The position numbers were made by a program, and so were the translations under genes. The notes under the pieces were generated by a model. The model searched no databases. It saw only the letters and a program-made list of their open reading frames with translations, and was not told the origin of the DNA. From positions 5,084,001-5,148,000 of the forward strand of contig NZ_CP108549.1 of assembly GCF_036010325.1 (NCBI RefSeq): a stretch of DNA of 64,000 bases, written 5' to 3'. This document shows, piece after piece, positions 1 to 64,000 of the stretch. Source of the DNA: Streptomyces sp. NBC_01210 (lineage in GTDB: Bacteria > Actinomycetota > Actinomycetes > Streptomycetales > Streptomycetaceae). Position 1 is the first letter of the stretch. The number at the start of each line of letters is the position of its first letter.

Positions 1-560
1 GGGCGGGCCTGGCCCGCGTAGACGACGCAGACGAACCGGCACCCGCCCCCCTGCCCTCCCCGTCGGAGGCCTACGGCGTACTGGCCCGGCTCGGCCGCAC
101 CGAACCCCGTATGACCCTGTCCGCCGCCGACTGCGCCGCGCTCGAACCGCTGGCCTGCGAGTGGCTGGCGCGTGGGGCCACCCACAACCACCTCACCCAG
201 GCGTTGACCGCGGGCTTGCCGTCACCTGTACACAGCCCCGCTGCCATCGCCCGTACCCGACTGGAGAACAAGATGCCACCCAAGTCCACGGCCGGCACCG
301 GCCGGGCCAGGGTCAACAAGATCGTGATGATCTGCGCCGGCTGCGATGCCGACGAGACGACGACGAAGCTCACGAACGGCCTCTGCGCCGCCTGCCGTAA
401 AGAGCTGGACCGGGAGCCCGAGTGCGACGCCACCTGGCCCCCCGTCGGCTACGTGCCCGACACCTTCCGCGCGGCCCCGATCGAGTACGTCGTGAACCAC
501 CACCTCCGTGCGGACGAGGCCCGCATCGCGGCCGGCCTCCCGCCACGAGGCCGGGGCTGA
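1..560 (+). CDS. C-terminal part of a helix-turn-helix/zinc-knuckle regulator (partial)
   Basis: The gene enters from the left edge; its frame is open from base 3, so about 185 C-terminal residues are visible. Two cysteine pairs, CAGC near visible residue 111 and CAAC near 128, sit 13 residues apart and could form a small zinc knuckle. A basic stretch (KMPPKST to RARVNK) precedes them. I infer a DNA-binding accessory regulator of a kind common in Streptomyces, but the N-terminal part that would define the family is outside the window. The stop is one base from the next start, so the two are probably co-transcribed. Confidence 0.6.
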   Translation, partial: AGLARVDDADEPAPAPLPSPSEAYGVLARLGRTEPRMTLSAADCAALEPLACEWLARGATHNHLTQALTAGLPSPVHSPAAIARTRLENKMPPKSTAGTGRARVNKIVMICAGCDADETTTKLTNGLCAACRKELDREPECDATWPPVGYVPDTFRAAPIEYVVNHHLRADEARIAAGLPPRGRG

Positions 561-561
561 G

Positions 562-747
562 ATGAGCGGGACGGATGACGGCGCCTTCCTGTCCCTGAAG
601 CTTGACGCTGACCTCTTGGTACGCCTGGAAGCGTATGCGCAGGCGGATCGAAGGGCGGTGTGTGCGGCAGTCCATGCCTGGGTCGACGAGATCTTGGCAC
701 CCCGCGGCGACGGGTTCGGCGCCCGGCCGTCTGAGGAGGACCGGTGA
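562..747 (+). CDS. small hypothetical protein
   Basis: A 61-residue acidic protein starting at the ATG one base after the previous stop; the sequence GGGGCTGAGATG gives little Shine-Dalgarno signal, so translational coupling is likely. The middle (LSLKLDADLLVRLEAYA) resembles the strand-plus-helix start of small ribbon-helix-helix proteins and suggests a DNA-binding or antitoxin-like fold, but there is no partner toxin immediately after it. A longer reading from an upstream ATG at 508 exists but would overlap the previous gene by 53 bases, so I prefer the short form. Confidence 0.55.
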   Translation: MSGTDDGAFLSLKLDADLLVRLEAYAQADRRAVCAAVHAWVDEILAPRGDGFGARPSEEDR

Positions 748-817
748 ATCACAAGTCCGCGCTCGCGCGCCACAGGCAGGCGGCCGTGGCCAAGGTGCCG
801 GAACCACACACGGACTG

Positions 818-835
818 TCATACGCTGCATATGAT
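818..835 (+). promoter_or_regulatory. candidate promoter and operator of the toxin-antitoxin pair
   Basis: TATGAT at 830-835 is a good -10 hexamer and lies seven bases before the GTG at 843, which suits a leaderless transcript. The -10 forms one arm of an inverted repeat, TCATA-N7-TATGA (818-834). An operator over the -10 box fits autorepression by the antitoxin. No clear -35 box is visible. Confidence 0.4.
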
Positions 836-842
836 TCAGAGT

Positions 843-1055
843 GTGACGACAAAAGAACGGGTGACTGTGACACTCCCCGCCGATCTGCTGGCTACCGCCA
901 AGGCCGCATCCGGAGGCAATCTCTCCGCCTACGTCGAACGCGCCGTGCGCGCCCAGGCACTCTCCGAAGCGGGAGAGGCGATTACCGCATGGCGTGGGGG
1001 CGCCGCTGCCGACCTGGACGATCTCGCAGATGTCTTCGGGGAGGATGTCGCTTGA
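843..1055 (+). CDS. ribbon-helix-helix-type antitoxin
   Basis: A 70-residue protein with an N-terminal beta-strand motif (RVTVTLPADLLATAK), a following helix (NLSAYVERAVRAQAL) and an acidic C-terminal tail (DLDDLADVFGEDVA). This layout is typical of antitoxins that bind their own operator through the N-terminus and the toxin through the tail. I chose GTG 843 because a -10 box ends seven bases upstream and no ribosome site precedes the in-frame ATG at 831; ATG 831 or GTG 744 remain possible. Its stop overlaps the start of the toxin (TTGA), which couples their translation. Confidence 0.7.
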   Translation: MTTKERVTVTLPADLLATAKAASGGNLSAYVERAVRAQALSEAGEAITAWRGGAAADLDDLADVFGEDVA

Positions 1056-1372
1056 TCCTCGAACGCGGCCAGGTCTGGGAGGTCCAGCTCGCCACCAAGA
1101 CGCGTACGGTGCTGATCGTCGAGTCGGACGCAGCCATCCGCGCGTTGCCCGGAACGGTCGTCTGCATGATGATTGACCAGACCGGCGGCGCACCCGACAC
1201 GGTCATTACAGTGCCGGTGACCGAACCGATCACGGGTGCGGCCGTAGCGGTTGACCTGGTGGCCCTGACCGACAAGCGCATCAGCTCCGGCGCATTCCTC
1301 GGCTCGGTGGATGACGTTGCAATGGGGCGGGTATCTGCTGCCCTGCGCGTCGTTCTCGACCTGACCGACTAA
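1052..1372 (+). CDS. PemK/MazF-like toxin
   Basis: A 106-residue protein beginning at TTG 1052, which overlaps the antitoxin stop by four bases; GGGGAGG about seven bases upstream supports this start. The N-terminal GQVWEVQL followed by strands (TVLIVES, TVVCMMI, VDLVALTDKRIS) matches the SH3-like barrel of the PemK/MazF family, whose members usually cut RNA. The family-typical length is about 110 residues, so it looks complete. The residues that would confirm nuclease activity are not obvious by eye, so activity is inferred from fold and pairing. It probably blocks growth when the antitoxin is lost. Confidence 0.7.
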   Translation: MILERGQVWEVQLATKTRTVLIVESDAAIRALPGTVVCMMIDQTGGAPDTVITVPVTEPITGAAVAVDLVALTDKRISSGAFLGSVDDVAMGRVSAALRVVLDLTD

Positions 1373-1450
1373 CTCCCCTCGTTGCAGGGTCCCGGTCTTC
1401 TTCGCAGGCCAGAGGCGGTCGGTGTGGACACGCAGGGCCGATCCGGGGCC

Positions 1451-1888
1451 TCAGGACTCCGCAGCGGCCTCCTCCGCGTCCGTGTCCGGCTTGACCTCGC
1501 CACCCAGTGCCTCCGCGATCGCCGCGAACTCGTCCAGTGCGGCCTGAAGGTCCTCGAGCTGTGGGCCGCCTGGTTGCGGTCCCGCCTGATGCGGTCGAAA
1601 TTGTCGCGGATGTCGGGGCCGAGGACGCCGGCCCCGGTGGGAGCGGCGGGTGCCCTCGACGCGCAGCGCGGTACGGCTAACGAGCTCCGCGGCGAGCACT
1701 TCACCAAACTGGCCCGCCTGGATCAGGGCGGCGTTGGGATTGGTGAAGACAGTGGCCTCGGCCTGAGCGCCGTAGATGGCGAGCAGCGGCTGCAAGGGGA
1801 ACAGGGCACCGAAATTCGGTGAGGACTTCGCCGGCTTCCGCGGTCCTGTGGCCGGGAACCGCATCGCGGCATGTGACCCGCCCCACAC
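1451..1888 (-). pseudogene. broken DUF4145/type I restriction subunit fragment
   Basis: Reading from 1888 leftward, one frame gives a good match to the N-terminal DUF4145-like region of HsdR-type restriction subunits (NFGALFPLQPLLAIYGAQAE, then GQFGEVLAAELVSRT). The match then jumps to the next frame (VLGPDIRDNFDRIRRDRN, QAAHS) and later returns to the first for an acidic tail (DLQAALDEFAAIAEALGGE). At least two frameshifts and a large internal deletion therefore separate the pieces. No functional protein can be made from this. It sits beside the toxin-antitoxin pair, as such relics of defence islands often do. Family assignment is by recognition of the N-terminal motif only. Confidence 0.5.
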
Positions 1889-2076
1889 TCCGCGTACTGC
1901 GCCTGACCCCGGGCAGGAGTCGTCCGAGCGGCCGTGATCTCCTTCCCATGATCACTGAGTGAGCGGGACATCTCACGATGTGACATCAGCGGGGCGGAGA
2001 GCGGCCGCTCGTTAGACTGAGCCGACCGCAGTGACTGCAGCAACGACTGCAGTAATGAACCGAGCGAGGAGCGCAC

Positions 2077-3348
2077 GTGGGCCTTGTCGTGCAGAAGTAC
2101 GGAGGTTCCTCCGTTGCCGATGCCGAAGGCATCAAGCGCGTCGCCAAGCGAATCGTCGATGCCAAGAAGAACGGCCACCAGGTGGTCGTCGTGGTATCCG
2201 CGATGGGCGACACGACGGACGAGCTGATCGATCTCGCCGAGCAGGTATCCCCGATCCCTGCCGGGCGCGAATTCGACATGCTGCTGACCGCAGGAGAGCG
2301 GATCTCCATGGCCCTGCTGGCCATGGCGATCAAAAATCTGGGCCACGAGGCCCAGTCGTTCACCGGCAGCCAGGCAGGCGTCATCACCGACTCGGTCCAC
2401 AACAAAGCGCGCATCATCGATGTGACGCCGGGCCGGATCCGTACGGCGCTCGACGAGGGCAATATCGCCATCGTCGCCGGCTTCCAGGGTGTGTCCCAGG
2501 ACAAGAAGGACATCACCACCCTCGGCCGGGGCGGCTCCGACACCACCGCCGTCGCCCTCGCCGCCGCGCTGGACGCGGAGGTCTGCGAGATCTACACCGA
2601 CGTCGACGGCGTCTTCACCGCCGACCCGCGGGTCGTCAAGAAGGCGCGGAAGATCGACTGGATCGCCTTCGAGGACATGCTGGAGCTCGCCGCCTCCGGC
2701 TCCAAGGTGCTGCTGCACCGCTGCGTCGAGTACGCACGCCGATACAACATCCCGATCCACGTCCGCTCGTCCTTCTCCGGGCTGCGCGGCACCTGGGTCA
2801 GCAACGAGCCGCAAGGGGACCAGCAGGTGGAGCACGCCATCATCTCCGGAGTCGCCCACGACGTCTCCGAGGCCAAGATCACGGTCGTCGGAGTGCCGGA
2901 CAAGCCGGGCGAGGCCGCGGCCATCTTCCGCACGATCGCGGACGCCGAGATCAACATCGACATGGTCGTACAGAACGTCTCGGCGGCCGCCACCGCGCTG
3001 ACCGACATCTCCTTCACCCTCCCCAAGACCGAGGGCCGCAAGGCCATCGACGCCCTGGAGAAGGCGAAGGCCGGGATCGGCTTCGAATCGCTGCGTTACG
3101 ACGACCAGATCGGCAAGATCTCGCTCGTCGGCGCCGGAATGAAGACCAACCCCGGCGTCACCGCCTCCTTCTTCGAGGCGCTGTCCGACGCGGGCGTGAA
3201 CATTGAGCTGATCTCCACCTCGGAGATCCGTATCTCGGTGGTCACCCGCGCCGACGACGTCAACGAGGCCGTGCGCGCCGTGCACACCGCCTTCGGTCTC
3301 GACAGCGACTCCGACGAGGCGGTCGTCTACGGAGGCACCGGGCGATGA
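2077..3348 (+). CDS. ask: aspartate kinase (alpha subunit)
   Basis: A 423-residue aspartokinase that phosphorylates L-aspartate with ATP, the first step towards lysine, threonine, methionine and diaminopimelate. The kinase signature [11 protein letters not shown] is at residues 5-15, FTGSQAGV and TLGRGGSDT mark the substrate and ATP site, and two ACT regulatory domains (about residues 265-340 and 345-420) fit feedback control by lysine and threonine. The GTG start at 2077 has GAGGAG nine bases upstream. The asd-like gene overlaps its stop by four bases. An internal in-frame start gives a separate regulatory subunit, described below. The neighbours match the usual Streptomyces ask locus. Confidence 0.96.
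2827..3348 (+). CDS. aspartate kinase beta subunit from internal start
   Basis: Within ask, the GTG codon at 2827 (residue 251) is preceded by AAGGGGA about eight bases upstream. Starting there yields a 173-residue protein consisting only of the two ACT domains. This corresponds in place and size to the beta subunit of alpha2beta2 aspartokinases known from Corynebacterium and Bacillus, where it is made from an in-frame internal start. I see the ribosome site and the frame; the claim that it is used here is inference from those relatives. Confidence 0.6.
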
Positions 3349-4412
3349 CCCGTAAGCCGACGCTCGCGGTCCTTGGAGCGACCGGAGCCGTCGGCGTGGT
3401 GATGCTCCAGATCCTGTCGCAGCACGCCGACATCTGGGGCGATATACGACTCCTCGCCTCGCCGCGCTCGGCCGGCCGCAAGCTGGCCGTGCGCGGCGAG
3501 GAGACCGAGGTCGTCGCGCTGAGCGAAGAAGCCCTCGACGGCGTCGACGTCGCGCTCTTCCTCGTGCCGGCCGAAGTGTCCGAGCGGTGGGCGCCCGTCG
3601 CCGCTGCCCAGGGCGCGGTGGTCGTGGACAATTCGGCCGCCTTCCGGATGGACCCGGATGTGCCGCTGGTGGTCCCCGAGGTCAATCCGCATGCCGTACG
3701 GGTCCGGCCGCGCGGCATTGTCGCGAGCCCGCACGACACCACGCTCGCCATGCTTCCTGCGGTGGGCGCGCTGCACGCGGAGTTCGGGCTGCGTGAACTG
3801 GTCGTCTCCTCGTACCAGGCCGTCAGCGGCGCGGGACGGGACGCTGTCGGTGCGCTGCGCTCGCAGCTGTCGATGGTCGCCGGTACGGAGCTGGGCGTCG
3901 GCCCCGGAGACGTACGCCGTGCTGTGGGCGACGACCTCGGCCCCTTCGCGGCGCCGCTCGCGCTCAATGTGGTGCCCTGGTCCGGCGCGCTCGAGGACGG
4001 CGGCTGGTCCTCGGAGGAGCTGGGGCTGCGGGCCGAAACGCGCAAGATCCTGGGTCTGCCGGGGCTGCGGGTGGCGGCGACGTTCGTACGCGTACCGGTC
4101 ATCACCACGCACTCCCTCGCGGTGCACGCGCGCTTCGAGAGCGAGGTCACGGTGGAGCGGGCGCACGAGATCCTGGCGACCTCGCCCGGTGTGGTGCTCT
4201 ACGACGATCCGGCGGCGGGCGACTTTCCCACGCCGGCGGATGTGGTGGGAACGGATCCGACCTGGGTGGGTCGGGTGCGGCGGGCGCCGGACGACGTCTG
4301 TGCGCTGGAACTGTTCGTCTGCGGCGACAACCTCCGTAAGGGGGCGGCGCTGAACTCCGCGCAGATCGCGGAGGCGGTCGCCGCCGAAATCGGGCCGCGG
4401 CTCGGAGCCTGA
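3345..4412 (+). CDS. asd: aspartate-semialdehyde dehydrogenase homologue lacking the catalytic Cys
   Basis: A 355-residue member of the ASADH family, which normally reduces aspartyl phosphate to the semialdehyde with NADPH. The nucleotide motif [14 protein letters not shown] is at residues 11-24, and [10 protein letters not shown] (substrate Gln) and the PVITTHS histidine are conserved. The family motif N-x-N-C-x-T, which carries the thiol that attacks the substrate, reads SPHDTT here, so residue 131 (codon 3735-3737) is Asp instead of Cys. The length and everything around it are intact and there is no frameshift. Overlap with ask (ATGA) shows one operon. It may be inactive, regulatory or altered in reaction; the true ASADH would then be encoded elsewhere. 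Confidence 0.85.
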
Positions 4413-4417
4413 TCCGA

Positions 4418-4460
4418 CTCCGGTTCCGACTCTTCCTCATGGGGGGCGGTGGAACCGGAG
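4418..4460 (+). terminator. hairpin after ask-asd
   Basis: Ten-base perfect arms CTCCGGTTCC (4418-4427) and GGAACCGGAG (4451-4460) enclose a 23-base loop six bases after the asd stop. There is only a short T run (CCTTTG) behind it, as is usual in high-G+C actinomycetes. Confidence 0.55.
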
Positions 4461-4723
4461 GCCTTTGTAAGATCTGTGTACATCCTGTGAGCAAGTCGAA
4501 GGTCTGTACCACTTGAACTGGGGTGCAAGGATGTTCGACGATTCGCTTCCCCCCTTTCTGCAACCGGCAGTTGGGCGGGAAGCGTCTTTGCGGTTGCCCC
4601 TTCACGGTGCCGCAAAAAATGGGGCATTGGGGAAGAGCGGGTACGCATGAGCGCATTTGGATCACCGTCAAAAACGGTGGCGTACGCGTACAACCCTGAC
4701 GGGGGGAAGCGTGTCCAACAGGC
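4461..4723. other. leader region of the sigma factor gene
   Basis: A 263-base gap with no coding sequence that I can support. It is unusually A/T-rich for this genome in parts (AAAAAATGGGG, TCAAAAACGG) and holds a short palindrome GTACGCGTAC (4682-4691). It must contain the promoter of the sigma gene, possibly self-recognised, but no box can be assigned by eye. Confidence 0.4.
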
Positions 4724-5401
4724 GTGGCAGAGGTTCTCGACATCACCAGGGTGGTCCCGGTCCGCGGCGCTGCAGTGCGTCCGTTCCGCAGACGCCGCCC
4801 GTCCGGCGGCATGCCGGTGATTGCTCCCATGCCCGCACCCCGCACCAACCGCATACCTTCCCAGCGCGAGGGCGCTGAAGGAACCATGGCTGAAGACACC
4901 ATGGCTGCGGGCACCACTGTCGATCACCTCACCGAGACCTACCGCGCCCACTACCGGTCGCTGCTCGGTCTCGCGGCCCTCCTGCTGGACGACACGGCCT
5001 CCTGCGAGGACGTCGTCCAGGAGGCCTTCATACGCGTCCACTCGGCGCGCAACAGGGTGCGGGACCCGGAGAAGACTCTGGCGTATCTGCGCCAGACCGT
5101 GGTCAATCTCTCCCGCTCCGCGCTGCGCCGCCGGATCCTCGGTCTGAAGCTGCTCTCCAAGCCGATGCCGGACATGGCGAGCGCCGAGGAGGGGGCCTAC
5201 GACCAGCTGGAGCGGGACGCGCTGATCAAGGCGATGCGCAAACTGCAACGGCGCCAGCGCGAAGTACTGGTGCTGCGATACTTCGGCGATATGACCGAGG
5301 CTCAGGTCGGCGAAACGCTGGGCATATCGCTCGGCTCGGTGAAGGCGTACGGCTCGCGGGGTATCGCGGCGCTGCGCGTCGCCATGGAGGCCACGGCATG
5401 A
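4724..5401 (+). CDS. ECF-type RNA polymerase sigma factor
   Basis: A 225-residue sigma-70 family protein of the SigE-like ECF group. Region 2 begins near residue 66 (DHLTETYRAHYRSLLGLA) with DVVQEAFIRVH typical of 2.2, and region 4 is near 165-220 (LQRRQREVLVLRYF then TEAQVGETLGISLGSVKAYG). About 60 N-terminal basic, Pro-rich residues precede region 2. I kept the GTG start at 4724 because this extension is in frame and unbroken, but ATG 4887 or nearby, behind GAAGGA, would give a more typical length. It overlaps the next gene by four bases (ATGA), so the pair is one operon and the partner may hold the sigma factor at the membrane. Confidence 0.9.
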   Translation: MAEVLDITRVVPVRGAAVRPFRRRRPSGGMPVIAPMPAPRTNRIPSQREGAEGTMAEDTMAAGTTVDHLTETYRAHYRSLLGLAALLLDDTASCEDVVQEAFIRVHSARNRVRDPEKTLAYLRQTVVNLSRSALRRRILGLKLLSKPMPDMASAEEGAYDQLERDALIKAMRKLQRRQREVLVLRYFGDMTEAQVGETLGISLGSVKAYGSRGIAALRVAMEATA

Positions 5402-6528
5402 GCGGGCACAAGCACAGGTTTGAGCAGTACGGGCCGGACGGGCCGTTTGACGACCGGACTGGAAACGGAATTGTGAACAACGGGCCGGAAAATGAGCAGG
5501 GCGGCCTCGGTCAAGGACCCGCTGAGGGTTTTGGCGGGGACGAAATGGCCCTGCGCCGGATGCTGCAGGGCGCGGTACAGGACCTCGAGCCCTCCGACGG
5601 CGCCCTCGACCATCTGCGAAGGGCGGTTCCCGCGCGGCGCGCCCGCAAGAGGCAGGCGCTCGTCGGCATGGCGGCCGCGGCGCTGCTGATCGGCACTGCC
5701 GTCCCCGCCTTCGTCCATGTGGCGAACTCGAGCGACAGCGACGGCGCCCGCTCCGTCAACGCCGGACACGGCGAACAGGCGCAGGGCGGCACCGGGTCCG
5801 AGCCGGGTGACGGGGGCGGCGAGAACGGAACGGACAATCCTTCCGCCGGCGGCCAGGGCACCGAGCAGAACGAAGGCGGTGCCAGCCGGACGCCGGGGGC
5901 GAAGCCCGGCAACGGCACCTCGAACGGCATGGTCGGCGGTAGCGCCAACCCGTCGGGCACCGTGGCCGCGACCTCGCCGCCCTGTGACGCGAGCCAGCTC
6001 GGCGTCAGTGCGACGCAGGCGGCCAAGCCCGACGCCGATGGCAAGGTGTACGGCACCTTCCACATTGCCAACGTCTCCAAGACCGACTGTGCGGTCAGCG
6101 GCGCCGGCACCGTCGGCTTCCAGGCGATGGGTGCCGCAGACCCCGCCAAGATCACGGTGGTCGGGCACACGACGGGAGACCCGGCGAGCGGACTGCCCGA
6201 CCCCTCGCAGGAGGCCGGAGCACTGCTGCTGAAGCCGGACACGGCGTACGAAGTGAAGTTCGCCTGGGTGCCGAAGGACAGCTGCCCGACCTCCGGCGCC
6301 TCGCCCGACCCCACGCCCTCGACGGGCTCCTCGGGCGCGAGCAGCAGCGGCACGGGCACGACGTCGGAGAACACCCAGCCCCAGCTCGTCACCGAGGACG
6401 GCGGGGCCTCGGACGGCAGCGTCGCGGTGACCCACATCCCGGAGCCGGGCGCGCCGAGCGCGGAGACGACGATCTCCAACGCATGCGCGGGCACGATCTA
6501 CCGCACGGGTGTCCTGAACGCGCAGTAG
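5398..6528 (+). CDS. single-pass membrane protein, probable sigma-factor partner
   Basis: A 376-residue protein with a cytoplasmic N-terminus of about 80 residues, a basic stop (RRARKRQ) and one membrane helix (ALVGMAAAALLIGTAVPAFV, about 82-101). A long Gly/Ser/Asn-rich exported linker (about 110-195) then leads into a C-terminal domain with paired cysteines (PPCDASQ, KTDCAVSG, KDSCPTS, SNACAG) that resembles DUF4232. Overlap with the ECF sigma gene makes an anti-sigma or sensor role likely, though no HxxxCxxC zinc anti-sigma motif is present. Its cytoplasmic segment (MALRRMLQGAVQDLEPSD) is the probable contact region. Function is inferred from context. Confidence 0.75.
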   Translation: MSGHKHRFEQYGPDGPFDDRTGNGIVNNGPENEQGGLGQGPAEGFGGDEMALRRMLQGAVQDLEPSDGALDHLRRAVPARRARKRQALVGMAAAALLIGTAVPAFVHVANSSDSDGARSVNAGHGEQAQGGTGSEPGDGGGENGTDNPSAGGQGTEQNEGGASRTPGAKPGNGTSNGMVGGSANPSGTVAATSPPCDASQLGVSATQAAKPDADGKVYGTFHIANVSKTDCAVSGAGTVGFQAMGAADPAKITVVGHTTGDPASGLPDPSQEAGALLLKPDTAYEVKFAWVPKDSCPTSGASPDPTPSTGSSGASSSGTGTTSENTQPQLVTEDGGASDGSVAVTHIPEPGAPSAETTISNACAGTIYRTGVLNAQ

Positions 6529-6539
6529 CAGCGACCCTC

Positions 6540-6735
6540 GCGCAACCGGGGCTCCGCCCCGGACCCCGCGCCCCAATCGCCGGCGAGGCTCCTGTTGGGG
6601 CTCCGCCCCAAGCCCCGCTCCTCAAACGCCGGAGGGGCTGTTATTTGGCCCGTCCGGCGATTGAGGACACTCCTCCTACGCCCTGAGGGCATGGGGGGAC
6701 CCCCGGAAGGGCGTACGGGGCTCCGCCGCTGTTGG
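6540..6735. repeat. Streptomyces-type intergenic repeat cluster
   Basis: The gap between two convergent genes holds alternating inverted pieces: AATCGCCGGCGAGGCT, GGGGCTCCGCCCC, TCAAACGCCGGAGGGGC and TCCGGCGATTGAGGAC. Units of this form recur in many Streptomyces intergenic regions and fold into G+C-rich hairpins. The likely effect is bidirectional termination between 5398-6528 and the SURF1 gene. The assignment to a known dispersed repeat is from recognition, not a search. Confidence 0.6.
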
Positions 6736-6764
6736 CCGGCCGCAGCCGTATCGTCCGGCTCGGT

Positions 6765-7526
6765 CTACACCGGCTCCGGGCCCGGGGCCAGGCCCAGCGC
6801 GCTGTCACGTGCGGCCTCCGCCTCGCGCCGCAGCAGCCGGAACCACATGAAGACCACAAAGCCGGCGAAGACGAACCACTCGCCGGTGTAGCCGAGGTTC
6901 TGGAACGACTTGAGGTCGAGCCCACTGCCCTCCGGCGCGGCCGCGGGCACGGCCTTCAGCCCGGCGTCCGCCGTGGCGAGCGTGACCCATGCGTCGTACA
7001 CATCGTCCGGCACCAGGTTCACCAGCGAGGCCGCGCTGATCATGCCGAGCTGACCGCTCGGCAGCCCGCCCGCCGCGTGCACCCCGTCGGAGCCCGAGGT
7101 CTCGGAGGCCTGCAGCGCGCCGGTCACGGTGACCTGGCCGGCCGGTGCCGCGGGGATCCGCCCGCCCTCGGCCAACCAGCCGCGGACCACGGGCAGCAAC
7201 CGGCCGCCGTCGGTCTTCAGCATCGTCAGCACATACGAGCCGTGCTTGCCGTCCAACTCCCGCTCCGGCACGAGGAACTGTTTCCCGTACCGCCCGGTGG
7301 CCGTCGCCTGCCGCCCCGACGTCTCCTGGTCGACGGGCAGCAGCTCGTCGACGGGCGCGGCCTTCTGCTCACCGGGGCCGGGCTTCTGCTGGGCCTCCCG
7401 GTGCGTGTGGACGCGGTCCTCGAACTTGCCGAGCTGCCAGGAGCCCATGAAGACGCAGAAGGGGATCGCCAACACGACGAAGAGATTGATCCCCCACCAG
7501 CGGGGCGTCAGCAGGAACCGGTACAC
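6765..7526 (-). CDS. SURF1-family protein
   Basis: A 253-residue membrane protein of the SURF1 family, which helps assemble haem-copper cytochrome oxidase (haem a insertion). An N-terminal helix (FVVLAIPFCVFMGSWQLGKF) carries the WQL motif; a C-terminal helix (WFVFAGFVVFMWFRLL) closes the protein, and the exported middle has GRYGKQFLVPER and VVRGWL, typical of the family. The GTG start at 7526 gives the normal N-terminus (VYRFLLTPRWW); longer in-frame starts only add low-complexity residues. The ribosome site GGAGG lies very close to this GTG, so the start has some doubt. The gene is convergent with the membrane protein at 5398. Confidence 0.88.
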   Translation of the reverse strand: MYRFLLTPRWWGINLFVVLAIPFCVFMGSWQLGKFEDRVHTHREAQQKPGPGEQKAAPVDELLPVDQETSGRQATATGRYGKQFLVPERELDGKHGSYVLTMLKTDGGRLLPVVRGWLAEGGRIPAAPAGQVTVTGALQASETSGSDGVHAAGGLPSGQLGMISAASLVNLVPDDVYDAWVTLATADAGLKAVPAAAPEGSGLDLKSFQNLGYTGEWFVFAGFVVFMWFRLLRREAEAARDSALGLAPGPEPV

Positions 7527-7676
7527 CCCTCCACGGTACGGAACGGGCCCGCGATCTCTCGGCCCACCCCCCTGTCCCGGCTCCCGCTCCCGGCTGCGCC
7601 GCCCTGCCCCTTGCGGTAGGTACGGCTGACTCCCTGTCCCCATTCCCGGATACGGCCCCTTCCCGACTACGGATCC

Positions 7677-9566
7677 CTATCCCAGGCTCGCCCCCTGCCC
7701 CAGATGCCCGCCGGCGAAGGCGATCTCCAGCCGCACCTGCTTGATCCGCTCCTCCACCACCAGCGAGCCGTGCCCCGCGTCGTACCGGTAGACCTCGTGC
7801 ACCGCGCCGCGCGCCGCCAGCCGGTCCACATAGTTCTCGACCTGGCGGATCGGGCAGCGCGGGTCGTTGACGCCCGCCGAGATGTAGACGGGAGCCTTGA
7901 CGGCGTCGACGTACGTCAGCGGGGACGAGGCCTCGAACCGCTCCGGGACCTCCTCCGGCGTCCCGCCGAGCAGCGTGCGGTCCATCGCCTTCAGGGCCTC
8001 CATCTCGTCGTGGTAAGCCGTGACGTAGTCCGCGACCGGCACCGCCGCCAGCCCCAGCGTCCACGCCTCGGGCTGGGTGCCGAGGCCGAGCAGAGTCAGA
8101 TACCCGCCCCACGAGCCGCCCGCCAGGACCAGCTTCGCGGGGTCCGCGAGCCCCGACTTCACCGCCCACTCCCGTACCGCCGCGATGTCCTCCAGCTCGA
8201 TCAGCCCGACCCGGTGCTTGAGGGCGTCCGTCCACTCCCTGCCGTACCCCGTCGAACCCCGGTAGTTGATCCGCACGACCGCGTACCCATGGTCGATCCA
8301 GGCTGCCGGGCCCGCCGCGAAGGCGTCGCTGTCGTGCCAGGTCGGGCCGCCGTGGATCTCGAAGACGGTCGGCAGCGGTCCTGTCGCGCCCGCCGGCTTC
8401 TGCACCAGCGCATGGATACGGCCCCCGGGTCCCTCCACCCAGGCGTCCTCCACCGGCACCGACTCCGGCGCCTTCATCCCCGGCGGATCGAGCACGACCC
8501 CGCCCGCCGTCGAGCGCACCTGCGGCGGCAGTGCGGCGGACGACCACAGATACTCCACCTGTCCGTCCGGCCGGGCCGTCGCGCCCGAGACCGAACCGGT
8601 CGGCGTCTCGATGCGCGCCAGCTCGCGCGCCGCCAGGTCGTACCGGAACAGCTCCCCGCGCGCCTCGAAGCTGTGCGCGACCAGCAGCCCGGAGCCGTCC
8701 GGATACCACTCGGCGTTCACATCGCCCGGCAGGTCGATCGCGAGATCGGTCTCGGTGCCCGACGCGACGTCCCAGATCATCGGCTCCCAGCGGCCGCGCC
8801 GCTGATGCCCGATGAGCAGCCGGGTGTCCCCGTCCACCGGAGCGAAGCCGAGGACCTCAAGACCCAGTTCTTCCGTGCCCCCCTTCGTGTCGTCCAGCTC
8901 GGCGACCGAGGTGCCTCCCCCACAGCCTTCGGCGTGGGAGGTGCCCCCAGTGCGCACCACCCGCAGCGCCGAGTGCATCGCGTCCCCGTGCTCGGTGTGC
9001 TCAATCGCGATCAGCGTCCCGTCGTGCGAAAGATCGCCGACCCCGGCCGACTCCCGGTGCCGGTAGATCTCGACCGGCTCCGCACCCGGCCGTACGACAT
9101 GGATCGTGGTGCCGTCCTCGTCGGTCGACCGGCCGACCACCGAGGTGCCGTCCCGGCCGATCGCCAGCCCCGCCGGGTACGAAGGCTCGAGTCCGGGTGC
9201 CGCGGGCTCGTCGTCGCCGCCGCCGAAGGGCTGCCGCATCCAGACCCCGAACTCGTCCCCGTCGGTGTCCGAGAACCACCAGATCGACTCGCCGTCGGGC
9301 GACAGCACACCGTCTGTCGTGCCGTTCGGCCGGTCCGTCGCCTGCCGCTGCTCGCCGGTCGACCGGTCCCAGGCGTACAGCTCATATGTCCCCGTCGCGT
9401 TCGACACGAAGAGCGAGCGGTCCGGCGCGTCCTCCGCCCAGTCGGGCAGCGAGACGCGCGGAGCCCGGAAGCGCTTCTCCCAGTCGGGCATCGGCGGCAG
9501 GTCCGGCGTGCCGGGCAGCTCTGGCGTGCCGGGCAGGTCCGGCGTCGAGTCGGTGATCTCAGTCAT
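7677..9566 (-). CDS. S9-family prolyl oligopeptidase-like peptidase
   Basis: A 629-residue soluble serine peptidase. The N-terminal two thirds show repeated propeller elements (TDGVLSPDGESIWWFS, GDLSHDGTLIA, GVNDP is later), and the C-terminal alpha/beta hydrolase domain holds the nucleophile GGSWGGYL, the acid in GVNDPRCPIRQ and the histidine in DAGHGS. This arrangement is that of the acylaminoacyl-peptidase branch (S9C). No signal peptide is seen, so it acts in the cytoplasm on short peptides. The ATG at 9566 (MTEITDSTPD) was chosen over an upstream ATG that adds non-conserved residues. A short Pro/Gly repeat (PGTPELPGTPDLP) follows the start. Confidence 0.9.
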   Translation of the reverse strand: MTEITDSTPDLPGTPELPGTPDLPPMPDWEKRFRAPRVSLPDWAEDAPDRSLFVSNATGTYELYAWDRSTGEQRQATDRPNGTTDGVLSPDGESIWWFSDTDGDEFGVWMRQPFGGGDDEPAAPGLEPSYPAGLAIGRDGTSVVGRSTDEDGTTIHVVRPGAEPVEIYRHRESAGVGDLSHDGTLIAIEHTEHGDAMHSALRVVRTGGTSHAEGCGGGTSVAELDDTKGGTEELGLEVLGFAPVDGDTRLLIGHQRRGRWEPMIWDVASGTETDLAIDLPGDVNAEWYPDGSGLLVAHSFEARGELFRYDLAARELARIETPTGSVSGATARPDGQVEYLWSSAALPPQVRSTAGGVVLDPPGMKAPESVPVEDAWVEGPGGRIHALVQKPAGATGPLPTVFEIHGGPTWHDSDAFAAGPAAWIDHGYAVVRINYRGSTGYGREWTDALKHRVGLIELEDIAAVREWAVKSGLADPAKLVLAGGSWGGYLTLLGLGTQPEAWTLGLAAVPVADYVTAYHDEMEALKAMDRTLLGGTPEEVPERFEASSPLTYVDAVKAPVYISAGVNDPRCPIRQVENYVDRLAARGAVHEVYRYDAGHGSLVVEERIKQVRLEIAFAGGHLGQGASLG

Positions 9567-9704
9567 GACCCCATTCTGCGCCGGACCCCCGACAATCCGT
9601 TCGCGTCGTCCGCAGCCTGTGGATAACTTCGAGGGCATGGATGAGCACGTGGTCGAACGCTACTGAGGCCGCTGGGTGTTCGGCAGCCGGACGACGGCGA
9701 TGCC

Positions 9705-9739
9705 GCCGTCCATTGTCCCGGGCCGGGACAATGGACGGC
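9705..9739. promoter_or_regulatory. 35-bp near-perfect palindrome
   Basis: Seventeen-base perfect arms (left arm GCCGTCCATTGTCCCGG) flank a single G at 9722. The site lies downstream of the phosphopantetheinyl transferase gene and about 140 bp upstream of the S9 peptidase start. A dimeric repressor site (TTGTCCCGGGCCGGGACAA core) and a bidirectional terminator are both possible; there is no T tract on either strand. Confidence 0.55.
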
Positions 9740-9998
9740 ATGAACCTGCAGAGCTCCGAATGGGTCACCGTTGCGGCCTACGAAAACCTGCCCGGCCGTC
9801 CGAACCCGACCGCCGCAGTACGCGCTTGACTACGTGATCGCGGCATCGACTGGATGCCCTTCGCGGAGAGCGACATCCACTGGAACCACGCCTGCGGTCC
9901 AGGTCCCGACGGCCGTTGGCGCGGATGGTACGACGTTCGCATCCGGGCCGACGCCCTGCGCCCGCTGGGGCTGCATCCCGACCAGCCCACGGCGAAGG
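9740..9998 (+). pseudogene. unrecognised small-gene relic
   Basis: An ATG directly after the palindrome opens a 29-codon frame (MNLQSSEWVTVAAYENL) that stops at 9829. The next frame then continues with protein-like sequence (DRGIDWMPFAESDIHWNHAC, then RWRGWYDVRIRADALRPLGL) until it runs into the antisense of the neighbouring gene. One base shift near 9825-9835 would join the two. I do not recognise a family. It may be a decayed gene or two chance frames; composition (Trp, His, Asp) looks coding. Confidence 0.3.
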
Positions 9999-10805
9999 TC
10001 AGCGGGCCGTCTCCGCCTCGTTGGTTGCATGCGGCGGCGGAGCGCCGGGCGCGGTGAGGTGTACGGCGATCGCGGCGGCGAACCCGGGATCCGTGGGCAG
10101 GTCGGCGAGCAACCAGTCGGCGCTCCCTGCCGGTTGGGCGCCGGCTCCCACATAGGTGAGGGAGAGATCCTCGTTCAGGCCGACTCCGGTTGCCTTCAGC
10201 AGGGCTTCCTTCCGGGTCCAGCAGCCGGCGAAGGCGGCGGGGCGGTGCTCGGGGGGCAGCGCCGCCAGTTCCGTACGCTCCCTCGGGTGCAGCTGGGTCG
10301 CGACTTCGGCGACCGTGCCCGGGGCGGGGACGCCCTCGACGTCGACCCCGACGGGCACTGTGGCCAGGGCGATCATCACCAGGCCGTCGGTGTGCGAGAG
10401 CGAGAAGTGCACCGCGTTGCCGGGAACGACGGGTCGGCCGTGCGGACCGCCGCAGTGGGTGCACGGTTCGCGCGAGAGCGTGATCGCTTCCGGGGCCTGG
10501 CCGAGCCGTTCGCCGAGCAGCCGGCGCAGGGTCACATGCGCGACTGTGTACGCGTCACGGTCCACGGCTCGCCGGAAGGCAGCGCGGCGCGCGGACTCGT
10601 CGGCGTCGAGGAGGTGCAGGTGGGCGGCGGTGTCGTCGGCATGGGCCGAGACCCGGCCGGACCACACCAGCTCTACGCCCGGCAGCGTCGTCGCCGGGCG
10701 GCCGGGACCGGCGGATACGTCGATCGGCATGTTGAACTGCATCTCCCTCGCCACGTCTGCCTCCAGTTCTACCTGCCCTGCCCGGACTTTCTCTAACGGA
10801 TCCAT
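9999..10805 (-). CDS. 4'-phosphopantetheinyl transferase (Sfp type)
   Basis: A 268-residue Sfp/Gsp-type transferase that moves phosphopantetheine from CoA to the serine of carrier proteins in polyketide, peptide or fatty-acid synthases. Signature motifs are VHFSLSHTDGL, VGVDVEGV (metal-binding Asp) and WTRKEALLKATG (the W-x-x-KE-A-x-x-K element). The ATG at 10805 has GAAGGAA five bases upstream, so I prefer it to ATG codons at 10743 or 10731. A biosynthetic cluster is not visible next to it, so it may serve carrier proteins encoded elsewhere. The divergent TetR gene starts 70 bp away and may control it. Confidence 0.9.
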   Translation of the reverse strand: MDPLEKVRAGQVELEADVAREMQFNMPIDVSAGPGRPATTLPGVELVWSGRVSAHADDTAAHLHLLDADESARRAAFRRAVDRDAYTVAHVTLRRLLGERLGQAPEAITLSREPCTHCGGPHGRPVVPGNAVHFSLSHTDGLVMIALATVPVGVDVEGVPAPGTVAEVATQLHPRERTELAALPPEHRPAAFAGCWTRKEALLKATGVGLNEDLSLTYVGAGAQPAGSADWLLADLPTDPGFAAAIAVHLTAPGAPPPHATNEAETAR

Positions 10806-10875
10806 GGTTCCTTCAACGTGAGGGTGAGCAGGCGGCGGCCATGGAAGCGGCCATGGAAAGAGTCTGGAGTCCGTT

Positions 10876-11512
10876 GTGCCAACCAAGGGCGCATCCGCGG
10901 ATGCGGCAGACCCGGGCACCGTCCGGCCCGGCGGACGGACCGCCCGTGTCCGGGCATCTGTACTGCGGGCGGTGGGCGACGCGCTGGTCGAGCACGGTTT
11001 CCACAGCCTCGACCTCGCCGATGTGGCCCGCCGCGCGGAGGTGGGCAAGACGACCGTGTACCGCCGCTGGGGCACGACCACCGGTCTGATCGCCGATCTG
11101 CTGGCCGACATGGCCGACATGGCCGAACAGTCCGTGCCGCGTACGGGCTCCGGCTCTCTCACCGAGGACCTGAGGTCCAACGCCCGTCTCGTCGCAGCCA
11201 CCCTGACCGACCCCCGCCAGGGCCCCCTCTTCAAGGCCGTGATCGCCGCCGCCACCTGCGACGAACGCACCGCATGGGCGCTGCACCGCTTCTATGCGAC
11301 CCGGATCAAGGAATGGGCGCCGTGTGTCGAGGGAGCCGTCGCCCGCGGTGAGCTGCCCGCGGGCACCGACGCCCGGGAAAGTGATCCGGGCTGTCTCCGC
11401 CCCGCTCTACTATCGCGTCCTGGCCAGCGGCGACCCGCTCGACGAGGCGGCCGCAGACCGTGCGGCCGCGGCTGCCGAGTCCGCGGCGCGGGCGGGCGCG
11501 TACATCGGATGA
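10876..11512 (+). pseudogene. TetR-family regulator interrupted by a frameshift
   Basis: From GTG 10876 the first ~168 residues are a normal TetR regulator: an N-terminal helix-turn-helix (LADVARRAEVGKTTVYRRWG) and ligand-domain helices. Near 11378-11384 (CGGGAAAGTGATC) the conserved ending continues only in the +1 frame (VIRAVSAPLYYRVLASG, DPLDEAAADRAA) to a stop at 11512. One extra A in GAAAG restores the normal TetR end. Without the shift, translation runs to 11547 with an unrelated basic tail. Either the gene is newly broken, or the read has a one-base error. It faces the phosphopantetheinyl transferase gene and may have repressed it. Confidence 0.75.
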
Positions 11513-11536
11513 CGGGCGACGAGGCGACGAAGGTGG

Positions 11537-11570
11537 CAAGGGCCTGACCCTCGGCGAGGTCAGGCCCTTG
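11537..11570. terminator. bidirectional terminator between TetR and TerD genes
   Basis: A perfect 13-bp stem (CAAGGGCCTGACC, 11537-11549, and GGTCAGGCCCTTG, 11558-11570) with an eight-base loop lies between convergent genes. It serves both strands. Confidence 0.75.
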
Positions 11571-11586
11571 AACAGGCTTACGCGGC

Positions 11587-12162
11587 TCAGATGTTGACGC
11601 CGAAGTCCTGCGCGATGCCGCGCAGCCCTGAGGCGTAACCCTGGCCGACAGCACGGAACTTCCACTCCGCGGCATTGCGGTACAGCTCGCCGAAGACCAT
11701 CGCGGTCTCGGTCGAGGCGTCCTCGCTCAGGTCGTAACGCGCGAGCTCGGCGCCGCCGGCCTGGTTGACGACGCGGATGAACGCGTTGCGCACCTGCCCG
11801 AAGGACTGCTGACGGCTCTCGCCCTCGTGGATCGAGACCGGGAACACGATCTTGTCGACCTCGGCAGGCACGCCCGCCAGGTTCACCTTGATCTGCTCGT
11901 CGTCGCCCTCGCCCTCACCCGTGAGGTTGTCACCGGTGTGCTCGACGGAGCCTTCCGGGCTCTTGAGGTTGTTGAAGAACACGAAGTGCTGGTCGGACAC
12001 GACCTTGCCGTTCGCATCCACCAGCAGGGCGCTGGCGTCGAGGTCGAAGTCGGTCCCGGTGGTGCTGCGTACATCCCAGCCCAGGCCCACGACGACCGCG
12101 GTCAGGCCCGGGGCCTCCTTGCTGAGCGAGACATTGCCGCCCTTGGAAAGGCTGACACCCAT
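11587..12162 (-). CDS. TerD-family protein
   Basis: A 191-residue TerD/CABP protein. The N-terminal [13 protein letters not shown], the calcium-site strand [33 protein letters not shown] with its acidic loop, and the end [16 protein letters not shown] are all characteristic, and the length is typical. TerD proteins bind calcium and are linked to tellurite and stress resistance; in Streptomyces they are abundant and affect development. ATG 12162 was chosen because it gives the invariant N-terminus and has GGGGAT upstream. It stands alone, with no other ter genes nearby. Confidence 0.95.
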
Positions 12163-12329
12163 GGAAATCCCCTGCGCAATCCGGCGCGGGCCGCGCCTCT
12201 TGACGATTCCTTTGCCCACGGGGGCAACGAGCGGTCACCGCCCCTGGTTCCCCTGACATCCAAATGGCCGTCACCATGCTTCGCTGCTCTCGCGTCCTCC
12301 ACCGAGCCCGGGGTCGTCGCGGCGGCTCG

Positions 12330-12860
12330 TCACGGCGGCTCGCTGTGCCCCAGCCGGTCGCCGACCCGGCTGCGCAGCCGACGCGTCACCGCGGTCGCGG
12401 CGGCGGTCAGGAAGACGAAGCTGTAGAGGATCTGGAGCATGGTCACCAGGCGGGCGGTCTGGCTCTGCGGCACGATGTCCCCGTAACCGACGGTCGCCAG
12501 CGTGACCACGGTGAAGTAGAGCGCGTCGAGCCTCGTCTGCAGCCCGACGAACGCGCCCGCATGCCGGGCGAGGGCGTAGTACGTGGCCGAGAAGACCAGT
12601 ACCGACAGGAACATCAGCAGCACAATGACGACGACGGGGTGGGTGTCCGGCCTGTCGAGGAGTACCTCCCTGATCTGAAGCAGCAGCAGGCACGCGATGG
12701 CGGCGAGCACCACGATGAAGACCGTCCAGCTGAGTTCCGGCCGGTGTGGTCCGAGGCCGTTGAGGGGAAGCACGAAGTACGCCGCGGTCATGGCGACTAC
12801 AAGACAGAGGGATGTGACCCAGAGCCGTAGCGGCGCAACATTTGTTGTGCGGTGCACCAC
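12330..12860 (-). CDS. two-pore-domain-like potassium channel
   Basis: A 176-residue membrane protein of the Ion_trans_2 type. Predicted helices are near residues 12-31, 44-62 and 78-98, followed by the pore loop with the potassium filter TVGYGD (TLATVGYGDIVPQS, about 122-135) and the final inner helix (MLQILYSFVFLTAAATAV). There is no C-terminal RCK domain. It is expected to pass K+ across the cell membrane. The GTG pair at 12860/12857 is the likely start. A 285-bp gap separates it from a divergent small membrane protein gene, which may share a promoter region. Confidence 0.85.
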   Translation of the reverse strand: MVHRTTNVAPLRLWVTSLCLVVAMTAAYFVLPLNGLGPHRPELSWTVFIVVLAAIACLLLLQIREVLLDRPDTHPVVVIVLLMFLSVLVFSATYYALARHAGAFVGLQTRLDALYFTVVTLATVGYGDIVPQSQTARLVTMLQILYSFVFLTAAATAVTRRLRSRVGDRLGHSEPP

Positions 12861-13145
12861 GTGAGCCTCCCGCCCAAGGTCGCGTCCGGTGCCGCGTCCC
12901 GTCGAAGCCGCTGTCGCCCCCCCACGATCGTCCGCCCCGGCGATCCGTCGCCACCCGGCAGCGGCCGAACGGTGCAGTCATGGCGCAGGGCAGTGCGGAC
13001 GAACGTCACGGCCCGACGGACACCGCCTCCACAAGTGCGCACCCTCGTCACTCGAACGGGTGTACCCGTATGGCGGTGGTGTGTGTACCGGCCGACGCTC
13101 GAAGCCGGTACGCGACCGGCGTGCGGGACGAGAAAAGGAGCACCC

Positions 13146-13634
13146 ATGAGCCAGGACCAGCCGGTGGGATCACCGATGAACATGGAACCCCCGATGGACA
13201 GGGGAACACCGATGTACAAAGGACCGCCGCCCGGGGAACCGAACAGCGGCTGGGTGACCGGCGGCCTCGTATTCGCCGCCGTTCTGATGCTGTGCGGCGG
13301 TGTGCTCGCCGCGCTCCAGGGCATAGCGGCGATCGCCGAGGACGATGTGTACGGCCGACTCGGCAACTACGTGTACGGCATGAGCCTCACCGGCTGGGGC
13401 TGGATCCACCTGATCCTCGGCATCTGTGTCGCCATCACCGGCGCAGGGCTGTTCAAGGCCGCCACATGGGCACGATTCGCCGGTATCTTCCTGGCCGCGA
13501 TCAGCCTCGTCGCCCAGTTTCTGTTCCTGCCATACGCGCCGGTCTGGTCGGTGATCATGATCGCGATCGACCTGTTCATCATCTGGACGCTGGCGGTGTA
13601 CCACAGCACAGAACCAAGGCCGGCTTCCGCCTGA
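13146..13634 (+). CDS. DUF7144-family membrane protein
   Basis: A 162-residue protein: a cytoplasmic Met/Pro-rich N-terminus of about 35 residues with repeated PM elements, then four membrane helices (VTGGLVFAAVLMLCGGVLAA; WIHLILGICVAITGAGLF; RFAGIFLAAISLVAQFLFL; WSVIMIAIDLFIIWTLAVY). The motif GWGWIHLILG and the spacing match DUF7144, an actinobacterial family without known function. ATG 13146 has AAAAGGAG six bases upstream. The neighbour is a divergent K+ channel. Confidence 0.85.
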   Translation: MSQDQPVGSPMNMEPPMDRGTPMYKGPPPGEPNSGWVTGGLVFAAVLMLCGGVLAALQGIAAIAEDDVYGRLGNYVYGMSLTGWGWIHLILGICVAITGAGLFKAATWARFAGIFLAAISLVAQFLFLPYAPVWSVIMIAIDLFIIWTLAVYHSTEPRPASA

Positions 13635-13658
13635 GGGAAACGAGAGGAAACGAAAAGA

Positions 13659-13677
13659 GTTCGGAGGGAAACCGAAC
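13659..13677 (+). terminator. short hairpin after the DUF7144 gene
   Basis: GTTCGG and CCGAAC arms around a seven-base purine loop, 25 bases after the stop. Weak, but correctly placed. Confidence 0.35.
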
Positions 13678-13783
13678 CCAGCGCTGCTTCCGCACGACGG
13701 CTCGACCGTAGGCAGCCACGAGCCGTCCCCCCGCCGTAGGCTGCCGGGACTCCACCAACTCAGTTGCCTACGGGAGTCCTTGA

Positions 13784-14320
13784 GTGAGCGAGCAGCCGAA
13801 GAAGCCGTTCCTGTACGTCATCGTCTGCGCGGCCGGGATAGCCGGCGATGTCGGCAAGCTGATCACCGCCGCGCAGGAGCAGTACTGGGACGTCGGCGTC
13901 ATCGCAACCCCGCAGGGCCTCGGTTTCATCGACGCCGAGGCCGTGGCGGAACAGACCGGCAACCCGATCCGCTCTGCCTGGCGCGGCCCCGGCGACCCTC
14001 GTCCGTTCCCCGCGGCGGACGCCATCGCGGTGGCCCCGGCCACCTTCAACACCATCAACAAGTGGGCCGCCGGCATTGCCGACACCCTCGCCCTGGCCAC
14101 GCTGTGCGAGGCCTACGGTGCCGGCATCCCCACTGCCGTGCTGCCGAGCGTGAACGCGGACCTGGCCGCTCATCCCGCGTACCGGCAGAGCCTGGTCCGG
14201 TTGCGTGAGATGGGCGTGGTGATCAGTGCGTACGAACCTGACGAGCCCAAGGCGGGCGGCTCCGGCTGCTTCCGTTGGGAGGAGGCCCTGGATCTGCTCA
14301 CGCCGAAGGTGTCCGCCTGA
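13784..14320 (+). CDS. flavoprotein (PPC-DC/UbiX-like fold)
   Basis: A 178-residue member of the homo-oligomeric flavin-containing Cys decarboxylase fold. YVIVCAAGIAGDVGKLI at 11-27 is the nucleotide-binding opening, and PAADAIAVAPATFNTINKWA at about 75-94 contains the AP-A-T-x-N-T motif that contacts FMN. The family includes decarboxylases and flavin prenyltransferases; which reaction applies cannot be told from sequence. The GTG start at 13784 gives a natural N-terminus (VSEQPKKPFLYVIV). It is monocistronic. Confidence 0.8.
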   Translation: MSEQPKKPFLYVIVCAAGIAGDVGKLITAAQEQYWDVGVIATPQGLGFIDAEAVAEQTGNPIRSAWRGPGDPRPFPAADAIAVAPATFNTINKWAAGIADTLALATLCEAYGAGIPTAVLPSVNADLAAHPAYRQSLVRLREMGVVISAYEPDEPKAGGSGCFRWEEALDLLTPKVSA

Positions 14321-14327
14321 GGGCGAC

Positions 14328-14384
14328 CGGACAGGGCGAACGTCATCGGACAGGACGAACGTCATCGGACAGAACGAACGTCAC
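14328..14384. repeat. three tandem copies of a 19-bp unit
   Basis: Units CGGACAGGGCGAACGTCAT, CGGACAGGACGAACGTCAT and CGGACAGAACGAACGTCAC (14328-14346, 14347-14365, 14366-14384) follow directly on each other. The last one overlaps the stop codon of the minus-strand gene that ends at 14381. It is a short local duplication, with no obvious role. Confidence 0.8.
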
Positions 14385-14608
14385 GGCATGATCTCCAGCG
14401 GGTAGTACTCGTGCGGCCGGTCACCGATCCACTCCACCCACGTCGGATCGTCGAGGAGCTCCTCCGTATCGGGCAGCCCTGCCAGGCGCAGGAACTCCAG
14501 CACGTCCCGGTCGGAGTCTGCGAGGCCCATGATCTGCTGTCGCACCGTGACCCGCCGCCCGCCCGACGCGGCGATCCGGTGCACGACGATCGGCGGATGT
14601 CGGGACAT
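14381..14608 (-). CDS. conserved small hypothetical protein
   Basis: A 75-residue protein beginning MSRHPPIVVHRIA, with a basic strand-like N-terminus and an acidic C-terminal half (DSDRDVLEFLRLAGLPDTEE, WVEWIGDRPHEY). I recall similar proteins from other Streptomyces, always uncharacterised. The ATG at 14608 is chosen because upstream residues are non-conserved; no strong ribosome site is visible. It is transcribed away from the CBS gene. Confidence 0.6.
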   Translation of the reverse strand: MSRHPPIVVHRIAASGGRRVTVRQQIMGLADSDRDVLEFLRLAGLPDTEELLDDPTWVEWIGDRPHEYYPLEIMP

Positions 14609-14767
14609 ACATCCAGGCTGCGACGAACAGTGGCCCACAGCACGCCGAGATCGGTGCCGGGCAGGCCGGTGGAGGAGCGCTGACCCGGCGGTCACGCAGA
14701 GCGGGCGCTATGGGGCCGATCGTGTGATCGTGGAAGGAGGACCAACGCGCTGAAGGCAGAGGGAAAT

Positions 14768-15211
14768 ATGGCCAGAAACAAGCAGCTCACGGCCCGCGAC
14801 ATCATGTCCAGCGGGGTGCAATGCGTCGGTGCACACCAGTCGCTGTTCGAGGCGGCGAAGATGATGCGCGACTTGAACGTCGGATGCCTTCCCATCTGCG
14901 GTGATGACAACAGACTCACGGGCGTGATCACCGACCGGGACATCGTCGTGAAGTGCTGTGCCGAAGGAGTCGACCCCGCTGAGGTGCAGGCGGGATCCCT
15001 GGCCGGGGCCCTGCATTGGATCGATGCCGGGGCGGGCGCCACCGAGGCGCTGGAAATCATGGAGACGCACCAGATCAAGCGTCTGCCGGTGATCGATGTC
15101 GGGAAGGGCCACAGCCTGGTTGGAATGATCACGGAGGCCAACCTCGCCAAGAATCTGAACGACGAACAGATCGCGGAGTTCGCGGCCCGTGTATACGCGG
15201 GCACGCGCTAG
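14768..15211 (+). CDS. CBS-domain pair protein
   Basis: A 147-residue protein made of two CBS domains (about residues 7-65 and 73-132), recognised from ARDIMSSGVQCV, LPICGDDNRLTGVITDRDI and then IKRLPVIDVGKGHSLVGMIT. Stand-alone CBS pairs bind adenine nucleotides or related ligands and signal energy state to partners. The ATG at 14768 is preceded by GGAAGGAGG some 28 bases away and GGGAAAT closer, so the start is likely but not certain. There is no fused catalytic domain. Confidence 0.88.
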   Translation: MARNKQLTARDIMSSGVQCVGAHQSLFEAAKMMRDLNVGCLPICGDDNRLTGVITDRDIVVKCCAEGVDPAEVQAGSLAGALHWIDAGAGATEALEIMETHQIKRLPVIDVGKGHSLVGMITEANLAKNLNDEQIAEFAARVYAGTR

Positions 15212-15240
15212 CCGACCCACGCGCTAGCCGACCCACGCGC
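15205..15240. repeat. 16-bp tandem repeat, 2.3 copies
   Basis: GCGCTAGCCGACCCAC at 15205-15220 and 15221-15236, followed by GCGCT. The first copy contains the stop codon of the CBS gene. Confidence 0.8.
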
Positions 15241-15372
15241 TCGGCAGGGCCCGGTGAGGCGTGGGCGGAGCCGGTATACGCGCTGTGGGCGTGTCATCGC
15301 TGATGCGGACACCAGAGGCCGAATCTAGACTGACGAAGGCATGTGAAGTCCTGAATTAGGGAGATATACACC

Positions 15373-15447
15373 ATGGCCAAGCGAGGGAACAAGCGACGCG
15401 CCCGTAAGAAGAAGAAGGCCAACCACGGCAAGCGTCCCAACGCCTGA
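15373..15447 (+). CDS. ribosomal protein bL37 (24 residues)
   Basis: A 24-codon gene beginning MAKRGNKRRA and ending ANHGKRPNA, with a run of basic residues between. This matches the tiny bL37 protein found in the large subunit of actinobacterial ribosomes, for which 24 residues is the full length. AGGGAG lies nine bases before the ATG, a good ribosome site, and a -10-like TAGACT is at 15326-15331. It is too short for most gene callers. It is probably transcribed alone. It would bind 23S rRNA. Confidence 0.85.
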   Translation: MAKRGNKRRARKKKKANHGKRPNA

Positions 15448-15459
15448 CCCGACCGTGCA

Positions 15460-15885
15460 CACGGCCGACAGTCCGGTCTCTTCGCGGCCCGCCGCCCGGA
15501 TTGAGGTCGAGGAACGCCCGCTCGCCCCGCTGACCCGGCATTGACCGTGGGCCCGGCAGGTCCCGTCTCGTCGGCTACCTGTCGGGCCGGTCGGTCCCGT
15601 GCGCCCGGCGTACTTCGTGCACCCTGCGCGCCCGTCAGACCGGTCGGACCCGCCGGACCCGGCGCACCCGCCCTGCGCACCCGGCGCGCCCGTCGTGCCA
15701 GTCGCGCCCGTCGGGCTCGTCGCTCCCCTCTCGCGGTTGTCCTTGCCGCCGCTTTGCGACCCGTCCTTGCGTGCATCGCTTCCGCCGCCCGTGCTGCTCG
15801 ACGCGCGGGACCAGCGCGAGCCAGGAGATCGTGCTGCCGACCATCCACTTGTCTCGACGCCGCAGCGGCCCCAGCACGGGCCTAG
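15460..15885 (-). pseudogene. decayed collagen-like (Gly-X-Y) protein gene
   Basis: Reading from 15885 leftward, a short hydrophobic start (MVGSTISWLALV) shifts frame into a Ser/Gly/Lys linker (SSSTGGGSDARKDGSQSGG). Gly-X-Y triplets follow (GATSPTGATGTTGAPGAQG), then continue in another frame (GAPGPAGPTGLTGAQGA), then in a third (GRTGPTGPTG), and end with ETGPAGPTVNAGSAG. The periodic glycine in successive frames shows an original exported collagen-like protein, now broken by at least three shifts. The plus strand here is only low-complexity antisense. Confidence 0.6.
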
Positions 15886-16178
15886 TCCGGTTGTGCGGAA
15901 CCGGGGGCCAAGTGCTCGGCGAGGTGCTTGAGTTGGCGGGCGACGACCTCGGCGCCGTGGTGCGGGTCGAGCAGGGTGCAGGCGTGCGGGAGCTCGGCAG
16001 CGAGCCGGGGGAGTGTCGATCCTCCGGGGGCAACCGGCCTGCTCCGCTGCTCTACAGGCTGCGGAGCGGCCGGGATGTTCAACTGCGCCGGTTCCACAGA
16101 GGGCCCCGAGGATAGGCCGCTGATTCCGGCGGGTCTAAGGTCGAAATCGAGAACCAGAACGATGGAGGGCGGTCGGTA
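15886..16178 (-). other. possible C-terminal relic upstream of the NfeD-like gene
   Basis: On the minus strand a frame ending in TGA near 15882 reads LPRLAAELPHACTLLDPHHG and AEVVARQLKHLAEHLAPGS, which looks protein-like but has no credible start, because upstream it is antisense to the NfeD-like gene. It may be the end of a lost gene. The promoter of the NfeD/SPFH operon must also lie here. Confidence 0.25.
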
Positions 16179-16430
16179 GTGCCACAGGACGAGGCCGTGA
16201 TCGGCTGCTCCGGAGAGCTGATCATCGGCACCCGTGGATCCGCCGGTCCCGGCGAGATCCTGGTGCGGGTCAGAGGCGGATCCGAGACCTTCCTCGCCTG
16301 GTCCGAAGAGCCCCTGCCGAGGGGCGCGACCGTGCTCGTGATCGGATCCCGCGGCACTCGCCAAGTGGACGTCATCGAGTGGGCCGATCCGTTGGATGCG
16401 TTGGGCGGCAGCGCCGTCGGCGCTGGTTAA
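16179..16430 (+). CDS. NfeD-like OB-fold protein
   Basis: An 83-residue protein with a compact beta-barrel pattern (AVIGCSGELIIGTRGSAGPG, EILVRVRGG, GATVLVIGSRGTRQVDVIEW). Its size and its position just before an SPFH gene fit the soluble C-terminal OB domain of NfeD proteins, which pair with flotillins. It has no membrane helix, unlike full NfeD. GTG 16179 has GGAGGG nine bases upstream. Eleven bases separate its stop from the SPFH start, and the downstream ribosome site overlaps its stop codon, so the two are translated together. Confidence 0.75.
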   Translation: MPQDEAVIGCSGELIIGTRGSAGPGEILVRVRGGSETFLAWSEEPLPRGATVLVIGSRGTRQVDVIEWADPLDALGGSAVGAG

Positions 16431-16441
16431 GGAGACGAAGC

Positions 16442-17647
16442 ATGTTCGGTTACCGGGTTCCCGCTCCCGACGAGGCCATGTTGATCTCGGGAGGCAGGCG
16501 CGGGCTGGGTGGCGCGCCGTTCCGTGTGGTGACGGGCCATGGCAAGTTCGTGCTCCCGATCTTCCGCAAGACCCGCTTCCTCACGCTGTCGATGTGCGAG
16601 GCCGAGGTCACCGAGACCTGTGTCACCAGGCAGGGCATCGCACTTCACGTCCGCGCCGTCATTGCTTTCAAGGTCGGCAACGACACCGAGAGCATCATCA
16701 ACGCCGGCCAGCGATTCCTCTCCGACCAGGACCAGATGTCGGTGCTGACCGGCCGGATCTTCGCAGGTCACCTGCGCTCCATCATCGGCTCGATGACCGT
16801 CGAGGAGATCGTCACCGAGCGGCAGAAGCTCGCCGCCGAGGTCTTGGACACCTCGAAGACCGAGATGGCCAAGATCGGGCTGATCGTGGACTCGCTGCAG
16901 ATCCAGTCGATCGACGACGGCGATGTCGGCTACATCGACGCGATGTCGGCCCCGCACAAGGCAGCCATCCAGCGGCAGGCCCAGATCGCACAGGCTCAGG
17001 CCACCCAGGCGTCGGTCGAGGCGGAGCAGGTGGCCGCGCGGAACCAGGCCGAATACGCGCGGCAGACCGCGGTGGTGAAGGCGGAGTACTCGGCGGAGGT
17101 GGACCGCGCACAGGCCCAGGCGGCGCAGGCCGGGCCGCTGGCGCAGGCGCACGCGCAGCAGGAGGTGCTCGCCGCGCAGACCGAGCTGGCCCAGCGCGCG
17201 GCCCAGCTCCGCCAGCAGCAGCTGGTGGCCGAGATCGTGAAGCCGGCGGAGGCCGAGGCCGAACGGATCAGGGTGCTGGCCGTGGCCGAGGCGGAGCGGA
17301 TGAAGATCCAGGCCGCGGCCGCCGCCTCGTACGACCGGGTGGCGCTGGACCGGATGCTGATCGATCAGCTCCCGCAGATCGTGAAGGAGGCCGCGGGCGG
17401 CCTCGCCGGAGCCAATGTCAATGTGCTCAACGGCGCCGACGGCCTCGGCGAGATCGCGGCGGGTCTGGTCGGCCAGGGGCTGACGATCCTGGACTCGGTC
17501 AGGCAGAACCTGAGCGGTTCCGATCACCGACCCGAGAAGGGCAACGGTCCGCTCGGCCTTCCGGGGCACCTGACCGGCCCCGAGAAGGGCATGGACAAAA
17601 AGGACGGACCGCGCAAGCCGGCCGACGGGCCGGTTGTCATCGACTAG
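16442..17647 (+). CDS. flotillin-like SPFH-domain protein
   Basis: A 401-residue flotillin homologue. The SPFH/band-7 domain spans about residues 5-175 (FVLPIFRKTRFLTLSMCEAE; RIFAGHLRSIIGSMTVEEIV). It is followed by a long Ala/Gln/Glu-rich coiled coil (about 180-300, with many AQAQA and EAERI repeats) and a Gly-rich C-terminal tail (FSLPG-type PLGLPGHL near 375). Flotillins scaffold ordered membrane domains. There is no clear N-terminal membrane helix, so membrane contact would be peripheral. ATG 16442 follows AAGGAGA. It is the second gene of the NfeD-SPFH operon. Confidence 0.9.
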   Translation: MFGYRVPAPDEAMLISGGRRGLGGAPFRVVTGHGKFVLPIFRKTRFLTLSMCEAEVTETCVTRQGIALHVRAVIAFKVGNDTESIINAGQRFLSDQDQMSVLTGRIFAGHLRSIIGSMTVEEIVTERQKLAAEVLDTSKTEMAKIGLIVDSLQIQSIDDGDVGYIDAMSAPHKAAIQRQAQIAQAQATQASVEAEQVAARNQAEYARQTAVVKAEYSAEVDRAQAQAAQAGPLAQAHAQQEVLAAQTELAQRAAQLRQQQLVAEIVKPAEAEAERIRVLAVAEAERMKIQAAAAASYDRVALDRMLIDQLPQIVKEAAGGLAGANVNVLNGADGLGEIAAGLVGQGLTILDSVRQNLSGSDHRPEKGNGPLGLPGHLTGPEKGMDKKDGPRKPADGPVVID

Positions 17648-17681
17648 CGCCTTGGTGGCGGACGGCGAGCGGTAGCGCTAT

Positions 17682-17712
17682 CGGGGAGTGGGTTTTCATG
17701 ATCCACTCCCCG
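17682..17712. terminator. terminator after the SPFH operon
   Basis: Perfect 10-bp arms CGGGGAGTGG and CCACTCCCCG around an 11-base A/T-rich loop, 35 bp after the SPFH stop. The rest of the gap to 17942 shows nothing I can name. Confidence 0.75.
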
Positions 17713-17942
17713 TTGGTCACTCGCCAGGCGCTCCAGGAAACGAATCGCTCCGTGCGGCTCAGTTCCCGCGGCGGGCGACGCCGCGCTCCACATGGAACCG
17801 CTGCTGCGATGAAGGCCGTCTGCGACGTCGTCGCGGGCGCACCCCGATTCACGGATCGAAGCTCATGCAGTCGACAGGGGTGATGGGAACTACCGGGTGG
17901 TGGTACTGGGCACGTCAGTCGTCCGTGAAGAGGATGACAGCG

Positions 17943-18551
17943 TCACAGGTGCATCATCGACAACAGCTCAGGGCTCCTCATACCGGACGACACCTGAGGT
18001 TGGTGGTGGCCCGGCTTCATCCATCCCGCCGCTTCCGCGGCGGCGACGGCGTCTGCCTCAGCCGCATCCGCCGTGGCGTTCAATGGCCCGTTCGTTCCCA
18101 TGCCTCCCTTCCCCGCGGCGTCTGCGGCGGCCTGGGATGCCTTGAGGGCAGCGCGATTGGCGGCAACAGAGAGATCGCCGGCGCCGTCGTGGAGCTGACC
18201 CATCTGGGCGGCAAGAGCGCCGGCGGCAGCGGCGTTCCTTGCACAGCGGGCGTCTGCCGCAGGGTCAGGGGCACTCTCTGAGAGCGTGGCGACGGCTTGA
18301 GCGGACAGGCGGGCGGCATGGGCGGCCTTCCAGACGACCTCCCTGCCCGCTGCTTCGTCTTCGTGCTTCTCGTCGGGGCTGCGTTGCTCGATGTAGTGGC
18401 TGATGGCGGCGGCGCGAGCTGCGGCACTCCGGGTGCGTGCACCGTGGCTCTTCCTGAGGGCCTCCTCAGGGGTGGCCTCTGTCGCCTCCTGGGCGTGGGT
18501 GGCGCGGGCTTCTGAGGGGCCCACATGCTCATCGTCGTTGCGTGCGCTCAT
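17943..18551 (-). CDS. alanine-rich hypothetical protein
   Basis: A 202-residue, strongly Ala-rich, probably all-helical soluble protein with many charged residues in the first half (ARNDDEHVGPSEARATHAQE) and long Ala/Asp/Glu runs later (ADAAEADAVAAAEAAGW). No motif or family is recognised. ATG 18551 has AAGGAG six bases upstream, whereas the ATG two codons earlier overlaps that site. Heptad-like spacing suggests coiled coils. It is convergent with the SPFH gene and divergent from the DUF899 gene. Confidence 0.55.
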   Translation of the reverse strand: MSARNDDEHVGPSEARATHAQEATEATPEEALRKSHGARTRSAAARAAAISHYIEQRSPDEKHEDEAAGREVVWKAAHAARLSAQAVATLSESAPDPAADARCARNAAAAGALAAQMGQLHDGAGDLSVAANRAALKASQAAADAAGKGGMGTNGPLNATADAAEADAVAAAEAAGWMKPGHHQPQVSSGMRSPELLSMMHL

Positions 18552-18862
18552 TGCCATCTCCTTGCCTGCCAGGGCGATGGTGCTACCTGATCGAGTACCC
18601 GTCGATGGCCACGGACATTGCGCCGCGGGCCGGGAGCGACAAGCAACGGGCGTCCGGCAGGGTGGCACGTCGGGCGCCAACAGACCAGAGCTGGCCCGCT
18701 GGAATGAGGGGGGCGTGTCCGGTGGATCTTGGTTGATCCATAGGAGTGCACTGACCAGGTCCTTGTCGTTTCGGTGCCTGGCGAGTGCTGTGCCCAGGCA
18801 TACGATCGTGAGCCAGAGCAGATGGTGACCACCAGACAGCCGCTGGGCCGCCGGGGGTAGCG
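18552..18862. other. divergent intergenic region
   Basis: A 311-bp gap between divergent genes. It carries no coding sequence or repeat that I can support; both promoters must lie in it, but no consensus boxes stand out. Confidence 0.35.
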
Positions 18863-19564
18863 ATGCGTCAAACCAATCTCACTGGGGAGCCGGCCCCGTA
18901 CGTCAGCGCCCGTGAGGAGCTGCGGCAAGCCGAGATCGAGCTGATGCGCCATCGTGAACGCGTCGCCGACCTGCGTCGCCGGTTGCCGCTGGGCCCTGTC
19001 GTCGATGACTACATGTTCGAGGAGGGCCCTGCTGATCTGCAGGCTGGTGACGCGCCGGCGCAGACCGTGCGCCTGGGTGAACTGTTCACCCGGCCCGGGC
19101 GTGACCTGGTCGTCTACCACCTCATGTACGGCAAGAAGCAGACCGAGCCGTGCCCCATGTGCACGATGTGGCTCGATGGGTTCAACGGAGTAGCCCACCA
19201 CGTCGCGCAGAACGTCGACTTCGCGATCGTCGCCGCGGCCGACCTGCCCTCGCTCCGCGCGCACGCCCGAAACCGGAAGTGGACGAATCTGCGTCTGCTC
19301 AGCGCCGGGTCCAGTACCTTCAAATACGACCTGGGCAGCGAGGACGCCGAGGGCAACCAGGACTCGACGGTGTCGGTGTTCACCCGCGACGACAACGGGT
19401 CGGTACGCCACTTCTACTCGGTGCACCCCCGGATGTCGGACGACATCGACCAGCGAGGCATCGACCTGCTCAGCCCGGTATGGCACATCCTCGACCTCAC
19501 CCGCCAAGGCCGAGACAACTGGTTCCCCGCACTCAGCTATGAGGCCAGGCCGCTCAGCAACTGA
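18863..19564 (+). CDS. DUF899-family thioredoxin-like protein
   Basis: A 233-residue protein of the DUF899 family (thioredoxin-like fold). Typical elements are REELRQAEIELMRHRERVA near the N-terminus, VVYHLMYGKKQTEPCPMCTMWLDGFNG with a C-P-M-C redox-like pair at about 98-101, and LLSPVWHILDLT near the end. The CPMC pair sits where thioredoxins keep their active site. The biochemical role of the family is unknown. The C-terminal 11 bases overlap a convergent DoxX-like relic. Confidence 0.85.
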   Translation: MRQTNLTGEPAPYVSAREELRQAEIELMRHRERVADLRRRLPLGPVVDDYMFEEGPADLQAGDAPAQTVRLGELFTRPGRDLVVYHLMYGKKQTEPCPMCTMWLDGFNGVAHHVAQNVDFAIVAAADLPSLRAHARNRKWTNLRLLSAGSSTFKYDLGSEDAEGNQDSTVSVFTRDDNGSVRHFYSVHPRMSDDIDQRGIDLLSPVWHILDLTRQGRDNWFPALSYEARPLSN

Positions 19565-19960
19565 ACCGGCTCAGGTAGATGTGCCCTCGTCGCGAGAGCA
19601 CCGTCCCGCCGACGAGGGCGATCGGGCTCAGGAAGCCCACGATCAGACCGAGACCGAGAGCCATCTCCGCGTACGCGACGAGGTACGCCATCAGTCGGGG
19701 GTGGGGCTTCACGATGTGGTTGAAGCCTTGCCGGACGACAGGCCAACGATGCCTGGCCGCGATGCTCGCCGCCCATGTGATGCCGCCGCCGGCGAACCAG
19801 TCTTCTTGTCCTGGTGGCGCCAGCTCTCCAGCCGACCACAGGCCGAGACCGATGTGGAGGACCGCGAACGACTCGGCCCGCTGGGCCAGATCGTTTGCAT
19901 CCTGCTCCCACTGACCCTCATTGAACTGACGGAGCGTCAGTTCATCGGACGTTGCCCAAT
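19554..19960 (-). pseudogene. DoxX-like membrane protein relic
   Basis: The minus frame ending at 19554 reads FNEGQWEQDANDLAQRAESF, GQEDWFAGGGITWAAS, RQGFNHIVKPHPRLMAYLV and AEMALGLGLIVGFLSPIAL, which is the helix pattern of DoxX/DoxD-type membrane proteins. It has no credible start codon or ribosome site upstream, and the end (RRGHIYLSRFSC) is truncated against the DUF899 gene. I judge it a fragment. The palindromic operator at 19922-19944 lies at its upstream end and might once have controlled it. Confidence 0.5.
19922..19944. promoter_or_regulatory. palindromic operator 1 (TetR-like)
   Basis: Perfect 10-base arms (TGAACTGACG and CGTCAGTTCA) around GAG. The core CTGACG-N3-CGTCAG recurs 100 bp downstream, before the amidohydrolase gene. 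Confidence 0.6.
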
Positions 19961-20016
19961 CTCGCAAGGGGTGGAGTTCTCGGCCCCTCCTTGTCGTCGA
20001 GGGGGTGAGCCCATAA

Positions 20017-20045
20017 CCTCGACCTGATGGTCCGTCAGATACGAG
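20017..20045. promoter_or_regulatory. palindromic operator 2 (TetR-like)
   Basis: CTGATG-GTC-CGTCAG core with outer CTCG/CGAG arms, centred at 20031 and ending 34 bp before the amidohydrolase GTG. The core matches operator 1 at all but one arm position. A TetR-type repressor is the usual reader of such sites; no TetR gene is next to it. Confidence 0.55.
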
Positions 20046-20078
20046 CCGGGTGAACCGGCGGGCAGTTGGGGGTACAGC

Positions 20079-21311
20079 GTGGTTGGCATTGCGAGCGGTA
20101 CCAGGGAACTCCCCAAGGTCATCAGCGTGGACGATCACGTGATTGAGCCCGCGCATCTCTTCGAGACCTGGCTTCCGACGAAGTATCGCGACAGGGGGCC
20201 GAAGCCCTTCACCGCCGGAATCGGCGATCTGGAGTACATCGGCGGGAAGTACCGGTTCACCACCGACCCGGAGGGTCAGATCACCGACTGGTGGGAGTAC
20301 GAGGGCCTGATCTTCCCGTACAAGCGCATCATCGCGGCCGTCGGCTTCTCCCGCGATGAGATGACGCTTGACGGCATCACGCGGGAGCAGATGCGGCGCG
20401 GGTGCTGGGACCCGAAGGCCCGGTTGGAGGACATGGACCTCAACCACGTGGAGGCCTCCCTGTGCTTCCCGACATTCCCGCGCTTCTGCGGGCAGACCTT
20501 CGCGGAGGCCAAGGACAAGGAGGTCGGGCTCGCCTGCGTTCGGGCGTACAACGACTGGATGGTGGAGGAGTGGTGCGGTGACAGCGGCGGCCGGCTGATT
20601 CCGCTGTGCCTCATCCCGCTGTGGGACATCGACCTGGCGGTCGCCGAGATAAAACGGAACGCGGCGCGCGGCGTGCGGGCGGTGACCTTCAGCGAGATCC
20701 CCACCTATCTGGGGCTGCCGTCGATCCACTCCGGCTATTGGGACCCGTTCTTCGCGGCTTGCGAGGAGACCGGCACGGTCGTGAACATGCACATCGGGTC
20801 CAGCTCCCAGATGCCGGCCGCGTCGCCCGACGCGCCGCCCGCCGTGCAGGCCTCGCTCTCCTTCAACAACGCCATGGCCTCGATGATGGACTTCCTCTTC
20901 AGCGGGGTGCTGGTGAAGTTCCCGCGGCTGAAGCTGGCGTACAGCGAGGGCCAGATGGGCTGGATCCCCTACGCCCTGGAGCGCGCCGACGACGTGTGGG
21001 AGGAGCACCGTGCCTGGGGCGGGGTGCGCGACCTGATCCCCGAGCCCCCGTCGACGTACTACTACCGGCAGATGTTCTGCTGCTTCTTCCGCGACAAGCA
21101 CGGCATCGATTCGATCGAGACCGTAGGCGTCAACAACGCCACCTTTGAGACCGACTATCCGCACGTCGACTCCACGTGGCCGCACACGAAGCAGGTGGCG
21201 GCCGATCACGTGGCCAGTCTCTCTGAGGACGTGACCTACAAGATCCTTCGAGGTAACGCGATTCGCATGCTGGAGCTGCCGTTCGACCAGGACCGGTCAA
21301 CCACCGCCTGA
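20079..21311 (+). CDS. amidohydrolase family protein (amidohydrolase_2)
   Basis: A 410-residue metal-dependent hydrolase of the amidohydrolase_2 (ACMSD-like) group. SVDDHVIEPAHLFETWL at 16-32 has the first metal motif in the D-x-H form, VVNMHIGSSSQMP near 235 supplies a metal histidine, and NATFETDYPHVDSTWP near 348-363 contains the conserved Asp. Family members open or decarboxylate ring-cleavage products. The substrate is unknown. The GTG at 20079 lies 34 bp after a palindromic operator, implying repressed, inducible expression. It is a single gene. Confidence 0.88.
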   Translation: MVGIASGTRELPKVISVDDHVIEPAHLFETWLPTKYRDRGPKPFTAGIGDLEYIGGKYRFTTDPEGQITDWWEYEGLIFPYKRIIAAVGFSRDEMTLDGITREQMRRGCWDPKARLEDMDLNHVEASLCFPTFPRFCGQTFAEAKDKEVGLACVRAYNDWMVEEWCGDSGGRLIPLCLIPLWDIDLAVAEIKRNAARGVRAVTFSEIPTYLGLPSIHSGYWDPFFAACEETGTVVNMHIGSSSQMPAASPDAPPAVQASLSFNNAMASMMDFLFSGVLVKFPRLKLAYSEGQMGWIPYALERADDVWEEHRAWGGVRDLIPEPPSTYYYRQMFCCFFRDKHGIDSIETVGVNNATFETDYPHVDSTWPHTKQVAADHVASLSEDVTYKILRGNAIRMLELPFDQDRSTTA

Positions 21312-21461
21312 GAGCTGCACTCGGCCGGAGTCCTAGAATCTGTCTGCCGGCACGGTGAGCCGCCCTCAGCGTCGTGGTCCGAGGGCACCCGGCGGAGAGG
21401 CGTACGGTCACCAGGCGGAGGTGCAGCCGCGCCTCATCGCGTCGGAACGAGAGGCGATCGC

Positions 21462-22382
21462 ATGACGGACCGCGCTTCGGAACTGCTCGTCACGCTCGCC
21501 CGCGGGTACGTAAGGAAGGCTCCCGGCTCGCTGTTCAAGGGAGCGATCGCCGCGCATTACCTGAATCCCCGCCTGCGCGATCACCCTCGTCAGCGGGTGG
21601 TCGACGCCAGGTTCGAGGCCAAGTTCGCCGTCGACACCCGGGACCTGATTCAGCGATACATCTACATGTACGGTGCCTGGGAGCCGCACATGATGCGATG
21701 GCTCGCGAGTCGACTTCGGGCCGGAGATGTCCTTGTTGATGTCGGTGCGAACCTTGGCTTTCTGAGCGTCTACGGCTCCCGGCTGGTTGGGGGAACGGGC
21801 CGGGTGGTGTCGATCGAAGCGTCCCCTGTCTTCCATCGGCGGGTGCTCCAGCACGCAGAGCTCAACGGGTGCGACAACATCCGTGCGGTCAACGCCGCGG
21901 TCTCGGACAGCCTTAGGACGCTCACCTTCGTCCTCGCGAGCGCACGAAACATGGGCGCGAACAGCATCGTGCCGTGGGACGGACCGGCGGAGTCCACCTT
22001 CGAGATGGAAGCGCGTCCGCTGCCCGAGCTCCTCCAGCCGGACGAGATTGCACGAGCTCGTGTGATCAAGATCGATGTGGAGGGCGCGGAAGGCGGTGTC
22101 GTCCGCGGGCTTGCCCCGATGCTTGACGAGCTCCGTCCCGATGTGGAGATCACTGTGGAGGTGACTCCGGAGCGCATGGAGCAACTGGGCGACTCCGTCG
22201 ATGAGTTGCTGGAGACGATGCGCAAGCACAGCTTCCATACCTACCGCTTGGCCAACGACTACGCGCCGGAGAGCTACCCGAGTGCCCTGCGCCGGCCCAA
22301 GCCTCCAGTGCGATGGCGCGGGCCGGTCACAGCCGAAAGCGATCTGATCTTTTCCCGAGTCGACGCCGAGATACTGAGGTGA
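21462..22382 (+). CDS. FkbM-family methyltransferase
   Basis: A 306-residue class I methyltransferase of the FkbM group, which O-methylates sugars or natural products using SAM. Motif I is VLVDVGANLGFLSVYGSR (about 90-107), acidic SIEASP closes the next strand, and VIKIDVEGAEGGVVRGL (about 199-215) is the diagnostic IDVEGAE element. The end (NDYAPESYPSALR, then SDLIFSRVDAE) is repeated as a broken copy at 24458-24590. ATG 21462 is behind GAGAGGCGATCGC. No acceptor-making genes are adjacent. Confidence 0.88.
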   Translation: MTDRASELLVTLARGYVRKAPGSLFKGAIAAHYLNPRLRDHPRQRVVDARFEAKFAVDTRDLIQRYIYMYGAWEPHMMRWLASRLRAGDVLVDVGANLGFLSVYGSRLVGGTGRVVSIEASPVFHRRVLQHAELNGCDNIRAVNAAVSDSLRTLTFVLASARNMGANSIVPWDGPAESTFEMEARPLPELLQPDEIARARVIKIDVEGAEGGVVRGLAPMLDELRPDVEITVEVTPERMEQLGDSVDELLETMRKHSFHTYRLANDYAPESYPSALRRPKPPVRWRGPVTAESDLIFSRVDAEILR

Positions 22383-22630
22383 CTCGGCCTTTCCGCAGGT
22401 GGCTTCGGACTCGGAGTGACATGGGCGTACCAGCGAGGACGCACACGCCGGACCGGTATTCGGCCGGCTGCAGGCCCCGGTGCGGCCCTCGGCCATCGGC
22501 GTGGACCGGCATCAGTCTCGCTGCCTTGGCAGCGGGGACGTTGAAGCCGCAGCGGCCCCGCCCACCTACGAGGGTGATCCGGGCAACGCGTTGAACAATT
22601 GCGCACGTTCGGGTGCGGTGGCGTAAGGGG

Positions 22631-22661
22631 TTGACCCTGCCCCTGCGTCAGGGTTGGAGCC
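22631..22661 (+). promoter_or_regulatory. MerR-type promoter and operator of the hydrolase gene
   Basis: TTGACC at 22631-22636 is followed by the dyad ACCCTG-N9-CAGGGT (22634-22654) and a weak -10 region (GGAGCC, about 22656-22661), a spacing of about 19 bp typical of MerR-activated promoters. Transcription would begin about at the ATG 22669, so the mRNA is likely leaderless. The MerR-family gene follows the hydrolase. Confidence 0.5.
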
Positions 22662-22668
22662 TGGCCGC

Positions 22669-23580
22669 ATGACGAACAACAGCACTTCCTCGGCTCGGCT
22701 CGCGCCGCCGATCGGAGGGTTCCAGGAGATCGAAGGCCGCCGCATTTCCGTGCATCGGTCGGGCAGCGGCGGACCGGCCGTGGTGTTCCTGCCGGGCGCC
22801 AGCGCGGTCGGCCTGGACTATTTCGGCGTCCAGCAGGAGGTTTCGCAGTTCACCACCGCCGTTGTGTACGACCGCGGCGGCACGGGCTACAGCGATCCCC
22901 TCCCGCTGCCGCGCACCGCCGCCGCGGTCGCCACGGAACTGCGCGAGCTGCTGCGCGCCCAGAACATCGCCGCCCCATACGTTCTGGTGGCGCACTCCCT
23001 CGGTGGCTTCTACGCGCATCGGTTCGCGCAGCTGTACCCGCAGGACGTGGCCGGGTTGGTCTGGTTGGACGCCTTCCACCGCGACTGGGACGACTTCATG
23101 CCTCCCGCGGCGGGTCTGGCCGCGGTCGAGCGGATGGCACCTGATCGGGAGCAGCTGGAACGGATGCGCCCGGCCCTGCGCGAGATGTACGCCGAGTTGC
23201 TCGCGGACTACCCGGAGCACGTGCGGCAGGCGCTGGTCGATGCCAAGGTGAGTGACGAATGGACCCACGTCGGCATCGCCGAGCGCACCAAGTTGGCCGA
23301 ACTCGCCACCGAACTGCGGGCCGGGCCGAACATTCCCGACGTCCCGGTGGTCGCTCTCTCCGTGGTGGGCACCGACCCCGGCCAGCAGGCGCTGACGTCG
23401 GAGCGGACGTTGCAAGAGATGCATGACGGCAGGACGAGAATGGACGCGGCCCTGGTGAGCGCGGTCTCGCACGGGGAACAACGCATCATCTCCGACACCA
23501 GCCACCACCGGCTCTGCTTCGACCGCCCCGATGCCGTGGTCCAGGCGATCCGCGACGTCGTCGACCGAGGTCGCCCCTAG
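22669..23580 (+). CDS. alpha/beta hydrolase
   Basis: A 303-residue alpha/beta-fold hydrolase. The oxyanion strand is VVFLPGASAVGL, the nucleophile elbow is VAHSLGGFYAHR (Ser about 111), the acid is probably in the VVGTDPG region and the histidine is in DTSHHRLCF near the end. No signal peptide is visible, so it is cytoplasmic. Substrate is unknown. ATG 22669 has no ribosome site and lies at the predicted transcription start. The downstream MerR gene is 40 bp away and probably co-transcribed and autoregulated. Confidence 0.85.
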   Translation: MTNNSTSSARLAPPIGGFQEIEGRRISVHRSGSGGPAVVFLPGASAVGLDYFGVQQEVSQFTTAVVYDRGGTGYSDPLPLPRTAAAVATELRELLRAQNIAAPYVLVAHSLGGFYAHRFAQLYPQDVAGLVWLDAFHRDWDDFMPPAAGLAAVERMAPDREQLERMRPALREMYAELLADYPEHVRQALVDAKVSDEWTHVGIAERTKLAELATELRAGPNIPDVPVVALSVVGTDPGQQALTSERTLQEMHDGRTRMDAALVSAVSHGEQRIISDTSHHRLCFDRPDAVVQAIRDVVDRGRP

Positions 23581-23620
23581 ACTCGGCACGACCACTTTGT
23601 ACGAAGACCCGAGGAGGACG

Positions 23621-24358
23621 GTGCTCACGATCGGCCAGCTCGCGGCAACCGCCGGCGTGACCGTGCGCACCGTTCGCCACTACCACCATTTCGGCCTGTT
23701 GCCCGAGCCCGAGCGCGATGCCTCCGGCTACCGCCGCTACAGCGCGCAAGCGGCAGTGGACCTCATCCGGATCAGGACCCTCGCCGACGCCGGGGTGCCA
23801 CTGGCCCGTATCGACGCGCTGCTGCATGCGCAACCAGCCGAATTCGCCGCGGCCGTCACCGACATCGACGCCGAATTGCAGCGCAAGATCGACCAGCTCA
23901 CCGAATACCGCCGCAGGATCGCCGAACTGGCCGGCGGCGAAAGGCTTGTCCTGCCCCCCGAGGTGGTCGCCATCCTGAACCGGATGCGCAGTCTCGGGGT
24001 CAGCGAACGGAGGGTACGACTCGAGCGCGACTCGTGGATCCTGATGCAGGCACTGGACCCGCACGTCATGCCGCAGCGGATACGGGACAAGAACGCCGGC
24101 TTCGACGACCCCGAGACGACGCGCCTGTATCTCGCCTGTGATCAATCAGTCGACTGGGATCCGCACGATCCACGCCTGGACCGGCTCATCGACGACATGG
24201 ACGCATGGGAGATCAAACATGAACGAGACAGCAACCGGGCAGGGTACCTGAAGCTGGTCTCCTCCCGGATCTCCGAGGCATCACCGGCATGGCAACGCAT
24301 CGTCGACGCGCTCGCCCACCGCGCCAAGCAGCGCCGACCCGTCGGGCACGACAGCTGA
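23621..24358 (+). CDS. MerR-family transcriptional regulator
   Basis: A 245-residue MerR-type activator. The winged helix-turn-helix is at the N-terminus (LTIGQLAATAGVTVRTVRHY, then HHFGLLPEPERDASGYRRY), followed by the dimer coiled coil (about 88-112) and a C-terminal effector domain of about 120 residues that resembles neither metal sites nor TipAS. GTG 23621 has GAGGAGG four bases upstream. It most likely binds the dyad in the promoter of the upstream hydrolase gene. The inducing ligand is unknown. Confidence 0.9.
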   Translation: MLTIGQLAATAGVTVRTVRHYHHFGLLPEPERDASGYRRYSAQAAVDLIRIRTLADAGVPLARIDALLHAQPAEFAAAVTDIDAELQRKIDQLTEYRRRIAELAGGERLVLPPEVVAILNRMRSLGVSERRVRLERDSWILMQALDPHVMPQRIRDKNAGFDDPETTRLYLACDQSVDWDPHDPRLDRLIDDMDAWEIKHERDSNRAGYLKLVSSRISEASPAWQRIVDALAHRAKQRRPVGHDS

Positions 24359-24457
24359 CAGGCGCAGCAGAACCCGAGAACCGCCCCGGCCGACCGGTCG
24401 GACGATCTTCACCGTGGACACAGGCCATCGACCAGCGCGAGCCGCTCGCCCACCTCT

Positions 24458-24590
24458 GTCAACGACTACGCCCCGGAGAGTTACCCGGCTGCCCTGCGTT
24501 CCCCCCCGAGTACCGGTCCGCCGGCGAGGGCCGGTCTCCGACGAGAGTGACCTGATCTTCCCCCGGGCCGACGCCGAAACGCTTCCCTGA
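24458..24590 (+). pseudogene. C-terminal relic of a second FkbM methyltransferase
   Basis: The sequence reads NDYAPESYPAALRSPP, then shifts frame at a run of seven C residues and continues VRRRGPVSDESDLIFPRADA to a TGA at 24588. It is a clear second copy of the last ~45 residues of the FkbM protein at 21462, about 2.1 kb away in the same orientation. The hydrolase-MerR module lies exactly between the two. No upstream part of the gene remains. Confidence 0.7.
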
Positions 24591-24597
24591 CATGACA

Positions 24598-24631
24598 CGG
24601 CCCGGCTCTCCCGACCGAGAGAGCCGGGCCG
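24598..24631. terminator. strong terminator
   Basis: A 13-bp perfect stem (CGGCCCGGCTCTC and GAGAGCCGGGCCG) with an eight-base loop between convergent units: the FkbM relic on the left and the glycosyltransferase on the right. Confidence 0.75.
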
Positions 24632-24637
24632 CGAAGC

Positions 24638-25411
24638 TCATCGGGCGTCCGTGACGGGGTAGCGCCACCGGAGGTGCGACAGCGCCCGAGCCCTCGCTTC
24701 GACGACTGCCATCCGGGCGTCACGCTCGGCGGCATCCGTGTGCGCGGCCTGGCCGGTCGCCTGCCCAGGCCACTTGCGGTACAGGAGTCCCACCTCGGGC
24801 GAGAACCAACCGCGGCTGGTGGAGTTCAGGGCGAGCAGTAGCCCCGTGTCCTCCGAGGCGGGAAGAGCCATCCAGCCGCCGAGCGCGAGGAGCAGTTCGC
24901 GGCGAACGAGCAGCGTCGCCGGGTGGACCTGTGCGCGGAAACCATTCGCCTTCCAGAAGTCGAGCACGGCCCCCCGCTCGATCGGTCCAGCTTCGGGGTC
25001 CCCGGGAAAGCCCGCCGTGGAGCCGTCGGGCAACAGATCCAGTACGCGCGATGTCGCCCAGCCGATCGCGGAGTCACCTTCGAGCGCGGCCAGGTCGCGG
25101 GCCAGCGCACCCGGGGTCAGTTGGTCGTCGGCATCCAGGACCTTGACGTACTCGCCGTCTGCGTGCGCGAGGGCCATGGTCCGGGCGACGCCGGGGCCGC
25201 CGGGGCGCCCCTGCTCGAAGGTCACGCGGTCGTCGTCGGGGACGTGGGGAGCGACCTCGTCGCTCTCGCCGTCCTCCTGGATCAACCAATGCCACTCCCA
25301 TCCGTCGGGGAGCTCCTGCTCGCAGAGAGACTTGTACGCGTCCGGCAGGAACGGGGCGGATGGCGGGTGGACAGCAGTGATGATGACGACGCGCCGAAGC
25401 ACGGCACTCAC
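24638..25411 (-). CDS. family 2 glycosyltransferase
   Basis: A 257-residue GT-A type glycosyltransferase. The N-terminal strand VVIITAVHPP, LIQEDGESDE, and the D-x-D-like metal motif VKVLDADDQLTPGAL (about 93-107) are clear, and HPATLLVRRELLLALGGW fits the acceptor loop. It transfers a sugar from an activated nucleotide to an unknown acceptor in the cytoplasm. The GTG at 25411 overlaps the stop of the GntR gene by four bases (GTGA); a second GTG one codon earlier is possible. The pairing suggests the regulator controls it. Confidence 0.82.
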   Translation of the reverse strand: MSAVLRRVVIITAVHPPSAPFLPDAYKSLCEQELPDGWEWHWLIQEDGESDEVAPHVPDDDRVTFEQGRPGGPGVARTMALAHADGEYVKVLDADDQLTPGALARDLAALEGDSAIGWATSRVLDLLPDGSTAGFPGDPEAGPIERGAVLDFWKANGFRAQVHPATLLVRRELLLALGGWMALPASEDTGLLLALNSTSRGWFSPEVGLLYRKWPGQATGQAAHTDAAERDARMAVVEARARALSHLRWRYPVTDAR

Positions 25412-26196
25412 CACCTTTCCAGATGAGTGGTGAAGAGCATTTCCGTGCGGTCACCAGGCAGCGTGATGTCGGATACGTCCACGACGCGGTCGTTGATGTC
25501 GAACGAGGTCTTCCGGAGAACCAGGACCGACGTGCCCGGCGGCAGCTCCAGCTCATCCGCCTCTTCCGGTGTGGGTGGGCGGGCGGTGACGCGTTCCTCG
25601 ACGCGGTCCACTTCGATTCCCACGGTGTAGAGCTGGTTCTGTGTGCCGCCGGGCCACGGTTCGTTGGTGTCGTCCAGGAGGTCCGGGTTCTCCTCGACCA
25701 GGGCGCGGACGATGTATGAGGTCACCAGGTTGAGCGGGGCGGTTTCGGCGGCGTACCTCGTCCGGTAGGTGCGCTCCAGGAGGGGCGTGCCCTCGGGGAC
25801 CCCGAAGGTCTCCGCAAGTTCCTTGTTCGCCTTGGTCTCGCGATACGCCGCGTAAAAGACGAGGTCGTCCATCTGCAGGCCGGTGTCGTGCTCGGTCGCG
25901 CCTGTCTCCAGCCTCTTGGCCTCCGGCTCGCGCGCGCGGCCCTTCTCCCACTGGTGCCGGACGTTGTCGCGCAGCACCGTCGTGCGGGGCCGACGGACGA
26001 AGTTGCCGCGGCCGTGCTGCTTCTCGATCAGCCCTTCGTTCTGCAGCAGTCGAAGTGCGTTCTGGATCGTCGGGAGGCTCTTCCCGTACTGCTCGGCGAG
26101 TTTGGTCTCCGCGGGAAGTCGGTCGCCGGGCTCCAGCTGACCGGCGCGGATGGACTGGCGGAGGTCATCCGCGATCCGCTCGTACACCTTTGCCAC
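25408..26196 (-). CDS. GntR-family regulator, HutC/UTRA type
   Basis: A 262-residue regulator. The winged helix-turn-helix covers about 1-70 (VYERIADDLRQSIRAGQLEP, GDRLPAETKLAEQYGKS, TIQNALRLLQNEGLIEKQHG). The UTRA effector domain covers about 90-255 (GTPLLERTYRTRYA; FDINDRVVDVSDITLPGD). HutC-type regulators respond to small sugars, amino acids or other metabolites, and versions of this gene accompany integrative elements in Streptomyces. It is translated together with the glycosyltransferase behind it. Confidence 0.9.
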   Translation of the reverse strand: MAKVYERIADDLRQSIRAGQLEPGDRLPAETKLAEQYGKSLPTIQNALRLLQNEGLIEKQHGRGNFVRRPRTTVLRDNVRHQWEKGRAREPEAKRLETGATEHDTGLQMDDLVFYAAYRETKANKELAETFGVPEGTPLLERTYRTRYAAETAPLNLVTSYIVRALVEENPDLLDDTNEPWPGGTQNQLYTVGIEVDRVEERVTARPPTPEEADELELPPGTSVLVLRKTSFDINDRVVDVSDITLPGDRTEMLFTTHLERW

Positions 26197-26234
26197 TGAT
26201 GCTCACCGTTCTCTGTCGCCCGACGGGACTCAGC

Positions 26235-26590
26235 CTATGACTCCTCATCTTCCAGCCACTGCGCGCGCGGCAGCACCGTGGCCGACGGGGCGGCCGCGCG
26301 GAGCACAGCCAGGGACGCGCCGCGGATGTCCACCCCGTTGACCGGGGCGCCAGCGGCGTTGCGTGGGGTGACGTAGGCGCCGTTGTCGCCGGTGCCGGTG
26401 TGCATTACTGCGGCGATCCGCAGGGTGCGCCGTGTGCCGTCGGGAAGCCACACGGGGACGCGCTCGCCGGCGGTGTGGCGTTCCCACTCCTCGTTGACGA
26501 CGATGGAGTCGTCGTCCAGGTCGCGCACGTCGCCCGAGACCAGCGGAAGTCGCGCCGTGCGGCGGCACAACCGCGAGCGATTCATCGCTG
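26235..26590 (-). pseudogene. fragment of an FtsX-like ABC permease
   Basis: The frame from about 26590 to the stop at 26235 reads VSGDVRDLDDDSIVVNEEWE, RIAAVMHTGTGDNGAYVTPR and GVDIRGASLAVLRA. This is the exported MacB-like segment found between the helices of Streptomyces FtsX-type permeases. No membrane helices remain on either side, so only about 115 residues of a protein of 400-800 survive. Confidence 0.5.
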
Positions 26591-26976
26591 AAGTCGGGAA
26601 AGCTCCCGCCTCTCCACCTGCGCCGAATGAATAACAGGCTCCAGCGGAGGATGGGATTCCTTGCCCACCTCCCCGGACCTCGTAGAGGACCGCGGGCTTT
26701 TGCACACCCCTGTTCCGCTGTTGATGTTCTCCGCAGGACATGGAAGCGCCCGACCGCTGGCGACGGGGGATGCACCAGCGATCGGGCTGTAGCCAAGAGT
26801 AACAAGGCTGCTTGTACGGCGGGAACCGGCTGCTCAGCCGCATCGAGGCGTTGTGATCGGGATCACGTAACGCAGCCCGCAAGGGGTGGAAACGGAGAAC
26901 CAAGGCCGCTGATGAGCGGACCGGGGTGTCCCGCCGGACGCTCGGGGAACATGTCGCTGGTCGAGCCTCGGCCCCG
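26591..26976. other. non-coding gap with CRP-like motif
   Basis: A 386-bp region between minus-strand features. It holds an imperfect dyad CGCTGG-N14-CCAGCG (about 26755-26780) and TGTGA-TCGGGA-TCACG (26852-26867), which matches the general CRP/FNR-type half-site pattern. Neither lies at an obvious promoter. No gene is supported. Confidence 0.3.
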
Positions 26977-29900
26977 CTACTGGTCGCACGGGGGCTCGTA
27001 CGAGAGGCGGGGCAGATACTCGTGCCATTTCGCCGGCGTCAGAACGCCCCGAGTGGTCGAGCAAATGCGACGAATGGCCTCGTCGACGTCGAGGTTCCAC
27101 AGCCGGACGGTATCGGCGCCGCTCGATACTCCGAGCATGTGGCTTCTGGGACTGAACGACAAGAAATTGCCCGTCTTGGCGTTGGGGCTCATCGATTGAC
27201 CAATGGGAGCGGCCTTGGACGGATCGGCCACTTTCCAGAGCCGGACCGTGTTGTCGTTGCCGCCACTCGCCATGGTGCGGCCGTCCCTGCTGAACGTCAG
27301 CGACACGACCGCTTCGGTGTGGCCTGTGAGGGGGGAGCTCAGCGGGGTTGCCTTGAGGGGGTCGCTGATGTTCCAGAGCCGGACCGTGCCGTCGTCGCTG
27401 CCGCTGGCCAATGTATGGCCGTCGGGGCCGTAGGAGAGCGTGTTGATGGGGCCGAGGTGCCCGGTGAGAGGTGCCCCGAGTTGGGCGGCATGACGTGGGT
27501 CGGCCATGTTCCACAGCCGGATGGTGTCGTCCGCGCTGCCGCTGGCGAGAGTGCGGCCGTCCGGGCTGAAGACGAGGGAATTGACGTAGCCCATGTGGCC
27601 GGCGAGCGGCTTGCCGAGCGGAAGAAGGCGGGACGGGTCGCTGCTGTTCCACAACTGAATGGTGCGGTCCTCATGGGCGGTTGCCAGCGTGCGCCCGTCC
27701 GGGCTGAATGCCAGCGCGTCGGGGCCCGCGAACCGTGTCCTCAGTTCGACGGGCGGCCCGTAGGAGACAGGCCGAGTCGGGTCGGTGACGTTCCACAGCT
27801 GCACTGCGCGGCTTCCCGTCAGCACCGCGAGTGTGTGGCCGTCGGGGGAGAACGTCAGTGAACGCACGTCACCCTTCCCGGGCATGAACGGTTTGCCCAG
27901 CGACGCGGGCCGTTCGGGAGTCGTCACGTTCCACAGCCGTACCCTTCCGTCGCGCGCGGCCGTGGCCAGCACCTGCCCATCCGGGCGGAACGCTCCGATG
28001 CGGCCGATCATGTCCGACGTCGGTATCGACCACAGGCGGACCCTGCTGTCACCGCTCCCGGTGGCGAGGGTTCGGCCGTCGGGGCTGAAGCCCACGGCGT
28101 ACATCTCGCCACTGCTCCCTGCGAGAGGCTCGCCGACCTGCGACGGATATGCCGGATCGCTGACGTTCCACAGGCTCGCCGTACTGTCTGCGCTGCCGGC
28201 GGCGAGCATGGTTCCGTCGGGGCTGAAGGCGACTGACCATACGGGACCGGTGTGGCCGGTGAGAGGCGCGCCGAGCGGCGTCGCGTGACGTGGATCGGCC
28301 GCGTTCCAGAGCCGGATGGTGTCGTCCGCGCTGCCGCTGGCGAGGGTTTGGCCATCGGGGCTGAAGGCCACCGAGTGCACCGTGTCCGTGTGGCCGGTCA
28401 GCACTGTGTCGATCCGCGTCGGATGACGCGGATCGGCCATGTCCCACAGCCTGATCGTGTCATCGTCGCCACCGGCTGCCAGCGTCCGTCCGTCAGGGCT
28501 GAACGCCATGGAGCGCACGGCGGCGGTGTGGCCGGTCAACGCACCGAGCGCCTTCGGCCGGCGCGGGTCGCTCATGTCCCACAGGCGAACGGTGTGATCT
28601 TCATTGGCGGATGCCAGAGTGTGTCCGTCCGGGCTGAAGGCGAGCAGGTAGACCGTGCCGCCATTGCGGGTCAAGGGCGCGCCGAGCGGGCGCGGGTGGT
28701 CGGGATCCTGCACGTTCCACAGCCGGACCGTACCGTCGTCCGAAGCGCTGGCGAGGGTGCGGCCGTCCGGGCTGAAGACCGCGCTGCTCACCCAACTCGT
28801 GTGGCCGGTGAGGGGCTTGCCCAGCTGTTTGGGCCGAGTCGGGTCCGACACGTCCCACAGTCGAACGGTGCGGTCGTAGTTGGCGGTGGCCAGGAGCCGT
28901 CCGTTCGGACTGAACGAGGTGAGGTACACGGCGCCGGCGTGGCCGAGCAGCGGTGTGGCCAGCGGCGCGTTCACGATCGAGATCAGCCGATTGTTCGCGC
29001 CCTCGTCGTCCGGCCGCAAGCGGTGAGCCACCAGGTCGAGTTGAGCGGACAACGACGGGTCCGTGTACTGGACGCGATCGGCTTCGGCGACCACCTGCTC
29101 GAACACCGCATCGTTCCGCTGCTGCCACGCGACCACCGCCGAACCGACGGCCAGCATCGCCAGGACGACCAGAGCCGACACCGCACCACGGCTGATCCAG
29201 ACTGTGCGCTTGCGCAGCCTGACCGAAGCAGCCAGGAATTCCACCGCGATCCGCGACAGGAAGGTGTCACCGGCGGATATCGCCCAGTTGTGGGCCTGCT
29301 CCAGACGGGAACCCCGATAGAGCAGTGACGTATCGCGGTTCGACCCTTCCCAGGCTCTGCCGTCCTCTTCCAGCCGCTGGCGCAGCAGATTGCCGGTCCT
29401 GTCCTCGTCGATCCAGTCACGCAGGCGTGGCCAGGCGTGGAGCAGCGCTTCATGGGTGATCTCCACGGTCTCCGCGTCGAGTGTCACCAATCGGGCGCTC
29501 ACCAGTGCTTCGAGCGATTCCTCCGTCTTGTTGGGGTCCGTTGACTCCGCCGCCAGTTGGCGCCGCGTCCCCCGTCTACGGGTGGCCTGGGTGTCTTCGC
29601 CCAGCCGGACCAGCCTGAGGAGGAGCAGTCGCGCGGCCGTGCGTGCTGCCGGGTCGAGGCCGGACCAGGCCCGCTCGGCGGTCGCCGCCACCGCTCCCTG
29701 GATTCCGCCCGCCGCGCGGTAGCCGGCCAGCGTCAGCCTTCCCGCCTTTCGTCGCTGCCAGGTGGCGAGCAGGGCGTGGGAGAGGAGCGGCAGAACCCCC
29801 GCGTTGTGCGCCCCGCGGGGGCCGTCAGCGCTCAATTCCCGGACGATCAGTTCCCCCAGCCCCGGTTCGAGTTCCAGGCCCACGGCTTTGGCCGGGCCGG

Positions 29901-31020
29901 TCACCGCTTCGCGCAGCTCCGTGGTGGTCAGCGGCCCGAGCACCATGTGCCGATGCTGCAGCGCGTCGGCCAGTTCGGGATACCCGAGGCATTGCTCGTA
30001 GAAGTCGGCGCGTATGCCGAGGACTACGAGCACGGGGGCTGGGTCACCGGAGCCGGGGGGCGAGCATGCAGCGTGGAGGAGCTGGATGAAAGTGCGCCTG
30101 CGCGCCTCGTCGGAGCAGAGGGTGAACGCCTCCTCGAACTGATCCACGATGATGACCGGACGGGCGGCGGAGGATGTCTCGCGGTGCGCCCATGCCGTGA
30201 CGGCCTTCCTCACCACGCGCGCGACCTGCGGAGTACCGGGCTCCTTCACTGCCGCTTCCTTCACCGCCGGTTCCTTCGCCGTCGGTTCCTCCGCGGCAGA
30301 GACGACGTGCGCGAGCTCAGGGATCCGGCGGGTCAGCTCCGCGAGAGGATCGCCTCCCGGCGCGAACTGCAGAACCCCCCTTGCCCGGCTGTTCTCGTCC
30401 CCCAGTGCGCCGTTCTGCAATGCGGGCACCAAGCCGGCGTTCAGCAGGGAGGATTTTCCCGCACCTGAGGCGCCCACGAGCATGACCAGGCCACCCGTCT
30501 TCTCCGCTGCGCGGAGCTGAGCAATGAGGGCATCCGTGCTCCGCTCGCGGCCGAAGAACCACCGGGCGTCTTGCTGACGGTACGAAGCCAGCCCCCGGTA
30601 TGGGCACACACCGGCGACGGTCGGGGTTTCGGCCGGGGGTTGTTCCTCCGCTTCCGCGGATGCAGCGGTGCGGTCGCTGACCGGGTCGGCAACCGCGCGC
30701 TCCCACAGGCGCTGCCACTGGGCCAGGTCGTACAGGCCCGTGGACACCGGCGCGGGCCGCGAGCGCCGCGCTTCGGGGATCAGGATGTGCAGCACCACGG
30801 CGAGGGCGGCGAACTGAGCAGGCACGTTCCTGGCCCGTCGCCAGTCGCTGATCCGCTGAGCGGACACCCGCACTGGCCGCCCTTGTTCGTCGACCCGCTG
30901 AAGCCGGACGACCGCCTCGGCCACGCGCTTGAGGGGAGGGTTGCCTGCCTCCTTGTACAGCAGCGCGAGACGTTCCGCGAAGGCTGTGCGTGCCCCTGAG
31001 TCGGAACTCAAGGTCTCCAC
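26977..31020 (-). CDS. STAND NTPase with N-terminal HTH and 14 WD40 repeats
   Basis: A 1347-residue regulatory ATPase. Residues 1-95 form a conserved helix-turn-helix-type domain (RVSAQRISDWRRARNVPAQF). The STAND NTPase core follows, with a Walker A loop (VGASGAGKSSLL, about 182-193) and Walker B (VIIVDQFEEAF, about 289-299). One membrane helix lies near 625-645 (VSALVVLAMLAVGSAVVAWQ). Fourteen WD40 units (GHTxxVxxxxFSPDGRTLASGS-type) fill the rest, enough for two seven-bladed propellers. A Lys/Glu/Pro repeat (EPTAKEPAVKEAAVKEP) splits the NTPase. Such proteins act as signal-triggered switches, in some cases in defence or development. The GTG start at 31020 is supported by AGGGG. It is a lone gene. 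Confidence 0.88.
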   Translation of the reverse strand: METLSSDSGARTAFAERLALLYKEAGNPPLKRVAEAVVRLQRVDEQGRPVRVSAQRISDWRRARNVPAQFAALAVVLHILIPEARRSRPAPVSTGLYDLAQWQRLWERAVADPVSDRTAASAEAEEQPPAETPTVAGVCPYRGLASYRQQDARWFFGRERSTDALIAQLRAAEKTGGLVMLVGASGAGKSSLLNAGLVPALQNGALGDENSRARGVLQFAPGGDPLAELTRRIPELAHVVSAAEEPTAKEPAVKEAAVKEPGTPQVARVVRKAVTAWAHRETSSAARPVIIVDQFEEAFTLCSDEARRRTFIQLLHAACSPPGSGDPAPVLVVLGIRADFYEQCLGYPELADALQHRHMVLGPLTTTELREAVTGPAKAVGLELEPGLGELIVRELSADGPRGAHNAGVLPLLSHALLATWQRRKAGRLTLAGYRAAGGIQGAVAATAERAWSGLDPAARTAARLLLLRLVRLGEDTQATRRRGTRRQLAAESTDPNKTEESLEALVSARLVTLDAETVEITHEALLHAWPRLRDWIDEDRTGNLLRQRLEEDGRAWEGSNRDTSLLYRGSRLEQAHNWAISAGDTFLSRIAVEFLAASVRLRKRTVWISRGAVSALVVLAMLAVGSAVVAWQQRNDAVFEQVVAEADRVQYTDPSLSAQLDLVAHRLRPDDEGANNRLISIVNAPLATPLLGHAGAVYLTSFSPNGRLLATANYDRTVRLWDVSDPTRPKQLGKPLTGHTSWVSSAVFSPDGRTLASASDDGTVRLWNVQDPDHPRPLGAPLTRNGGTVYLLAFSPDGHTLASANEDHTVRLWDMSDPRRPKALGALTGHTAAVRSMAFSPDGRTLAAGGDDDTIRLWDMADPRHPTRIDTVLTGHTDTVHSVAFSPDGQTLASGSADDTIRLWNAADPRHATPLGAPLTGHTGPVWSVAFSPDGTMLAAGSADSTASLWNVSDPAYPSQVGEPLAGSSGEMYAVGFSPDGRTLATGSGDSRVRLWSIPTSDMIGRIGAFRPDGQVLATAARDGRVRLWNVTTPERPASLGKPFMPGKGDVRSLTFSPDGHTLAVLTGSRAVQLWNVTDPTRPVSYGPPVELRTRFAGPDALAFSPDGRTLATAHEDRTIQLWNSSDPSRLLPLGKPLAGHMGYVNSLVFSPDGRTLASGSADDTIRLWNMADPRHAAQLGAPLTGHLGPINTLSYGPDGHTLASGSDDGTVRLWNISDPLKATPLSSPLTGHTEAVVSLTFSRDGRTMASGGNDNTVRLWKVADPSKAAPIGQSMSPNAKTGNFLSFSPRSHMLGVSSGADTVRLWNLDVDEAIRRICSTTRGVLTPAKWHEYLPRLSYEPPCDQ

Positions 31021-31561
31021 CCCTTACTTCCCCCGTATCTGGGCATCCGGACCGGAAAACTCACCTTATATGGCTGACCTGCGGTTAAGCCGTTGGCCCG
31101 GTGCCGGAACCTCCTCGGCGGGAGCCACAGCTGGCAGGATCACGACGCAGTAGCGCATCACCGGGCGTCGCCCGGATATGCCACCAGCTCAGCGCTCGGA
31201 GAGACAACTCATGACGCCACATGTTCTCGGTCATCTTCCGTCGGAGTTACGAGACGGTGGCGACGGTCTCGTCGCGTGCGTGTGAGAGATCCGTGGAGCC
31301 AGTCCCATCCGGGACTGCTATCGCGTCGACCACGGGTCCGGCCTTTCCCCGATCCGCGCCGTACCGGCGCGGATCGACGCCGCCCGTATGGTTCGGCACC
31401 GGTCCCCACGAGGGGAGGGACTGGTGCCGTACGACGCGGCGTGTGGAGGCTGTGCAGGCCGGGGTGCGTTGTCCGACGGCAGCGATCGCACGCCGCTCAC
31501 AAGCAGCCAACGGCAGCCGATCACCGCGGTGGCCGCGAACGCTTCGCTCGGTGCACGCATC
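31021..31561. other. gap upstream of the STAND gene
   Basis: About 540 bp without a supported gene. The STAND promoter must be at its left end. Scattered short frames on both strands show no recognisable protein. The right end runs into the first tRNA-fragment block. Confidence 0.35.
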
Positions 31562-31593
31562 AGGCCCGGTTTCCTGAGAAGGGAACCGGGCCT
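31562..31593 (-). terminator. terminator behind tRNA fragment 1
   Basis: AGGCCCGGTTTCC and GGAACCGGGCCT arms around a seven-base spacer. On the minus strand it follows the tRNA 3' end, as a natural tRNA terminator would, in the same arrangement as at 47.2 kb. Confidence 0.65.
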
Positions 31594-31611
31594 GACCTGG
31601 TGCTTCAGCTG

Positions 31612-31655
31612 TCGGGTGGCGGGATTTGAACCCACCACCTGGTCGTCCCGAAGCA
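31612..31655 (-). other. tRNA-Pro-like 3' half, copy 1 (candidate att site)
   Basis: On the minus strand the sequence runs TTCGGGACGACC (end of anticodon arm), AGGTG, T-arm GTGGGTTCAAATCCCGC, and acceptor end CACCCGA. There is no 5' half upstream. The block after it (ACAGCTGAAGCACCAGGTCAG) is nearly identical to copy 3. A 3' half alone is the usual trace of a tyrosine-recombinase element integrated into a tRNA gene. Confidence 0.65.
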
Positions 31656-31810
31656 ACTCGGATGGGCGCTCCGCACGGCCATCAACGGTCCAGGCGCGAC
31701 TTCGGCGACTGCGGCACTGACAGATGAGCCACCGATTGCCAATTGGCCCGTGACCTGGGCACAGCGCCCTGAGAGACTGCACCTCCAGTGTCGTGCTGTG
31801 AGGAGATGCC

Positions 31811-32419
31811 ATGCAGGTAGCCGTGGTCACCTTTGACGGATTCAACGAGCTCGACAGCTTCATCGCCTCCGCGCTGATCAACCGGTGCCGAAAGGACGGC
31901 TTGGAGGCCTTCATCACGACGCCGACGCCGGTGGTCACGTCCATGAACGGCGTCGAGGTAACCGGACAGCGCCCGATGGAGTTCGTGACCGAAGCCGACG
32001 TCGTGCTGATCGGTAGCGGGGTGAAGGCACGAGACGTAGTCGCCGACGACCGGCTGATCTCCAGGCTGTCGCTCGCCCCTTCGCGACAGCTGATCGGTGC
32101 GCAGTGCTCCGGCGCGCTGGTGCTCGCCCGGCTCGGGCTGCTGGATGGCATGCCCGCCTGCACGGACATGAAGAGCCGGCCCTTTGTCGAAGCACGCGAC
32201 GTCACCGTGCTGGACGAGCCGTTCCACGCCGAGGGGAACATCGCTACGGCGGGCGGTTGCCTGGCGTCCCAGTATCTCGCCACGTGGGTGATCACCCGAA
32301 TGCTCGGGGAGGACGCCGCGCGCGACGTCATCGGCTACGTGGCTCCGGTCGGCGAAAACCAGGAGACTGTCGAGCGCGCCATGCGCGCCGTCCACGCGGG
32401 CGAGGTTGTGCTGCGCTGA
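31811..32419 (+). CDS. DJ-1/PfpI-family protein
   Basis: A 202-residue class I glutamine-amidotransferase-like protein. The opening MQVAVVTFDGFNELD, the acidic residue in DGFNE, and the nucleophile elbow GAQCSGALVLARLGLL (Cys about 99) are standard for the DJ-1/PfpI group. NIATAGGCLASQYL holds a second conserved region. Members include isocyanide hydratases, chaperones and regulators; no helix-turn-helix is present. It lies just inside the first tRNA-fragment boundary, so it is likely island cargo. Confidence 0.85.
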   Translation: MQVAVVTFDGFNELDSFIASALINRCRKDGLEAFITTPTPVVTSMNGVEVTGQRPMEFVTEADVVLIGSGVKARDVVADDRLISRLSLAPSRQLIGAQCSGALVLARLGLLDGMPACTDMKSRPFVEARDVTVLDEPFHAEGNIATAGGCLASQYLATWVITRMLGEDAARDVIGYVAPVGENQETVERAMRAVHAGEVVLR

Positions 32420-32778
32420 CGCCCCGCGAATCAGCCCTCTGGGCTGCCGCTTCGTCGTCCAGGACTGAAACCACCGCAAAGTTACGGTCATCAGGACGCG
32501 GATGACCGCGTCTGTCTCCGTGATCGCGAAGACTGTCACGCAGGAGAGCCACAAGGGTGCGCCCCCATGGCTCACTGCGCCCGGACTTGTTCTTACTGGC
32601 CATCTCGCCTGCCGGGCACGCATCGGGCACGGCCGGTGGGCACTGCTTGAGGAGTTCGATCAGTCTGCCCTGACGTCCGGTCGGCATGTGCTCGATTCCA
32701 GCTAGGTCCGGACGACTCGGGGAGCCCACTGACTGGGGGCGGCATAGCATGGCAAACCCGGGCGAAAGGGTCACTGGC

Positions 32779-32910
32779 ATGCCGCGAGTGATCTGGTGCG
32801 GCGCCATCAGCTTCGGCCTGGTCGCCCTCCCCGTTCCAGGTCGTCGCAGCAGCCGAATCCCGCGACATCACCTGCACCGCGTCCACGAGAAGGACAGGGC
32901 TGAGCGATGA
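32779..32910 (+). pseudogene. N-terminal fragment of a Ku protein gene
   Basis: From ATG 32779 the protein opens MPRVIWCGAISFGLVALPV, the signature start of bacterial Ku, the DNA-end-binding protein of non-homologous end joining. After PV the conserved continuation (QVVAAAESRDIT) appears only in the next frame, and HRVHEKDRAE is back in the first. Two shifts within 60 bp and loss of the remaining ~230 residues make it non-functional. It ends at 32910, just before the hydratase gene. Confidence 0.65.
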
Positions 32911-32923
32911 CAGGAAGACCGAG

Positions 32924-33763
32924 ATGACCGCCTCGTACGAAACCATCAAGACCAGGCTGGACGGCAATGTCCTGTCCGCCACGTTCAACGCGCCGCCGAT
33001 GAACCTCATCGGTCCCGAGGTCGTGCGGGACCTGGTCGCACTGCTCGAGGAACTGTCACACCCGAACGCCCCACGCGTGGTGATCTTCGACAGTGCGGAC
33101 GCCGACTTCTTCTTCCCGCACGTCGACATGACGAAAGTCCCCCAGTACACCGCTGAGGCCGCGAAGGCCGGAGGCCCCGGCGATGCCTCCCTGGGAATGC
33201 TGTTTCGCAAGCTGAGCCTGCTCCCGGCCGTCACCATCGCCAAGCTGCGGGGCCGCGCCCGGGGAGCGGGCAGCGAGTTCCTCCTTGCCTGCGACATGCG
33301 CTTCGCCTCTCGGGAGAACGCCATCCTGGGCCAGCCCGAAGTGGGAATCGGAACACCCCCCGGCGCGGGCGCGATCCAGCACCTCACCCGTCTGCTGGGC
33401 CGGGGCCGTGCACTCGAAGCCGTGCTGACGTCGTCGGACTTCGACGCCGACCTCGCCGAACGCTATGGATGGGTCAATCGTGCGGTCCCTGACGCCGAAC
33501 TGGACGACTTCGTAGCAGGCATCGCCGCGCGCATGAGCGGCTTTCCCCGCGATGCGCTGATCGCAGCCAAGTCGGCAATCAACGCCATCAGCCTGCCGGC
33601 TCCTGCCGAAGTACGCGCAGACGCCGCGCTGTTCCAGCAACTCGTCCGAGGCGAGGGAGTGCAGCAGCGCACGGCTGAGTTGTTCAAGCAGGGCTTCCAG
33701 ACCCGTGGTGCCACCGAACTCGGCCTCGGAGACGCCCTGGGCGACTTGAAGGCGATCGACTGA
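32924..33763 (+). CDS. enoyl-CoA hydratase/isomerase family protein
   Basis: A 279-residue crotonase-fold protein. The oxyanion-forming stretch is AKLRGRARGAGSEFLLACDM (about 105-124), followed by FASRENAILGQPEVGIGTPP, in which the usual catalytic Glu region reads QPEVGIG. The length is normal. The substrate acyl-CoA is unknown; the first loop (FNAPPMNLIGPEVVRDL) is typical of hydratases. ATG 32924 is preceded by GACCGAG only, so the start is moderately certain. It sits directly after the Ku relic with no other fatty-acid genes near. Confidence 0.85.
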   Translation: MTASYETIKTRLDGNVLSATFNAPPMNLIGPEVVRDLVALLEELSHPNAPRVVIFDSADADFFFPHVDMTKVPQYTAEAAKAGGPGDASLGMLFRKLSLLPAVTIAKLRGRARGAGSEFLLACDMRFASRENAILGQPEVGIGTPPGAGAIQHLTRLLGRGRALEAVLTSSDFDADLAERYGWVNRAVPDAELDDFVAGIAARMSGFPRDALIAAKSAINAISLPAPAEVRADAALFQQLVRGEGVQQRTAELFKQGFQTRGATELGLGDALGDLKAID

Positions 33764-33839
33764 TGAAGAACTGCCGTGAGGTCGGTGGAGTGGGTTTGGT
33801 CGGTAGCCGCGGGTACCCGAAGAACAGAGCCGTTGCGGA

Positions 33840-34017
33840 ACTGGGCTCACTCCCGTGGCCCGGTCAAGCGCCCTTGGAAGCCGGGTTCGTTCGTCGGTGG
33901 CTGCCTGAACGATCTGTTCAAGGTCAAGTCCTGTGGCGCGTCGCAGGTCCGCGCCTTGGAGCTGGGCGTCCTTGAGATCTGCCCCCTGGATATTGGCCTC
34001 ATCAAGGCGAGCCCTCT
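33840..34017 (-). pseudogene. pentapeptide-repeat protein fragment
   Basis: Minus-strand reading from 34017 gives ARLDEANIQGADLKDAQLQG, ADLRRATGLDLEQIVQA and TDERTRLPRAL. The A(D/N)LxxA periodicity and the LDLEQI-TDERTRLP ending are those of pentapeptide-repeat proteins. It has no start and is cut at 34017, where recombinase sequence on the other strand begins. Confidence 0.55.
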
Positions 34018-34019
34018 CC

Positions 34020-34200
34020 CCAGAAGTCGTACGCCACTACCAAGGCCACCTCGCCGGGCGCCGCACGATGCGCCCTCAGGAGGAATACCGTCCCGTCATC
34101 GACGGCGAGTGGCGCGAGTTCGAGGAGCACTTCGACAAGCGCAAGCTCGAACTCGGCAGCTGCGGCCGTCCCTGTGCGACCCCTTGCAGCCATGAGCACG
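34020..34200 (+). pseudogene. C-terminal fragment of a site-specific recombinase
   Basis: The plus frame reads SPEVVRHYQGHLAGRRTM, then EEYRPVIDGEWREFEEHFD, KRKLELGSCGRPCATPC and SHEHACF. This is the Cys/His-containing end of a family of Streptomyces tyrosine recombinases. The catalytic region is missing, and the expected continuation (CVRCSLLRPDP) is found inverted at about 35.0 kb. Confidence 0.55.
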
Positions 34201-34292
34201 CCTGCTTCTCTGAACTGGCGACAGCCCGGGCGAACGGGCGGGAGAGAAGATCGTGATTCTCTCGGCTCGGCTCGGGGCCAGGAACTACTGTC

Positions 34293-35012
34293 GTGAGCAT
34301 GGTCGAACACGGTGCCCTCAGTGCCACCCGCGAGGCTTACGACGCTGCTGCCTCCACCTATGCGCAGCTGTTCCGCGACACGCTGCGTGACAGTCCCCTG
34401 GACCGCGCGATCCTGGGTGCCTTCGCCGAGGTCGTCAGTGCGAGTGGGAAGGGTCAGGTCGCGGACCTGGGGTGTGGGCCTGGCCATATCACCGCTTATC
34501 TGGACGAACTCGGGCTGGCGGCGTTTGGTGTCGATGCCTCTCCTGCGATGATCAAGTTGGCTCGACAGGCCTATCCGGGCCTGCGGTTCGACGTGGGCTC
34601 GATGGCCGCGTTGAACATCGCTGACGGCGTGCTGGGCGGCGCACTCTCACGTTGGTCCATCATCCACACTCCGCCGCAAGAACTCCCCATCATCCTGGCG
34701 GAGTTCCACCGCGTGCTGGCACCTGGCGGCCACCTTCTGGTCTGCTTTTCGGCAAGTGATGATCCGTCTCACCTGACGCAGGTCTTCGACCACACAGTCG
34801 CCCCGGCCTATCGGTGGTCGCCTGATCACCTCGCCGCGATGCTGCGCAAGTCCGGGTTGGCCGAGGTGGCCCGGATGGTTCGCGAGCCTCAGCCCACCGA
34901 CCGACGGCAGTTCCAGGAGATTCAACTGCTCGCCCGTAAAGCCCAGGCAGGGGCTGCTGTCGCAGATGTCGGCACGTCGTGTCCGTTGGGCCGGGTCCGG
35001 TCGAAGGAGTGA
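34293..35012 (+). CDS. class I SAM-dependent methyltransferase
   Basis: A 239-residue methyltransferase. Motif I is VADLGCGPGHITAYLDELGL (about 56-75), with the following acidic strand FGVDASPAMI and motif LAPGGHLLVCFSAS (about 145-158). It lacks added domains; the substrate is unknown and may be a small molecule. GTG 34293 or ATG 34299 may be the start. The last ~20 residues (ADVGTSCPLGRVRSKE) run into antisense of a recombinase relic, so the original C-terminus may have been replaced. Confidence 0.82.
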   Translation: MSMVEHGALSATREAYDAAASTYAQLFRDTLRDSPLDRAILGAFAEVVSASGKGQVADLGCGPGHITAYLDELGLAAFGVDASPAMIKLARQAYPGLRFDVGSMAALNIADGVLGGALSRWSIIHTPPQELPIILAEFHRVLAPGGHLLVCFSASDDPSHLTQVFDHTVAPAYRWSPDHLAAMLRKSGLAEVARMVREPQPTDRRQFQEIQLLARKAQAGAAVADVGTSCPLGRVRSKE

Positions 35013-35062
35013 GCATCTGACACAAGCGTGCTCATGGATGCAAGGGGCACGGATCGCGCGGG
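34985..35062 (-). pseudogene. inverted recombinase fragment
   Basis: The minus strand reads CIHEHACVRCSLLRPDPAQ, the missing tail of the recombinase fragment at 34020-34200. The DNA around HEHAC (CCATGAGCACGC) is shared, inverted, with 34190-34201. The methyltransferase gene thus lies between inverted halves of one gene. Confidence 0.5.
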
Positions 35063-35300
35063 AAGAGTAGGCACGGTCCGCCAGGACGACCACAGGGCGG
35101 GTTCTTGGCCTCCCGAGTCCGTTCCGCGGAATCCGGATCCTGGCCATGACCGCCTCGAAGGCCGGCGCGTCACCTGCCTGGCCGGCGGTGACGTGGATGG
35201 CCAGAGGCCGCGCCTGGCTGTCACCGGCCAGGTGTCCTTCGTGCTCAGGCTGCCGCGGGAGCGTCCGAGCGCGTGATCCTCGGGCTCGGACCGGCCAGGC
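35063..35300 (-). pseudogene. IS5-family transposase fragment
   Basis: The minus strand reads EPEDHALGRSRGSLSTK, shifts frame, then HLAGDSQARPLAIHVTAGQ, AGDAPAFEAVMARIRI and RPVVVLADRAYSSRAIRA. This is the DDE-domain middle of an IS5-group transposase (Asp of LADRAY). Both ends and the terminal repeats are gone. It abuts the recombinase fragment at 35062. Confidence 0.6.
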
Positions 35301-35487
35301 ACCCCCCTTTCCCGGCCGAATGCCTACCTTCGCGCGCATAGCACGCGAGCGCGCCGCCGGGCGCGGCCGGAGGAGGTGCTCTGTCCCGCTGGATTGTGCC
35401 GGCGCGCGCCAGCAGTGAATCGGACCCCCGGCGAACCGGTCGCGACACTGCGGCGCGCACTGACTCGACGCCATGTCCAAGGGCGTA

Positions 35488-35751
35488 CTAGAGCACGATG
35501 ATCACGACACCTCCGTGGTTGACGAAGAAGCGGTGGTGGTCGAAGCGGTGATCGGTGCGGTGGTCGAAGCGGTGATCGGAGCAGTTTCCGCCCCAGTCGT
35601 CGCGGTCGCCGCACCAGTTGGTGGTCACATGAGTGTGCACGGCAGGGGCTGCTGCTGCGGCCGTGCCTGCTGCGCCGATCGCAGCGCCGCCGGCCATCAG
35701 AATGCTGGCCGCGGACACCGCGGCGAGACGCCTCGCGCGTTGTGCTCGCAT
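35488..35751 (-). CDS. small secreted His/Asp-rich protein
   Basis: An 87-residue protein with a signal peptide (RAQRARRLAAVSAASILMAG, cleavage probably after AAAAAPA). The mature part is short, with two cysteines (NWCGDRDDWGGNC) and a repeated His/Asp/Phe segment (DHRFDHRTDHRFDHHRFF) that could bind metal. No family is recognised. GGAGGAAAAGG lies upstream of ATG 35751. Inverted pairs of DHR-type codons also make the DNA repetitive (about 35530-35580). Confidence 0.6.
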   Translation of the reverse strand: MRAQRARRLAAVSAASILMAGGAAIGAAGTAAAAAPAVHTHVTTNWCGDRDDWGGNCSDHRFDHRTDHRFDHHRFFVNHGGVVIIVL

Positions 35752-36091
35752 GATGGATGCACCTTTTCCTCCATCGTCTCGCGCAACTCTCAGCGGCACG
35801 AGATGGATAGCCGCAGCCGAAGGGGAGGAGCGGCGTGGTCGCAGGCGTCGCCTCACACATATGAGGAGCACGCCTCGCAGCCAAGATCCCCGCTGTACGG
35901 GAACCGGCTGACCGGGGCGTTTCCCCGGGTTGCGGCTCTCCTGTCAGTACGTTGACGGTCCCCTTTTGGATTGCGGGTCGGCGGGAAGTCCGCGAAGGGG
36001 CTCGCACCTCACGGGCTGCGCCGCACGGCCAAGACGCGTATGGAGGAGGTCCGTACTCCGCCGAAGCGGATGGACGAGCGCAATTTCAGCT
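35752..36091. other. gap before tRNA fragment 2
   Basis: About 340 bp that contain the promoter of the small secreted protein on the minus strand. Nothing else is recognisable; the right end adjoins the second tRNA-like block. Confidence 0.3.
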
Positions 36092-36141
36092 GTCGGGGTG
36101 GCTGGATTTGAACCCAGGACCTCTTCGTCCCGCATGAGGTC
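36092..36141 (-). other. tRNA-Pro-like 3' half, copy 2 (candidate att site)
   Basis: The minus strand reads CATGCGGGACGAAGAGGTC then CTGGGTTCAAATCCAGCC and ACCCCGA. The block matches copy 3 closely, but the T-stem no longer pairs fully, so it has decayed. CAGCTGAAATT follows, similar to the tail of the other copies. No 5' half is present. Confidence 0.55.
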
Positions 36142-36239
36142 AACGCAAGATCGCCACCTGCGCTGATGGCGTTTCCCCTGGTCAGGGCCTCGGCCTCGGG
36201 TGGTGTGGGGGAGTCCCGAAGGGTGCCGGGGAGCGAATC

Positions 36240-36257
36240 GGCTCCCAGATGGCTCCC
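36240..36257. repeat. GGCTCCC direct repeat beside tRNA fragment 2
   Basis: GGCTCCCAGATGGCTCCC contains two GGCTCCC units 11 bp apart. The same element occurs at the same distance from tRNA fragment 3 (47420-47438). It may be an arm-type binding site for the integrase. Confidence 0.45.
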
Positions 36258-36275
36258 GGCGGCTTGGTCAAGCTG

Positions 36276-37037
36276 TCACGGGGCGGCAGAGGCCGCGGGG
36301 GTGGCGGGTGGCGGCGGCTGTCGGGAGATGTCGGCGGTCATCCAGGTGCCGGAGCCTCCCAGGCGTGCGGCGAAGCGGCGCAGGCCGCCGTCGGCGTCGA
36401 CCCAGTAGCGGGTGCGGCCCGGCGTCCCGGGTGCGGACGGCGCTGCGGGGGCGGGCGCGTCGGCGGTGCCGGGGCCGGAGAAGACCGTGACCGGGACCCC
36501 GGAGATCTTCTCGTGTCCGAGGACATGTGCGCTGCTGCGGACGAGGAGCTGGGCGTTCTCGGGCCGGTCGGAGCCGAGCGAGAGCAGCAGGAGCAGGGTG
36601 CTGTCCACGGTGGCCGAGCGGGGTTCCAGGCGACGCTCGCTCCAGCCGTCGGCCGGAGGCTTGTCGGGTCGCGGGCCGGTCCAGTTGAAGCGGGCCGAGA
36701 CCGTGGTGCGGTTCCAGCGGAGCAGGTGGCGCCAGTGGGTGGGGGCTCCGGGGGTCTCGTCGCGCAGTTCCGCGTAGCCGGTGTGCGCGCGCCAGTCGAG
36801 TCGGCCGTCGAGCCGGAGGGTGCGGCCCGGCACCGGGATGGTGGCACTGACGGTTCCGGCGGCGCTGCGGTAGTTGGTGAACCGGGTCAGCGCGAGGAGC
36901 TCGGCCTGTTGCTCCGTCAGTGCCGCCCGGTCGCCGGCGGGCCGGTCGGCGGCGGGCCCGGTGCAGGCCGCCGAGGCGAGCAGCACGGCCAGCAGGAGCG
37001 CGGCCCGGACGGGCCTGCGGGTGACGCGCGGCGTCAT
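36276..37037 (-). CDS. lipoprotein of unknown function
   Basis: A 253-residue lipoprotein: signal sequence ALLLAVLLASAACTG with the lipobox A-A-C at about residue 25. The mature domain has strands (AGTVSATIPVPGRTLRLDGR, HWRHLLRWNRTTVSARFNW, ISGVPVTVFSGPG, TRYWVDADGGLRRFAARLGG) like the LppX/LprG-type beta-sheet lipoproteins that carry hydrophobic ligands, but I cannot fix the family. Its ATG overlaps the stop of the beta-helix gene (ATGA), so they form one operon. Confidence 0.75.
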   Translation of the reverse strand: MTPRVTRRPVRAALLLAVLLASAACTGPAADRPAGDRAALTEQQAELLALTRFTNYRSAAGTVSATIPVPGRTLRLDGRLDWRAHTGYAELRDETPGAPTHWRHLLRWNRTTVSARFNWTGPRPDKPPADGWSERRLEPRSATVDSTLLLLLSLGSDRPENAQLLVRSSAHVLGHEKISGVPVTVFSGPGTADAPAPAAPSAPGTPGRTRYWVDADGGLRRFAARLGGSGTWMTADISRQPPPPATPAASAAP

Positions 37038-38401
37038 CGGGCGGTGGTCGTCGGTCGGCTGCGGTCGGCGAACAGGTCTGCGCCGGGCAACGGTACCCGG
37101 CCGGGATCGACGGGTCCCGGCAGTCCGTCGGCGGGGGCTGCGGGCGCGGTCGCGGCGTCCGGGAGCTGGGGCTGCGCCGGCGGCGGGGCAACGTCCAGGA
37201 AGGGGATGCCGGGCGGTGCCGGGTCGGTGCGCGGCGACGGGCCGGCGGCTTCGGGATGGCCGTGCGGGCAGGCGGCGATGGACTTCAGGTCGGTGGGCAG
37301 GGTGGTGCTCAGGGTGTTGCCGTCCAGGCAGTTCCCGCGCCCCGGCGCTCGCACGGAGGCACGGTAGGCGACGTCCACGCCATTGCCGGTGAGCGTGTTC
37401 TCGCGGAGGCGGTTCTCCCTCGGGGCGAGGTCCTCGTTGGAGGCGAGTACGACGCCTGCCCGGGGGTTGCCGGTGACCCGGTTGCGAAGGAGTTCGTTGC
37501 CCTGCCCGCCGGCGATGCCGATGCCGATGCCGAAGGCGCCGTCGGCCTGTTCGGGGGTGGCCGGGTCCGCGTTGTCGGCGATCAGGTTCCCGGCGATGGT
37601 GCCGCCCTGCTGGGGGACGTACGCCTCCAAGTAGTCGGAGTTGACCGTCAGCCCGACCCGGTTTCCGGTGAAGCGGTTGCGCAGCACCCAGATGGGCCCA
37701 CTGGCATTGGTCCCCTCATAGCCGATGGCGTTGTGCTCGGCGACGTTGTCGCGGACGAGGATGTGGCAGGGCTTGCACTGGCCGACGTAGAGCCCGGAGT
37801 CGGCGCTGCCCGAGGCGTGGTTGTGTTCCAGGACGCCATGCTGGGCGTTGAACGCATAGATGCCGTAGAGGCCGTTCGCGTGAGCGGTGACGTAGCGCAC
37901 CCGAAAGCCCTTCAACGGGGGGAACTTGGCCGGGTCGAGGTGCCGATAGCCGTCGCTGCCCCTGGCGAGGCCGCCGTTGCCGTCGCTCATGCCGGTGACG
38001 AGCACGCCGTTGAGGAGGTGGTTGCGGACGGTCAGGTTCTCGACCGAGACGCCGGGAGCGGTGACCATCACGCCATTGGCGCGCCGACCCTGGCCGTCGA
38101 TGACCACTTCGCCCCGGTCGGTGCCGCGCAGGATCACTCGTTCGGTGCGGATCCGAACGCTCTCGTGGTAGACGCCGGGCGAGACCAGAACGAGGTCGCC
38201 CGGCCGGGCCCGGTCGAGCGCGGCGTTGATGGTGTCTGACTGGGACGGCACCCGGATGGTTGCGGGAGCGGTGTTCTTGGCCGACGTCGGATCCGCCGGC
38301 AGAGCCCAACAGCCCGCGCACAGCAGCGCGGTGGCCGGCACGGCGGCGGCCAGGGCGAGGCGGCGACGGCCGGCGGAGCGGCGGCGGACGGGTGGCATCA
38401 C
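37034..38401 (-). CDS. exported right-handed beta-helix lipoprotein (NosD-like)
   Basis: A 455-residue protein with a signal peptide and lipobox (ALLCAGCWA, Cys about 31). A parallel beta-helix fills about residues 45-385: repeated short coils such as VSVENLTVRNHLLNGVLVTG, GVLEHNHASGSADSGLYVG, WVLRNRFTGNRVGLTVNSD and LRENTLTGNGVDV. Such proteins bind or cleave polysaccharides; no catalytic set is obvious. A Pro/Ala-rich C-terminal tail (about 395-455) probably spans the wall. The gene begins 52 bp from the divergent Dyp peroxidase gene and is followed in the same operon by another lipoprotein. Confidence 0.8.
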   Translation of the reverse strand: MMPPVRRRSAGRRRLALAAAVPATALLCAGCWALPADPTSAKNTAPATIRVPSQSDTINAALDRARPGDLVLVSPGVYHESVRIRTERVILRGTDRGEVVIDGQGRRANGVMVTAPGVSVENLTVRNHLLNGVLVTGMSDGNGGLARGSDGYRHLDPAKFPPLKGFRVRYVTAHANGLYGIYAFNAQHGVLEHNHASGSADSGLYVGQCKPCHILVRDNVAEHNAIGYEGTNASGPIWVLRNRFTGNRVGLTVNSDYLEAYVPQQGGTIAGNLIADNADPATPEQADGAFGIGIGIAGGQGNELLRNRVTGNPRAGVVLASNEDLAPRENRLRENTLTGNGVDVAYRASVRAPGRGNCLDGNTLSTTLPTDLKSIAACPHGHPEAAGPSPRTDPAPPGIPFLDVAPPPAQPQLPDAATAPAAPADGLPGPVDPGRVPLPGADLFADRSRPTTTAR

Positions 38402-38453
38402 GAAGGTCTCTTCCGGTTGCTTGCGGAGTCGATCACCACCCTAGAGTGTTCGC

Positions 38454-39686
38454 GTGGACACTGATTGTGACGCCGTGGTGAATTCGGAACCGTCGCCGCT
38501 GGTCCGACGCCGACTCCTGCGGGGCCTCGCGGTCGCGGTACCGGCCGTGGCGGCGGGGTGGGCGGTCGCGGGCGGCGCCCGGCGCCCGGCCGCTCGTGCT
38601 CCGGAGCCGGTCGCGGCCGGAGCCGGAGTGGCGGCAGCTGCCGCCGTACCGCCCGAGGGGTCGAGGCAGGCGGGGGTGGACCGCCCAGCGCAGCCGCAGC
38701 AGTACGCGGCCCTGGCGGTCTTCGACCTGACACCCCCCGGCGGTGCGACGACCCGGGGAGTCGGCGAAGTGCCGTACCTCGCCGCACTGTTGTCCGGTCT
38801 CGGCCGTCGGGTGCTGGATCTCTGCGGCGGCGCCGACGGGGAGCTCGGCGGGCTTGCGCCGGGGGATCTCAGTGTCACCGTCGGAGTCGGCCCGCGCCTG
38901 GTGGCGGCGGTGGACGGCCGGCTGCCCGGGGCGGCGGGGCTGCCGGAGGTGTTCGACAAGGCCGTGCCGGACCTCGCACGTCAGGGGGACCTGATGGTGC
39001 AGCTCTGCGCCGCGGATCCGCAGGTGGTGGCGCACGCCGAGCGGGTCCTGACGAGTTGGCTCGGCGAGCGGTCGGCGCGCCCGCGCTGGTCCCAGGACGG
39101 CTTCCGTCCGCCGGCTCGCGAACCCGGTCCCGTGCGCAACCTGCTGGGGTTCCTGGACGGCGTATCCGTCCCCCGTACGGACCGGGAGCTGGCCCGGGAA
39201 GTCTGGCTGGCGGGGCCCGAGCGGGTCCGCGGGGCCACCATCGCCGTGGTCCGAAGGCTGCGCCTGGACGTGGCGGGCTTCCTCGCCCAGGACGTCACGC
39301 GGCAGGAACGGGTCATCGGCCGACGGAGGTCCGACGCGGCGCCGCTCAGCGGCGGCGGTCCGGCAGCGGCTGTCGACCTGGGAGCGAAAACGCCGGACGG
39401 CAGGTACCTCGTCCCGCTGATGTCACATGTCCGGCGGGCCCATCCGGCCGCGACCGGGAGCGGGCTGATGCTGCGCCGCGGCTACAGCTTCTCCAACGGG
39501 CCCCGCGACCAGGGCCTGCTGTTCATCGCCTTCCAGCGGGAGCTGCGGACGTACGTGGAGACCCAGCGGCGGCTTGACGACGGCGACGAGCTGTCCACAT
39601 TCGCCACGGCGACCGCTTCCGGCACCTTTCTGGTGCTGCCCGGGTTCTCGGCGCAACGCCCGCTGGGCTCTTCGCTGTTCGTCTGA
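38454..39686 (+). CDS. Dyp-type haem peroxidase, Tat-exported
   Basis: A 410-residue dye-decolourising peroxidase. A twin-arginine signal (VRRRLLRGLAVAVPAVAAG) indicates export in folded form. Core motifs are LLGFLDGVSVP (the GxxDG catalytic aspartate), VRRAHPAATG (proximal haem histidine) and MLRRGYSFSNGP. It oxidises substrates with hydrogen peroxide outside the cell; family members act on lignin-like compounds or on iron and haem. Partners could be the neighbouring exported proteins. GTG 38454 is the likely start, only 52 bp from the divergent beta-helix gene. Confidence 0.88.
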   Translation: MDTDCDAVVNSEPSPLVRRRLLRGLAVAVPAVAAGWAVAGGARRPAARAPEPVAAGAGVAAAAAVPPEGSRQAGVDRPAQPQQYAALAVFDLTPPGGATTRGVGEVPYLAALLSGLGRRVLDLCGGADGELGGLAPGDLSVTVGVGPRLVAAVDGRLPGAAGLPEVFDKAVPDLARQGDLMVQLCAADPQVVAHAERVLTSWLGERSARPRWSQDGFRPPAREPGPVRNLLGFLDGVSVPRTDRELAREVWLAGPERVRGATIAVVRRLRLDVAGFLAQDVTRQERVIGRRRSDAAPLSGGGPAAAVDLGAKTPDGRYLVPLMSHVRRAHPAATGSGLMLRRGYSFSNGPRDQGLLFIAFQRELRTYVETQRRLDDGDELSTFATATASGTFLVLPGFSAQRPLGSSLFV

Positions 39687-39799
39687 CGGCCGGGCCTTCG
39701 CAGCAGCGCCGGGAGGGATCCGTCGTCGGGCCCCTCCCGGTCTGCCGGTGCGGTGTGCGTCAAGCGGTCATGAGGCCAAGCCGGTCCGAGGCCATGAGG

Positions 39800-42004
39800 T
39801 CAACTGGCGACCCACAGACCCGCGTCGATGTCGTGGTTGATCGTGCCGGGCGGGCCGGTGGTGACGTCCGCCGTGGCGGTGTCCGCCTCGGGGTCGCCGC
39901 CGGCCGGTTCCGCGTCGGAGTTGGTCGCCTGGATGGGGCGGTTGTGCGGGGTCCACTGCAGATCCTGCGCCTCGTAGTCGGCGGTCGGGTCGGCCGTCGA
40001 CTTGTCGAACTCCAGCGTGTACTGGGTGTTGGGGCGCAGGCCGTCGCGATGGTCGAAGTAGTACTCGCCCTTGGCGTCGGTCTTCTTGCGCGCGATCTCC
40101 TGGCCATTCGCGTCGCGAAGGATCACCGTCACACCGGGGATGCCCGCGGTCTCGTCATAGCTCTGGGTGCCGTCGGCCTTGTCGCGCCACACCCGATTGC
40201 CGATCTGGACCGGTGGCTCGTCACAGAGCAGCTCCAGGTCGCCGAGGCCGTTGGCCTTGCCGAAGCCGCCGTCGTTGGCGTAGGCGAGGCCGAGCCCCTG
40301 CTGTGACGGGTCGGAGCCGCGGTCGCCCTGCGTGCGGTCGAAGAAGCCGACACCGGTGGAGTTGATCGTCCGGACCGGGTCCATCACGGTGGCGGCGAGG
40401 CGGTCACCGCCGAGCGGCAGCGCCAGGGCGCCCTGCACGGTCTCCAGGTGGCCGGCTCCCGCGTACCACTCGTCGCCCTTGTAGAACTCGCTGCCGGTGC
40501 GCGGGCAGGCCGCGCTGCCCTCCCACTGGTACGTGCCGGTGGTCGTGCGGCAGACCCTGTAGAGGTCGCCGCCGGTCGCGATGCTCTCGACGACGTTCGA
40601 CTTGGCCGGGTTGGCGTTGGGGATGACCAGCCCGGACTGGTCGCCCATGCGGTCGCGGAAGCCCAGGACCAGCGAACCGTCGCGCTCGATCTCGATGTCG
40701 CTGAGCATCGGCTGCGGGTAGGCCCACTGCGTGTTGCCGCCGTCGGGGAACTGCGTCAGGTCGTCCAAGGTCCACGGCTTCCAGTTGCCCGGGGTGGGGG
40801 CGACGGCGGGATCGCGCGGGAAGTCCAGCGGCTCGTCGACGATCGGCGTGGAGCCGAACGCGCCGGTGGCCGGGTCGAACGTCCAGACCACGCCCCGCAG
40901 TTTGCTGACGTCCTGGGTGCTCTGTGCGGAGCAGACGCCGCCCACGTACAGGACCCGGTCGCGCATGCCCAGGCCCATCGGCCGCCAGTCGGCCGCTGGG
41001 GTGCAGGCGGTGTCCGGGATGGGCAGCGGTGTGCCGACAGGCGCCGCCGTGGCGGTGTCGTAGGTGTAGAGGCTGCGGTTCTTCATGTTGACGACGTAGA
41101 GCCGGGAGCCGTCGGCCGAGATCTCGATGTCGCCGAGCGATTCCTGTCCCACCACGGCTGCGAAGTCCGCGTCCACGCGGTCCGCCTGGTTGTGGGGGGT
41201 GTTACCGGCGTTCGGCACGGTGGCGAACAGGGTGGTCGCGCCGGTGTTCCGGTCCGTCACGTAGATGGCGCCCTGACGATTACCGGGGCCGGGGCCGTAG
41301 TCGCCGTGCCGTTTGGCGTACGCGCCGGTGAAGATGCGCCGGGTCTTCTTGTCGTACGCCACGCCGTACGTGGTACCGGTCTGGGTGCCGTTGGCGAGCA
41401 CCGTGGGGTTGTTGGGGTTGCCCTGGGTGTCGCCGCGGGAGGTGTAGGGGAAGCTCACCAGGGTCTTGCCGCCGGGCTTGGTGGCGGCCTGCTGGCAGGG
41501 AGTGGCCAGGTCCGGGTTGTCCTGGCAGTAGTCGTCCGGGTTCCACACCCCGAAGTCGAGCGTGGCGTCCTTGCCGTTCCTCAGGTCGACGAAGGCGAGG
41601 TGCGACGAGAGCCCGGGTCCCGCGAAGGACGGCTGGAGGAAGCCCTGCCCGGTGGCGGGATCGTACTTGTCGGCCCAGTTCAGCAGTTCGACGCTGTACC
41701 GCCCGGGGGAATTGGTCCACGTGGTGGTGTCGATCTCAACGGTGCCGTCGGCGCCGATCTGGTAGGTCCGGCACGGCGCAGGGCGGGTGAGCCGCTCGCA
41801 GAGCTTGACCGTCCCCGGGCCGTGCGGCACCTGGATGTTCGGGTTGCGGTCGCCCTTGGCGGCGAAGTCCCGGAGCAGGTTGATGGTCAGCTTGCCCTCG
41901 CCCGGCGCGGCACCGGCGGAGCCCGGAGTCCCCGTCATGGTGAGCGCGGAGGCCAGCGCGAGCGCCCCCAACCACTTTGTCTTTCTGATCACGTATATCC
42001 CCAT
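39800..42004 (-). CDS. large exported protein with propeller-like region and SdrD_B domain
   Basis: A 734-residue protein with a signal peptide (KWLGALALASALTMTGTPGS, cleavage near AGA). Residues about 30-180 form an N-terminal beta domain. Residues about 190-560 look like a beta-propeller of repeated sensor-like strands (GDIEISADGSRLYVVNMKNR, LSDIEIERDGSLVLGFRDRM). The end carries an SdrD_B/Cna-B-type repeat (IPGVTVILRDANGQEIARKK, TDAKGEYYFDH). No LPxTG anchor follows. Four or more cysteines suggest disulfides. I infer a surface or matrix protein; it is convergent with the Dyp gene and may act with it. Confidence 0.75.
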   Translation of the reverse strand: MGIYVIRKTKWLGALALASALTMTGTPGSAGAAPGEGKLTINLLRDFAAKGDRNPNIQVPHGPGTVKLCERLTRPAPCRTYQIGADGTVEIDTTTWTNSPGRYSVELLNWADKYDPATGQGFLQPSFAGPGLSSHLAFVDLRNGKDATLDFGVWNPDDYCQDNPDLATPCQQAATKPGGKTLVSFPYTSRGDTQGNPNNPTVLANGTQTGTTYGVAYDKKTRRIFTGAYAKRHGDYGPGPGNRQGAIYVTDRNTGATTLFATVPNAGNTPHNQADRVDADFAAVVGQESLGDIEISADGSRLYVVNMKNRSLYTYDTATAAPVGTPLPIPDTACTPAADWRPMGLGMRDRVLYVGGVCSAQSTQDVSKLRGVVWTFDPATGAFGSTPIVDEPLDFPRDPAVAPTPGNWKPWTLDDLTQFPDGGNTQWAYPQPMLSDIEIERDGSLVLGFRDRMGDQSGLVIPNANPAKSNVVESIATGGDLYRVCRTTTGTYQWEGSAACPRTGSEFYKGDEWYAGAGHLETVQGALALPLGGDRLAATVMDPVRTINSTGVGFFDRTQGDRGSDPSQQGLGLAYANDGGFGKANGLGDLELLCDEPPVQIGNRVWRDKADGTQSYDETAGIPGVTVILRDANGQEIARKKTDAKGEYYFDHRDGLRPNTQYTLEFDKSTADPTADYEAQDLQWTPHNRPIQATNSDAEPAGGDPEADTATADVTTGPPGTINHDIDAGLWVAS

Positions 42005-42518
42005 GCTCGTCAGAGGTGCGGGGCGAAGGCCGTGGACCACTGCCAGTGCCAGGGCAGCCCGGCGGGCACGCTGACCTGGGTGCGGCCATCGCTCATGATC
42101 ACAGAGTAGTCACTTGATAACGGAGAGTGTGCACGTATTGCGGCCGGGTAACCGGGGCCGGCGCCTGGTGTCCATGGCTTCTGTGAGGGTGCGAAGACCG
42201 CGGCGGTCAACTCCCGCTTGAGCGCGTCGAAGGCCGGCAGGTCGGCTCGGCCAGTCCCTCATTGCCTGCACCGGCGTTGGGCAGCGTAGAGAGTGACCAC
42301 TACCTCGTAAGCCTGGTCCCACCCTCCAACCGAACGTTGCAGGTCAGCGGATCTACAGCAACGCTGCGCCCGCTTGCTGGCCGGGCACCTCCACACGCCC
42401 CGACTGACCGTGCTTGACCGCTCGATCTGGGACGGATCCGGCACGTCCGCCGAGCCCTTCCATGCCCGGCGCGAGCCGGGAAGCAGCCCTCACTCGCGAT
42501 GGGTTTCGGCGCGCACAC
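42005..42518. other. gap with unrecognised fragments
   Basis: About 510 bp. The left part holds the promoter of the exported protein. A minus frame ending at 42259 (SADLQRSVGGWDQAYEVVVT) looks protein-like, but has no start and no recognised family. No mobile element ends are seen. Confidence 0.3.
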
Positions 42519-43037
42519 TCAGTGCTTCAGGGCGACTTTGAGGACCACTATGAGGAGGCCGAGGGCCAGGTTGACCGCCCCGGCGGCCAGTACCAGACGG
42601 CCGGTCGCGCCCGCGCGGAGCGCCGCCATCGTCGCCCAGCCGACCTGACCGGCGATCGCGACGCCGAGGCCTAGCCACACGGTCCCTTCCGGCCCGAGCC
42701 CCAGCAGCGGACTAACGGCGACCGCAGCGGCCGGTGGGACCGCTGCCTTGACGATCGGCCACTCGGCTACACACACCCGCCGGATCTCCTGGCCGCTCAT
42801 TGGCGCGTGCGCGATCCTCTCCCCGAAGAGGCGGGCGAAGACATGCGCGGCCCAAAACACCACACCAGTGCAGAGCAGCAACAGAACAAGTTCCAAGCGC
42901 GGGAACGAACCGAGCGATCCGGCGCCGACCACCACCGAGGCGGCAAGCAAGGAGCCGTACACGGCTCCCGTGTAGTCGACCCGTTTCGCGGTTGCAGTCC
43001 GCGGCGGTGGACCTTCCGATGAAGTCCGGCCTCTCAT
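42519..43037 (-). CDS. four-helix membrane protein of unknown function
   Basis: A 172-residue protein with four predicted helices (GSLLAASVVVGAGSLGSF; LELVLLLLCTGVVFWAAHVF; VWLGLGVAIAGQVGWATM; LVLAAGAVNLALGLLIVVLK). A short cytoplasmic loop (RLFGERIAHAPMSGQEIRRV) lies between helices 2 and 3. The family is not recognised. ATG 43037 gives a sensible N-terminus; longer readings are antisense to the recombinase and IS fragments on its right. A weak GGAAG precedes it. Confidence 0.65.
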   Translation of the reverse strand: MRGRTSSEGPPPRTATAKRVDYTGAVYGSLLAASVVVGAGSLGSFPRLELVLLLLCTGVVFWAAHVFARLFGERIAHAPMSGQEIRRVCVAEWPIVKAAVPPAAAVAVSPLLGLGPEGTVWLGLGVAIAGQVGWATMAALRAGATGRLVLAAGAVNLALGLLIVVLKVALKH

Positions 43038-43189
43038 GCTTCCAGTGTCGCCACGACCGGCGTCACGCTTCCACCTGAGGGTCCGGATCCGGAATGCGCT
43101 GCGCTGCAGAGTGGCGCACGCGATGAGCGTGGGTGGCGACACTGCCCCGCGTGCCTTCCAGCTCACGGCGGCTTTTAGCCGGTTCGAGC

Positions 43190-43345
43190 GGACCGGAGGG
43201 GCGGAGCTGGACTCCACCAACGTTCGGCGCGCGTTCCGGCAGGCCATCGTCGGCGCCGAGGGAGCTGACGCGAAGGAGTGGACGCCGAGGGAGCTGCGGC
43301 ACACCTTCGTATCGCTGCTCTCCGACAGCGGGATCGGGCCCGGCA
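43190..43345 (+). pseudogene. C-terminal tyrosine integrase fragment, cut by an IS
   Basis: The plus strand reads STNVRRAFRQAIVGAEGADA and EWTPRELRHTFVSLLSDSGI. ELRHTFVSLLSD is the conserved Arg-x-x-His box of phage-type integrases. The remaining part with the catalytic Tyr is replaced by IS5-type sequence after about 43340. The same box occurs in the fragment at 46960-47180. Confidence 0.65.
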
Positions 43346-44077
43346 CCCTGGGCGTAAGCGGCATCCGGACCGGCGGGTGTTCCAGGGCATGCTGTTCGTC
43401 CTGCACACCGGGATCGCCTGGGAACACCTGCCGCAGGAACTCGGCTTCGGCTTCGGGCATGACCTGCTGGCGCCAGCTGGCTGAGTGGACTGAGGCCGGT
43501 GTGTGGCCCCGGCTGCACGAGGCCCTCCTGGCAAAGCCGCGCAGTGTGGACGCCCTGGACTTCTCCCGGGCGGCCGTCGACGGCTCCCACATCCGGGCGT
43601 TAAAGGGGGCCCCAAGACGGGACGAAGCACCGTCGACCGGGGCAGGCCGGGCAGCAAACACCACCTGATCACCGACGCCACCGGCATCCCTCTGGCCGCC
43701 ACACTGACCGGCGGCAACCGCAACGACGTCACCCAGCTGATCCCACTGCTGGAGGCGATCCCGCGGTACGGGGCAAGCGCGGCCGACCCCGCCGCCGCCC
43801 CACCGTGGTCCTGGGCGACCGCGGCTACGACCACGACAAGTACCGCCGTCTTGTCCGGGATCTGGGCGTGAAGCCGCTGATCGCCCGCCGGGGCACCGAG
43901 CACGGCTCCGGCCTGGGCGCCCAACGCTGGGTCATTGAGCGCGCGTTCGCACATCTGCACTGGTTTCGCCGCCTGCGAATCCGCTGGGAGATACGAGACG
44001 ACATCCACGAAGCCTTCCTCATCCTGGGATGCGCACTGCTCTGCTGGCGACGCCTGAGCTCAGCTGTCGACCGCTAG
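43346..44077 (+). pseudogene. IS5-family transposase with three frameshifts
   Basis: The transposase can be followed through four frame segments: RRVFQGMLFVLHTGIAWEHL; then RQLAEWTEAGVWPRLHEALL and SRAAVDGSHIRALKG; then GRPGSKHHLITDATGIPLAA and TGGNRNDVTQLIPLLEAI; then VLGDRGYDHDKYRRLVRDLG through RWVIERAFAHLHWFRRLRI to the TAG at 44077. The DDE residues (AVDGS, GDRGYD, VIERAF) are visible. The first ~25 codons and a clear left inverted repeat are missing, so it cannot move by itself. Confidence 0.75.
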
Positions 44078-45630
44078 TTTTTCTGCAGGGTGCGGGTGAC
44101 ACCCGCGATGACGGCGGTCGTCAGCACCCAGCCGAAGGCGATCAGCAGGTAGGCCAGCCATTGGAGGCTGCCGCTCGACCAGTACCAGGCCGTGCGCTGA
44201 CCCAGACCACCAATGGGGATCAAGAGGTCCAGTGTGTAGACAAGGGGCTGGAACGGGGCGCCTTCACCCGGTTTGACCGGATTGGGGGAGTGAGTGCCGA
44301 AGGACAGTGTGCCCAGCAAGGTCAGCGCGAGGAGCCAAACGCCCGCCAGCCAGGGGCGGTAGCCATAACCGACGGTCACGTCGAGCAGGTGCGCCCACAC
44401 ACTCGCGGCCGGAGGCAGAGTTTGACGCCGATGGCGCTGTTTCGCCAGGAGCACCCGGCGGGCGTCGTGGTCGTGGCCGGCCTTCCGGTACCAGCTCGCC
44501 AACTGCTCATAGGGCTGAGGGTTGTAGCCCGGACTGCGTCGTATCCACGCCACGCGGCGGGCCACGGAGTCCCGCCGCCCCACTGCCTCCCGCCGCTCGC
44601 CTGCCTCGTCCACCTTGATGGAGCCGTAGACGAAGCCGTCCAGCTCCACCACGGCCGGCCAGCTGTGGTCGCTGTCGTGGAGGTAGGACACCTGCGCGCC
44701 CCGCAGGTCCACGGTGCCGGACGGTGGCCGGGCGAGGATGAAGTCGAAGTCGACTGCCTGCATCAGTAGGGCGACCAATGACGGGCCGTGGCCGTCGGGC
44801 GGCCCGTTCAGGACCGCTCCTTCAAAGGTCAGGTGGTCCGAGATCCGGGCGCCCCGCAGCCGTACGGTCCCGTTCGAGATGAACCCGTCGGAGAAGTCGA
44901 GCGTCGAGGCCACGGCGTTGTCCAGGGCGAGCGTCACCCCGCGTTGGCCGGGGCGTTCCACTAGTGCGCCCCGCATGTGCAGTCCGCCTGGCAACTGTGC
45001 CCCCATGAGACGGACTTCACCATGGGCGACGAATCCGTCCCCGCAGTAGACGCCGCCCTCCGCGACCAGTCCGCCGGCGGACAGCGCCCATTGTTCAGGT
45101 GCGATGATCTCGGCGCCGCTGAGATTCACGGCGCCGCTCACGTGGGCGTTGATGAGCGACAAGGCGGTGACCTTGCGGTGGAAGGGCGAGGCAGAGCCTC
45201 TTTCCAGGCGAGAGCGCCGCAGGTCGAGGCGTCCTTCGATACGGATCAAGCCCGCTTCCACGCCCGGCACTCGGCTGCCCACAATCGCGATCGACTGGGT
45301 CGACGCTCCGGAGAGGTCCACGCCATCCTCGAACCAGCAGTCCTCGAGCCAGAGGGGGTGAGCGATCTGCGCGCCGGCCAGGTTGAGGTGTCCGGGTATC
45401 CGCGCCCCGGCGAGCCTCAGGCACGCGACAGCTCCTGGCTGCGGGGTGTTCGCGCCCTGGAGGAGCGCCACGATCACGGTGGCCCGAACTGTCCGCCCGG
45501 AGCTCCACCGCCCACCCTCGGCGACACGGTCGTCCTCGGGCACACCCGTGCGCAGGTCCACGCGGCGTCCCTCGGGGAACGCGTCCCACAGCTCACGCTC
45601 TGGTGAAGTCAACTCGTCGTATGAGAGCAC
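44074..45630 (-). CDS. pentapeptide-like membrane protein (annotated in relatives as oxidoreductase)
   Basis: A 518-residue protein. Residues about 60-345 form a repeated beta-solenoid (LRLAGARIPGHLNLAGAQIA; LINAHVSGAVNLSGAEIIAP; RLRGARISDHLTFEGAVLNG; TVDLRGAQVSYLHD). A helical link (YEQLASWYRKAGHDHDARRV) leads to three C-terminal membrane helices (PWLAGVWLLALTLLGTLSFG; QPLVYTLDLLIPIGG; WLAYLLIAFGWVLTTAVIAG). The layout is common in Streptomyces; the name membrane-associated oxidoreductase is used for it but I see no redox motif. Its stop overlaps the end of the IS transposase by four bases. Confidence 0.7.
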   Translation of the reverse strand: MLSYDELTSPERELWDAFPEGRRVDLRTGVPEDDRVAEGGRWSSGRTVRATVIVALLQGANTPQPGAVACLRLAGARIPGHLNLAGAQIAHPLWLEDCWFEDGVDLSGASTQSIAIVGSRVPGVEAGLIRIEGRLDLRRSRLERGSASPFHRKVTALSLINAHVSGAVNLSGAEIIAPEQWALSAGGLVAEGGVYCGDGFVAHGEVRLMGAQLPGGLHMRGALVERPGQRGVTLALDNAVASTLDFSDGFISNGTVRLRGARISDHLTFEGAVLNGPPDGHGPSLVALLMQAVDFDFILARPPSGTVDLRGAQVSYLHDSDHSWPAVVELDGFVYGSIKVDEAGERREAVGRRDSVARRVAWIRRSPGYNPQPYEQLASWYRKAGHDHDARRVLLAKQRHRRQTLPPAASVWAHLLDVTVGYGYRPWLAGVWLLALTLLGTLSFGTHSPNPVKPGEGAPFQPLVYTLDLLIPIGGLGQRTAWYWSSGSLQWLAYLLIAFGWVLTTAVIAGVTRTLQKN

Positions 45631-45787
45631 TCAGGCAGAGTAGTGATCTTCCCTCGCACTCGCCTTGCCCTACCGCGCCGCGGATCGGAGGGCGGCCCGG
45701 AGCATCGGTGTGCGCTGGCTTGGCGCGGCGCTCGGAAGGCTTCGGGGGAAGATCTTCTCCCAGATTTCTCCCAGACCCCAAGGGTCT

Positions 45788-46003
45788 GTCCGGTTCCGCG
45801 CCGTGGGGTACGTGCTCTACCTGCCGAACACCCATCCGCGCTGGCCCCTGCACCGTGCCGATCTCATCGAGTGCGACGAGGACCTGGTGGCGGCAGCAGG
45901 ACTGCCCCAGCCGAAGGGAGAACCGGTGAACGTGCTGTACTCGCCGGGCGTCCCCGTCCGCTTCGGCCCCCCGGCACGCCTCGGCGGCATCCCGACCCCT
46001 TGA
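45788..46003 (+). pseudogene. C-terminal fragment of a DUF2071 (YqjF-like) protein
   Basis: The frame reads YVLYLPNTHPRWPLHRADLI, then LVAAAGLPQPKGEPVNVLY and SPGVPVRFGPPARL to a stop at 46003. This is the diagnostic end of DUF2071 proteins (PWPLHRA, SPGVPVRFG). The N-terminal two thirds are absent and no start fits. Confidence 0.6.
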
Positions 46004-46120
46004 AACCACTGCGCGCCCGACGGTCGGGTCGTGAACTCGTGTCCGGGCTCCGGGTAAGTACTGGTGTCGGGACGCGCATGGGCTCACTCGTGCTCGTCTG
46101 TTCACGGGAGGGAAGACGTC

Positions 46121-46558
46121 ATGAAGAAATTGATGGGTAGCGTTGCCACCGTCGCCGTATGCGCCGGATTCTTCGGGGTCATGGGAACGGGGACGGCCGC
46201 GGCCGCCAACACTCACAAGTTCAGCACACACCTCTGGGATCCCACCTACGGTTACGTCCAAGGCGGCGTGACCTTCCACAACCGAGATGTCGTCATCCAG
46301 GGTTCAGTGAAGTCACACACGACTGGGTGTGCTCAGGCCGAATTCGAGATCTTCGCGAACTTCACGGACGAGACGCCGTTGAAGACGGAGACGCGTACGG
46401 CGTGCGGCCGTGGGACCGGCACCAGCACCGATTTCCACTTCACTGTCGACATGCCCGCAGGTGGCGCCGCCTATCTGCTAACGAGTCTCAACGAGAACAC
46501 GACCGGTAGCTGGAAATTGGTTTCGTGGGAAACAGCCAACAACACCGACCGGCTCTGA
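46121..46558 (+). CDS. small secreted protein of unknown function
   Basis: A 145-residue protein with a signal peptide (SVATVAVCAGFFGVMGTGTA, cleavage near AAA-ANT). The mature part, about 115 residues, is beta-rich (TFHNRDVVIQGSVKSH, AEFEIFANFTDETPLKTET, STDFHFTVDMPAGGAAYLLT) with two cysteines (TGCAQAE, RTACGRG) that can pair. No family is recognised. GGGAGGGAAG precedes ATG 46121 by about eight bases. Confidence 0.7.
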   Translation: MKKLMGSVATVAVCAGFFGVMGTGTAAAANTHKFSTHLWDPTYGYVQGGVTFHNRDVVIQGSVKSHTTGCAQAEFEIFANFTDETPLKTETRTACGRGTGTSTDFHFTVDMPAGGAAYLLTSLNENTTGSWKLVSWETANNTDRL

Positions 46559-46577
46559 CCCAGCCGAAAGCCACGGT

Positions 46578-46605
46578 GCCCGGACTTCACCTCACGTCCG
46601 GGCGC
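46578..46605 (+). terminator. terminator after the small secreted protein
   Basis: GCCCGGAC and GTCCGGGC arms with a ten-base loop, 20 bp past the stop. Confidence 0.6.
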
Positions 46606-46959
46606 CGTTGGCGTTCCAGGGCGCCCCGCGCCGCAACCTGGCGGAGACTGAAGGCATGGGGTCGTGAGGAGGAGACATGTCTGTCTGGCCGTCAGTTCGT
46701 TTGGAGTGGCTCGGCCGTGCTGGAGCAGGACCCAGCTCTCTGACTGGCGGCTGATATCAGTTCTGAAGTTTCGTCATCCTCGCTTTCGAGGTCTGTTCCC
46801 ACTTGTGGGGGCGCTGTCCGGGATCGTTCACCATCGTTCATCGTGGCGACCGTCCTAGATGGTTGAAAGATCGCGGACATAGTCGTACGGCCGTGAATGA
46901 GACGGAAACTGAGACGGAGGAGAGGAAGCCTCCCTGCACCCGTCACAAGGCGGGGCTGA

Positions 46960-47180
46960 AGCCGGAGTGGACACCGCGGGAGCTTCGGCACAGCTTCGTG
47001 TCCCCGCTCTCCGATCACGGGATCACGTTGGAGCGGATCGCGCTTCTGGTCGGCCACAGTAGCCAGGGCACCACGGAGGCGGTCTACCGCAAGCAGCTCC
47101 GTCCGGTGATCACGGAGGGGGCCGAAGCGATGGACGAGATCTTCGCCGACGATGACGAGGCGGATGCGCTCGGGGCTTGA
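46960..47180 (+). pseudogene. C-terminal tyrosine integrase fragment
   Basis: The frame reads LKPEWTPRELRHSFVSPLSD, HGITLERIALLVGHSSQGT and TEAVYRKQLRPVITEGA, ending at 47180. It includes the R-x-x-H box, the GHSS histidine region and the catalytic Tyr (EAVYRKQ). The N-terminal two thirds, including the first catalytic Arg, are missing, and upstream sequence is unrelated. It ends 90 bp from tRNA fragment 3, the normal distance between an integrase gene and its attachment site. Confidence 0.7.
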
Positions 47181-47222
47181 TCCATTCCCTTTGGCCCCCT
47201 GTTTGGCCCCAGAGCATGCAGA

Positions 47223-47252
47223 AGGCCCATTCGCGATCACGCGAATGGGCCT
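47223..47252 (-). terminator. terminator behind tRNA fragment 3
   Basis: A perfect 13-bp stem (AGGCCCATTCGCG and CGCGAATGGGCCT) with loop ATCA. On the minus strand it follows the tRNA 3' end by about 20 bp, as at 31.6 kb. Confidence 0.75.
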
Positions 47253-47271
47253 CTGACCTGGTGTTTCAGCT

Positions 47272-47316
47272 GTCGGGGTGGCGGGATTTGAACCCACGAC
47301 CTCTTCGTCCCGAATG
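47272..47316 (-). other. tRNA-Pro(CGG)-like 3' half, copy 3 (candidate att site)
   Basis: The minus strand reads CATTCGGGACGAAG (anticodon arm 3' side with CGG), AGGTC, the T-arm GTGGGTTCAAATCCCGC with perfect stem, and the acceptor end CACCCCGA. Upstream of CATTCGG there is no D-arm or 5' acceptor strand, so this is not a working tRNA gene. It is the best preserved of the three blocks. Confidence 0.7.
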
Positions 47317-47419
47317 AGGTTCGGTCGCTGATCTCATCTGCACGGATGGAGTTTGCCCTGGTCAGAGACGTGGTCCTGGTTGGTCTCGCGTGGCGTGGAA
47401 GGCGTTCCGGGAGCGGGTC

Positions 47420-47438
47420 GGCTCCCAGATGGCTCCCA
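47420..47438. repeat. GGCTCCC direct repeat beside tRNA fragment 3
   Basis: GGCTCCCAGATGGCTCCCA, the same double element as at 36240-36257 and at the same side of the tRNA block; a possible integrase arm site. Confidence 0.45.
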
Positions 47439-48038
47439 GACGAGCCATGTGACCGTCTGTCTAGGTCGGCTGTTCGTGCGGGCCCCTCGTATCGCCCTCG
47501 CTGCGATGAGTACTCCAACGGACGCGAGTCGTGGAGGATACGCGTCCTACTGGGTTAGCTGCTCGCCTACGGGGGTTCGTCAGCGGTGGAGATCCGCAGC
47601 TCGTGCTCGAAGACGACGCCTTGGCTGTCGCGGTTGAACTCTTCGCCTCGGTAGACGGCGACCCGCAGCGGCCGACCCGGATGTGCTTTTCTCGGATACC
47701 GTCAAAGCGGATCAAGCCCACCTCCCTGCTCGCCGGGTTCGACTCCGTCGGCGCGCGACGCCACACCGTCGCCACCATGAACGGGAACGAATCAGCGGGA
47801 ATCAGAAGCTGGCCCGCAAGCCAACCGCGCACCAACAGGCTCCTGCTCGCTGACACTGCGGCCAGTAAGACACATTCACAGGCATTGACAGTTACTCACC
47901 GCCCCTGTGCAACGTCCCTGAGTCCGTCAAACTGCCACCTTGGGCACAGCTCACCGCACCAGGGCTACCGCGTCCTTCCACCGCTGTGAGGCGAGCGCCC
48001 TGGGAATACCCAAGCAGGTTCAGTAGCCGTCACAGTGA
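47439..48038. other. gap with an unrecognised C-terminal relic
   Basis: A 600-bp region between the integration site and the AlbA-domain gene. On the minus strand about 47567-47674 reads RPLRVAVYRGEEFNRDSQGV and VFEHELRISTADEPP before TAG, which looks like the true end of a lost gene, but no family is recognised. The rest shows nothing I can support. Confidence 0.35.
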
Positions 48039-49577
48039 TCACGAGAGGCCCGAAGCGAGCCACGCCTCCATCTCTGCCCTTGCCTTGGGAGCGAGCCTTG
48101 CCGCACGGACTTCACCGTTTGGGCGCAGGAGCGTGAGCTCGTAAACTCCGTAGTCTGCGAGGAGGTCCGCAGCGATGTTGCGAGCGACACCACGCAGCTG
48201 CCGGCTGTCCTCAACAAGACCCGCGAGGTAGGCGACATGATGGCTCGGCTCGCTGGGCAGCCCCGCGAAAGGCTCGGGTGGCGGAACGAAGCGTGTGCTC
48301 CCATTGATCGGAGTTCGATCGACGAAGACTGTGGTCTCGCCCGCAGTTCGAGCAAGGATGTCCACATCCCCGAAGCCGTCCGCCCAGTCGGCGTACGTTG
48401 CGATCAAGTGCAGAGCTCCAAGGATTTCGGACTCCAGCAGAGTCAGGTTGAGTTGAGGGGCACTGGGAGCCGACTCAGGCGTAGGGCTCGATGCTGACGA
48501 TCGCCACACCTCACTCCTGGAGCCGAGGGCCTCTGGAAGACGGACGTTAACGGCAATCGCATCGTTCCCGACAGGGATTCCCTCTGCTGTGGGCAGGGGG
48601 GGAGCCTCCGCCTCCGGGCGGAGACTGGCGTCTTCCGTTTCGGAATTCGAGGTCGAAACCTGGCTCGTCAGCACGGCACTGGCCACCTCGATCGACGCGA
48701 AGGCGCTGCCATCGGTGTGCCAGACCGCGTGCACGCCGCCCCGTTGCATGTGCATTCGGCCGCGGCGGACATCGGGCATCCTGCCGAGCAGTTGCTGTGG
48801 GAGTGCCCGTCCTGGGGACCTCCCGAACTCCGACATCCGATTGAGGAAGCCCGTGACGTCCTGGATGAAAGACCGGTCAATTCGACGCTCCGCAAGCCCG
48901 TTGGGCACCAGGGCCAGCTCGAGTTGCACTCCGCCTGGAAGCGTGGGTTTCGCCCAGGCGGCGCCTTCCGCCAGTACTCGACGGACGCGCTCTGCCTGGT
49001 CTTCGGCGAGACGGAAGCGGTCCCGGTAGACCTGCGCGATCTCTGATTCATCGAGCCAAGCGGTTATTCGGTCTATCCGGCGGGCGTAGCTGTAGCGGTT
49101 CTGCCCCTTGCCCCCAGCGACTGGTCGAACGGCATGCGGGGCTATGGGGCTACGTGGAACGCCGATGAGGAAGAAGCCGATCCCCGGCGAAGTTGAAATG
49201 TCCGGTATTGTGCGGACGCTGAAGTCTGGAGGAAGGAAGGGGAAGACTCGGCTGCGCAGGCCGTTGTTGAACTGCACGACGATGCCGTCGTCGATGTCAA
49301 CAGGCGTCAGTTGGCCAGCGCATCCCTGGGCATCTTCAGCGATCCCGATGACGATCAGTCCGCCTCGGGCATTCGCCATGGCCGTCACGTCCTTAGCCAG
49401 TTCGTCCAGGGACTCGGCGTTCTTCGCGTACGAGTTCTGCTGCTTGAAGTCGAGATCGACACCTTCCGCTACGCGCTGTGTACACAGCGTGGCGAGGTGG
49501 CTCCTGTCCAGCTCTTCGAAGGGCGCGCCAAGTAGGGCAGCGATCCTGGGAATCTTCACGGTCACGCAATCGAGCAT
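48039..49577 (-). CDS. AlbA_2/Schlafen-like ATP-binding domain protein
   Basis: A 512-residue protein. Its N-terminal 40-170 matches the AlbA_2 (Schlafen-like, formerly AAA_4) domain: GVDLDFKQQNSYAKNAES, ELAKDVTAMANARGGLIVIG, then VPRSPIAPHAVR and RYSYARRIDRITAWLDESEI. This domain occurs in regulators and in nuclease-type defence proteins. The remaining 300 residues are not recognised; they end in a helical region (SHHVAYLAGLVEDSRQLRGV). ATG 49577 is only five bases from the start of the divergent helicase gene; GTG 49559 is an alternative. The position beside the helicase-methylase-ATPase operon suggests an accessory or control role. Confidence 0.75.
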   Translation of the reverse strand: MLDCVTVKIPRIAALLGAPFEELDRSHLATLCTQRVAEGVDLDFKQQNSYAKNAESLDELAKDVTAMANARGGLIVIGIAEDAQGCAGQLTPVDIDDGIVVQFNNGLRSRVFPFLPPDFSVRTIPDISTSPGIGFFLIGVPRSPIAPHAVRPVAGGKGQNRYSYARRIDRITAWLDESEIAQVYRDRFRLAEDQAERVRRVLAEGAAWAKPTLPGGVQLELALVPNGLAERRIDRSFIQDVTGFLNRMSEFGRSPGRALPQQLLGRMPDVRRGRMHMQRGGVHAVWHTDGSAFASIEVASAVLTSQVSTSNSETEDASLRPEAEAPPLPTAEGIPVGNDAIAVNVRLPEALGSRSEVWRSSASSPTPESAPSAPQLNLTLLESEILGALHLIATYADWADGFGDVDILARTAGETTVFVDRTPINGSTRFVPPPEPFAGLPSEPSHHVAYLAGLVEDSRQLRGVARNIAADLLADYGVYELTLLRPNGEVRAARLAPKARAEMEAWLASGLS

Positions 49578-49582
49578 ATGAG

Positions 49583-52500
49583 ATGACGGACCCTCATCTC
49601 GCCGTGACCGTAAAGGAGTTAACCGATAGGCTTATGATCGCCAGTAGTCGGAGTCCAGCCGGTGGGGAGCCGGCTGTGACCGCAGGTGGGGGCGCATCTT
49701 TTGTGACGACTTTCAATCCGAACGACCTGCGGCCAGGGGTGCGTGTTCGATTCCCTGGGCATGCTGAGGCCACCACGGTCGTGACCGTGAAGCCTGGCGC
49801 CTACTGGGAGTTCCTCGTTGAGGGTGCGCCCGGGGAGTACCAGCCCATCAGCCTTCCCGAGGACGAGTTGCCCGGCGTCGAGGTACTGGATGTTGGGGGC
49901 GAGCGCGGGTACGACGCGGACCCGCGGGCCTTCCGGCTTGGCGTGGAGGCCCGTCGAATCCGTGCCAGGTTTCAGCACGACATGGCCGCGCTCTCGGTGT
50001 CGAACATCGAACCACTGCCTCACCAACTGGAAGCCGTCTACGGGCATTTCCTGGAGCAACCCAGGCTCCGCTTCCTCCTGGCGGACGATCCGGGGGCGGG
50101 GAAAACGATCATGACGGGGCTCTATATCAAGGAGCTCCAATTGCGCGGTGCCGCGGACCGGGTTCTGATCGTCGCCCCTGCCAATCTCGGCTTCCAATGG
50201 CAGCGCGAACTGGACGAACGCTTCCAGATCAAGGCTCGGCGGGTCACGAGGGACACCATCGACGCCGCGCCAACCGAGAACCCCTGGGATGCCAACGGAG
50301 TCTTGATCATCTCCCGGGACCTCCTCAAGAGCGACGACATTTTGCAGACTCTCGCAGCTGCCGAACGCTCCTGGGACCTGGCGGTCCTCGACGAAGCACA
50401 CGGTTACACGCTGAAAGTCAACAAGCGGGGAGCAATCGACAACCGTACGGCTCGATACAAGGCGGCTGAGGTCGTTTCAGAACGGACCGAACGACTGCTG
50501 CTGTTGACCGCCACTCCGCATTCCGGGCGCGAGGAGTCCATCTGGGGTCTGCTGCGACTACTCGACCCGGACATGTATGGAGATCGCTGTCCCGAACACG
50601 TCGAAGTGCACCCCCAGCATTACTCGAAGACATCTAAAGAGCAGATGGTAGACCTGCGCGGCAACCTTCTCTTCAAGCCGCGCACACCGCACACGGTGGC
50701 GTACGACCTGCAAGGCCCCGAATGGGATCTCTATCAGGCCGTGTCGGCCTTCATCACCGAGGGCCTCGCCGAGATCCGCGGCGAAGGCCGGGCCTCTGTC
50801 TCCGGCTTCGCGCTCACCACGATGCAGCGCAGACTGGCATCCTCGGTACGCGCCATCAGCCGGACACTGGAGCGTCGGGTGGAGAGGCTGGAGCGCGAAC
50901 TGGCCGGCCCCGCGGCTGAATCTCGCTCGGCTGTCGCTGTCGGCTCCAGTCCAGCCAGCAACGACAACGTTGATCGGACCGAGGAAGAACGCTGGGCGCA
51001 GGAGGAAGCGGCACTCGCAGCGCTGCCGCGTTCACTCGAGGAGATCGCGGCTGAACTCGATGCTGTTCGTCCTCTGCTTGCGCAGGCACAGGAGACCGAG
51101 CGTCTCGGCAGTGAGATCAAGCTCAACGAACTCTGGAAGGTCCTGGAGAAGTACGGCGTCGGGGACGATGCCTCTAAGAAGCTGCTGATCTTCACTGAGC
51201 ACAAGGACACGCTCGACTTCCTGCAAGACAAGCTCTCCGAGCAGTTCGACGTCGTGGTCATCCACGGCGGCATGCGGGCCGCAGAGCGTATCGCCGCCGA
51301 GCGGGCGTTCCGTGAACACGCCCAGATCATGGTGGCCACAGAGGCCGCTGGCGAAGGCATCAACCTGCAGTTTTGCCATCTCATGGTCAACTACGACATC
51401 CCATGGAATCCCAACCGCCTCGAACAGCGGATGGGGCGGGTTCACCGTATCGGTCAGACCGAAGAGGTCCACATCTTCAACCTAGTCGCGGGGAACACCA
51501 GGGAAGGGCACGTCCTGGCGACCGTTCTGAAGAAGCTCGAGTGGATGGGCAAGTCGCTCGGTGACCGAGTGTTCGACGTGATCGGAGAAGTGTTCGCCGC
51601 CTACAAGCTTCCGGAACTTCTCCAGGCAGTTGTCGCCGGAGAGCGCAGCTCGCAGGAGACGGCCGCACAGTTCGGCGCAGATGAGGGGACGTACGACCGG
51701 GAACTCCTCGAGCGGGCCGAAGAGCTGCTTGCGAAAGCCCTTGCGACAGGGCACATCGACTGGCGGCTGCAGAGGAGGCTTAGCGAACGCGCTGAGGAGC
51801 GAAGGCTTCCGCCTGACCATCTAAAACGATTCTTCTTGGACGCGATCGACTTCGCGGGGGGCAAGGCTACCCCGAGGCTCGACCACACCACTGTGCACGT
51901 GGATCGGACCCCGGACCTGTTGATAGCCAGGGACCGGGACCGGGGCACCTTGCGTCAACTCCAGCCAGCATATGAGCGGATTACCTTCGATAAATCCGTC
52001 GCGGTACGTCGTATGGCCGAGGATGCCGAACTGGGTGCGCCACGACCAGAGCTCTGCGGCCCCGGCCACTCCCTGCTCGAGAACTTGATCGATCACATAA
52101 TCGAGGCCACTCACCTGCCCCTCCAGCGCGGCGCCGTCTTACTTGACCCAAGTCGGCAGAACCCTGCCGTCCTGCACCTGCTCGAGGCAGACGTGGTGGA
52201 CGGGCATCGGTCGGTGGTACACCGAAGCATCGCCACCATCGGTGACACGGACGGGGTGCTCCGTGCCTCGGGCGGTGTCCTTTACGACTTTCTGTTGGGC
52301 GATAACGCGAGGCAGAAGGGTGGAGCAACCTCTCGCGCGGAGGCCGAGCTGATCGCCTGGGCCCGCCAGAACGTGTTCGAGGCCCGTGTGAAGGAGGCTC
52401 GCGCGGAGCGCGAGCACACCGCCACGATCCAGGAGGAGTTTCTGAACGCCTCGTTCAACACGGTCCTTGCCCGCCAGGAAGTCGAGTTGATGGACCTCGA

Positions 52501-53116
52501 CGAAGACGTGGAGGCTGGAAAGCCGGGCGCCGAAGGCCGCCGCCGCAAGGTCGAACTTGCCAAGCGCACGATTCAGGAGCGCCGAAACCGGCGGCTCGCT
52601 GACGTTGCGCGCACGCGACAGGTCGACCGCGGGCCAGTGCGTGTCCTGGCACAGTGCCTCCTTCTGCCTGCCCCGACCGACGAGACCAGGGTCGACGGCA
52701 GAGGTTCTCGCTACGGTCGCGGCCTAAGCGACCCCGAGATTGAACGCATCGCAGTTCAGGTAAGCATCGACTACGAGCACGGTCACGGCGCCGTGGAGAT
52801 CCGCTCTGTCGAGTCGGACAACATCGGCTTCGACCTGGTCTCCGAGCGTGAGAACGAACGGCGCTGCATCGAGGTCAAGGGCCGCGCGGGAGTCGGCGCA
52901 GTCGAGCTGACCTGGTCCGAGTACGTCACGGCGGCGAAGCTCGGCCGCGACTACTGGTTGTACGTCGTACTGGACTGCGCTGGCGATCACCCCAGGCTCT
53001 ATCGGATCCAGGATCCTGCCACCGCCCTGGCCGGCAGCTTCGTCCCCAGTCATGACGTGCGCTACTCGGTCGCTCCAGGTCCCGTAGTCGACGCCGCAGA
53101 ACAGGAGGCGTCGTGA
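49583..53116 (+). CDS. SNF2/DEAD-type helicase with DUF3883 nuclease-like tail
   Basis: A 1177-residue superfamily 2 helicase. Motif I is ADDPGAGKTIMTGL (about 168-181), the DEAH box is VLDEAHGY (about 267), motif III LTATPHSG, motif V ATEAAGEGINLQFCHLMVNY and motif VI RMGRVHRIGQ (about 616). A coiled-coil insert (about 420-500) splits the lobes. The C-terminal DUF3883 domain (about 1055-1160; NIGFDLVSE then RRCIEVKGRAG) has the D-x(n)-E-x-K look of restriction nucleases. Two TTA codons (residues 13 and 853) predict bldA-dependent translation. The ATG at 49583 is probable; ATG 49634 would skip the first TTA. Its stop overlaps the methyltransferase start, giving one operon with a likely anti-phage role. 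Confidence 0.88.
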   Translation: MTDPHLAVTVKELTDRLMIASSRSPAGGEPAVTAGGGASFVTTFNPNDLRPGVRVRFPGHAEATTVVTVKPGAYWEFLVEGAPGEYQPISLPEDELPGVEVLDVGGERGYDADPRAFRLGVEARRIRARFQHDMAALSVSNIEPLPHQLEAVYGHFLEQPRLRFLLADDPGAGKTIMTGLYIKELQLRGAADRVLIVAPANLGFQWQRELDERFQIKARRVTRDTIDAAPTENPWDANGVLIISRDLLKSDDILQTLAAAERSWDLAVLDEAHGYTLKVNKRGAIDNRTARYKAAEVVSERTERLLLLTATPHSGREESIWGLLRLLDPDMYGDRCPEHVEVHPQHYSKTSKEQMVDLRGNLLFKPRTPHTVAYDLQGPEWDLYQAVSAFITEGLAEIRGEGRASVSGFALTTMQRRLASSVRAISRTLERRVERLERELAGPAAESRSAVAVGSSPASNDNVDRTEEERWAQEEAALAALPRSLEEIAAELDAVRPLLAQAQETERLGSEIKLNELWKVLEKYGVGDDASKKLLIFTEHKDTLDFLQDKLSEQFDVVVIHGGMRAAERIAAERAFREHAQIMVATEAAGEGINLQFCHLMVNYDIPWNPNRLEQRMGRVHRIGQTEEVHIFNLVAGNTREGHVLATVLKKLEWMGKSLGDRVFDVIGEVFAAYKLPELLQAVVAGERSSQETAAQFGADEGTYDRELLERAEELLAKALATGHIDWRLQRRLSERAEERRLPPDHLKRFFLDAIDFAGGKATPRLDHTTVHVDRTPDLLIARDRDRGTLRQLQPAYERITFDKSVAVRRMAEDAELGAPRPELCGPGHSLLENLIDHIIEATHLPLQRGAVLLDPSRQNPAVLHLLEADVVDGHRSVVHRSIATIGDTDGVLRASGGVLYDFLLGDNARQKGGATSRAEAELIAWARQNVFEARVKEARAEREHTATIQEEFLNASFNTVLARQEVELMDLDEDVEAGKPGAEGRRRKVELAKRTIQERRNRRLADVARTRQVDRGPVRVLAQCLLLPAPTDETRVDGRGSRYGRGLSDPEIERIAVQVSIDYEHGHGAVEIRSVESDNIGFDLVSERENERRCIEVKGRAGVGAVELTWSEYVTAAKLGRDYWLYVVLDCAGDHPRLYRIQDPATALAGSFVPSHDVRYSVAPGPVVDAAEQEAS

Positions 53117-55806
53117 GACGTGCCCTCATCGAGGAGAAGCTCCCCCTCGCCGCCGTCAACGCTGCTTCCGGTCGCGAGAAGCACCTACGCCACGGCCATA
53201 TCTCGACAATGCACCTGTGGTGGGCCCGCAGGCCCTTGTCGATGGCTCGCACGGTGGTACTCGCCAGTCTTGTCCCCGACCCAGGTCCCGCGAAGCGGGC
53301 TCGGCTGCTGGCGGACATCGGCAACGCCGCGCCTTTCGCGTCGATCTCCCATGCGGCCGTTGTGGAACCCTTGCGTAGATCCCTCACGACGGCCTGGCCT
53401 GATCGGCCCCCGAAGGTGTTGGACTGCTTCGCGGGTGGCGGCGCCATCCCTCTAGAGGCTGCACGCCTCGGCTGCGATACCACCGCCGTCGACATCAACC
53501 CGGTCGCCCATCTCATCCAGAAATGCGTGCTCGAATACCCGGCGCGCTACGGCAAGGCGGACGAGCCTGGCGGCCCAAACCTTGTGGAGGAGTTCCGGAC
53601 CTGGGCGGAATGGGTCAGCGTGCGAGCCGACGCCCGCCTCGAATCGGTCCTTCCACGGGTCAAGGAAGGCAACCGTGCTGCCGTCTACTTCTGGGCGCGC
53701 ACTGTTCCATGCGCTGATCCTGGCTGCGCCCGAACCATTCCGCTCATTTCGTCACGCAAGCTGGCCGACTCCACGCGCAACCGGGTCCGTGTCGACTACG
53801 ACATTAGCGAGGACCGGGTCGAGCTGCGCGTCGCCGAGGGAGTGGCAGCTGACGGTAGCGACTGGAAACTCGGCACCAAGACCAGCCGCGGCTCGCAGGT
53901 CACCGTCACTTGCCCGGCCTGCGGTACCGCTCGGCCGGACAAGGAGTTGCGTAGCTACGCGCGCGAGCACGGCTTCGGGAACTACCTGTACGCGGTTCTC
54001 GATATTGGGCCCACAGGGGTGCGCGTCTACCGGGAGCCGACAGAAGCGGACCGAGAGGCCATAGCGCGGGCGGACGCGTTCGTGGAAGGTCTTGACGACT
54101 ATCCCGACGGGACCAGCGCGGTGCCGGACGAATCGATCATTCGATCGCAATACCGTCGCTATCCTAACCTGACCTATGGCATCGACACCTGGGCCAGAAT
54201 GTTCACTGCGCGTCAGCAGCTCGTTCTCGCCGTGCTGGCACAGGGCGTTCGTGCTGCTCACACGGCAATGCTCGAACAGGGAATGGAAGAGGGGCGGGCG
54301 CGAGCACTTGCCACCTACCTCGGGCTGGCTGTCGACCGCATCGTGGACTACAACTCCACCTTCACAACCTGGCGACCCACTGTCGAGGCGCCCCGTAGCA
54401 CCTTCCCGCAACAGGCAATCCGCATGGCCTGGGACTTCACCGAAGTAGACCCTTTCGGCGCAGGCCCAAGCGGATGGAGCAGCGCTGTGGGCTGGATCTC
54501 CCAATCCCTGAGTCACTGCATTACCGCCACCGCAGGCAACCCGTCCCGAGTGCAGCGGGCCAACGCTCAGCATCTTCCCTTCGATGACGGCGAATTCGAC
54601 GCCGTCATCATCGATCCGCCCTACTATGACGCCTTCCAGTACGGCGATCTCTCCGACTTCTTCTACGTATGGCTAAAGCGTTCCCTCGGCCACCTCTATC
54701 CCGAGCTCTTTGCTACTTCCCTTACCCCCAAGAAGGCCGAGGTCATCCAGAACCGAGCCGACACCAAGTCAGCTGAGTACATATCCAGAACAGAGTTCGA
54801 GCAACGCCTCCAACGAGCCTTGGACGAGGTGGCCAGAGTGGTGCGCGACGACGGGATAGTCTCCCTGGTCTTCGCTCACACCGACTCCACAGCATGGGAA
54901 CACCTCCTGCGCGGACTTAGGGATGCCGGCCTCGTCGTGACCACGTCGTGGCCGATGCAGTCCGAACGCGAGGGCCGCAGCACCGACAACAAGGGCTCGG
55001 TTCTTGCTTCCTCGGTTGTCCTGGTGTGTCGGAAGGTCCTGGCTGCTGAGGAGGGCTACTTCGACGATGTTGTGCGCGAGCTAGACGCGCGGATAGCCGA
55101 GCGTCTGGCTGTCTTCGACGACATGAAGCTGTCCGGGGCGGACTATTTCGTCTCTGCGATTGGACCGGCCTTCGAGGTCTTCGCGCGCTACTCCCGGGTC
55201 GTCCGATTGTCGGGCGAGGAGGTCGATGTAGAGCAGCTGATGGTCCTCGCGCGACAAGCGGTCGCCCGGCACGCGACCAGGGCGCTCACCGGAGGCGAGT
55301 CTCTCCAGGCCCTCGATGACCGGTCATTGCTGTATCTCACCTGGCGTTGGGCCTACGACAGTCAGGACATTCCCGCCGATGAGGCATACATGCTGTGCCG
55401 GGCGTTCGACCTCAGCCTCGACGCGCTCACCGCGCCAGGAGGCTTGCTAAAGAAACTCGGTAACGGGAGCGCCGGCTACCGGCTGCTTGGCCCGGACGAC
55501 CGTCGCCGTCTTCCGCTGGGCCCTCGTCCCTCCTTGGTTGATGTCATGCACGCGGCCTGTCTGCTGTACGACCAAGGACGGCGTCAGGAGCTCGACGCAC
55601 TACTGGGAACGACTGGCGCCGCAGCAGAACCCGCGTTCTGGGCGCTAATCACAGCAGTGGCTGAGCTGCTCCCCGAGGGAAGCCGTGAACGCACCCTCCT
55701 ACTCGGCCTCGGCGGCAGTCGCGAGGACCTGGCGGAACGCGCCGCCAAGTACACGCCGGCGTTCGAAGAGCTCGCTCTCTTCGACTCAAGCACAGGAAAT
55801 GGATGA
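53113..55806 (+). CDS. DUF1156 DNA methyltransferase
   Basis: An 897-residue DNA methyltransferase. DUF1156 opens the protein (IEEKLPLAAVNAASGREKHL; HLWWARRPLSMART). SAM motif I is VLDCFAGGGAIPLEAARLGC (about 103-122), two CxxC/CxxxC pairs (CADPGC, CPACG) form a probable zinc ribbon at about 200-270, and the catalytic motif is VIIDPPYYDAFQYGDLSD (about 497-514). The DPPY form fits N6-adenine or N4-cytosine methylation. GTG 53113 has AGGAGG five bases upstream and overlaps the helicase stop. Its own stop lies inside the start of the ATPase gene. It is expected to mark host DNA for the operon. Confidence 0.9.
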   Translation: MRRALIEEKLPLAAVNAASGREKHLRHGHISTMHLWWARRPLSMARTVVLASLVPDPGPAKRARLLADIGNAAPFASISHAAVVEPLRRSLTTAWPDRPPKVLDCFAGGGAIPLEAARLGCDTTAVDINPVAHLIQKCVLEYPARYGKADEPGGPNLVEEFRTWAEWVSVRADARLESVLPRVKEGNRAAVYFWARTVPCADPGCARTIPLISSRKLADSTRNRVRVDYDISEDRVELRVAEGVAADGSDWKLGTKTSRGSQVTVTCPACGTARPDKELRSYAREHGFGNYLYAVLDIGPTGVRVYREPTEADREAIARADAFVEGLDDYPDGTSAVPDESIIRSQYRRYPNLTYGIDTWARMFTARQQLVLAVLAQGVRAAHTAMLEQGMEEGRARALATYLGLAVDRIVDYNSTFTTWRPTVEAPRSTFPQQAIRMAWDFTEVDPFGAGPSGWSSAVGWISQSLSHCITATAGNPSRVQRANAQHLPFDDGEFDAVIIDPPYYDAFQYGDLSDFFYVWLKRSLGHLYPELFATSLTPKKAEVIQNRADTKSAEYISRTEFEQRLQRALDEVARVVRDDGIVSLVFAHTDSTAWEHLLRGLRDAGLVVTTSWPMQSEREGRSTDNKGSVLASSVVLVCRKVLAAEEGYFDDVVRELDARIAERLAVFDDMKLSGADYFVSAIGPAFEVFARYSRVVRLSGEEVDVEQLMVLARQAVARHATRALTGGESLQALDDRSLLYLTWRWAYDSQDIPADEAYMLCRAFDLSLDALTAPGGLLKKLGNGSAGYRLLGPDDRRRLPLGPRPSLVDVMHAACLLYDQGRRQELDALLGTTGAAAEPAFWALITAVAELLPEGSRERTLLLGLGGSREDLAERAAKYTPAFEELALFDSSTGNG

Positions 55807-58675
55807 CCCCGCTGTGATCAGGGTGAAGAAGTGGCACGAGGTAGCGCGACCCCACGATGACATTGCAGACGGTTCCTTCGAGGAAGCCAGGTTCGCTGCC
55901 GACCTGGGGCTGGTGGCGAAGGGCGACGGACCCGCGGATTACCTGAACCCGGTTCTGTTCGCGGAGAAGACCTATCTGACTGAGAATCTCCGGGCGGCAC
56001 TGGTCGAAATCGGGAACCGACTGTCTGGCGATCCAGCCGCCAACGCCGTATACCGCATGCAGACCGAGTTCGGCGGAGGAAAGACACACACCCTGCTGGC
56101 CGCGTACCACCTTTTCGGTTCTGCTCGATCGGTGAAAGACACGCAGCTCGCCCGGCAACTCGCCAAGTCAATACGGGGCGGCGCTGTCCCCCAGGCCCGA
56201 GTTGTCGTCCTCGACGGCTCTGCACTCACAGCTGACTGCAACCCCAAGGACAACGGGACTCCCGGACACACCCTGCTCGGTCACCTTGCCTACAAGCTCG
56301 GCGGCGCTCAAGCCTACGAGGCCGTTCGCACACAGGACGAGGCTCGACGCGGAACCTCCACCACCCAACTCGTGAATCTCCTCCGAGAGCACTCGCCCTG
56401 CCTGATACTGATGGACGAGACGCTGGAATACTTGGCGAAGACCCTCACTTCGGACGTACACAAGGGCTCGTTGACCGCCACGACTCTGACGATCATTAAA
56501 GAGCTGAACACTGCTGTTGCTAATGTGCCCGGCGCCTGTCTGGTGGCCACGTTGACAGCCTCCCACCTCGAAGATTTCGCCTCCGTCAACAGTGAGGACT
56601 TGTTGGAGCGGTTGTCCAAGATCTTCGGCCGGACTGAGGCCACCATCACACCTGTCGAGGGCGATGATATCTTTCCGGTTCTGCACACCCGGCTTTTCAA
56701 ATCCCTTGGGTCGGCGGCCGAGCGCCGACGGGTTGCCGACGCCTATGGAACCTACTACTCCGAGCAGTTCGGCGATGCCCTTCCACCGATCTACCGAGAT
56801 CCGGATTATCGTGACCGCATCGAAGCTGCCTATCCGTTCCATCCCGAGTTGATCGACATCCTCACCAATCGTTGGGGCTCGCTGTCCGGGTTCCAGCGCA
56901 CCAGGGGAGCGCTGCGCATCCTCTCCCACACCATCAAAGCGCTCTACCGCGAAGGGCACGCCTCGCCGCTCATACACGCGGGTGACCTGCCGTTGCACGA
57001 TCCCGGCGTCCGAGCCGAAGTTCTGAGATTCGCGGGTGAGTCCTACAAGGCCGCACTCAACGCAGACATAATTCGGCCGAATTCACGAGCGCGTCAGGAG
57101 GATAAACGCAGAGGCGGCGAAATCGCTGCACTTCGCGTGACTACAGGTCTGGCCACAACAGCCTTCGTAAGTTCCTTCAGCGCGGAGCGAGTGGTGGGCG
57201 CCTCTGATGCGCAGATGATTGTCGGCGTCGGGCGCCCAGGACTGTCTCGCGGCCAGCTGGAAGATGTGCGGGACACAGTCAAGAACATCGCCTTCTACAT
57301 GCGCTATGAGGGAGGTCGCTATCGGTTCACCACGGAGCCGAACCTGAACAAGGTCATAGTCGAGCGGGAGAGCGCCATAGCGGAGACGGCAATCTCCGCC
57401 CTCTTGGCCGAGGCCACAAGCAAGGTCGCGCCCTCTTCCGAATTCTGGCGCACTATCACAGGCGTGCACGATTCTTCGGGTGTCCCTGACGTCCCGAAGT
57501 TGACCCTTGCACTTCTGGATCCGGAGAATCGCGTCGAGCAGGCAGAATCCGAAAGCACCCCTGGGCCCGTGCAGATCCTTGCGGATCGCATCCTCACCGA
57601 TTTCAACCAGTCCGGTCGCACCAACAAGAACACGCTGGTCGTGATCGCCCCGGATTCCGTGGCGCTGGGGAGAGCACGCAGCCTCGCACGCACCGTCAGC
57701 GCGATGCGGGACCTGCAGGCTGACGGCCCGCGGCTCAGGCGGTTCAACCAAGAACAGCAGAACGAACTCCGCAGTCGCATCGCTCGGGCGGAGGACAGAC
57801 TGCCTGCTCTCCTCGTCCTGTCGTATCGGCATGTATACATGTTGACGAACGGCATTGGTGGTTCCCCGCCTGCAGTTCTCCACCAGGATTTGGGCCCAGC
57901 CCGTGCCAGTGAGACGGTGACTGACCGTGTCACCGAACATCTCCGCGCCGGCGATGCGCTACTGGACAAACTAGCCCCTGCCGCGCTCCTCTCCGAGCGG
58001 TTCAAGTTGCTCCCATCGGAAGCAGAAGCCGTCGAGATTGAAGCGCTCCTGCATGCCTTCCAGCGCTATCCGCGCCTGCCGAAGCTGGCCTCGGCTGAGG
58101 TACTGCGCGATTGCTTGCGCGCTGGCGTGCAGCGCAGCGTGTTTGCCCTTGTGTCGGGGAGCCAGTGGCGTGCGCCTGATGCAGTAATCAGGTTGGGGGA
58201 GGACGTGATACCGGGCGAGATCGACTTCCAGCCTGGGACATGGCTGGTACGTGCCCCACTTGCGCTAGACGCGCTCGGACAACGCAACGCCTCGGTACAT
58301 ACAACCGCAGGTACCGGGCTGGCCGTGGCGGAGCCCTCCACAGGTCATACAGATGGATCCGACGCCTCGACGCCACCGGGCAGGGGACGTGAGCGAAACT
58401 CGGCCGCAAGCCCTACGGTCGGCGCAGCAAACACCACGAAGTCGGCGCCTGGTCCCACAGGACTTCGGTTGCGGATAGCGGGTGTGCCAGCTGACAAAGT
58501 GAGGGACGTCGTCAAGGTGGCCGTTTTGCAGTTCGCCACCCAGGGAGCCGAGGTGACGGTCGACTTTGACGTGTCGATCCGCTCACCGAAACCAATCGCG
58601 CCTCACATCATCGATCTGGTTCTCGACGAGGGCCTCGGGCAGCTGGGCTTGCGGGCAGAAAAGCAGGAAGGATAG
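55799..58675 (+). CDS. DUF499-like ATPase of the defence operon
   Basis: A 958-residue ATPase. The P-loop is TEFGGGKTHTLLAAYHLF (about 88-105), Walker B is CLILMDETLEYLAK (about 200-213), and RTRGALRILSHTIKALY lies near 375. This pattern matches DUF499 proteins, which accompany DUF1156 methyltransferases. A Ser/Thr/Gly-rich linker (about 845-890) leads to a compact C-terminal domain (LRLRIAGVPADKVRDVVKVA; EVTVDFDVSI). The start ATGGATGA at 55799 overlaps the methyltransferase stop by eight bases, so translation is coupled. It may drive recognition or assembly of the complex on foreign DNA; this role is inference. Confidence 0.85.
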   Translation: MDDPAVIRVKKWHEVARPHDDIADGSFEEARFAADLGLVAKGDGPADYLNPVLFAEKTYLTENLRAALVEIGNRLSGDPAANAVYRMQTEFGGGKTHTLLAAYHLFGSARSVKDTQLARQLAKSIRGGAVPQARVVVLDGSALTADCNPKDNGTPGHTLLGHLAYKLGGAQAYEAVRTQDEARRGTSTTQLVNLLREHSPCLILMDETLEYLAKTLTSDVHKGSLTATTLTIIKELNTAVANVPGACLVATLTASHLEDFASVNSEDLLERLSKIFGRTEATITPVEGDDIFPVLHTRLFKSLGSAAERRRVADAYGTYYSEQFGDALPPIYRDPDYRDRIEAAYPFHPELIDILTNRWGSLSGFQRTRGALRILSHTIKALYREGHASPLIHAGDLPLHDPGVRAEVLRFAGESYKAALNADIIRPNSRARQEDKRRGGEIAALRVTTGLATTAFVSSFSAERVVGASDAQMIVGVGRPGLSRGQLEDVRDTVKNIAFYMRYEGGRYRFTTEPNLNKVIVERESAIAETAISALLAEATSKVAPSSEFWRTITGVHDSSGVPDVPKLTLALLDPENRVEQAESESTPGPVQILADRILTDFNQSGRTNKNTLVVIAPDSVALGRARSLARTVSAMRDLQADGPRLRRFNQEQQNELRSRIARAEDRLPALLVLSYRHVYMLTNGIGGSPPAVLHQDLGPARASETVTDRVTEHLRAGDALLDKLAPAALLSERFKLLPSEAEAVEIEALLHAFQRYPRLPKLASAEVLRDCLRAGVQRSVFALVSGSQWRAPDAVIRLGEDVIPGEIDFQPGTWLVRAPLALDALGQRNASVHTTAGTGLAVAEPSTGHTDGSDASTPPGRGRERNSAASPTVGAANTTKSAPGPTGLRLRIAGVPADKVRDVVKVAVLQFATQGAEVTVDFDVSIRSPKPIAPHIIDLVLDEGLGQLGLRAEKQEG

Positions 58676-58710
58676 CGGACACCCAGCCACCACCATCCTG
58701 CGCTGAATAT

Positions 58711-58738
58711 GCCGCTACGGTGTCGACACCGTAACGGC
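58711..58738. terminator. palindromic terminator between defence and sugar genes
   Basis: TACGGTGTCGACACCGTA is a perfect 18-bp palindrome, extended by GCCG/CGGC outside one mismatch. It lies 35 bp after the ATPase stop and between convergent units, so a bidirectional terminator is likely. Confidence 0.6.
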
Positions 58739-58812
58739 ACAACACCCTCGCCGACGAGGGGGGCCAGGCTAATGCTTGCTCGACTTGCATACGCTGGCCC
58801 TCGACAGGCACC

Positions 58813-59766
58813 TCAAGCGCGAGGGGTACAACGTCCAGCCATTGACTGGTGCCACTCCACAGTTGCCGAGATGCCCTCGACGATCGGTACGGCGTGCACG
58901 TTTGGGAAATGGGTTTTGAGACGGGCTCCGTCCGCTTCGGAGCTGTGGACGTCCCCCGTGCGGGCCGTCGTGTGGCGGCGTGTAGCCGGGAGGTCTGTCG
59001 CAGACTCGATCACCGGAATCAGGTCCAGAAGGGACAGGCGAGTCCCGAAGGCCAGATTCACCGGACGAGGATCTACGACCCGACGCAGCAGGGCGTCGGT
59101 GAGGACGCTGCAAACGGTGCCCACGTACGTAAAGTCTCTCGTCTGAGTGCCATCGCCATGCACGGTGACAGGCTGGACGGCGAGCATGGCGCTGATCCAC
59201 TTCGGGATGACAGCAGCGTAGGCGTGGTCAGCGCGCTGACCGGGGCCGTAGACGTTGAAGAAGCGGAAGGGCAGGACCGGTAGACCGTAGCTGTGGTGGT
59301 ACGCCCCCAGGTACGCCTCGGTGGCGAGTTTGGTGACCGCGTACGGGCTCATCGGAGCGGTAGTGAGGTCCTCATGTTTCGGGAGGTGCGGGTTCGCGCC
59401 GTAGACCGAGGATGAGGAAGCCGCGATCACGTGCAGGTTGCCGGCACGGCGGGCGGCTTCGAGGACCTGGAGCGTTCCTGTCGCATTGGCATGGTGGCTG
59501 GCCAGCGGATCTTTCACGGAGCGAGGCACGGATGGGAGGGCGGCAAGGTGGACGATGGCGTCCGCGCCGTGGAATGCCTGGTCCAGGAGAGCCGCGTCCT
59601 GGACGTCACCTTCGAAGAAGCCGACGTCCAGGTCCGCGAGGTTCTGCTTCGACCCGGTGCTGAGGTTGTCGATCACTCGTATCTGGGTGATCGCAGGGTC
59701 GTTCGCCAGGGTCCGGACGAGGTTGCTGCCGATGAACCCGGCGCCGCCGGTGATCACGATGTTCAC
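58813..59766 (-). CDS. NAD-dependent sugar-nucleotide epimerase/dehydratase
   Basis: A 317-residue extended short-chain dehydrogenase. The NAD motif is TGGAGFIGSNLVRTL (6-20), the catalytic triad shows as ASSSSVYG and SPYAVTKLATE (Y-x3-K, about 140-150), and RFFNVYGPGQRADHAYAAVI fits UDP-sugar 4-epimerases. The likely substrate is UDP-GlcNAc or UDP-Glc. It follows the UDP-sugar dehydrogenase gene by 14 bp in the same direction, as in pathways that make UDP-sugar acids for capsule or glycoconjugates. ATG 59766 is clear. Confidence 0.88.
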   Translation of the reverse strand: MNIVITGGAGFIGSNLVRTLANDPAITQIRVIDNLSTGSKQNLADLDVGFFEGDVQDAALLDQAFHGADAIVHLAALPSVPRSVKDPLASHHANATGTLQVLEAARRAGNLHVIAASSSSVYGANPHLPKHEDLTTAPMSPYAVTKLATEAYLGAYHHSYGLPVLPFRFFNVYGPGQRADHAYAAVIPKWISAMLAVQPVTVHGDGTQTRDFTYVGTVCSVLTDALLRRVVDPRPVNLAFGTRLSLLDLIPVIESATDLPATRRHTTARTGDVHSSEADGARLKTHFPNVHAVPIVEGISATVEWHQSMAGRCTPRA

Positions 59767-59780
59767 GAGGAGGCTTCCCT

Positions 59781-61076
59781 TCAGAGAGCGTCGATGTGGG
59801 CGCCGGCCAGCCGGCGGCGGCAGTCGAGGACGTACGAGGCGTGGGCGGTGATCGCGGTGTAGTCGAAGGCGTCGTGGTCGGCCAGGAGAACGACGGCGTC
59901 GGCTGCGGCGAGGTGCTCCGGGGTGGCATCGACACGCTGGAGGTTCTCCAGAGCGGCAGCACGGGGGTGGGCATCATCCACAACGTGAGGGTCCGCGGCC
60001 TGAACCTCTGCACCCATTCCCGTCAGCAGTTCCGCGATGCGTGCTGCTGGGGTTTCTCGGGCGTCGCCGGTGTTGGCCTTGTAGGCCAGGCCCAGCAGCA
60101 GAATGCGGGAGCCGTTGAGCGACTTCCTGCGCTTGTTGAGGCCGTCCACGAGGCGACGGACCACGTAGTCGGGCATGTGGTTGTTGACGTCGTTGGCTAG
60201 CTCGACGAAGCGGAAGCTGCGGCCCAGGGTTCGCTGGACCTGCCAGGAGAGATAGGACGGGTCGATGGGCAGGCAGTGACCGCCGACGCCAGGTCCTGGT
60301 GTGAAGCGCATGAAGCCGAAGGGCTTGGTGGCCGCGGCGTCGATCGCGGCCCAGATGTCGATGCCCAGGTCGTGGGCGAACATCGCGAGCTCGTTGGCCA
60401 GGGCGATATTCACGTGCCGGAAGGTGTTCTCCAGCAGCTTCGCCAGCTCGGCCTCCTTGCAGTTGGCGACCAGGACGATCGTGTCGACGAGAGAGCCGTA
60501 GAAGTGCTGGACGGCTGCTGCCGATGCTGCGTCGATGCCGGAGACGACCTTGGGAGTGTTCTCCAGCTGCCATTCCCGGTTGCCGGGATCGATGCGCTCG
60601 GGGCTGTAGCCGAGGCGGAAGTCACGGCCGGCGGTCAGGCCGGACGCGCGTTCAAGGATCGGGCCGAAGAGCTCGTCGGTCGTGCCGGGGTATGTCGTGG
60701 ACTCCAGGACTACGGTCGCCCCCGGCTTGAGGTGGCGGCCGAGCATCCACGCCGCGTCCTCGACGTGCGAGAGGTCGGGGGCCCCATCCCGGAGGGGCGT
60801 GGGGACGGTGACGATCGCGAGATCGAAGTCCGCGCAGTCAGCAGTGTCGAGGCTCGGGCGATAGGCCCCAGAGGCCAGGAGCGGACCCAGCCTCGCGTCC
60901 GGAACGTCCTCGACGTACGACTCCCCGGCCACCAGCCGCTTCACGCGCTCGGCGTCAACGTCGAGGCCGACGACGCGGTACCCGACCTCGGCAGCTCTGA
61001 CGGCGAGGGGGAGCCCGACGTACCCCTGCCCCACGACGAGGACGCGGCGCTGCTGGATCTCGCTCTTCTCGATCAT
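59781..61076 (-). CDS. UDP-sugar 6-dehydrogenase (WecC-like)
   Basis: A 431-residue nucleotide-sugar dehydrogenase. The NAD motif is VLVVGQGYVGLPLAVRAAEV (about 12-31); YSPERIDPGN is conserved, and the catalytic cysteine is in GGHCLPIDPSYL (about 258). NCKEAELAKLLENTFRHVNI covers the central helix. It oxidises a UDP-hexosamine at C6 in two steps with NAD; UDP-ManNAc is the usual substrate of this branch, UDP-GlcNAc is possible. ATG 61076 (MIEKSEIQQRR) is preceded by AAGGTGG. It is the first gene of the pair with the epimerase. Confidence 0.9.
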   Translation of the reverse strand: MIEKSEIQQRRVLVVGQGYVGLPLAVRAAEVGYRVVGLDVDAERVKRLVAGESYVEDVPDARLGPLLASGAYRPSLDTADCADFDLAIVTVPTPLRDGAPDLSHVEDAAWMLGRHLKPGATVVLESTTYPGTTDELFGPILERASGLTAGRDFRLGYSPERIDPGNREWQLENTPKVVSGIDAASAAAVQHFYGSLVDTIVLVANCKEAELAKLLENTFRHVNIALANELAMFAHDLGIDIWAAIDAAATKPFGFMRFTPGPGVGGHCLPIDPSYLSWQVQRTLGRSFRFVELANDVNNHMPDYVVRRLVDGLNKRRKSLNGSRILLLGLAYKANTGDARETPAARIAELLTGMGAEVQAADPHVVDDAHPRAAALENLQRVDATPEHLAAADAVVLLADHDAFDYTAITAHASYVLDCRRRLAGAHIDAL

Positions 61077-61411
61077 GCGGACCACCTTTTTGGAGTGGGG
61101 TGAGGACAGTGCGTGCGGAACTGCCGGGGCACGGTGGCCCTAGGATGAGAACTGCCTCGGCCGTACGAGACTCGCTTGGCCGCCTGTCTCGGACGGCCGA
61201 GTGCCTTTTCCGCGCGGGCTCGTCCGGGGGATAAACAGCTCGCCGGGGGGATGCCCGGGTTCGATACGATGGCGACGGTCGGCAGACTCGACCCGTCACC
61301 GTGCGTCACACGAATGGGCGACCTGAGTGGTCCCGCCTGCTGCCGCCTCCCGACTTGGGCCCGCCGCGGCACTGCCATCGGCGCCTTACGTACGAAATGG
61401 AGCATCCAAGG
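61077..61411. other. divergent control region of the dehydrogenase and metG genes
   Basis: A 335-bp gap between divergent genes. It has an inverted repeat CTCGGCCGT (61156-61164) and ACGGCCGAG (61193-61201) and a -10-like TACGAT near 61266. TGGTCCCGC at about 61330 is faintly T-box-like but lacks the conserved A, so no riboswitch is called. Confidence 0.35.
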
Positions 61412-63133
61412 ATGGCTCGACACCTGGTCACCAGCGCGCTTCCCTACATCAACGGGATCAAGCACCTGGGCAACATGGTCGGGTCGATGCTTCCGGCGGA
61501 TGTGTACTCCCGGTACCTCCGCCAGCGTGGTCACGACGTCCTCTACATCTGCGCGACCGACGAGCACGGGACGCCGGCCGAGCTGGCAGCCAAGGAGGCT
61601 GGACTGGCGGTGGCCGAGTTCTGCGCACAGGCCCACAACGCGCAGAAGGCCGTGTACGACGGCTTCCAGCTGGCCTTCGACTACTTCGGCCGGAGCTCCT
61701 CGCAGCAGAACGTCGAGATCACGCAGCACTTCGCGCGTCAGCTCCACAAGAACGGGTTCATCGAAGAGCGGGCGATCCGTCAGGTGTACTCGCCTGTTGA
61801 CGGCCGCTTCCTGCCGGACCGGTACGTCGAGGGCACCTGCCCGCACTGCGGCTACGACAAGGCCCGCGGTGACCAGTGCGAGAACTGCACCCGCGTACTC
61901 GACCCGACCGACCTTCTGAACCCGCGCTCGGCGATCAGCGGCTCCACGGAGCTTGAGGTCCGCGAGACCAAGCACCTGTTTCTGCTGCAGTCCAAGCTCC
62001 AGCACGAGGTGGAAGCGTGGGTGGCCCGGCACGAGGCGCAGTGGCCGCAGCTGTCCTCGTCCATTGCCCGCAAGTGGCTGACCGAGGGCCTCCACGACCG
62101 CGCCATTACCCGAGACCTGGACTGGGGTGTCCCGGTCCCGGCGGACACCTGGCCGGAGCTCGCGGCCGAGGGCAAGGTCTTCTACGTCTGGTTCGACGCC
62201 CCGATCGAGTACATCGGCGCGACGAAGGAGTGGTCGGACGCCGCGCAGGACGGCGAGACCCGCGACTGGAAGTCGTGGTGGTACGAGGCCGACGACACCG
62301 TCCGCTACACCCAGTTCATGGCCAAGGACAACGTCCCCTTCCACACAGTGATGTTCCCGGCCACCGAGCTTGGCGTCCGCGAGCCGTGGAAGAAGGTCGA
62401 CGTTGTCAAGGGCTTCAACTGGCTGACGTACTACGGCGGCAAGTTCTCCACTTCCCAGAAGCGCGGTGTCTTCACGGACGCCGCCCTGGAGCTGCTGCCC
62501 GCCGACTACTGGCGCTACTTCCTCATCGCCAACGCCCCGGAGTCCGACGACTCGTCCTTCACTTGGGAGCACTTCGCCGCCACGGTCAACAAGGACCTGG
62601 CCGACACCCTCGGCAACTTCGTCAACCGCGTGCTGTCCTTCTCCCGTAAGCGGTTTGGGGACGATGTCCCCGCGGGCAACGCGGCCGGCGAGGTGGAGGC
62701 GCGCCTGGGCGAGGAGATCGCGCGGCTGCTGGCCGAGTACGAGGAGCACATGGAGGCCCTCCAGTACCGCAAGGCCGGGGCGGCGCTGCGAGCCCTGTGG
62801 TCGGCAGGCAACTCCTACCTGGAGGAGAAGGCCCCCTGGCTGGAGATCAAGTCCGACCCGGAGGGCGCGGCCCTGACACTGCGTACGGCGATGAACCTCA
62901 TCCACCTCTACGCGATCGTCTCCGAGCCGTTCATCCCGGCCTCGGCCGCCGCCATGCGCGGGGCCTTCGCCCTGGAGAGCGACACCGCGACCTGGGTGAC
63001 CGCTGAGCAGGCCAAGTCCCTGGACGCTGTCCCGGCCGGTACAGCCTTCACCGTGCCGCCGGTGCTCTTCGCGAAGATCTCGGAGGAGGACCTGGAGTCC
63101 TACCGGACCCGCTTCGGCGGAGCCGACGCCTGA
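61412..63133 (+). CDS. metG: methionine--tRNA ligase (short paralogue type)
   Basis: A 573-residue methionyl-tRNA synthetase. The class I signature reads NGIKHLGN (HIGH position) near residue 13 and the second is KFSTSQKRG (KMSKS position) near 347, both variants of the standard. A four-cysteine zinc knuckle (CPHCG, CENC) is at about 146-160, and [19 protein letters not shown] is typical. There is no C-terminal tRNA-binding domain. It charges tRNA-Met. Its place beside sugar-nucleotide and phosphatase genes suggests it is a second copy. Variant motifs can confer resistance to MetRS inhibitors; that is speculation here. ATG 61412 has GGAG nine bases upstream. Confidence 0.9.
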
Positions 63134-63165
63134 CGGTGCCTCTCGCACCCGTACCGATCCCGGCT

Positions 63166-63804
63166 TCATCGGGCGGTACGGGCGGTGAGGTGCCCGGCCA
63201 GCTCGGCGGGCGGCACGTTCATCAGCCGGATTCGAGGGGCATCCTCGTCGATCTCGACCAATGTCACGCCTCCGGAGCTGGGCACATACTCGAGGTAGTG
63301 CTCGAAGCCGTGCTGCGTGAGCTTCAGTAGGACGCAGGCGATTCCGCCGCCGTGGCCGACAAGGACGGTCGTGCGGTGCGGTCCGGTGCAGACCTCGCCC
63401 CACAGGCGCATGTAACGGGCCTGTACGTCTTCGGATGATTCGCCGCCCGGCGTGCGGAGCTGGTGGATGGGGACACCTTGACGGGCTGCTTCTGCCGCCG
63501 AGAGGTCTCTGGGTCGGCCGCCAAGATGGCCGCTGTTCTTCGCCGCCAGTCGGTCGTCCACGCGTGCGTCGGCCGGTGCGAGCGCGGCCGTCAGGAGTGC
63601 GGCCGACTCACGGCATCGGGACATCGGGCTGACGAGCATCTGGTCGGCCGCGAGTCCGGCTGCGGCGAGGGCGTCGCCAACGGCGCGGATGTCGTCGCGT
63701 CCCCGCTTGCTGAGTGTGCCGCCAACAGCCCTGCCCTGGTGGATACCGCGGGTGTTCTCCTCGGTCTCACCGTGCTTGACCAGGTAGACGTGCTTCGTGC
63801 TCAT
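63166..63804 (-). CDS. histidine phosphatase family protein
   Basis: A 212-residue phosphoglycerate-mutase-like phosphatase. The catalytic motif is VYLVKHGETEEN (His about 11), with Lys in place of the Arg that usually precedes His. Other sites are VSPMSRCRESAALLTAAL, the acid region LRTPGGESSEDVQAR, and the second histidine in VGHGGGIACVLLKL. It removes phosphate from small molecules in the cytoplasm; substrate unknown. ATG 63804 (MSTKHVYLV) has AAGGGGA upstream. It is convergent with metG, and the FkbM gene is 23 bp upstream in the same operon. Confidence 0.87.
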   Translation of the reverse strand: MSTKHVYLVKHGETEENTRGIHQGRAVGGTLSKRGRDDIRAVGDALAAAGLAADQMLVSPMSRCRESAALLTAALAPADARVDDRLAAKNSGHLGGRPRDLSAAEAARQGVPIHQLRTPGGESSEDVQARYMRLWGEVCTGPHRTTVLVGHGGGIACVLLKLTQHGFEHYLEYVPSSGGVTLVEIDEDAPRIRLMNVPPAELAGHLTARTAR

Positions 63805-63827
63805 GGTGGTCCGTCCCCTTTCTCGGG

Positions 63828-64000
63828 TCAGTCCCAGTCGCGGACATCGACGAACGCGGATACGGCGGCGACCAGTTGGTCGTGGTCGGTTCGACTCATG
63901 GCGGGGAAGCGGTCGTAGTGCCACTCGATGTAGAGGACCGAGATGAGGCCGATCGTCCCGTCGGCGACCAGCTTCGTGAGTACGGGGTACTCGGCGCCCT
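63828..64000 (-). CDS. C-terminal end of an FkbM-family methyltransferase (partial)
   Basis: The gene enters from the right edge on the minus strand; 57 codons are visible. GAEYPVLTKLVADG at the edge matches the end of the IDxEGAE motif of FkbM methyltransferases, and VLYIEWHYDRFP is the strand that follows it. The stop is at 63828, 23 bp before the phosphatase start, so both are co-transcribed. The rest of the gene is outside the window. Confidence 0.65.
   Translation of the reverse strand, partial: GAEYPVLTKLVADGTIGLISVLYIEWHYDRFPAMSRTDHDQLVAAVSAFVDVRDWD

What the first reader, a model, noticed from the sequence alone, without database searches (positions are those of the whole stretch)
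48039..58675. Helicase-methylase-ATPase operon with a divergent AlbA-domain gene: a candidate anti-phage system
Three genes overlap by 4 and 8 bases: an SNF2/DEAD helicase with a DUF3883 nuclease-like tail, a DUF1156 methyltransferase (FAGGG and DPPY motifs) and a DUF499-like ATPase (GGGKT). This set matches the computationally proposed helicase-methylase-ATPase (Hma-type) class and shares logic with DISARM and BREX. What looks new is the tight divergent pairing with an AlbA_2/Schlafen-like protein, the nuclease-like domain on the helicase, and the location beside a tRNA integration site.
Basis: partly seen in the sequence, partly recalled or inferred. Interest (0 to 1): 0.8.

Follow-up and report, generated by a model that had tools for sequence, protein, structure and literature searches.

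The report
Hma defence operon paired with Schlafen
A Streptomyces genomic island carries a known kind of restriction-like anti-phage operon (helicase, methylase, ATPase) that, in one small bacterial lineage, travels with a divergently read gene resembling Schlafen tRNA-cutting enzymes, which may serve as its emergency RNA-cutting arm.

Summary
The trio is an Hma system (PADLOC HmaA 9e-189, HmaB 5e-117, HmaC 4e-134), which a 2026 paper calls a Type-1 DUF499 BREX-related system. The helicase's nuclease tail is ordinary for that type.

The AlbA_2 gene is the notable part. All six other loci found with an AlbA_2 protein at least 50% identical have the trio divergently beside it. AlbA_2 of any kind was found in the fetched stretch of only 4 of 71 other Hma rows. 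The predicted fold is Schlafen-like, and acidic residues resembling SLFN13's catalytic ones are kept. HmaC in this clade lacks the HEPN domain found in 54 of 66 Type-1-like rows. In a separate HEPN-less lineage, 2 of 3 loci have an AbiJ gene.

Best reading: an Hma variant whose RNase arm is a separate Schlafen-type protein instead of a fused HEPN. Linkage, motifs and predicted fold are shown; RNase activity and triggering are inferred.

The parts
48039..49565 (-). AlbA_2/Schlafen-type gene (508 aa from GTG 49565; the mechanical ORF opens at 49577). In P0001 numbering: Schlafen-like domain about 6-205 with E38, D43, K45, D63; low-confidence linker about 304-369; C-terminal alpha+beta domain without a Pfam match
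   Evidence: Pfam PF04326 6e-9; AF2 model mean pLDDT 78.6; Foldseek/VIA matches to SLFN and SAMD9 tRNase; family alignment; start by alignment; C-terminal part
49566..49702 (.). 137-bp divergent intergenic region, presumably holding both promoters; little conserved across the clade
   Evidence: alignment of seven loci; a sigma-70 scan of 47200-59000 gave no site here and a total near chance
49703..53116 (+). hmaA: Swi2/Snf2 helicase with C-terminal NOV_C domain (ORF opens at 49478; likely start GTG 49703)
   Evidence: PADLOC HmaA 9e-189; Pfam SNF2, Helicase_C, NOV_C; GAGKT and DEAH in 7 of 7 clade loci
52739..53008 (+). NOV_C nuclease-like domain of HmaA with GFDL...IEVKG, read here as a PD-(D/E)XK-type site (assignment of NOV_C to that superfamily is recalled)
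   Evidence: Pfam PF13020 2e-14; GFDL...IEVKG in 6 of 7 clade loci, IQVKG in L047
53113..55806 (+). hmaB: DUF1156 amino-methyltransferase (FAGGG, DPPY)
   Evidence: PADLOC HmaB 5e-117; Pfam DUF1156 5e-20; motifs in 7 of 7 clade loci
55799..58675 (+). hmaC: DUF499 AAA+ ATPase (GGGKT, LILMDE) without an N-terminal HEPN domain (ORF opens at 55685; likely start ATG 55799)
   Evidence: PADLOC HmaC 4e-134; Pfam DUF499 2e-27 and no HEPN; survey; overlap
47253..47320 (-). attachment-site-like repeat: tRNA-Pro(cgg) 3' fragment (47272-47314) plus 19 bp downstream; left boundary of a 45-kb stretch whose other end is the complete tRNA-Pro at G000:C1:5176158-5176232
46803..47180 (+). C-terminal remnant of a tyrosine recombinase beside the repeat, on its far side from the cassette
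   Evidence: Pfam Phage_integrase 2.5e-7 over profile 118-167

Best explanation
The locus is an Hma (Type-1 BREX-related) restriction-like anti-phage system of a small actinobacterial clade that has a separate Schlafen-type gene as its RNA-cutting arm. Inferred working: HmaB methylates adenines at a target motif and marks self DNA; HmaC, a BrxC-like ATPase, scans or assembles on unmarked DNA; HmaA, a translocating helicase with a C-terminal nuclease domain, degrades that DNA. The divergent AlbA_2 protein is a latent tRNA/RNA nuclease that fires if the DNA-cutting tier is blocked or overwhelmed and stops translation. It fills the place that a HEPN domain fused to HmaC fills in most Type-1-like systems examined and that a stand-alone AbiJ-type gene fills in 2 of 3 loci of another HEPN-less lineage. 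The cassette moves with islands at the tRNA-Pro(cgg) site. Shown by sequence: gene content, motifs, conserved divergent linkage, correlated divergence, predicted Schlafen fold with acidic residues kept, HEPN absence, island location. Inferred: every biochemical step, the trigger, and the defence function of this copy.
Against: No activity was tested. The catalytic second Glu of SLFN13 is Asp here. More distant relatives (L048 Amycolatopsis, L049 Catenulispora; 44-48% in the best segment) are not beside hma, so the family is not obligately tied to it. Most Hma rows examined do without a Schlafen gene. L092 has both a HEPN-fused HmaC and a divergent, barely related AlbA_2 gene, and L164 has HEPN-fused HmaC with an ATPase-AlbA_2 gene, so HEPN and AlbA_2 are not mutually exclusive. 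L100 and L162 lack a detected HEPN and have neither Schlafen nor AbiJ detected. The HEPN/Schlafen contrast rests on about one clade each, and the tree does not show a replacement: HEPN fusion may simply be a gain of another clade. Two of seven clade loci (L045, L047) show no tRNA-Pro repeat within the 10 kb held. Contexts of the 57-70% HmaB relatives could not be seen.
Confidence: 0.57

Rival explanations
1. The AlbA_2 protein is a DNA-binding regulator that controls the divergent hma promoter, like many divergently encoded regulators of restriction systems.
For: Divergent gene with a 137-bp intergenic region; public annotations call it an AlbA family DNA-binding or HTH-domain protein (names); some Schlafen proteins bind nucleic acid without cutting (recalled).
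Against: No HTH or other DNA-binding domain by Pfam; acidic residues conserved; nearest solved folds include RNases; little conserved operator-like sequence in the intergenic alignment; it diverges faster than the trio.
Confidence: 0.2
2. The AlbA_2 gene is an independent defence or cargo gene that is carried beside hma in a tRNA-Pro island and works separately.
For: Distant relatives occur away from hma; islands at this site hold unrelated genes; Schlafen-linked systems are described as defence modules of their own (PMC12839542, section 35 part 1).
Against: 7 of 7 distinct clade loci keep the same divergent arrangement down to 53% AlbA_2 identity, across Streptomyces and Nocardia; distances correlate, though joint inheritance without interaction would give the same; the arrangement is kept in both orientations relative to the repeat.
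Confidence: 0.18
3. The cassette is a decaying island remnant with no present function.
For: The recombinase beside it is truncated; repeats indicate several rounds of insertion.
Against: The four reading frames of the window are intact and the catalytic motifs examined are kept in the 7 loci, with IQVKG for IEVKG in L047.
Confidence: 0.05

Closest known systems
Hma system (PADLOC; PMC8565338, 2021)
   Same: Three genes HmaA-HmaB-HmaC with strong hits to all three models.
   Different: A divergent Schlafen-type gene sits beside it; that protein has no PADLOC hit at E 0.001, and the passages read name only three genes for Hma.
Type-1 DUF499-centred BREX-Related (BR) system (PMC12839542, 2026)
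   Same: DUF499 ATPase, DUF1156 methyltransferase, Swi2/Snf2 helicase with C-terminal nuclease-like domain.
   Different: HmaC lacks the HEPN domain that the paper reports for 1370 of 2446 taxa; the partner is a Schlafen-type protein without the histidine kinase and wHTH that the paper describes for BREX/BR-linked Schlafens.
Type-3 BREX
   Same: Homologous ATPase, methyltransferase and helicase according to PMC12839542; HmaA also hits BrxH models.
   Different: Three core genes; no PglZ hit in the lists shown for the ORFs scanned.
Schlafen family RNases (SLFN13, SLFN11, SLFN14; SAMD9 tRNase domain; CbCash 9ylu)
   Same: Predicted fold, and E-x4-D-F-K spacing, resemble the nuclease lobe.
DISARM
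   Same: HmaA is similar to DrmD.
   Different: Score far below NCBIfam's DrmD cut-off (353.8 against 610 bits); no DrmB hit in the PADLOC lists shown.

Membership tests
Hma (PADLOC) | HmaA helicase, HmaB methylase and HmaC ATPase homologues | tested here: met
   9e-189, 5e-117, 4e-134
Hma (PADLOC) | three-gene operon | tested here: met
   same strand, overlaps of 4 and 8 bases; co-transcription not tested
Hma (PADLOC) | anti-phage activity | not testable with these tools
   PMC12839542 says that an experimental study confirmed a phage-defence role for HmaA (passage); that study was not read; nothing tested for this copy
Type-1 BR system | DUF499 ATPase and DUF1156 methyltransferase | tested here: met
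   Pfam; DPPY
Type-1 BR system | Swi2/Snf2 helicase with additional C-terminal PD-(D/E)XK-type nuclease domain (79% of taxa) | tested here: met
   NOV_C 2e-14 with GFDL...IEVKG; NOV_C's superfamily is recalled
Type-1 BR system | HEPN domain at the N-terminus of the ATPase (a majority feature, not a required one) | tested here: not met
   no HEPN in P0004 or in the L045 HmaC by Pfam; own HMM negative in the 8 clade rows
Schlafen / AlbA_2 | Pfam SLFN_AlbA_2 above cut-off | tested here: met
   36.8 bits against 25.3
Schlafen / AlbA_2 | Schlafen nuclease-lobe fold | tested here: met
Schlafen / AlbA_2 | three catalytic acidic residues | tested here: inconclusive
   E38, D43, D63 conserved and E-x4-D spacing fits SLFN13 E205/E210; equivalence of D63 with D248 not checked on coordinates
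Schlafen / AlbA_2 | RNase activity | not testable with these tools
   needs an assay
[quoted passage not shown]
   no such Pfam match in P0001, its C-terminal part, P0010 or P0020
BREX | PglZ | tested here: inconclusive
   no PglZ in the PADLOC lists shown for the four proteins and six neighbouring ORFs (the list for HmaA showed 25 of 56 families); other ORFs of the window were not given to PADLOC
DISARM | DrmA and DrmB | tested here: inconclusive
   HmaA matches DrmA/DrmD models below HmaA; no DrmB in the lists shown

The most novel reading that the evidence does not exclude
Hma systems are two-tier machines with an exchangeable RNase module: a DNA-degrading tier (HmaA-HmaB-HmaC) plus a translation-stopping RNase released by HmaC, which in different lineages is a fused Swt1-like HEPN, a stand-alone AbiJ-type protein or, here, a divergent Schlafen-type tRNase. 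If so, this would be a bacterial Schlafen controlled by a BREX-like DNA sensor, echoing mammalian SLFN11, which answers DNA stress by tRNA cleavage (SLFN11 role recalled).
Probability: 0.33. Interest if true: 0.7.

Novelty: new variant of a known kind. Interest (0 to 1): 0.52.

Why it matters
It turns a vague co-location into a testable rule: Type-1 Hma/BR lineages may need an RNA-cutting arm and differ in which family supplies it. It names a compact four-gene cassette, seen in seven distinct genomes, with residues to test, and would connect Schlafen-type RNases to a DNA-sensing restriction machine in bacteria.

Tried and rejected

What was left out of counts. My own AlbA HMM missed the AlbA_2 gene in L164 that Pfam found, so 'four of 71' combines both. 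HmaB places seen but not fetched, so not in the 79 rows: G001:C10, G212:C6, G417, G472, G492, G941, G793 and the second place in G1111. Fetched stretches were 4.7-20 kb and some end at contig ends. The tree left out L119 (split HmaB) and marked L112 and L139 unknown (no HmaC in the stretch); the tree used 28 rows chosen by me out of 78. L132 is the same locus as L047 and counts once in the 'distinct' figures.

Papers. Opened: PMC8565338 (passages), PMC12839542 (section 29 whole, section 35 part 1, other passages), PMC5862951 (passages). All others were seen only in listings. No listed paper that I opened reports this pairing; [quoted passage not shown]

Full report
WHAT IS THERE. Window 48039-58675 holds four intact genes. 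On the plus strand hmaA, hmaB and hmaC overlap by 4 bases (53113-53116) and 8 bases (55799-55806). On the minus strand an AlbA_2 gene diverges from hmaA. Alignment with six relatives places the AlbA_2 start at GTG 49565 and the hmaA start at GTG 49703, giving a 137-bp intergenic region. GC is about 62-66% from 45 to 60 kb against about 66-74% in the rest of the window (2-kb windows).

WHAT THE TRIO IS. PADLOC models give HmaA 9e-189, HmaB 5e-117 and HmaC 4e-134. Pfam gives SNF2/Helicase_C plus C-terminal NOV_C, DUF1156 and DUF499. Hma was proposed in 2021 as a candidate system, 1,638 instances, present in 26 phyla (PMC8565338, passages). A 2026 paper reclassifies it as the Type-1 DUF499-centred BREX-Related system and says that a later experiment confirmed phage defence by HmaA (PMC12839542; section 29 whole, section 35 part 1, other passages). 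I did not read that experiment. The same paper reports a C-terminal PD-(D/E)XK domain for 79% of Type-1 taxa, so the helicase's nuclease-like tail is ordinary. The 2021 paper predicted HmaB to be an m5C enzyme, the 2026 paper an N6-adenine enzyme; the DPPY motif here fits the second. The trio itself is a new member of a known kind.

THE PAIRING IS REAL BUT, AS FAR AS SEEN, LIMITED TO ONE CLADE. A genome scan with the AlbA_2 family gave 44 loci. The six with at least 50% identity in the best segment (five Streptomyces, one Nocardia) all have hmaA-hmaB-hmaC divergently adjacent; none of the other 38 shows the trio of this clade within the flank held, two of them showing only weak partial matches (L066, L082). 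Identities to the window are 53-95% for AlbA_2, 60-99% for HmaA, 71-98% for HmaB and 64-99% for HmaC, with the catalytic motifs examined kept (IQVKG for IEVKG in L047). AlbA_2 and HmaB distances correlate over 10 pairs (r = 0.948; 1 of 5000 permutations as high); three of the ten pairs were matched by organism name and contig length, not seen side by side. Joint inheritance would also give this, so it shows that the cassette stays together, not that the proteins interact. Conversely, of 71 other Hma-type rows examined, AlbA_2 of any kind was found in the fetched stretch of four: L092, L093 (about 6 kb beyond the trio), L135 (a 133-aa remnant) and L164.

THE RNase PATTERN. I compared 79 Hma-type rows: the window, six genome-contig loci and 72 rows from whole-genome searches. 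Of 66 Type-1-like rows, 54 have a Swt1-like HEPN domain fused to HmaC; 12 do not. Those 12 are the eight rows of this clade (seven distinct loci, since L132 repeats L047), L099 and L101, which have an AbiJ_NTD5+Abi_C gene after hmaC, and L100 and L162, which have neither. L100 has an AAA_21 (AbiEii-like) ATPase gene after hmaC and a DUF5655/NucS-like gene beside hmaA; L162's HmaC has a long N-terminal extension without a HEPN match. The other 13 rows are seven in C-B-A order, four weak matches and two without a visible HmaC. In a tree of HmaB (28 chosen rows, mixture model) the Schlafen-linked rows form one clade (SH-aLRT 99), the HEPN-fused rows another (100), and L099-L101 a third (100); in the 78-row tree the Schlafen-linked clade has 100. 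Different lineages thus carry different RNase-type partners (Abi_C as a HEPN-type RNase is recalled). Exceptions are L092, with a HEPN fusion and a different AlbA_2 gene, and L164. The number of independent events is small, and the tree does not show whether HEPN was lost here or never gained.

THE ISLAND. The complete tRNA-Pro(cgg) gene lies at G000:C1:5176158-5176232, 45 kb from its 3' fragment at window 47272-47314. A truncated tyrosine recombinase sits on the other side of the fragment, and further fragments lie at window 31592-31652 and 36084-36140. In Streptomyces TRM70350, SID13726 and NK08204 the cassette also lies between tRNA-Pro(cgg) and a 3' fragment, 39, 26 and 20 kb apart. In those three the fragment is beside hmaC; in the window and in Streptomyces A3M-1-3 (where only that one copy was seen beside the cassette) it is beside AlbA_2. 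The cassette therefore stands at this site in both orientations. L045 and L047 show no copy within the 10 kb held. In A3M-1-3 the 97% match ends at the repeat (window 47247) and the next long aligned block is window 7.7-9.6 kb, so the intervening 37 kb is absent from that junction. Pfam on seven ORFs of the NK08204 island showed no integrase.

HOW IT LIKELY WORKS. HmaB marks self DNA, HmaC assembles on unmarked DNA, and HmaA translocates and cuts. The Schlafen-type protein is the reserve RNA-cutting arm. Only gene content, linkage, motifs and predicted fold are shown; the rest follows from the named families or is inference. Main rivals are a divergent transcriptional regulator and an independent cargo gene.

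VERDICT. This is a new variant of a known kind.

Noticed in passing
L164 12255-14477 (-): A 740-aa protein with an AAA/STAND-like ATPase and a C-terminal AlbA_2 domain sits upstream of hmaB-hmaC (HEPN-fused HmaC) in a locus where no hmaA was recognised in the fetched stretch.
   Followed up: partly
L099 15989-16843 (+), L101 3821-4678 (-): AbiJ_NTD5+Abi_C gene downstream of a HEPN-less hmaC in two genomes of the window's genus.
   Followed up: partly
L092 3058-3882 (-): A 274-aa AlbA_2 gene of another family is also divergent from hmaA, with a HEPN-fused HmaC: divergent AlbA_2 placement beside hmaA is seen a second time.
   Followed up: partly
window 31592-31652 and 36084-36140: Two further tRNA-Pro 3' fragments, suggesting stacked insertions at one tRNA-Pro site in this genome.
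   Followed up: partly
L047 397-472 (+): In the Nocardia relative a tRNA-Ala(cgc) gene lies about 0.5 kb beyond the end of hmaC; whether the cassette uses that tRNA as a site there was not checked.
   Followed up: no
L044 12487-14532 (-), 16940-20461 (-): Beside the cassette in this island: an HSP70-like protein with a weak C-terminal NYN RNase match and a large UvrD-like helicase; possible further defence genes.
   Followed up: no
window 61301-63133 (+): A complete methionyl-tRNA synthetase gene inside the tRNA-Pro-bounded stretch; whether it is an extra copy was not checked.
   Followed up: no
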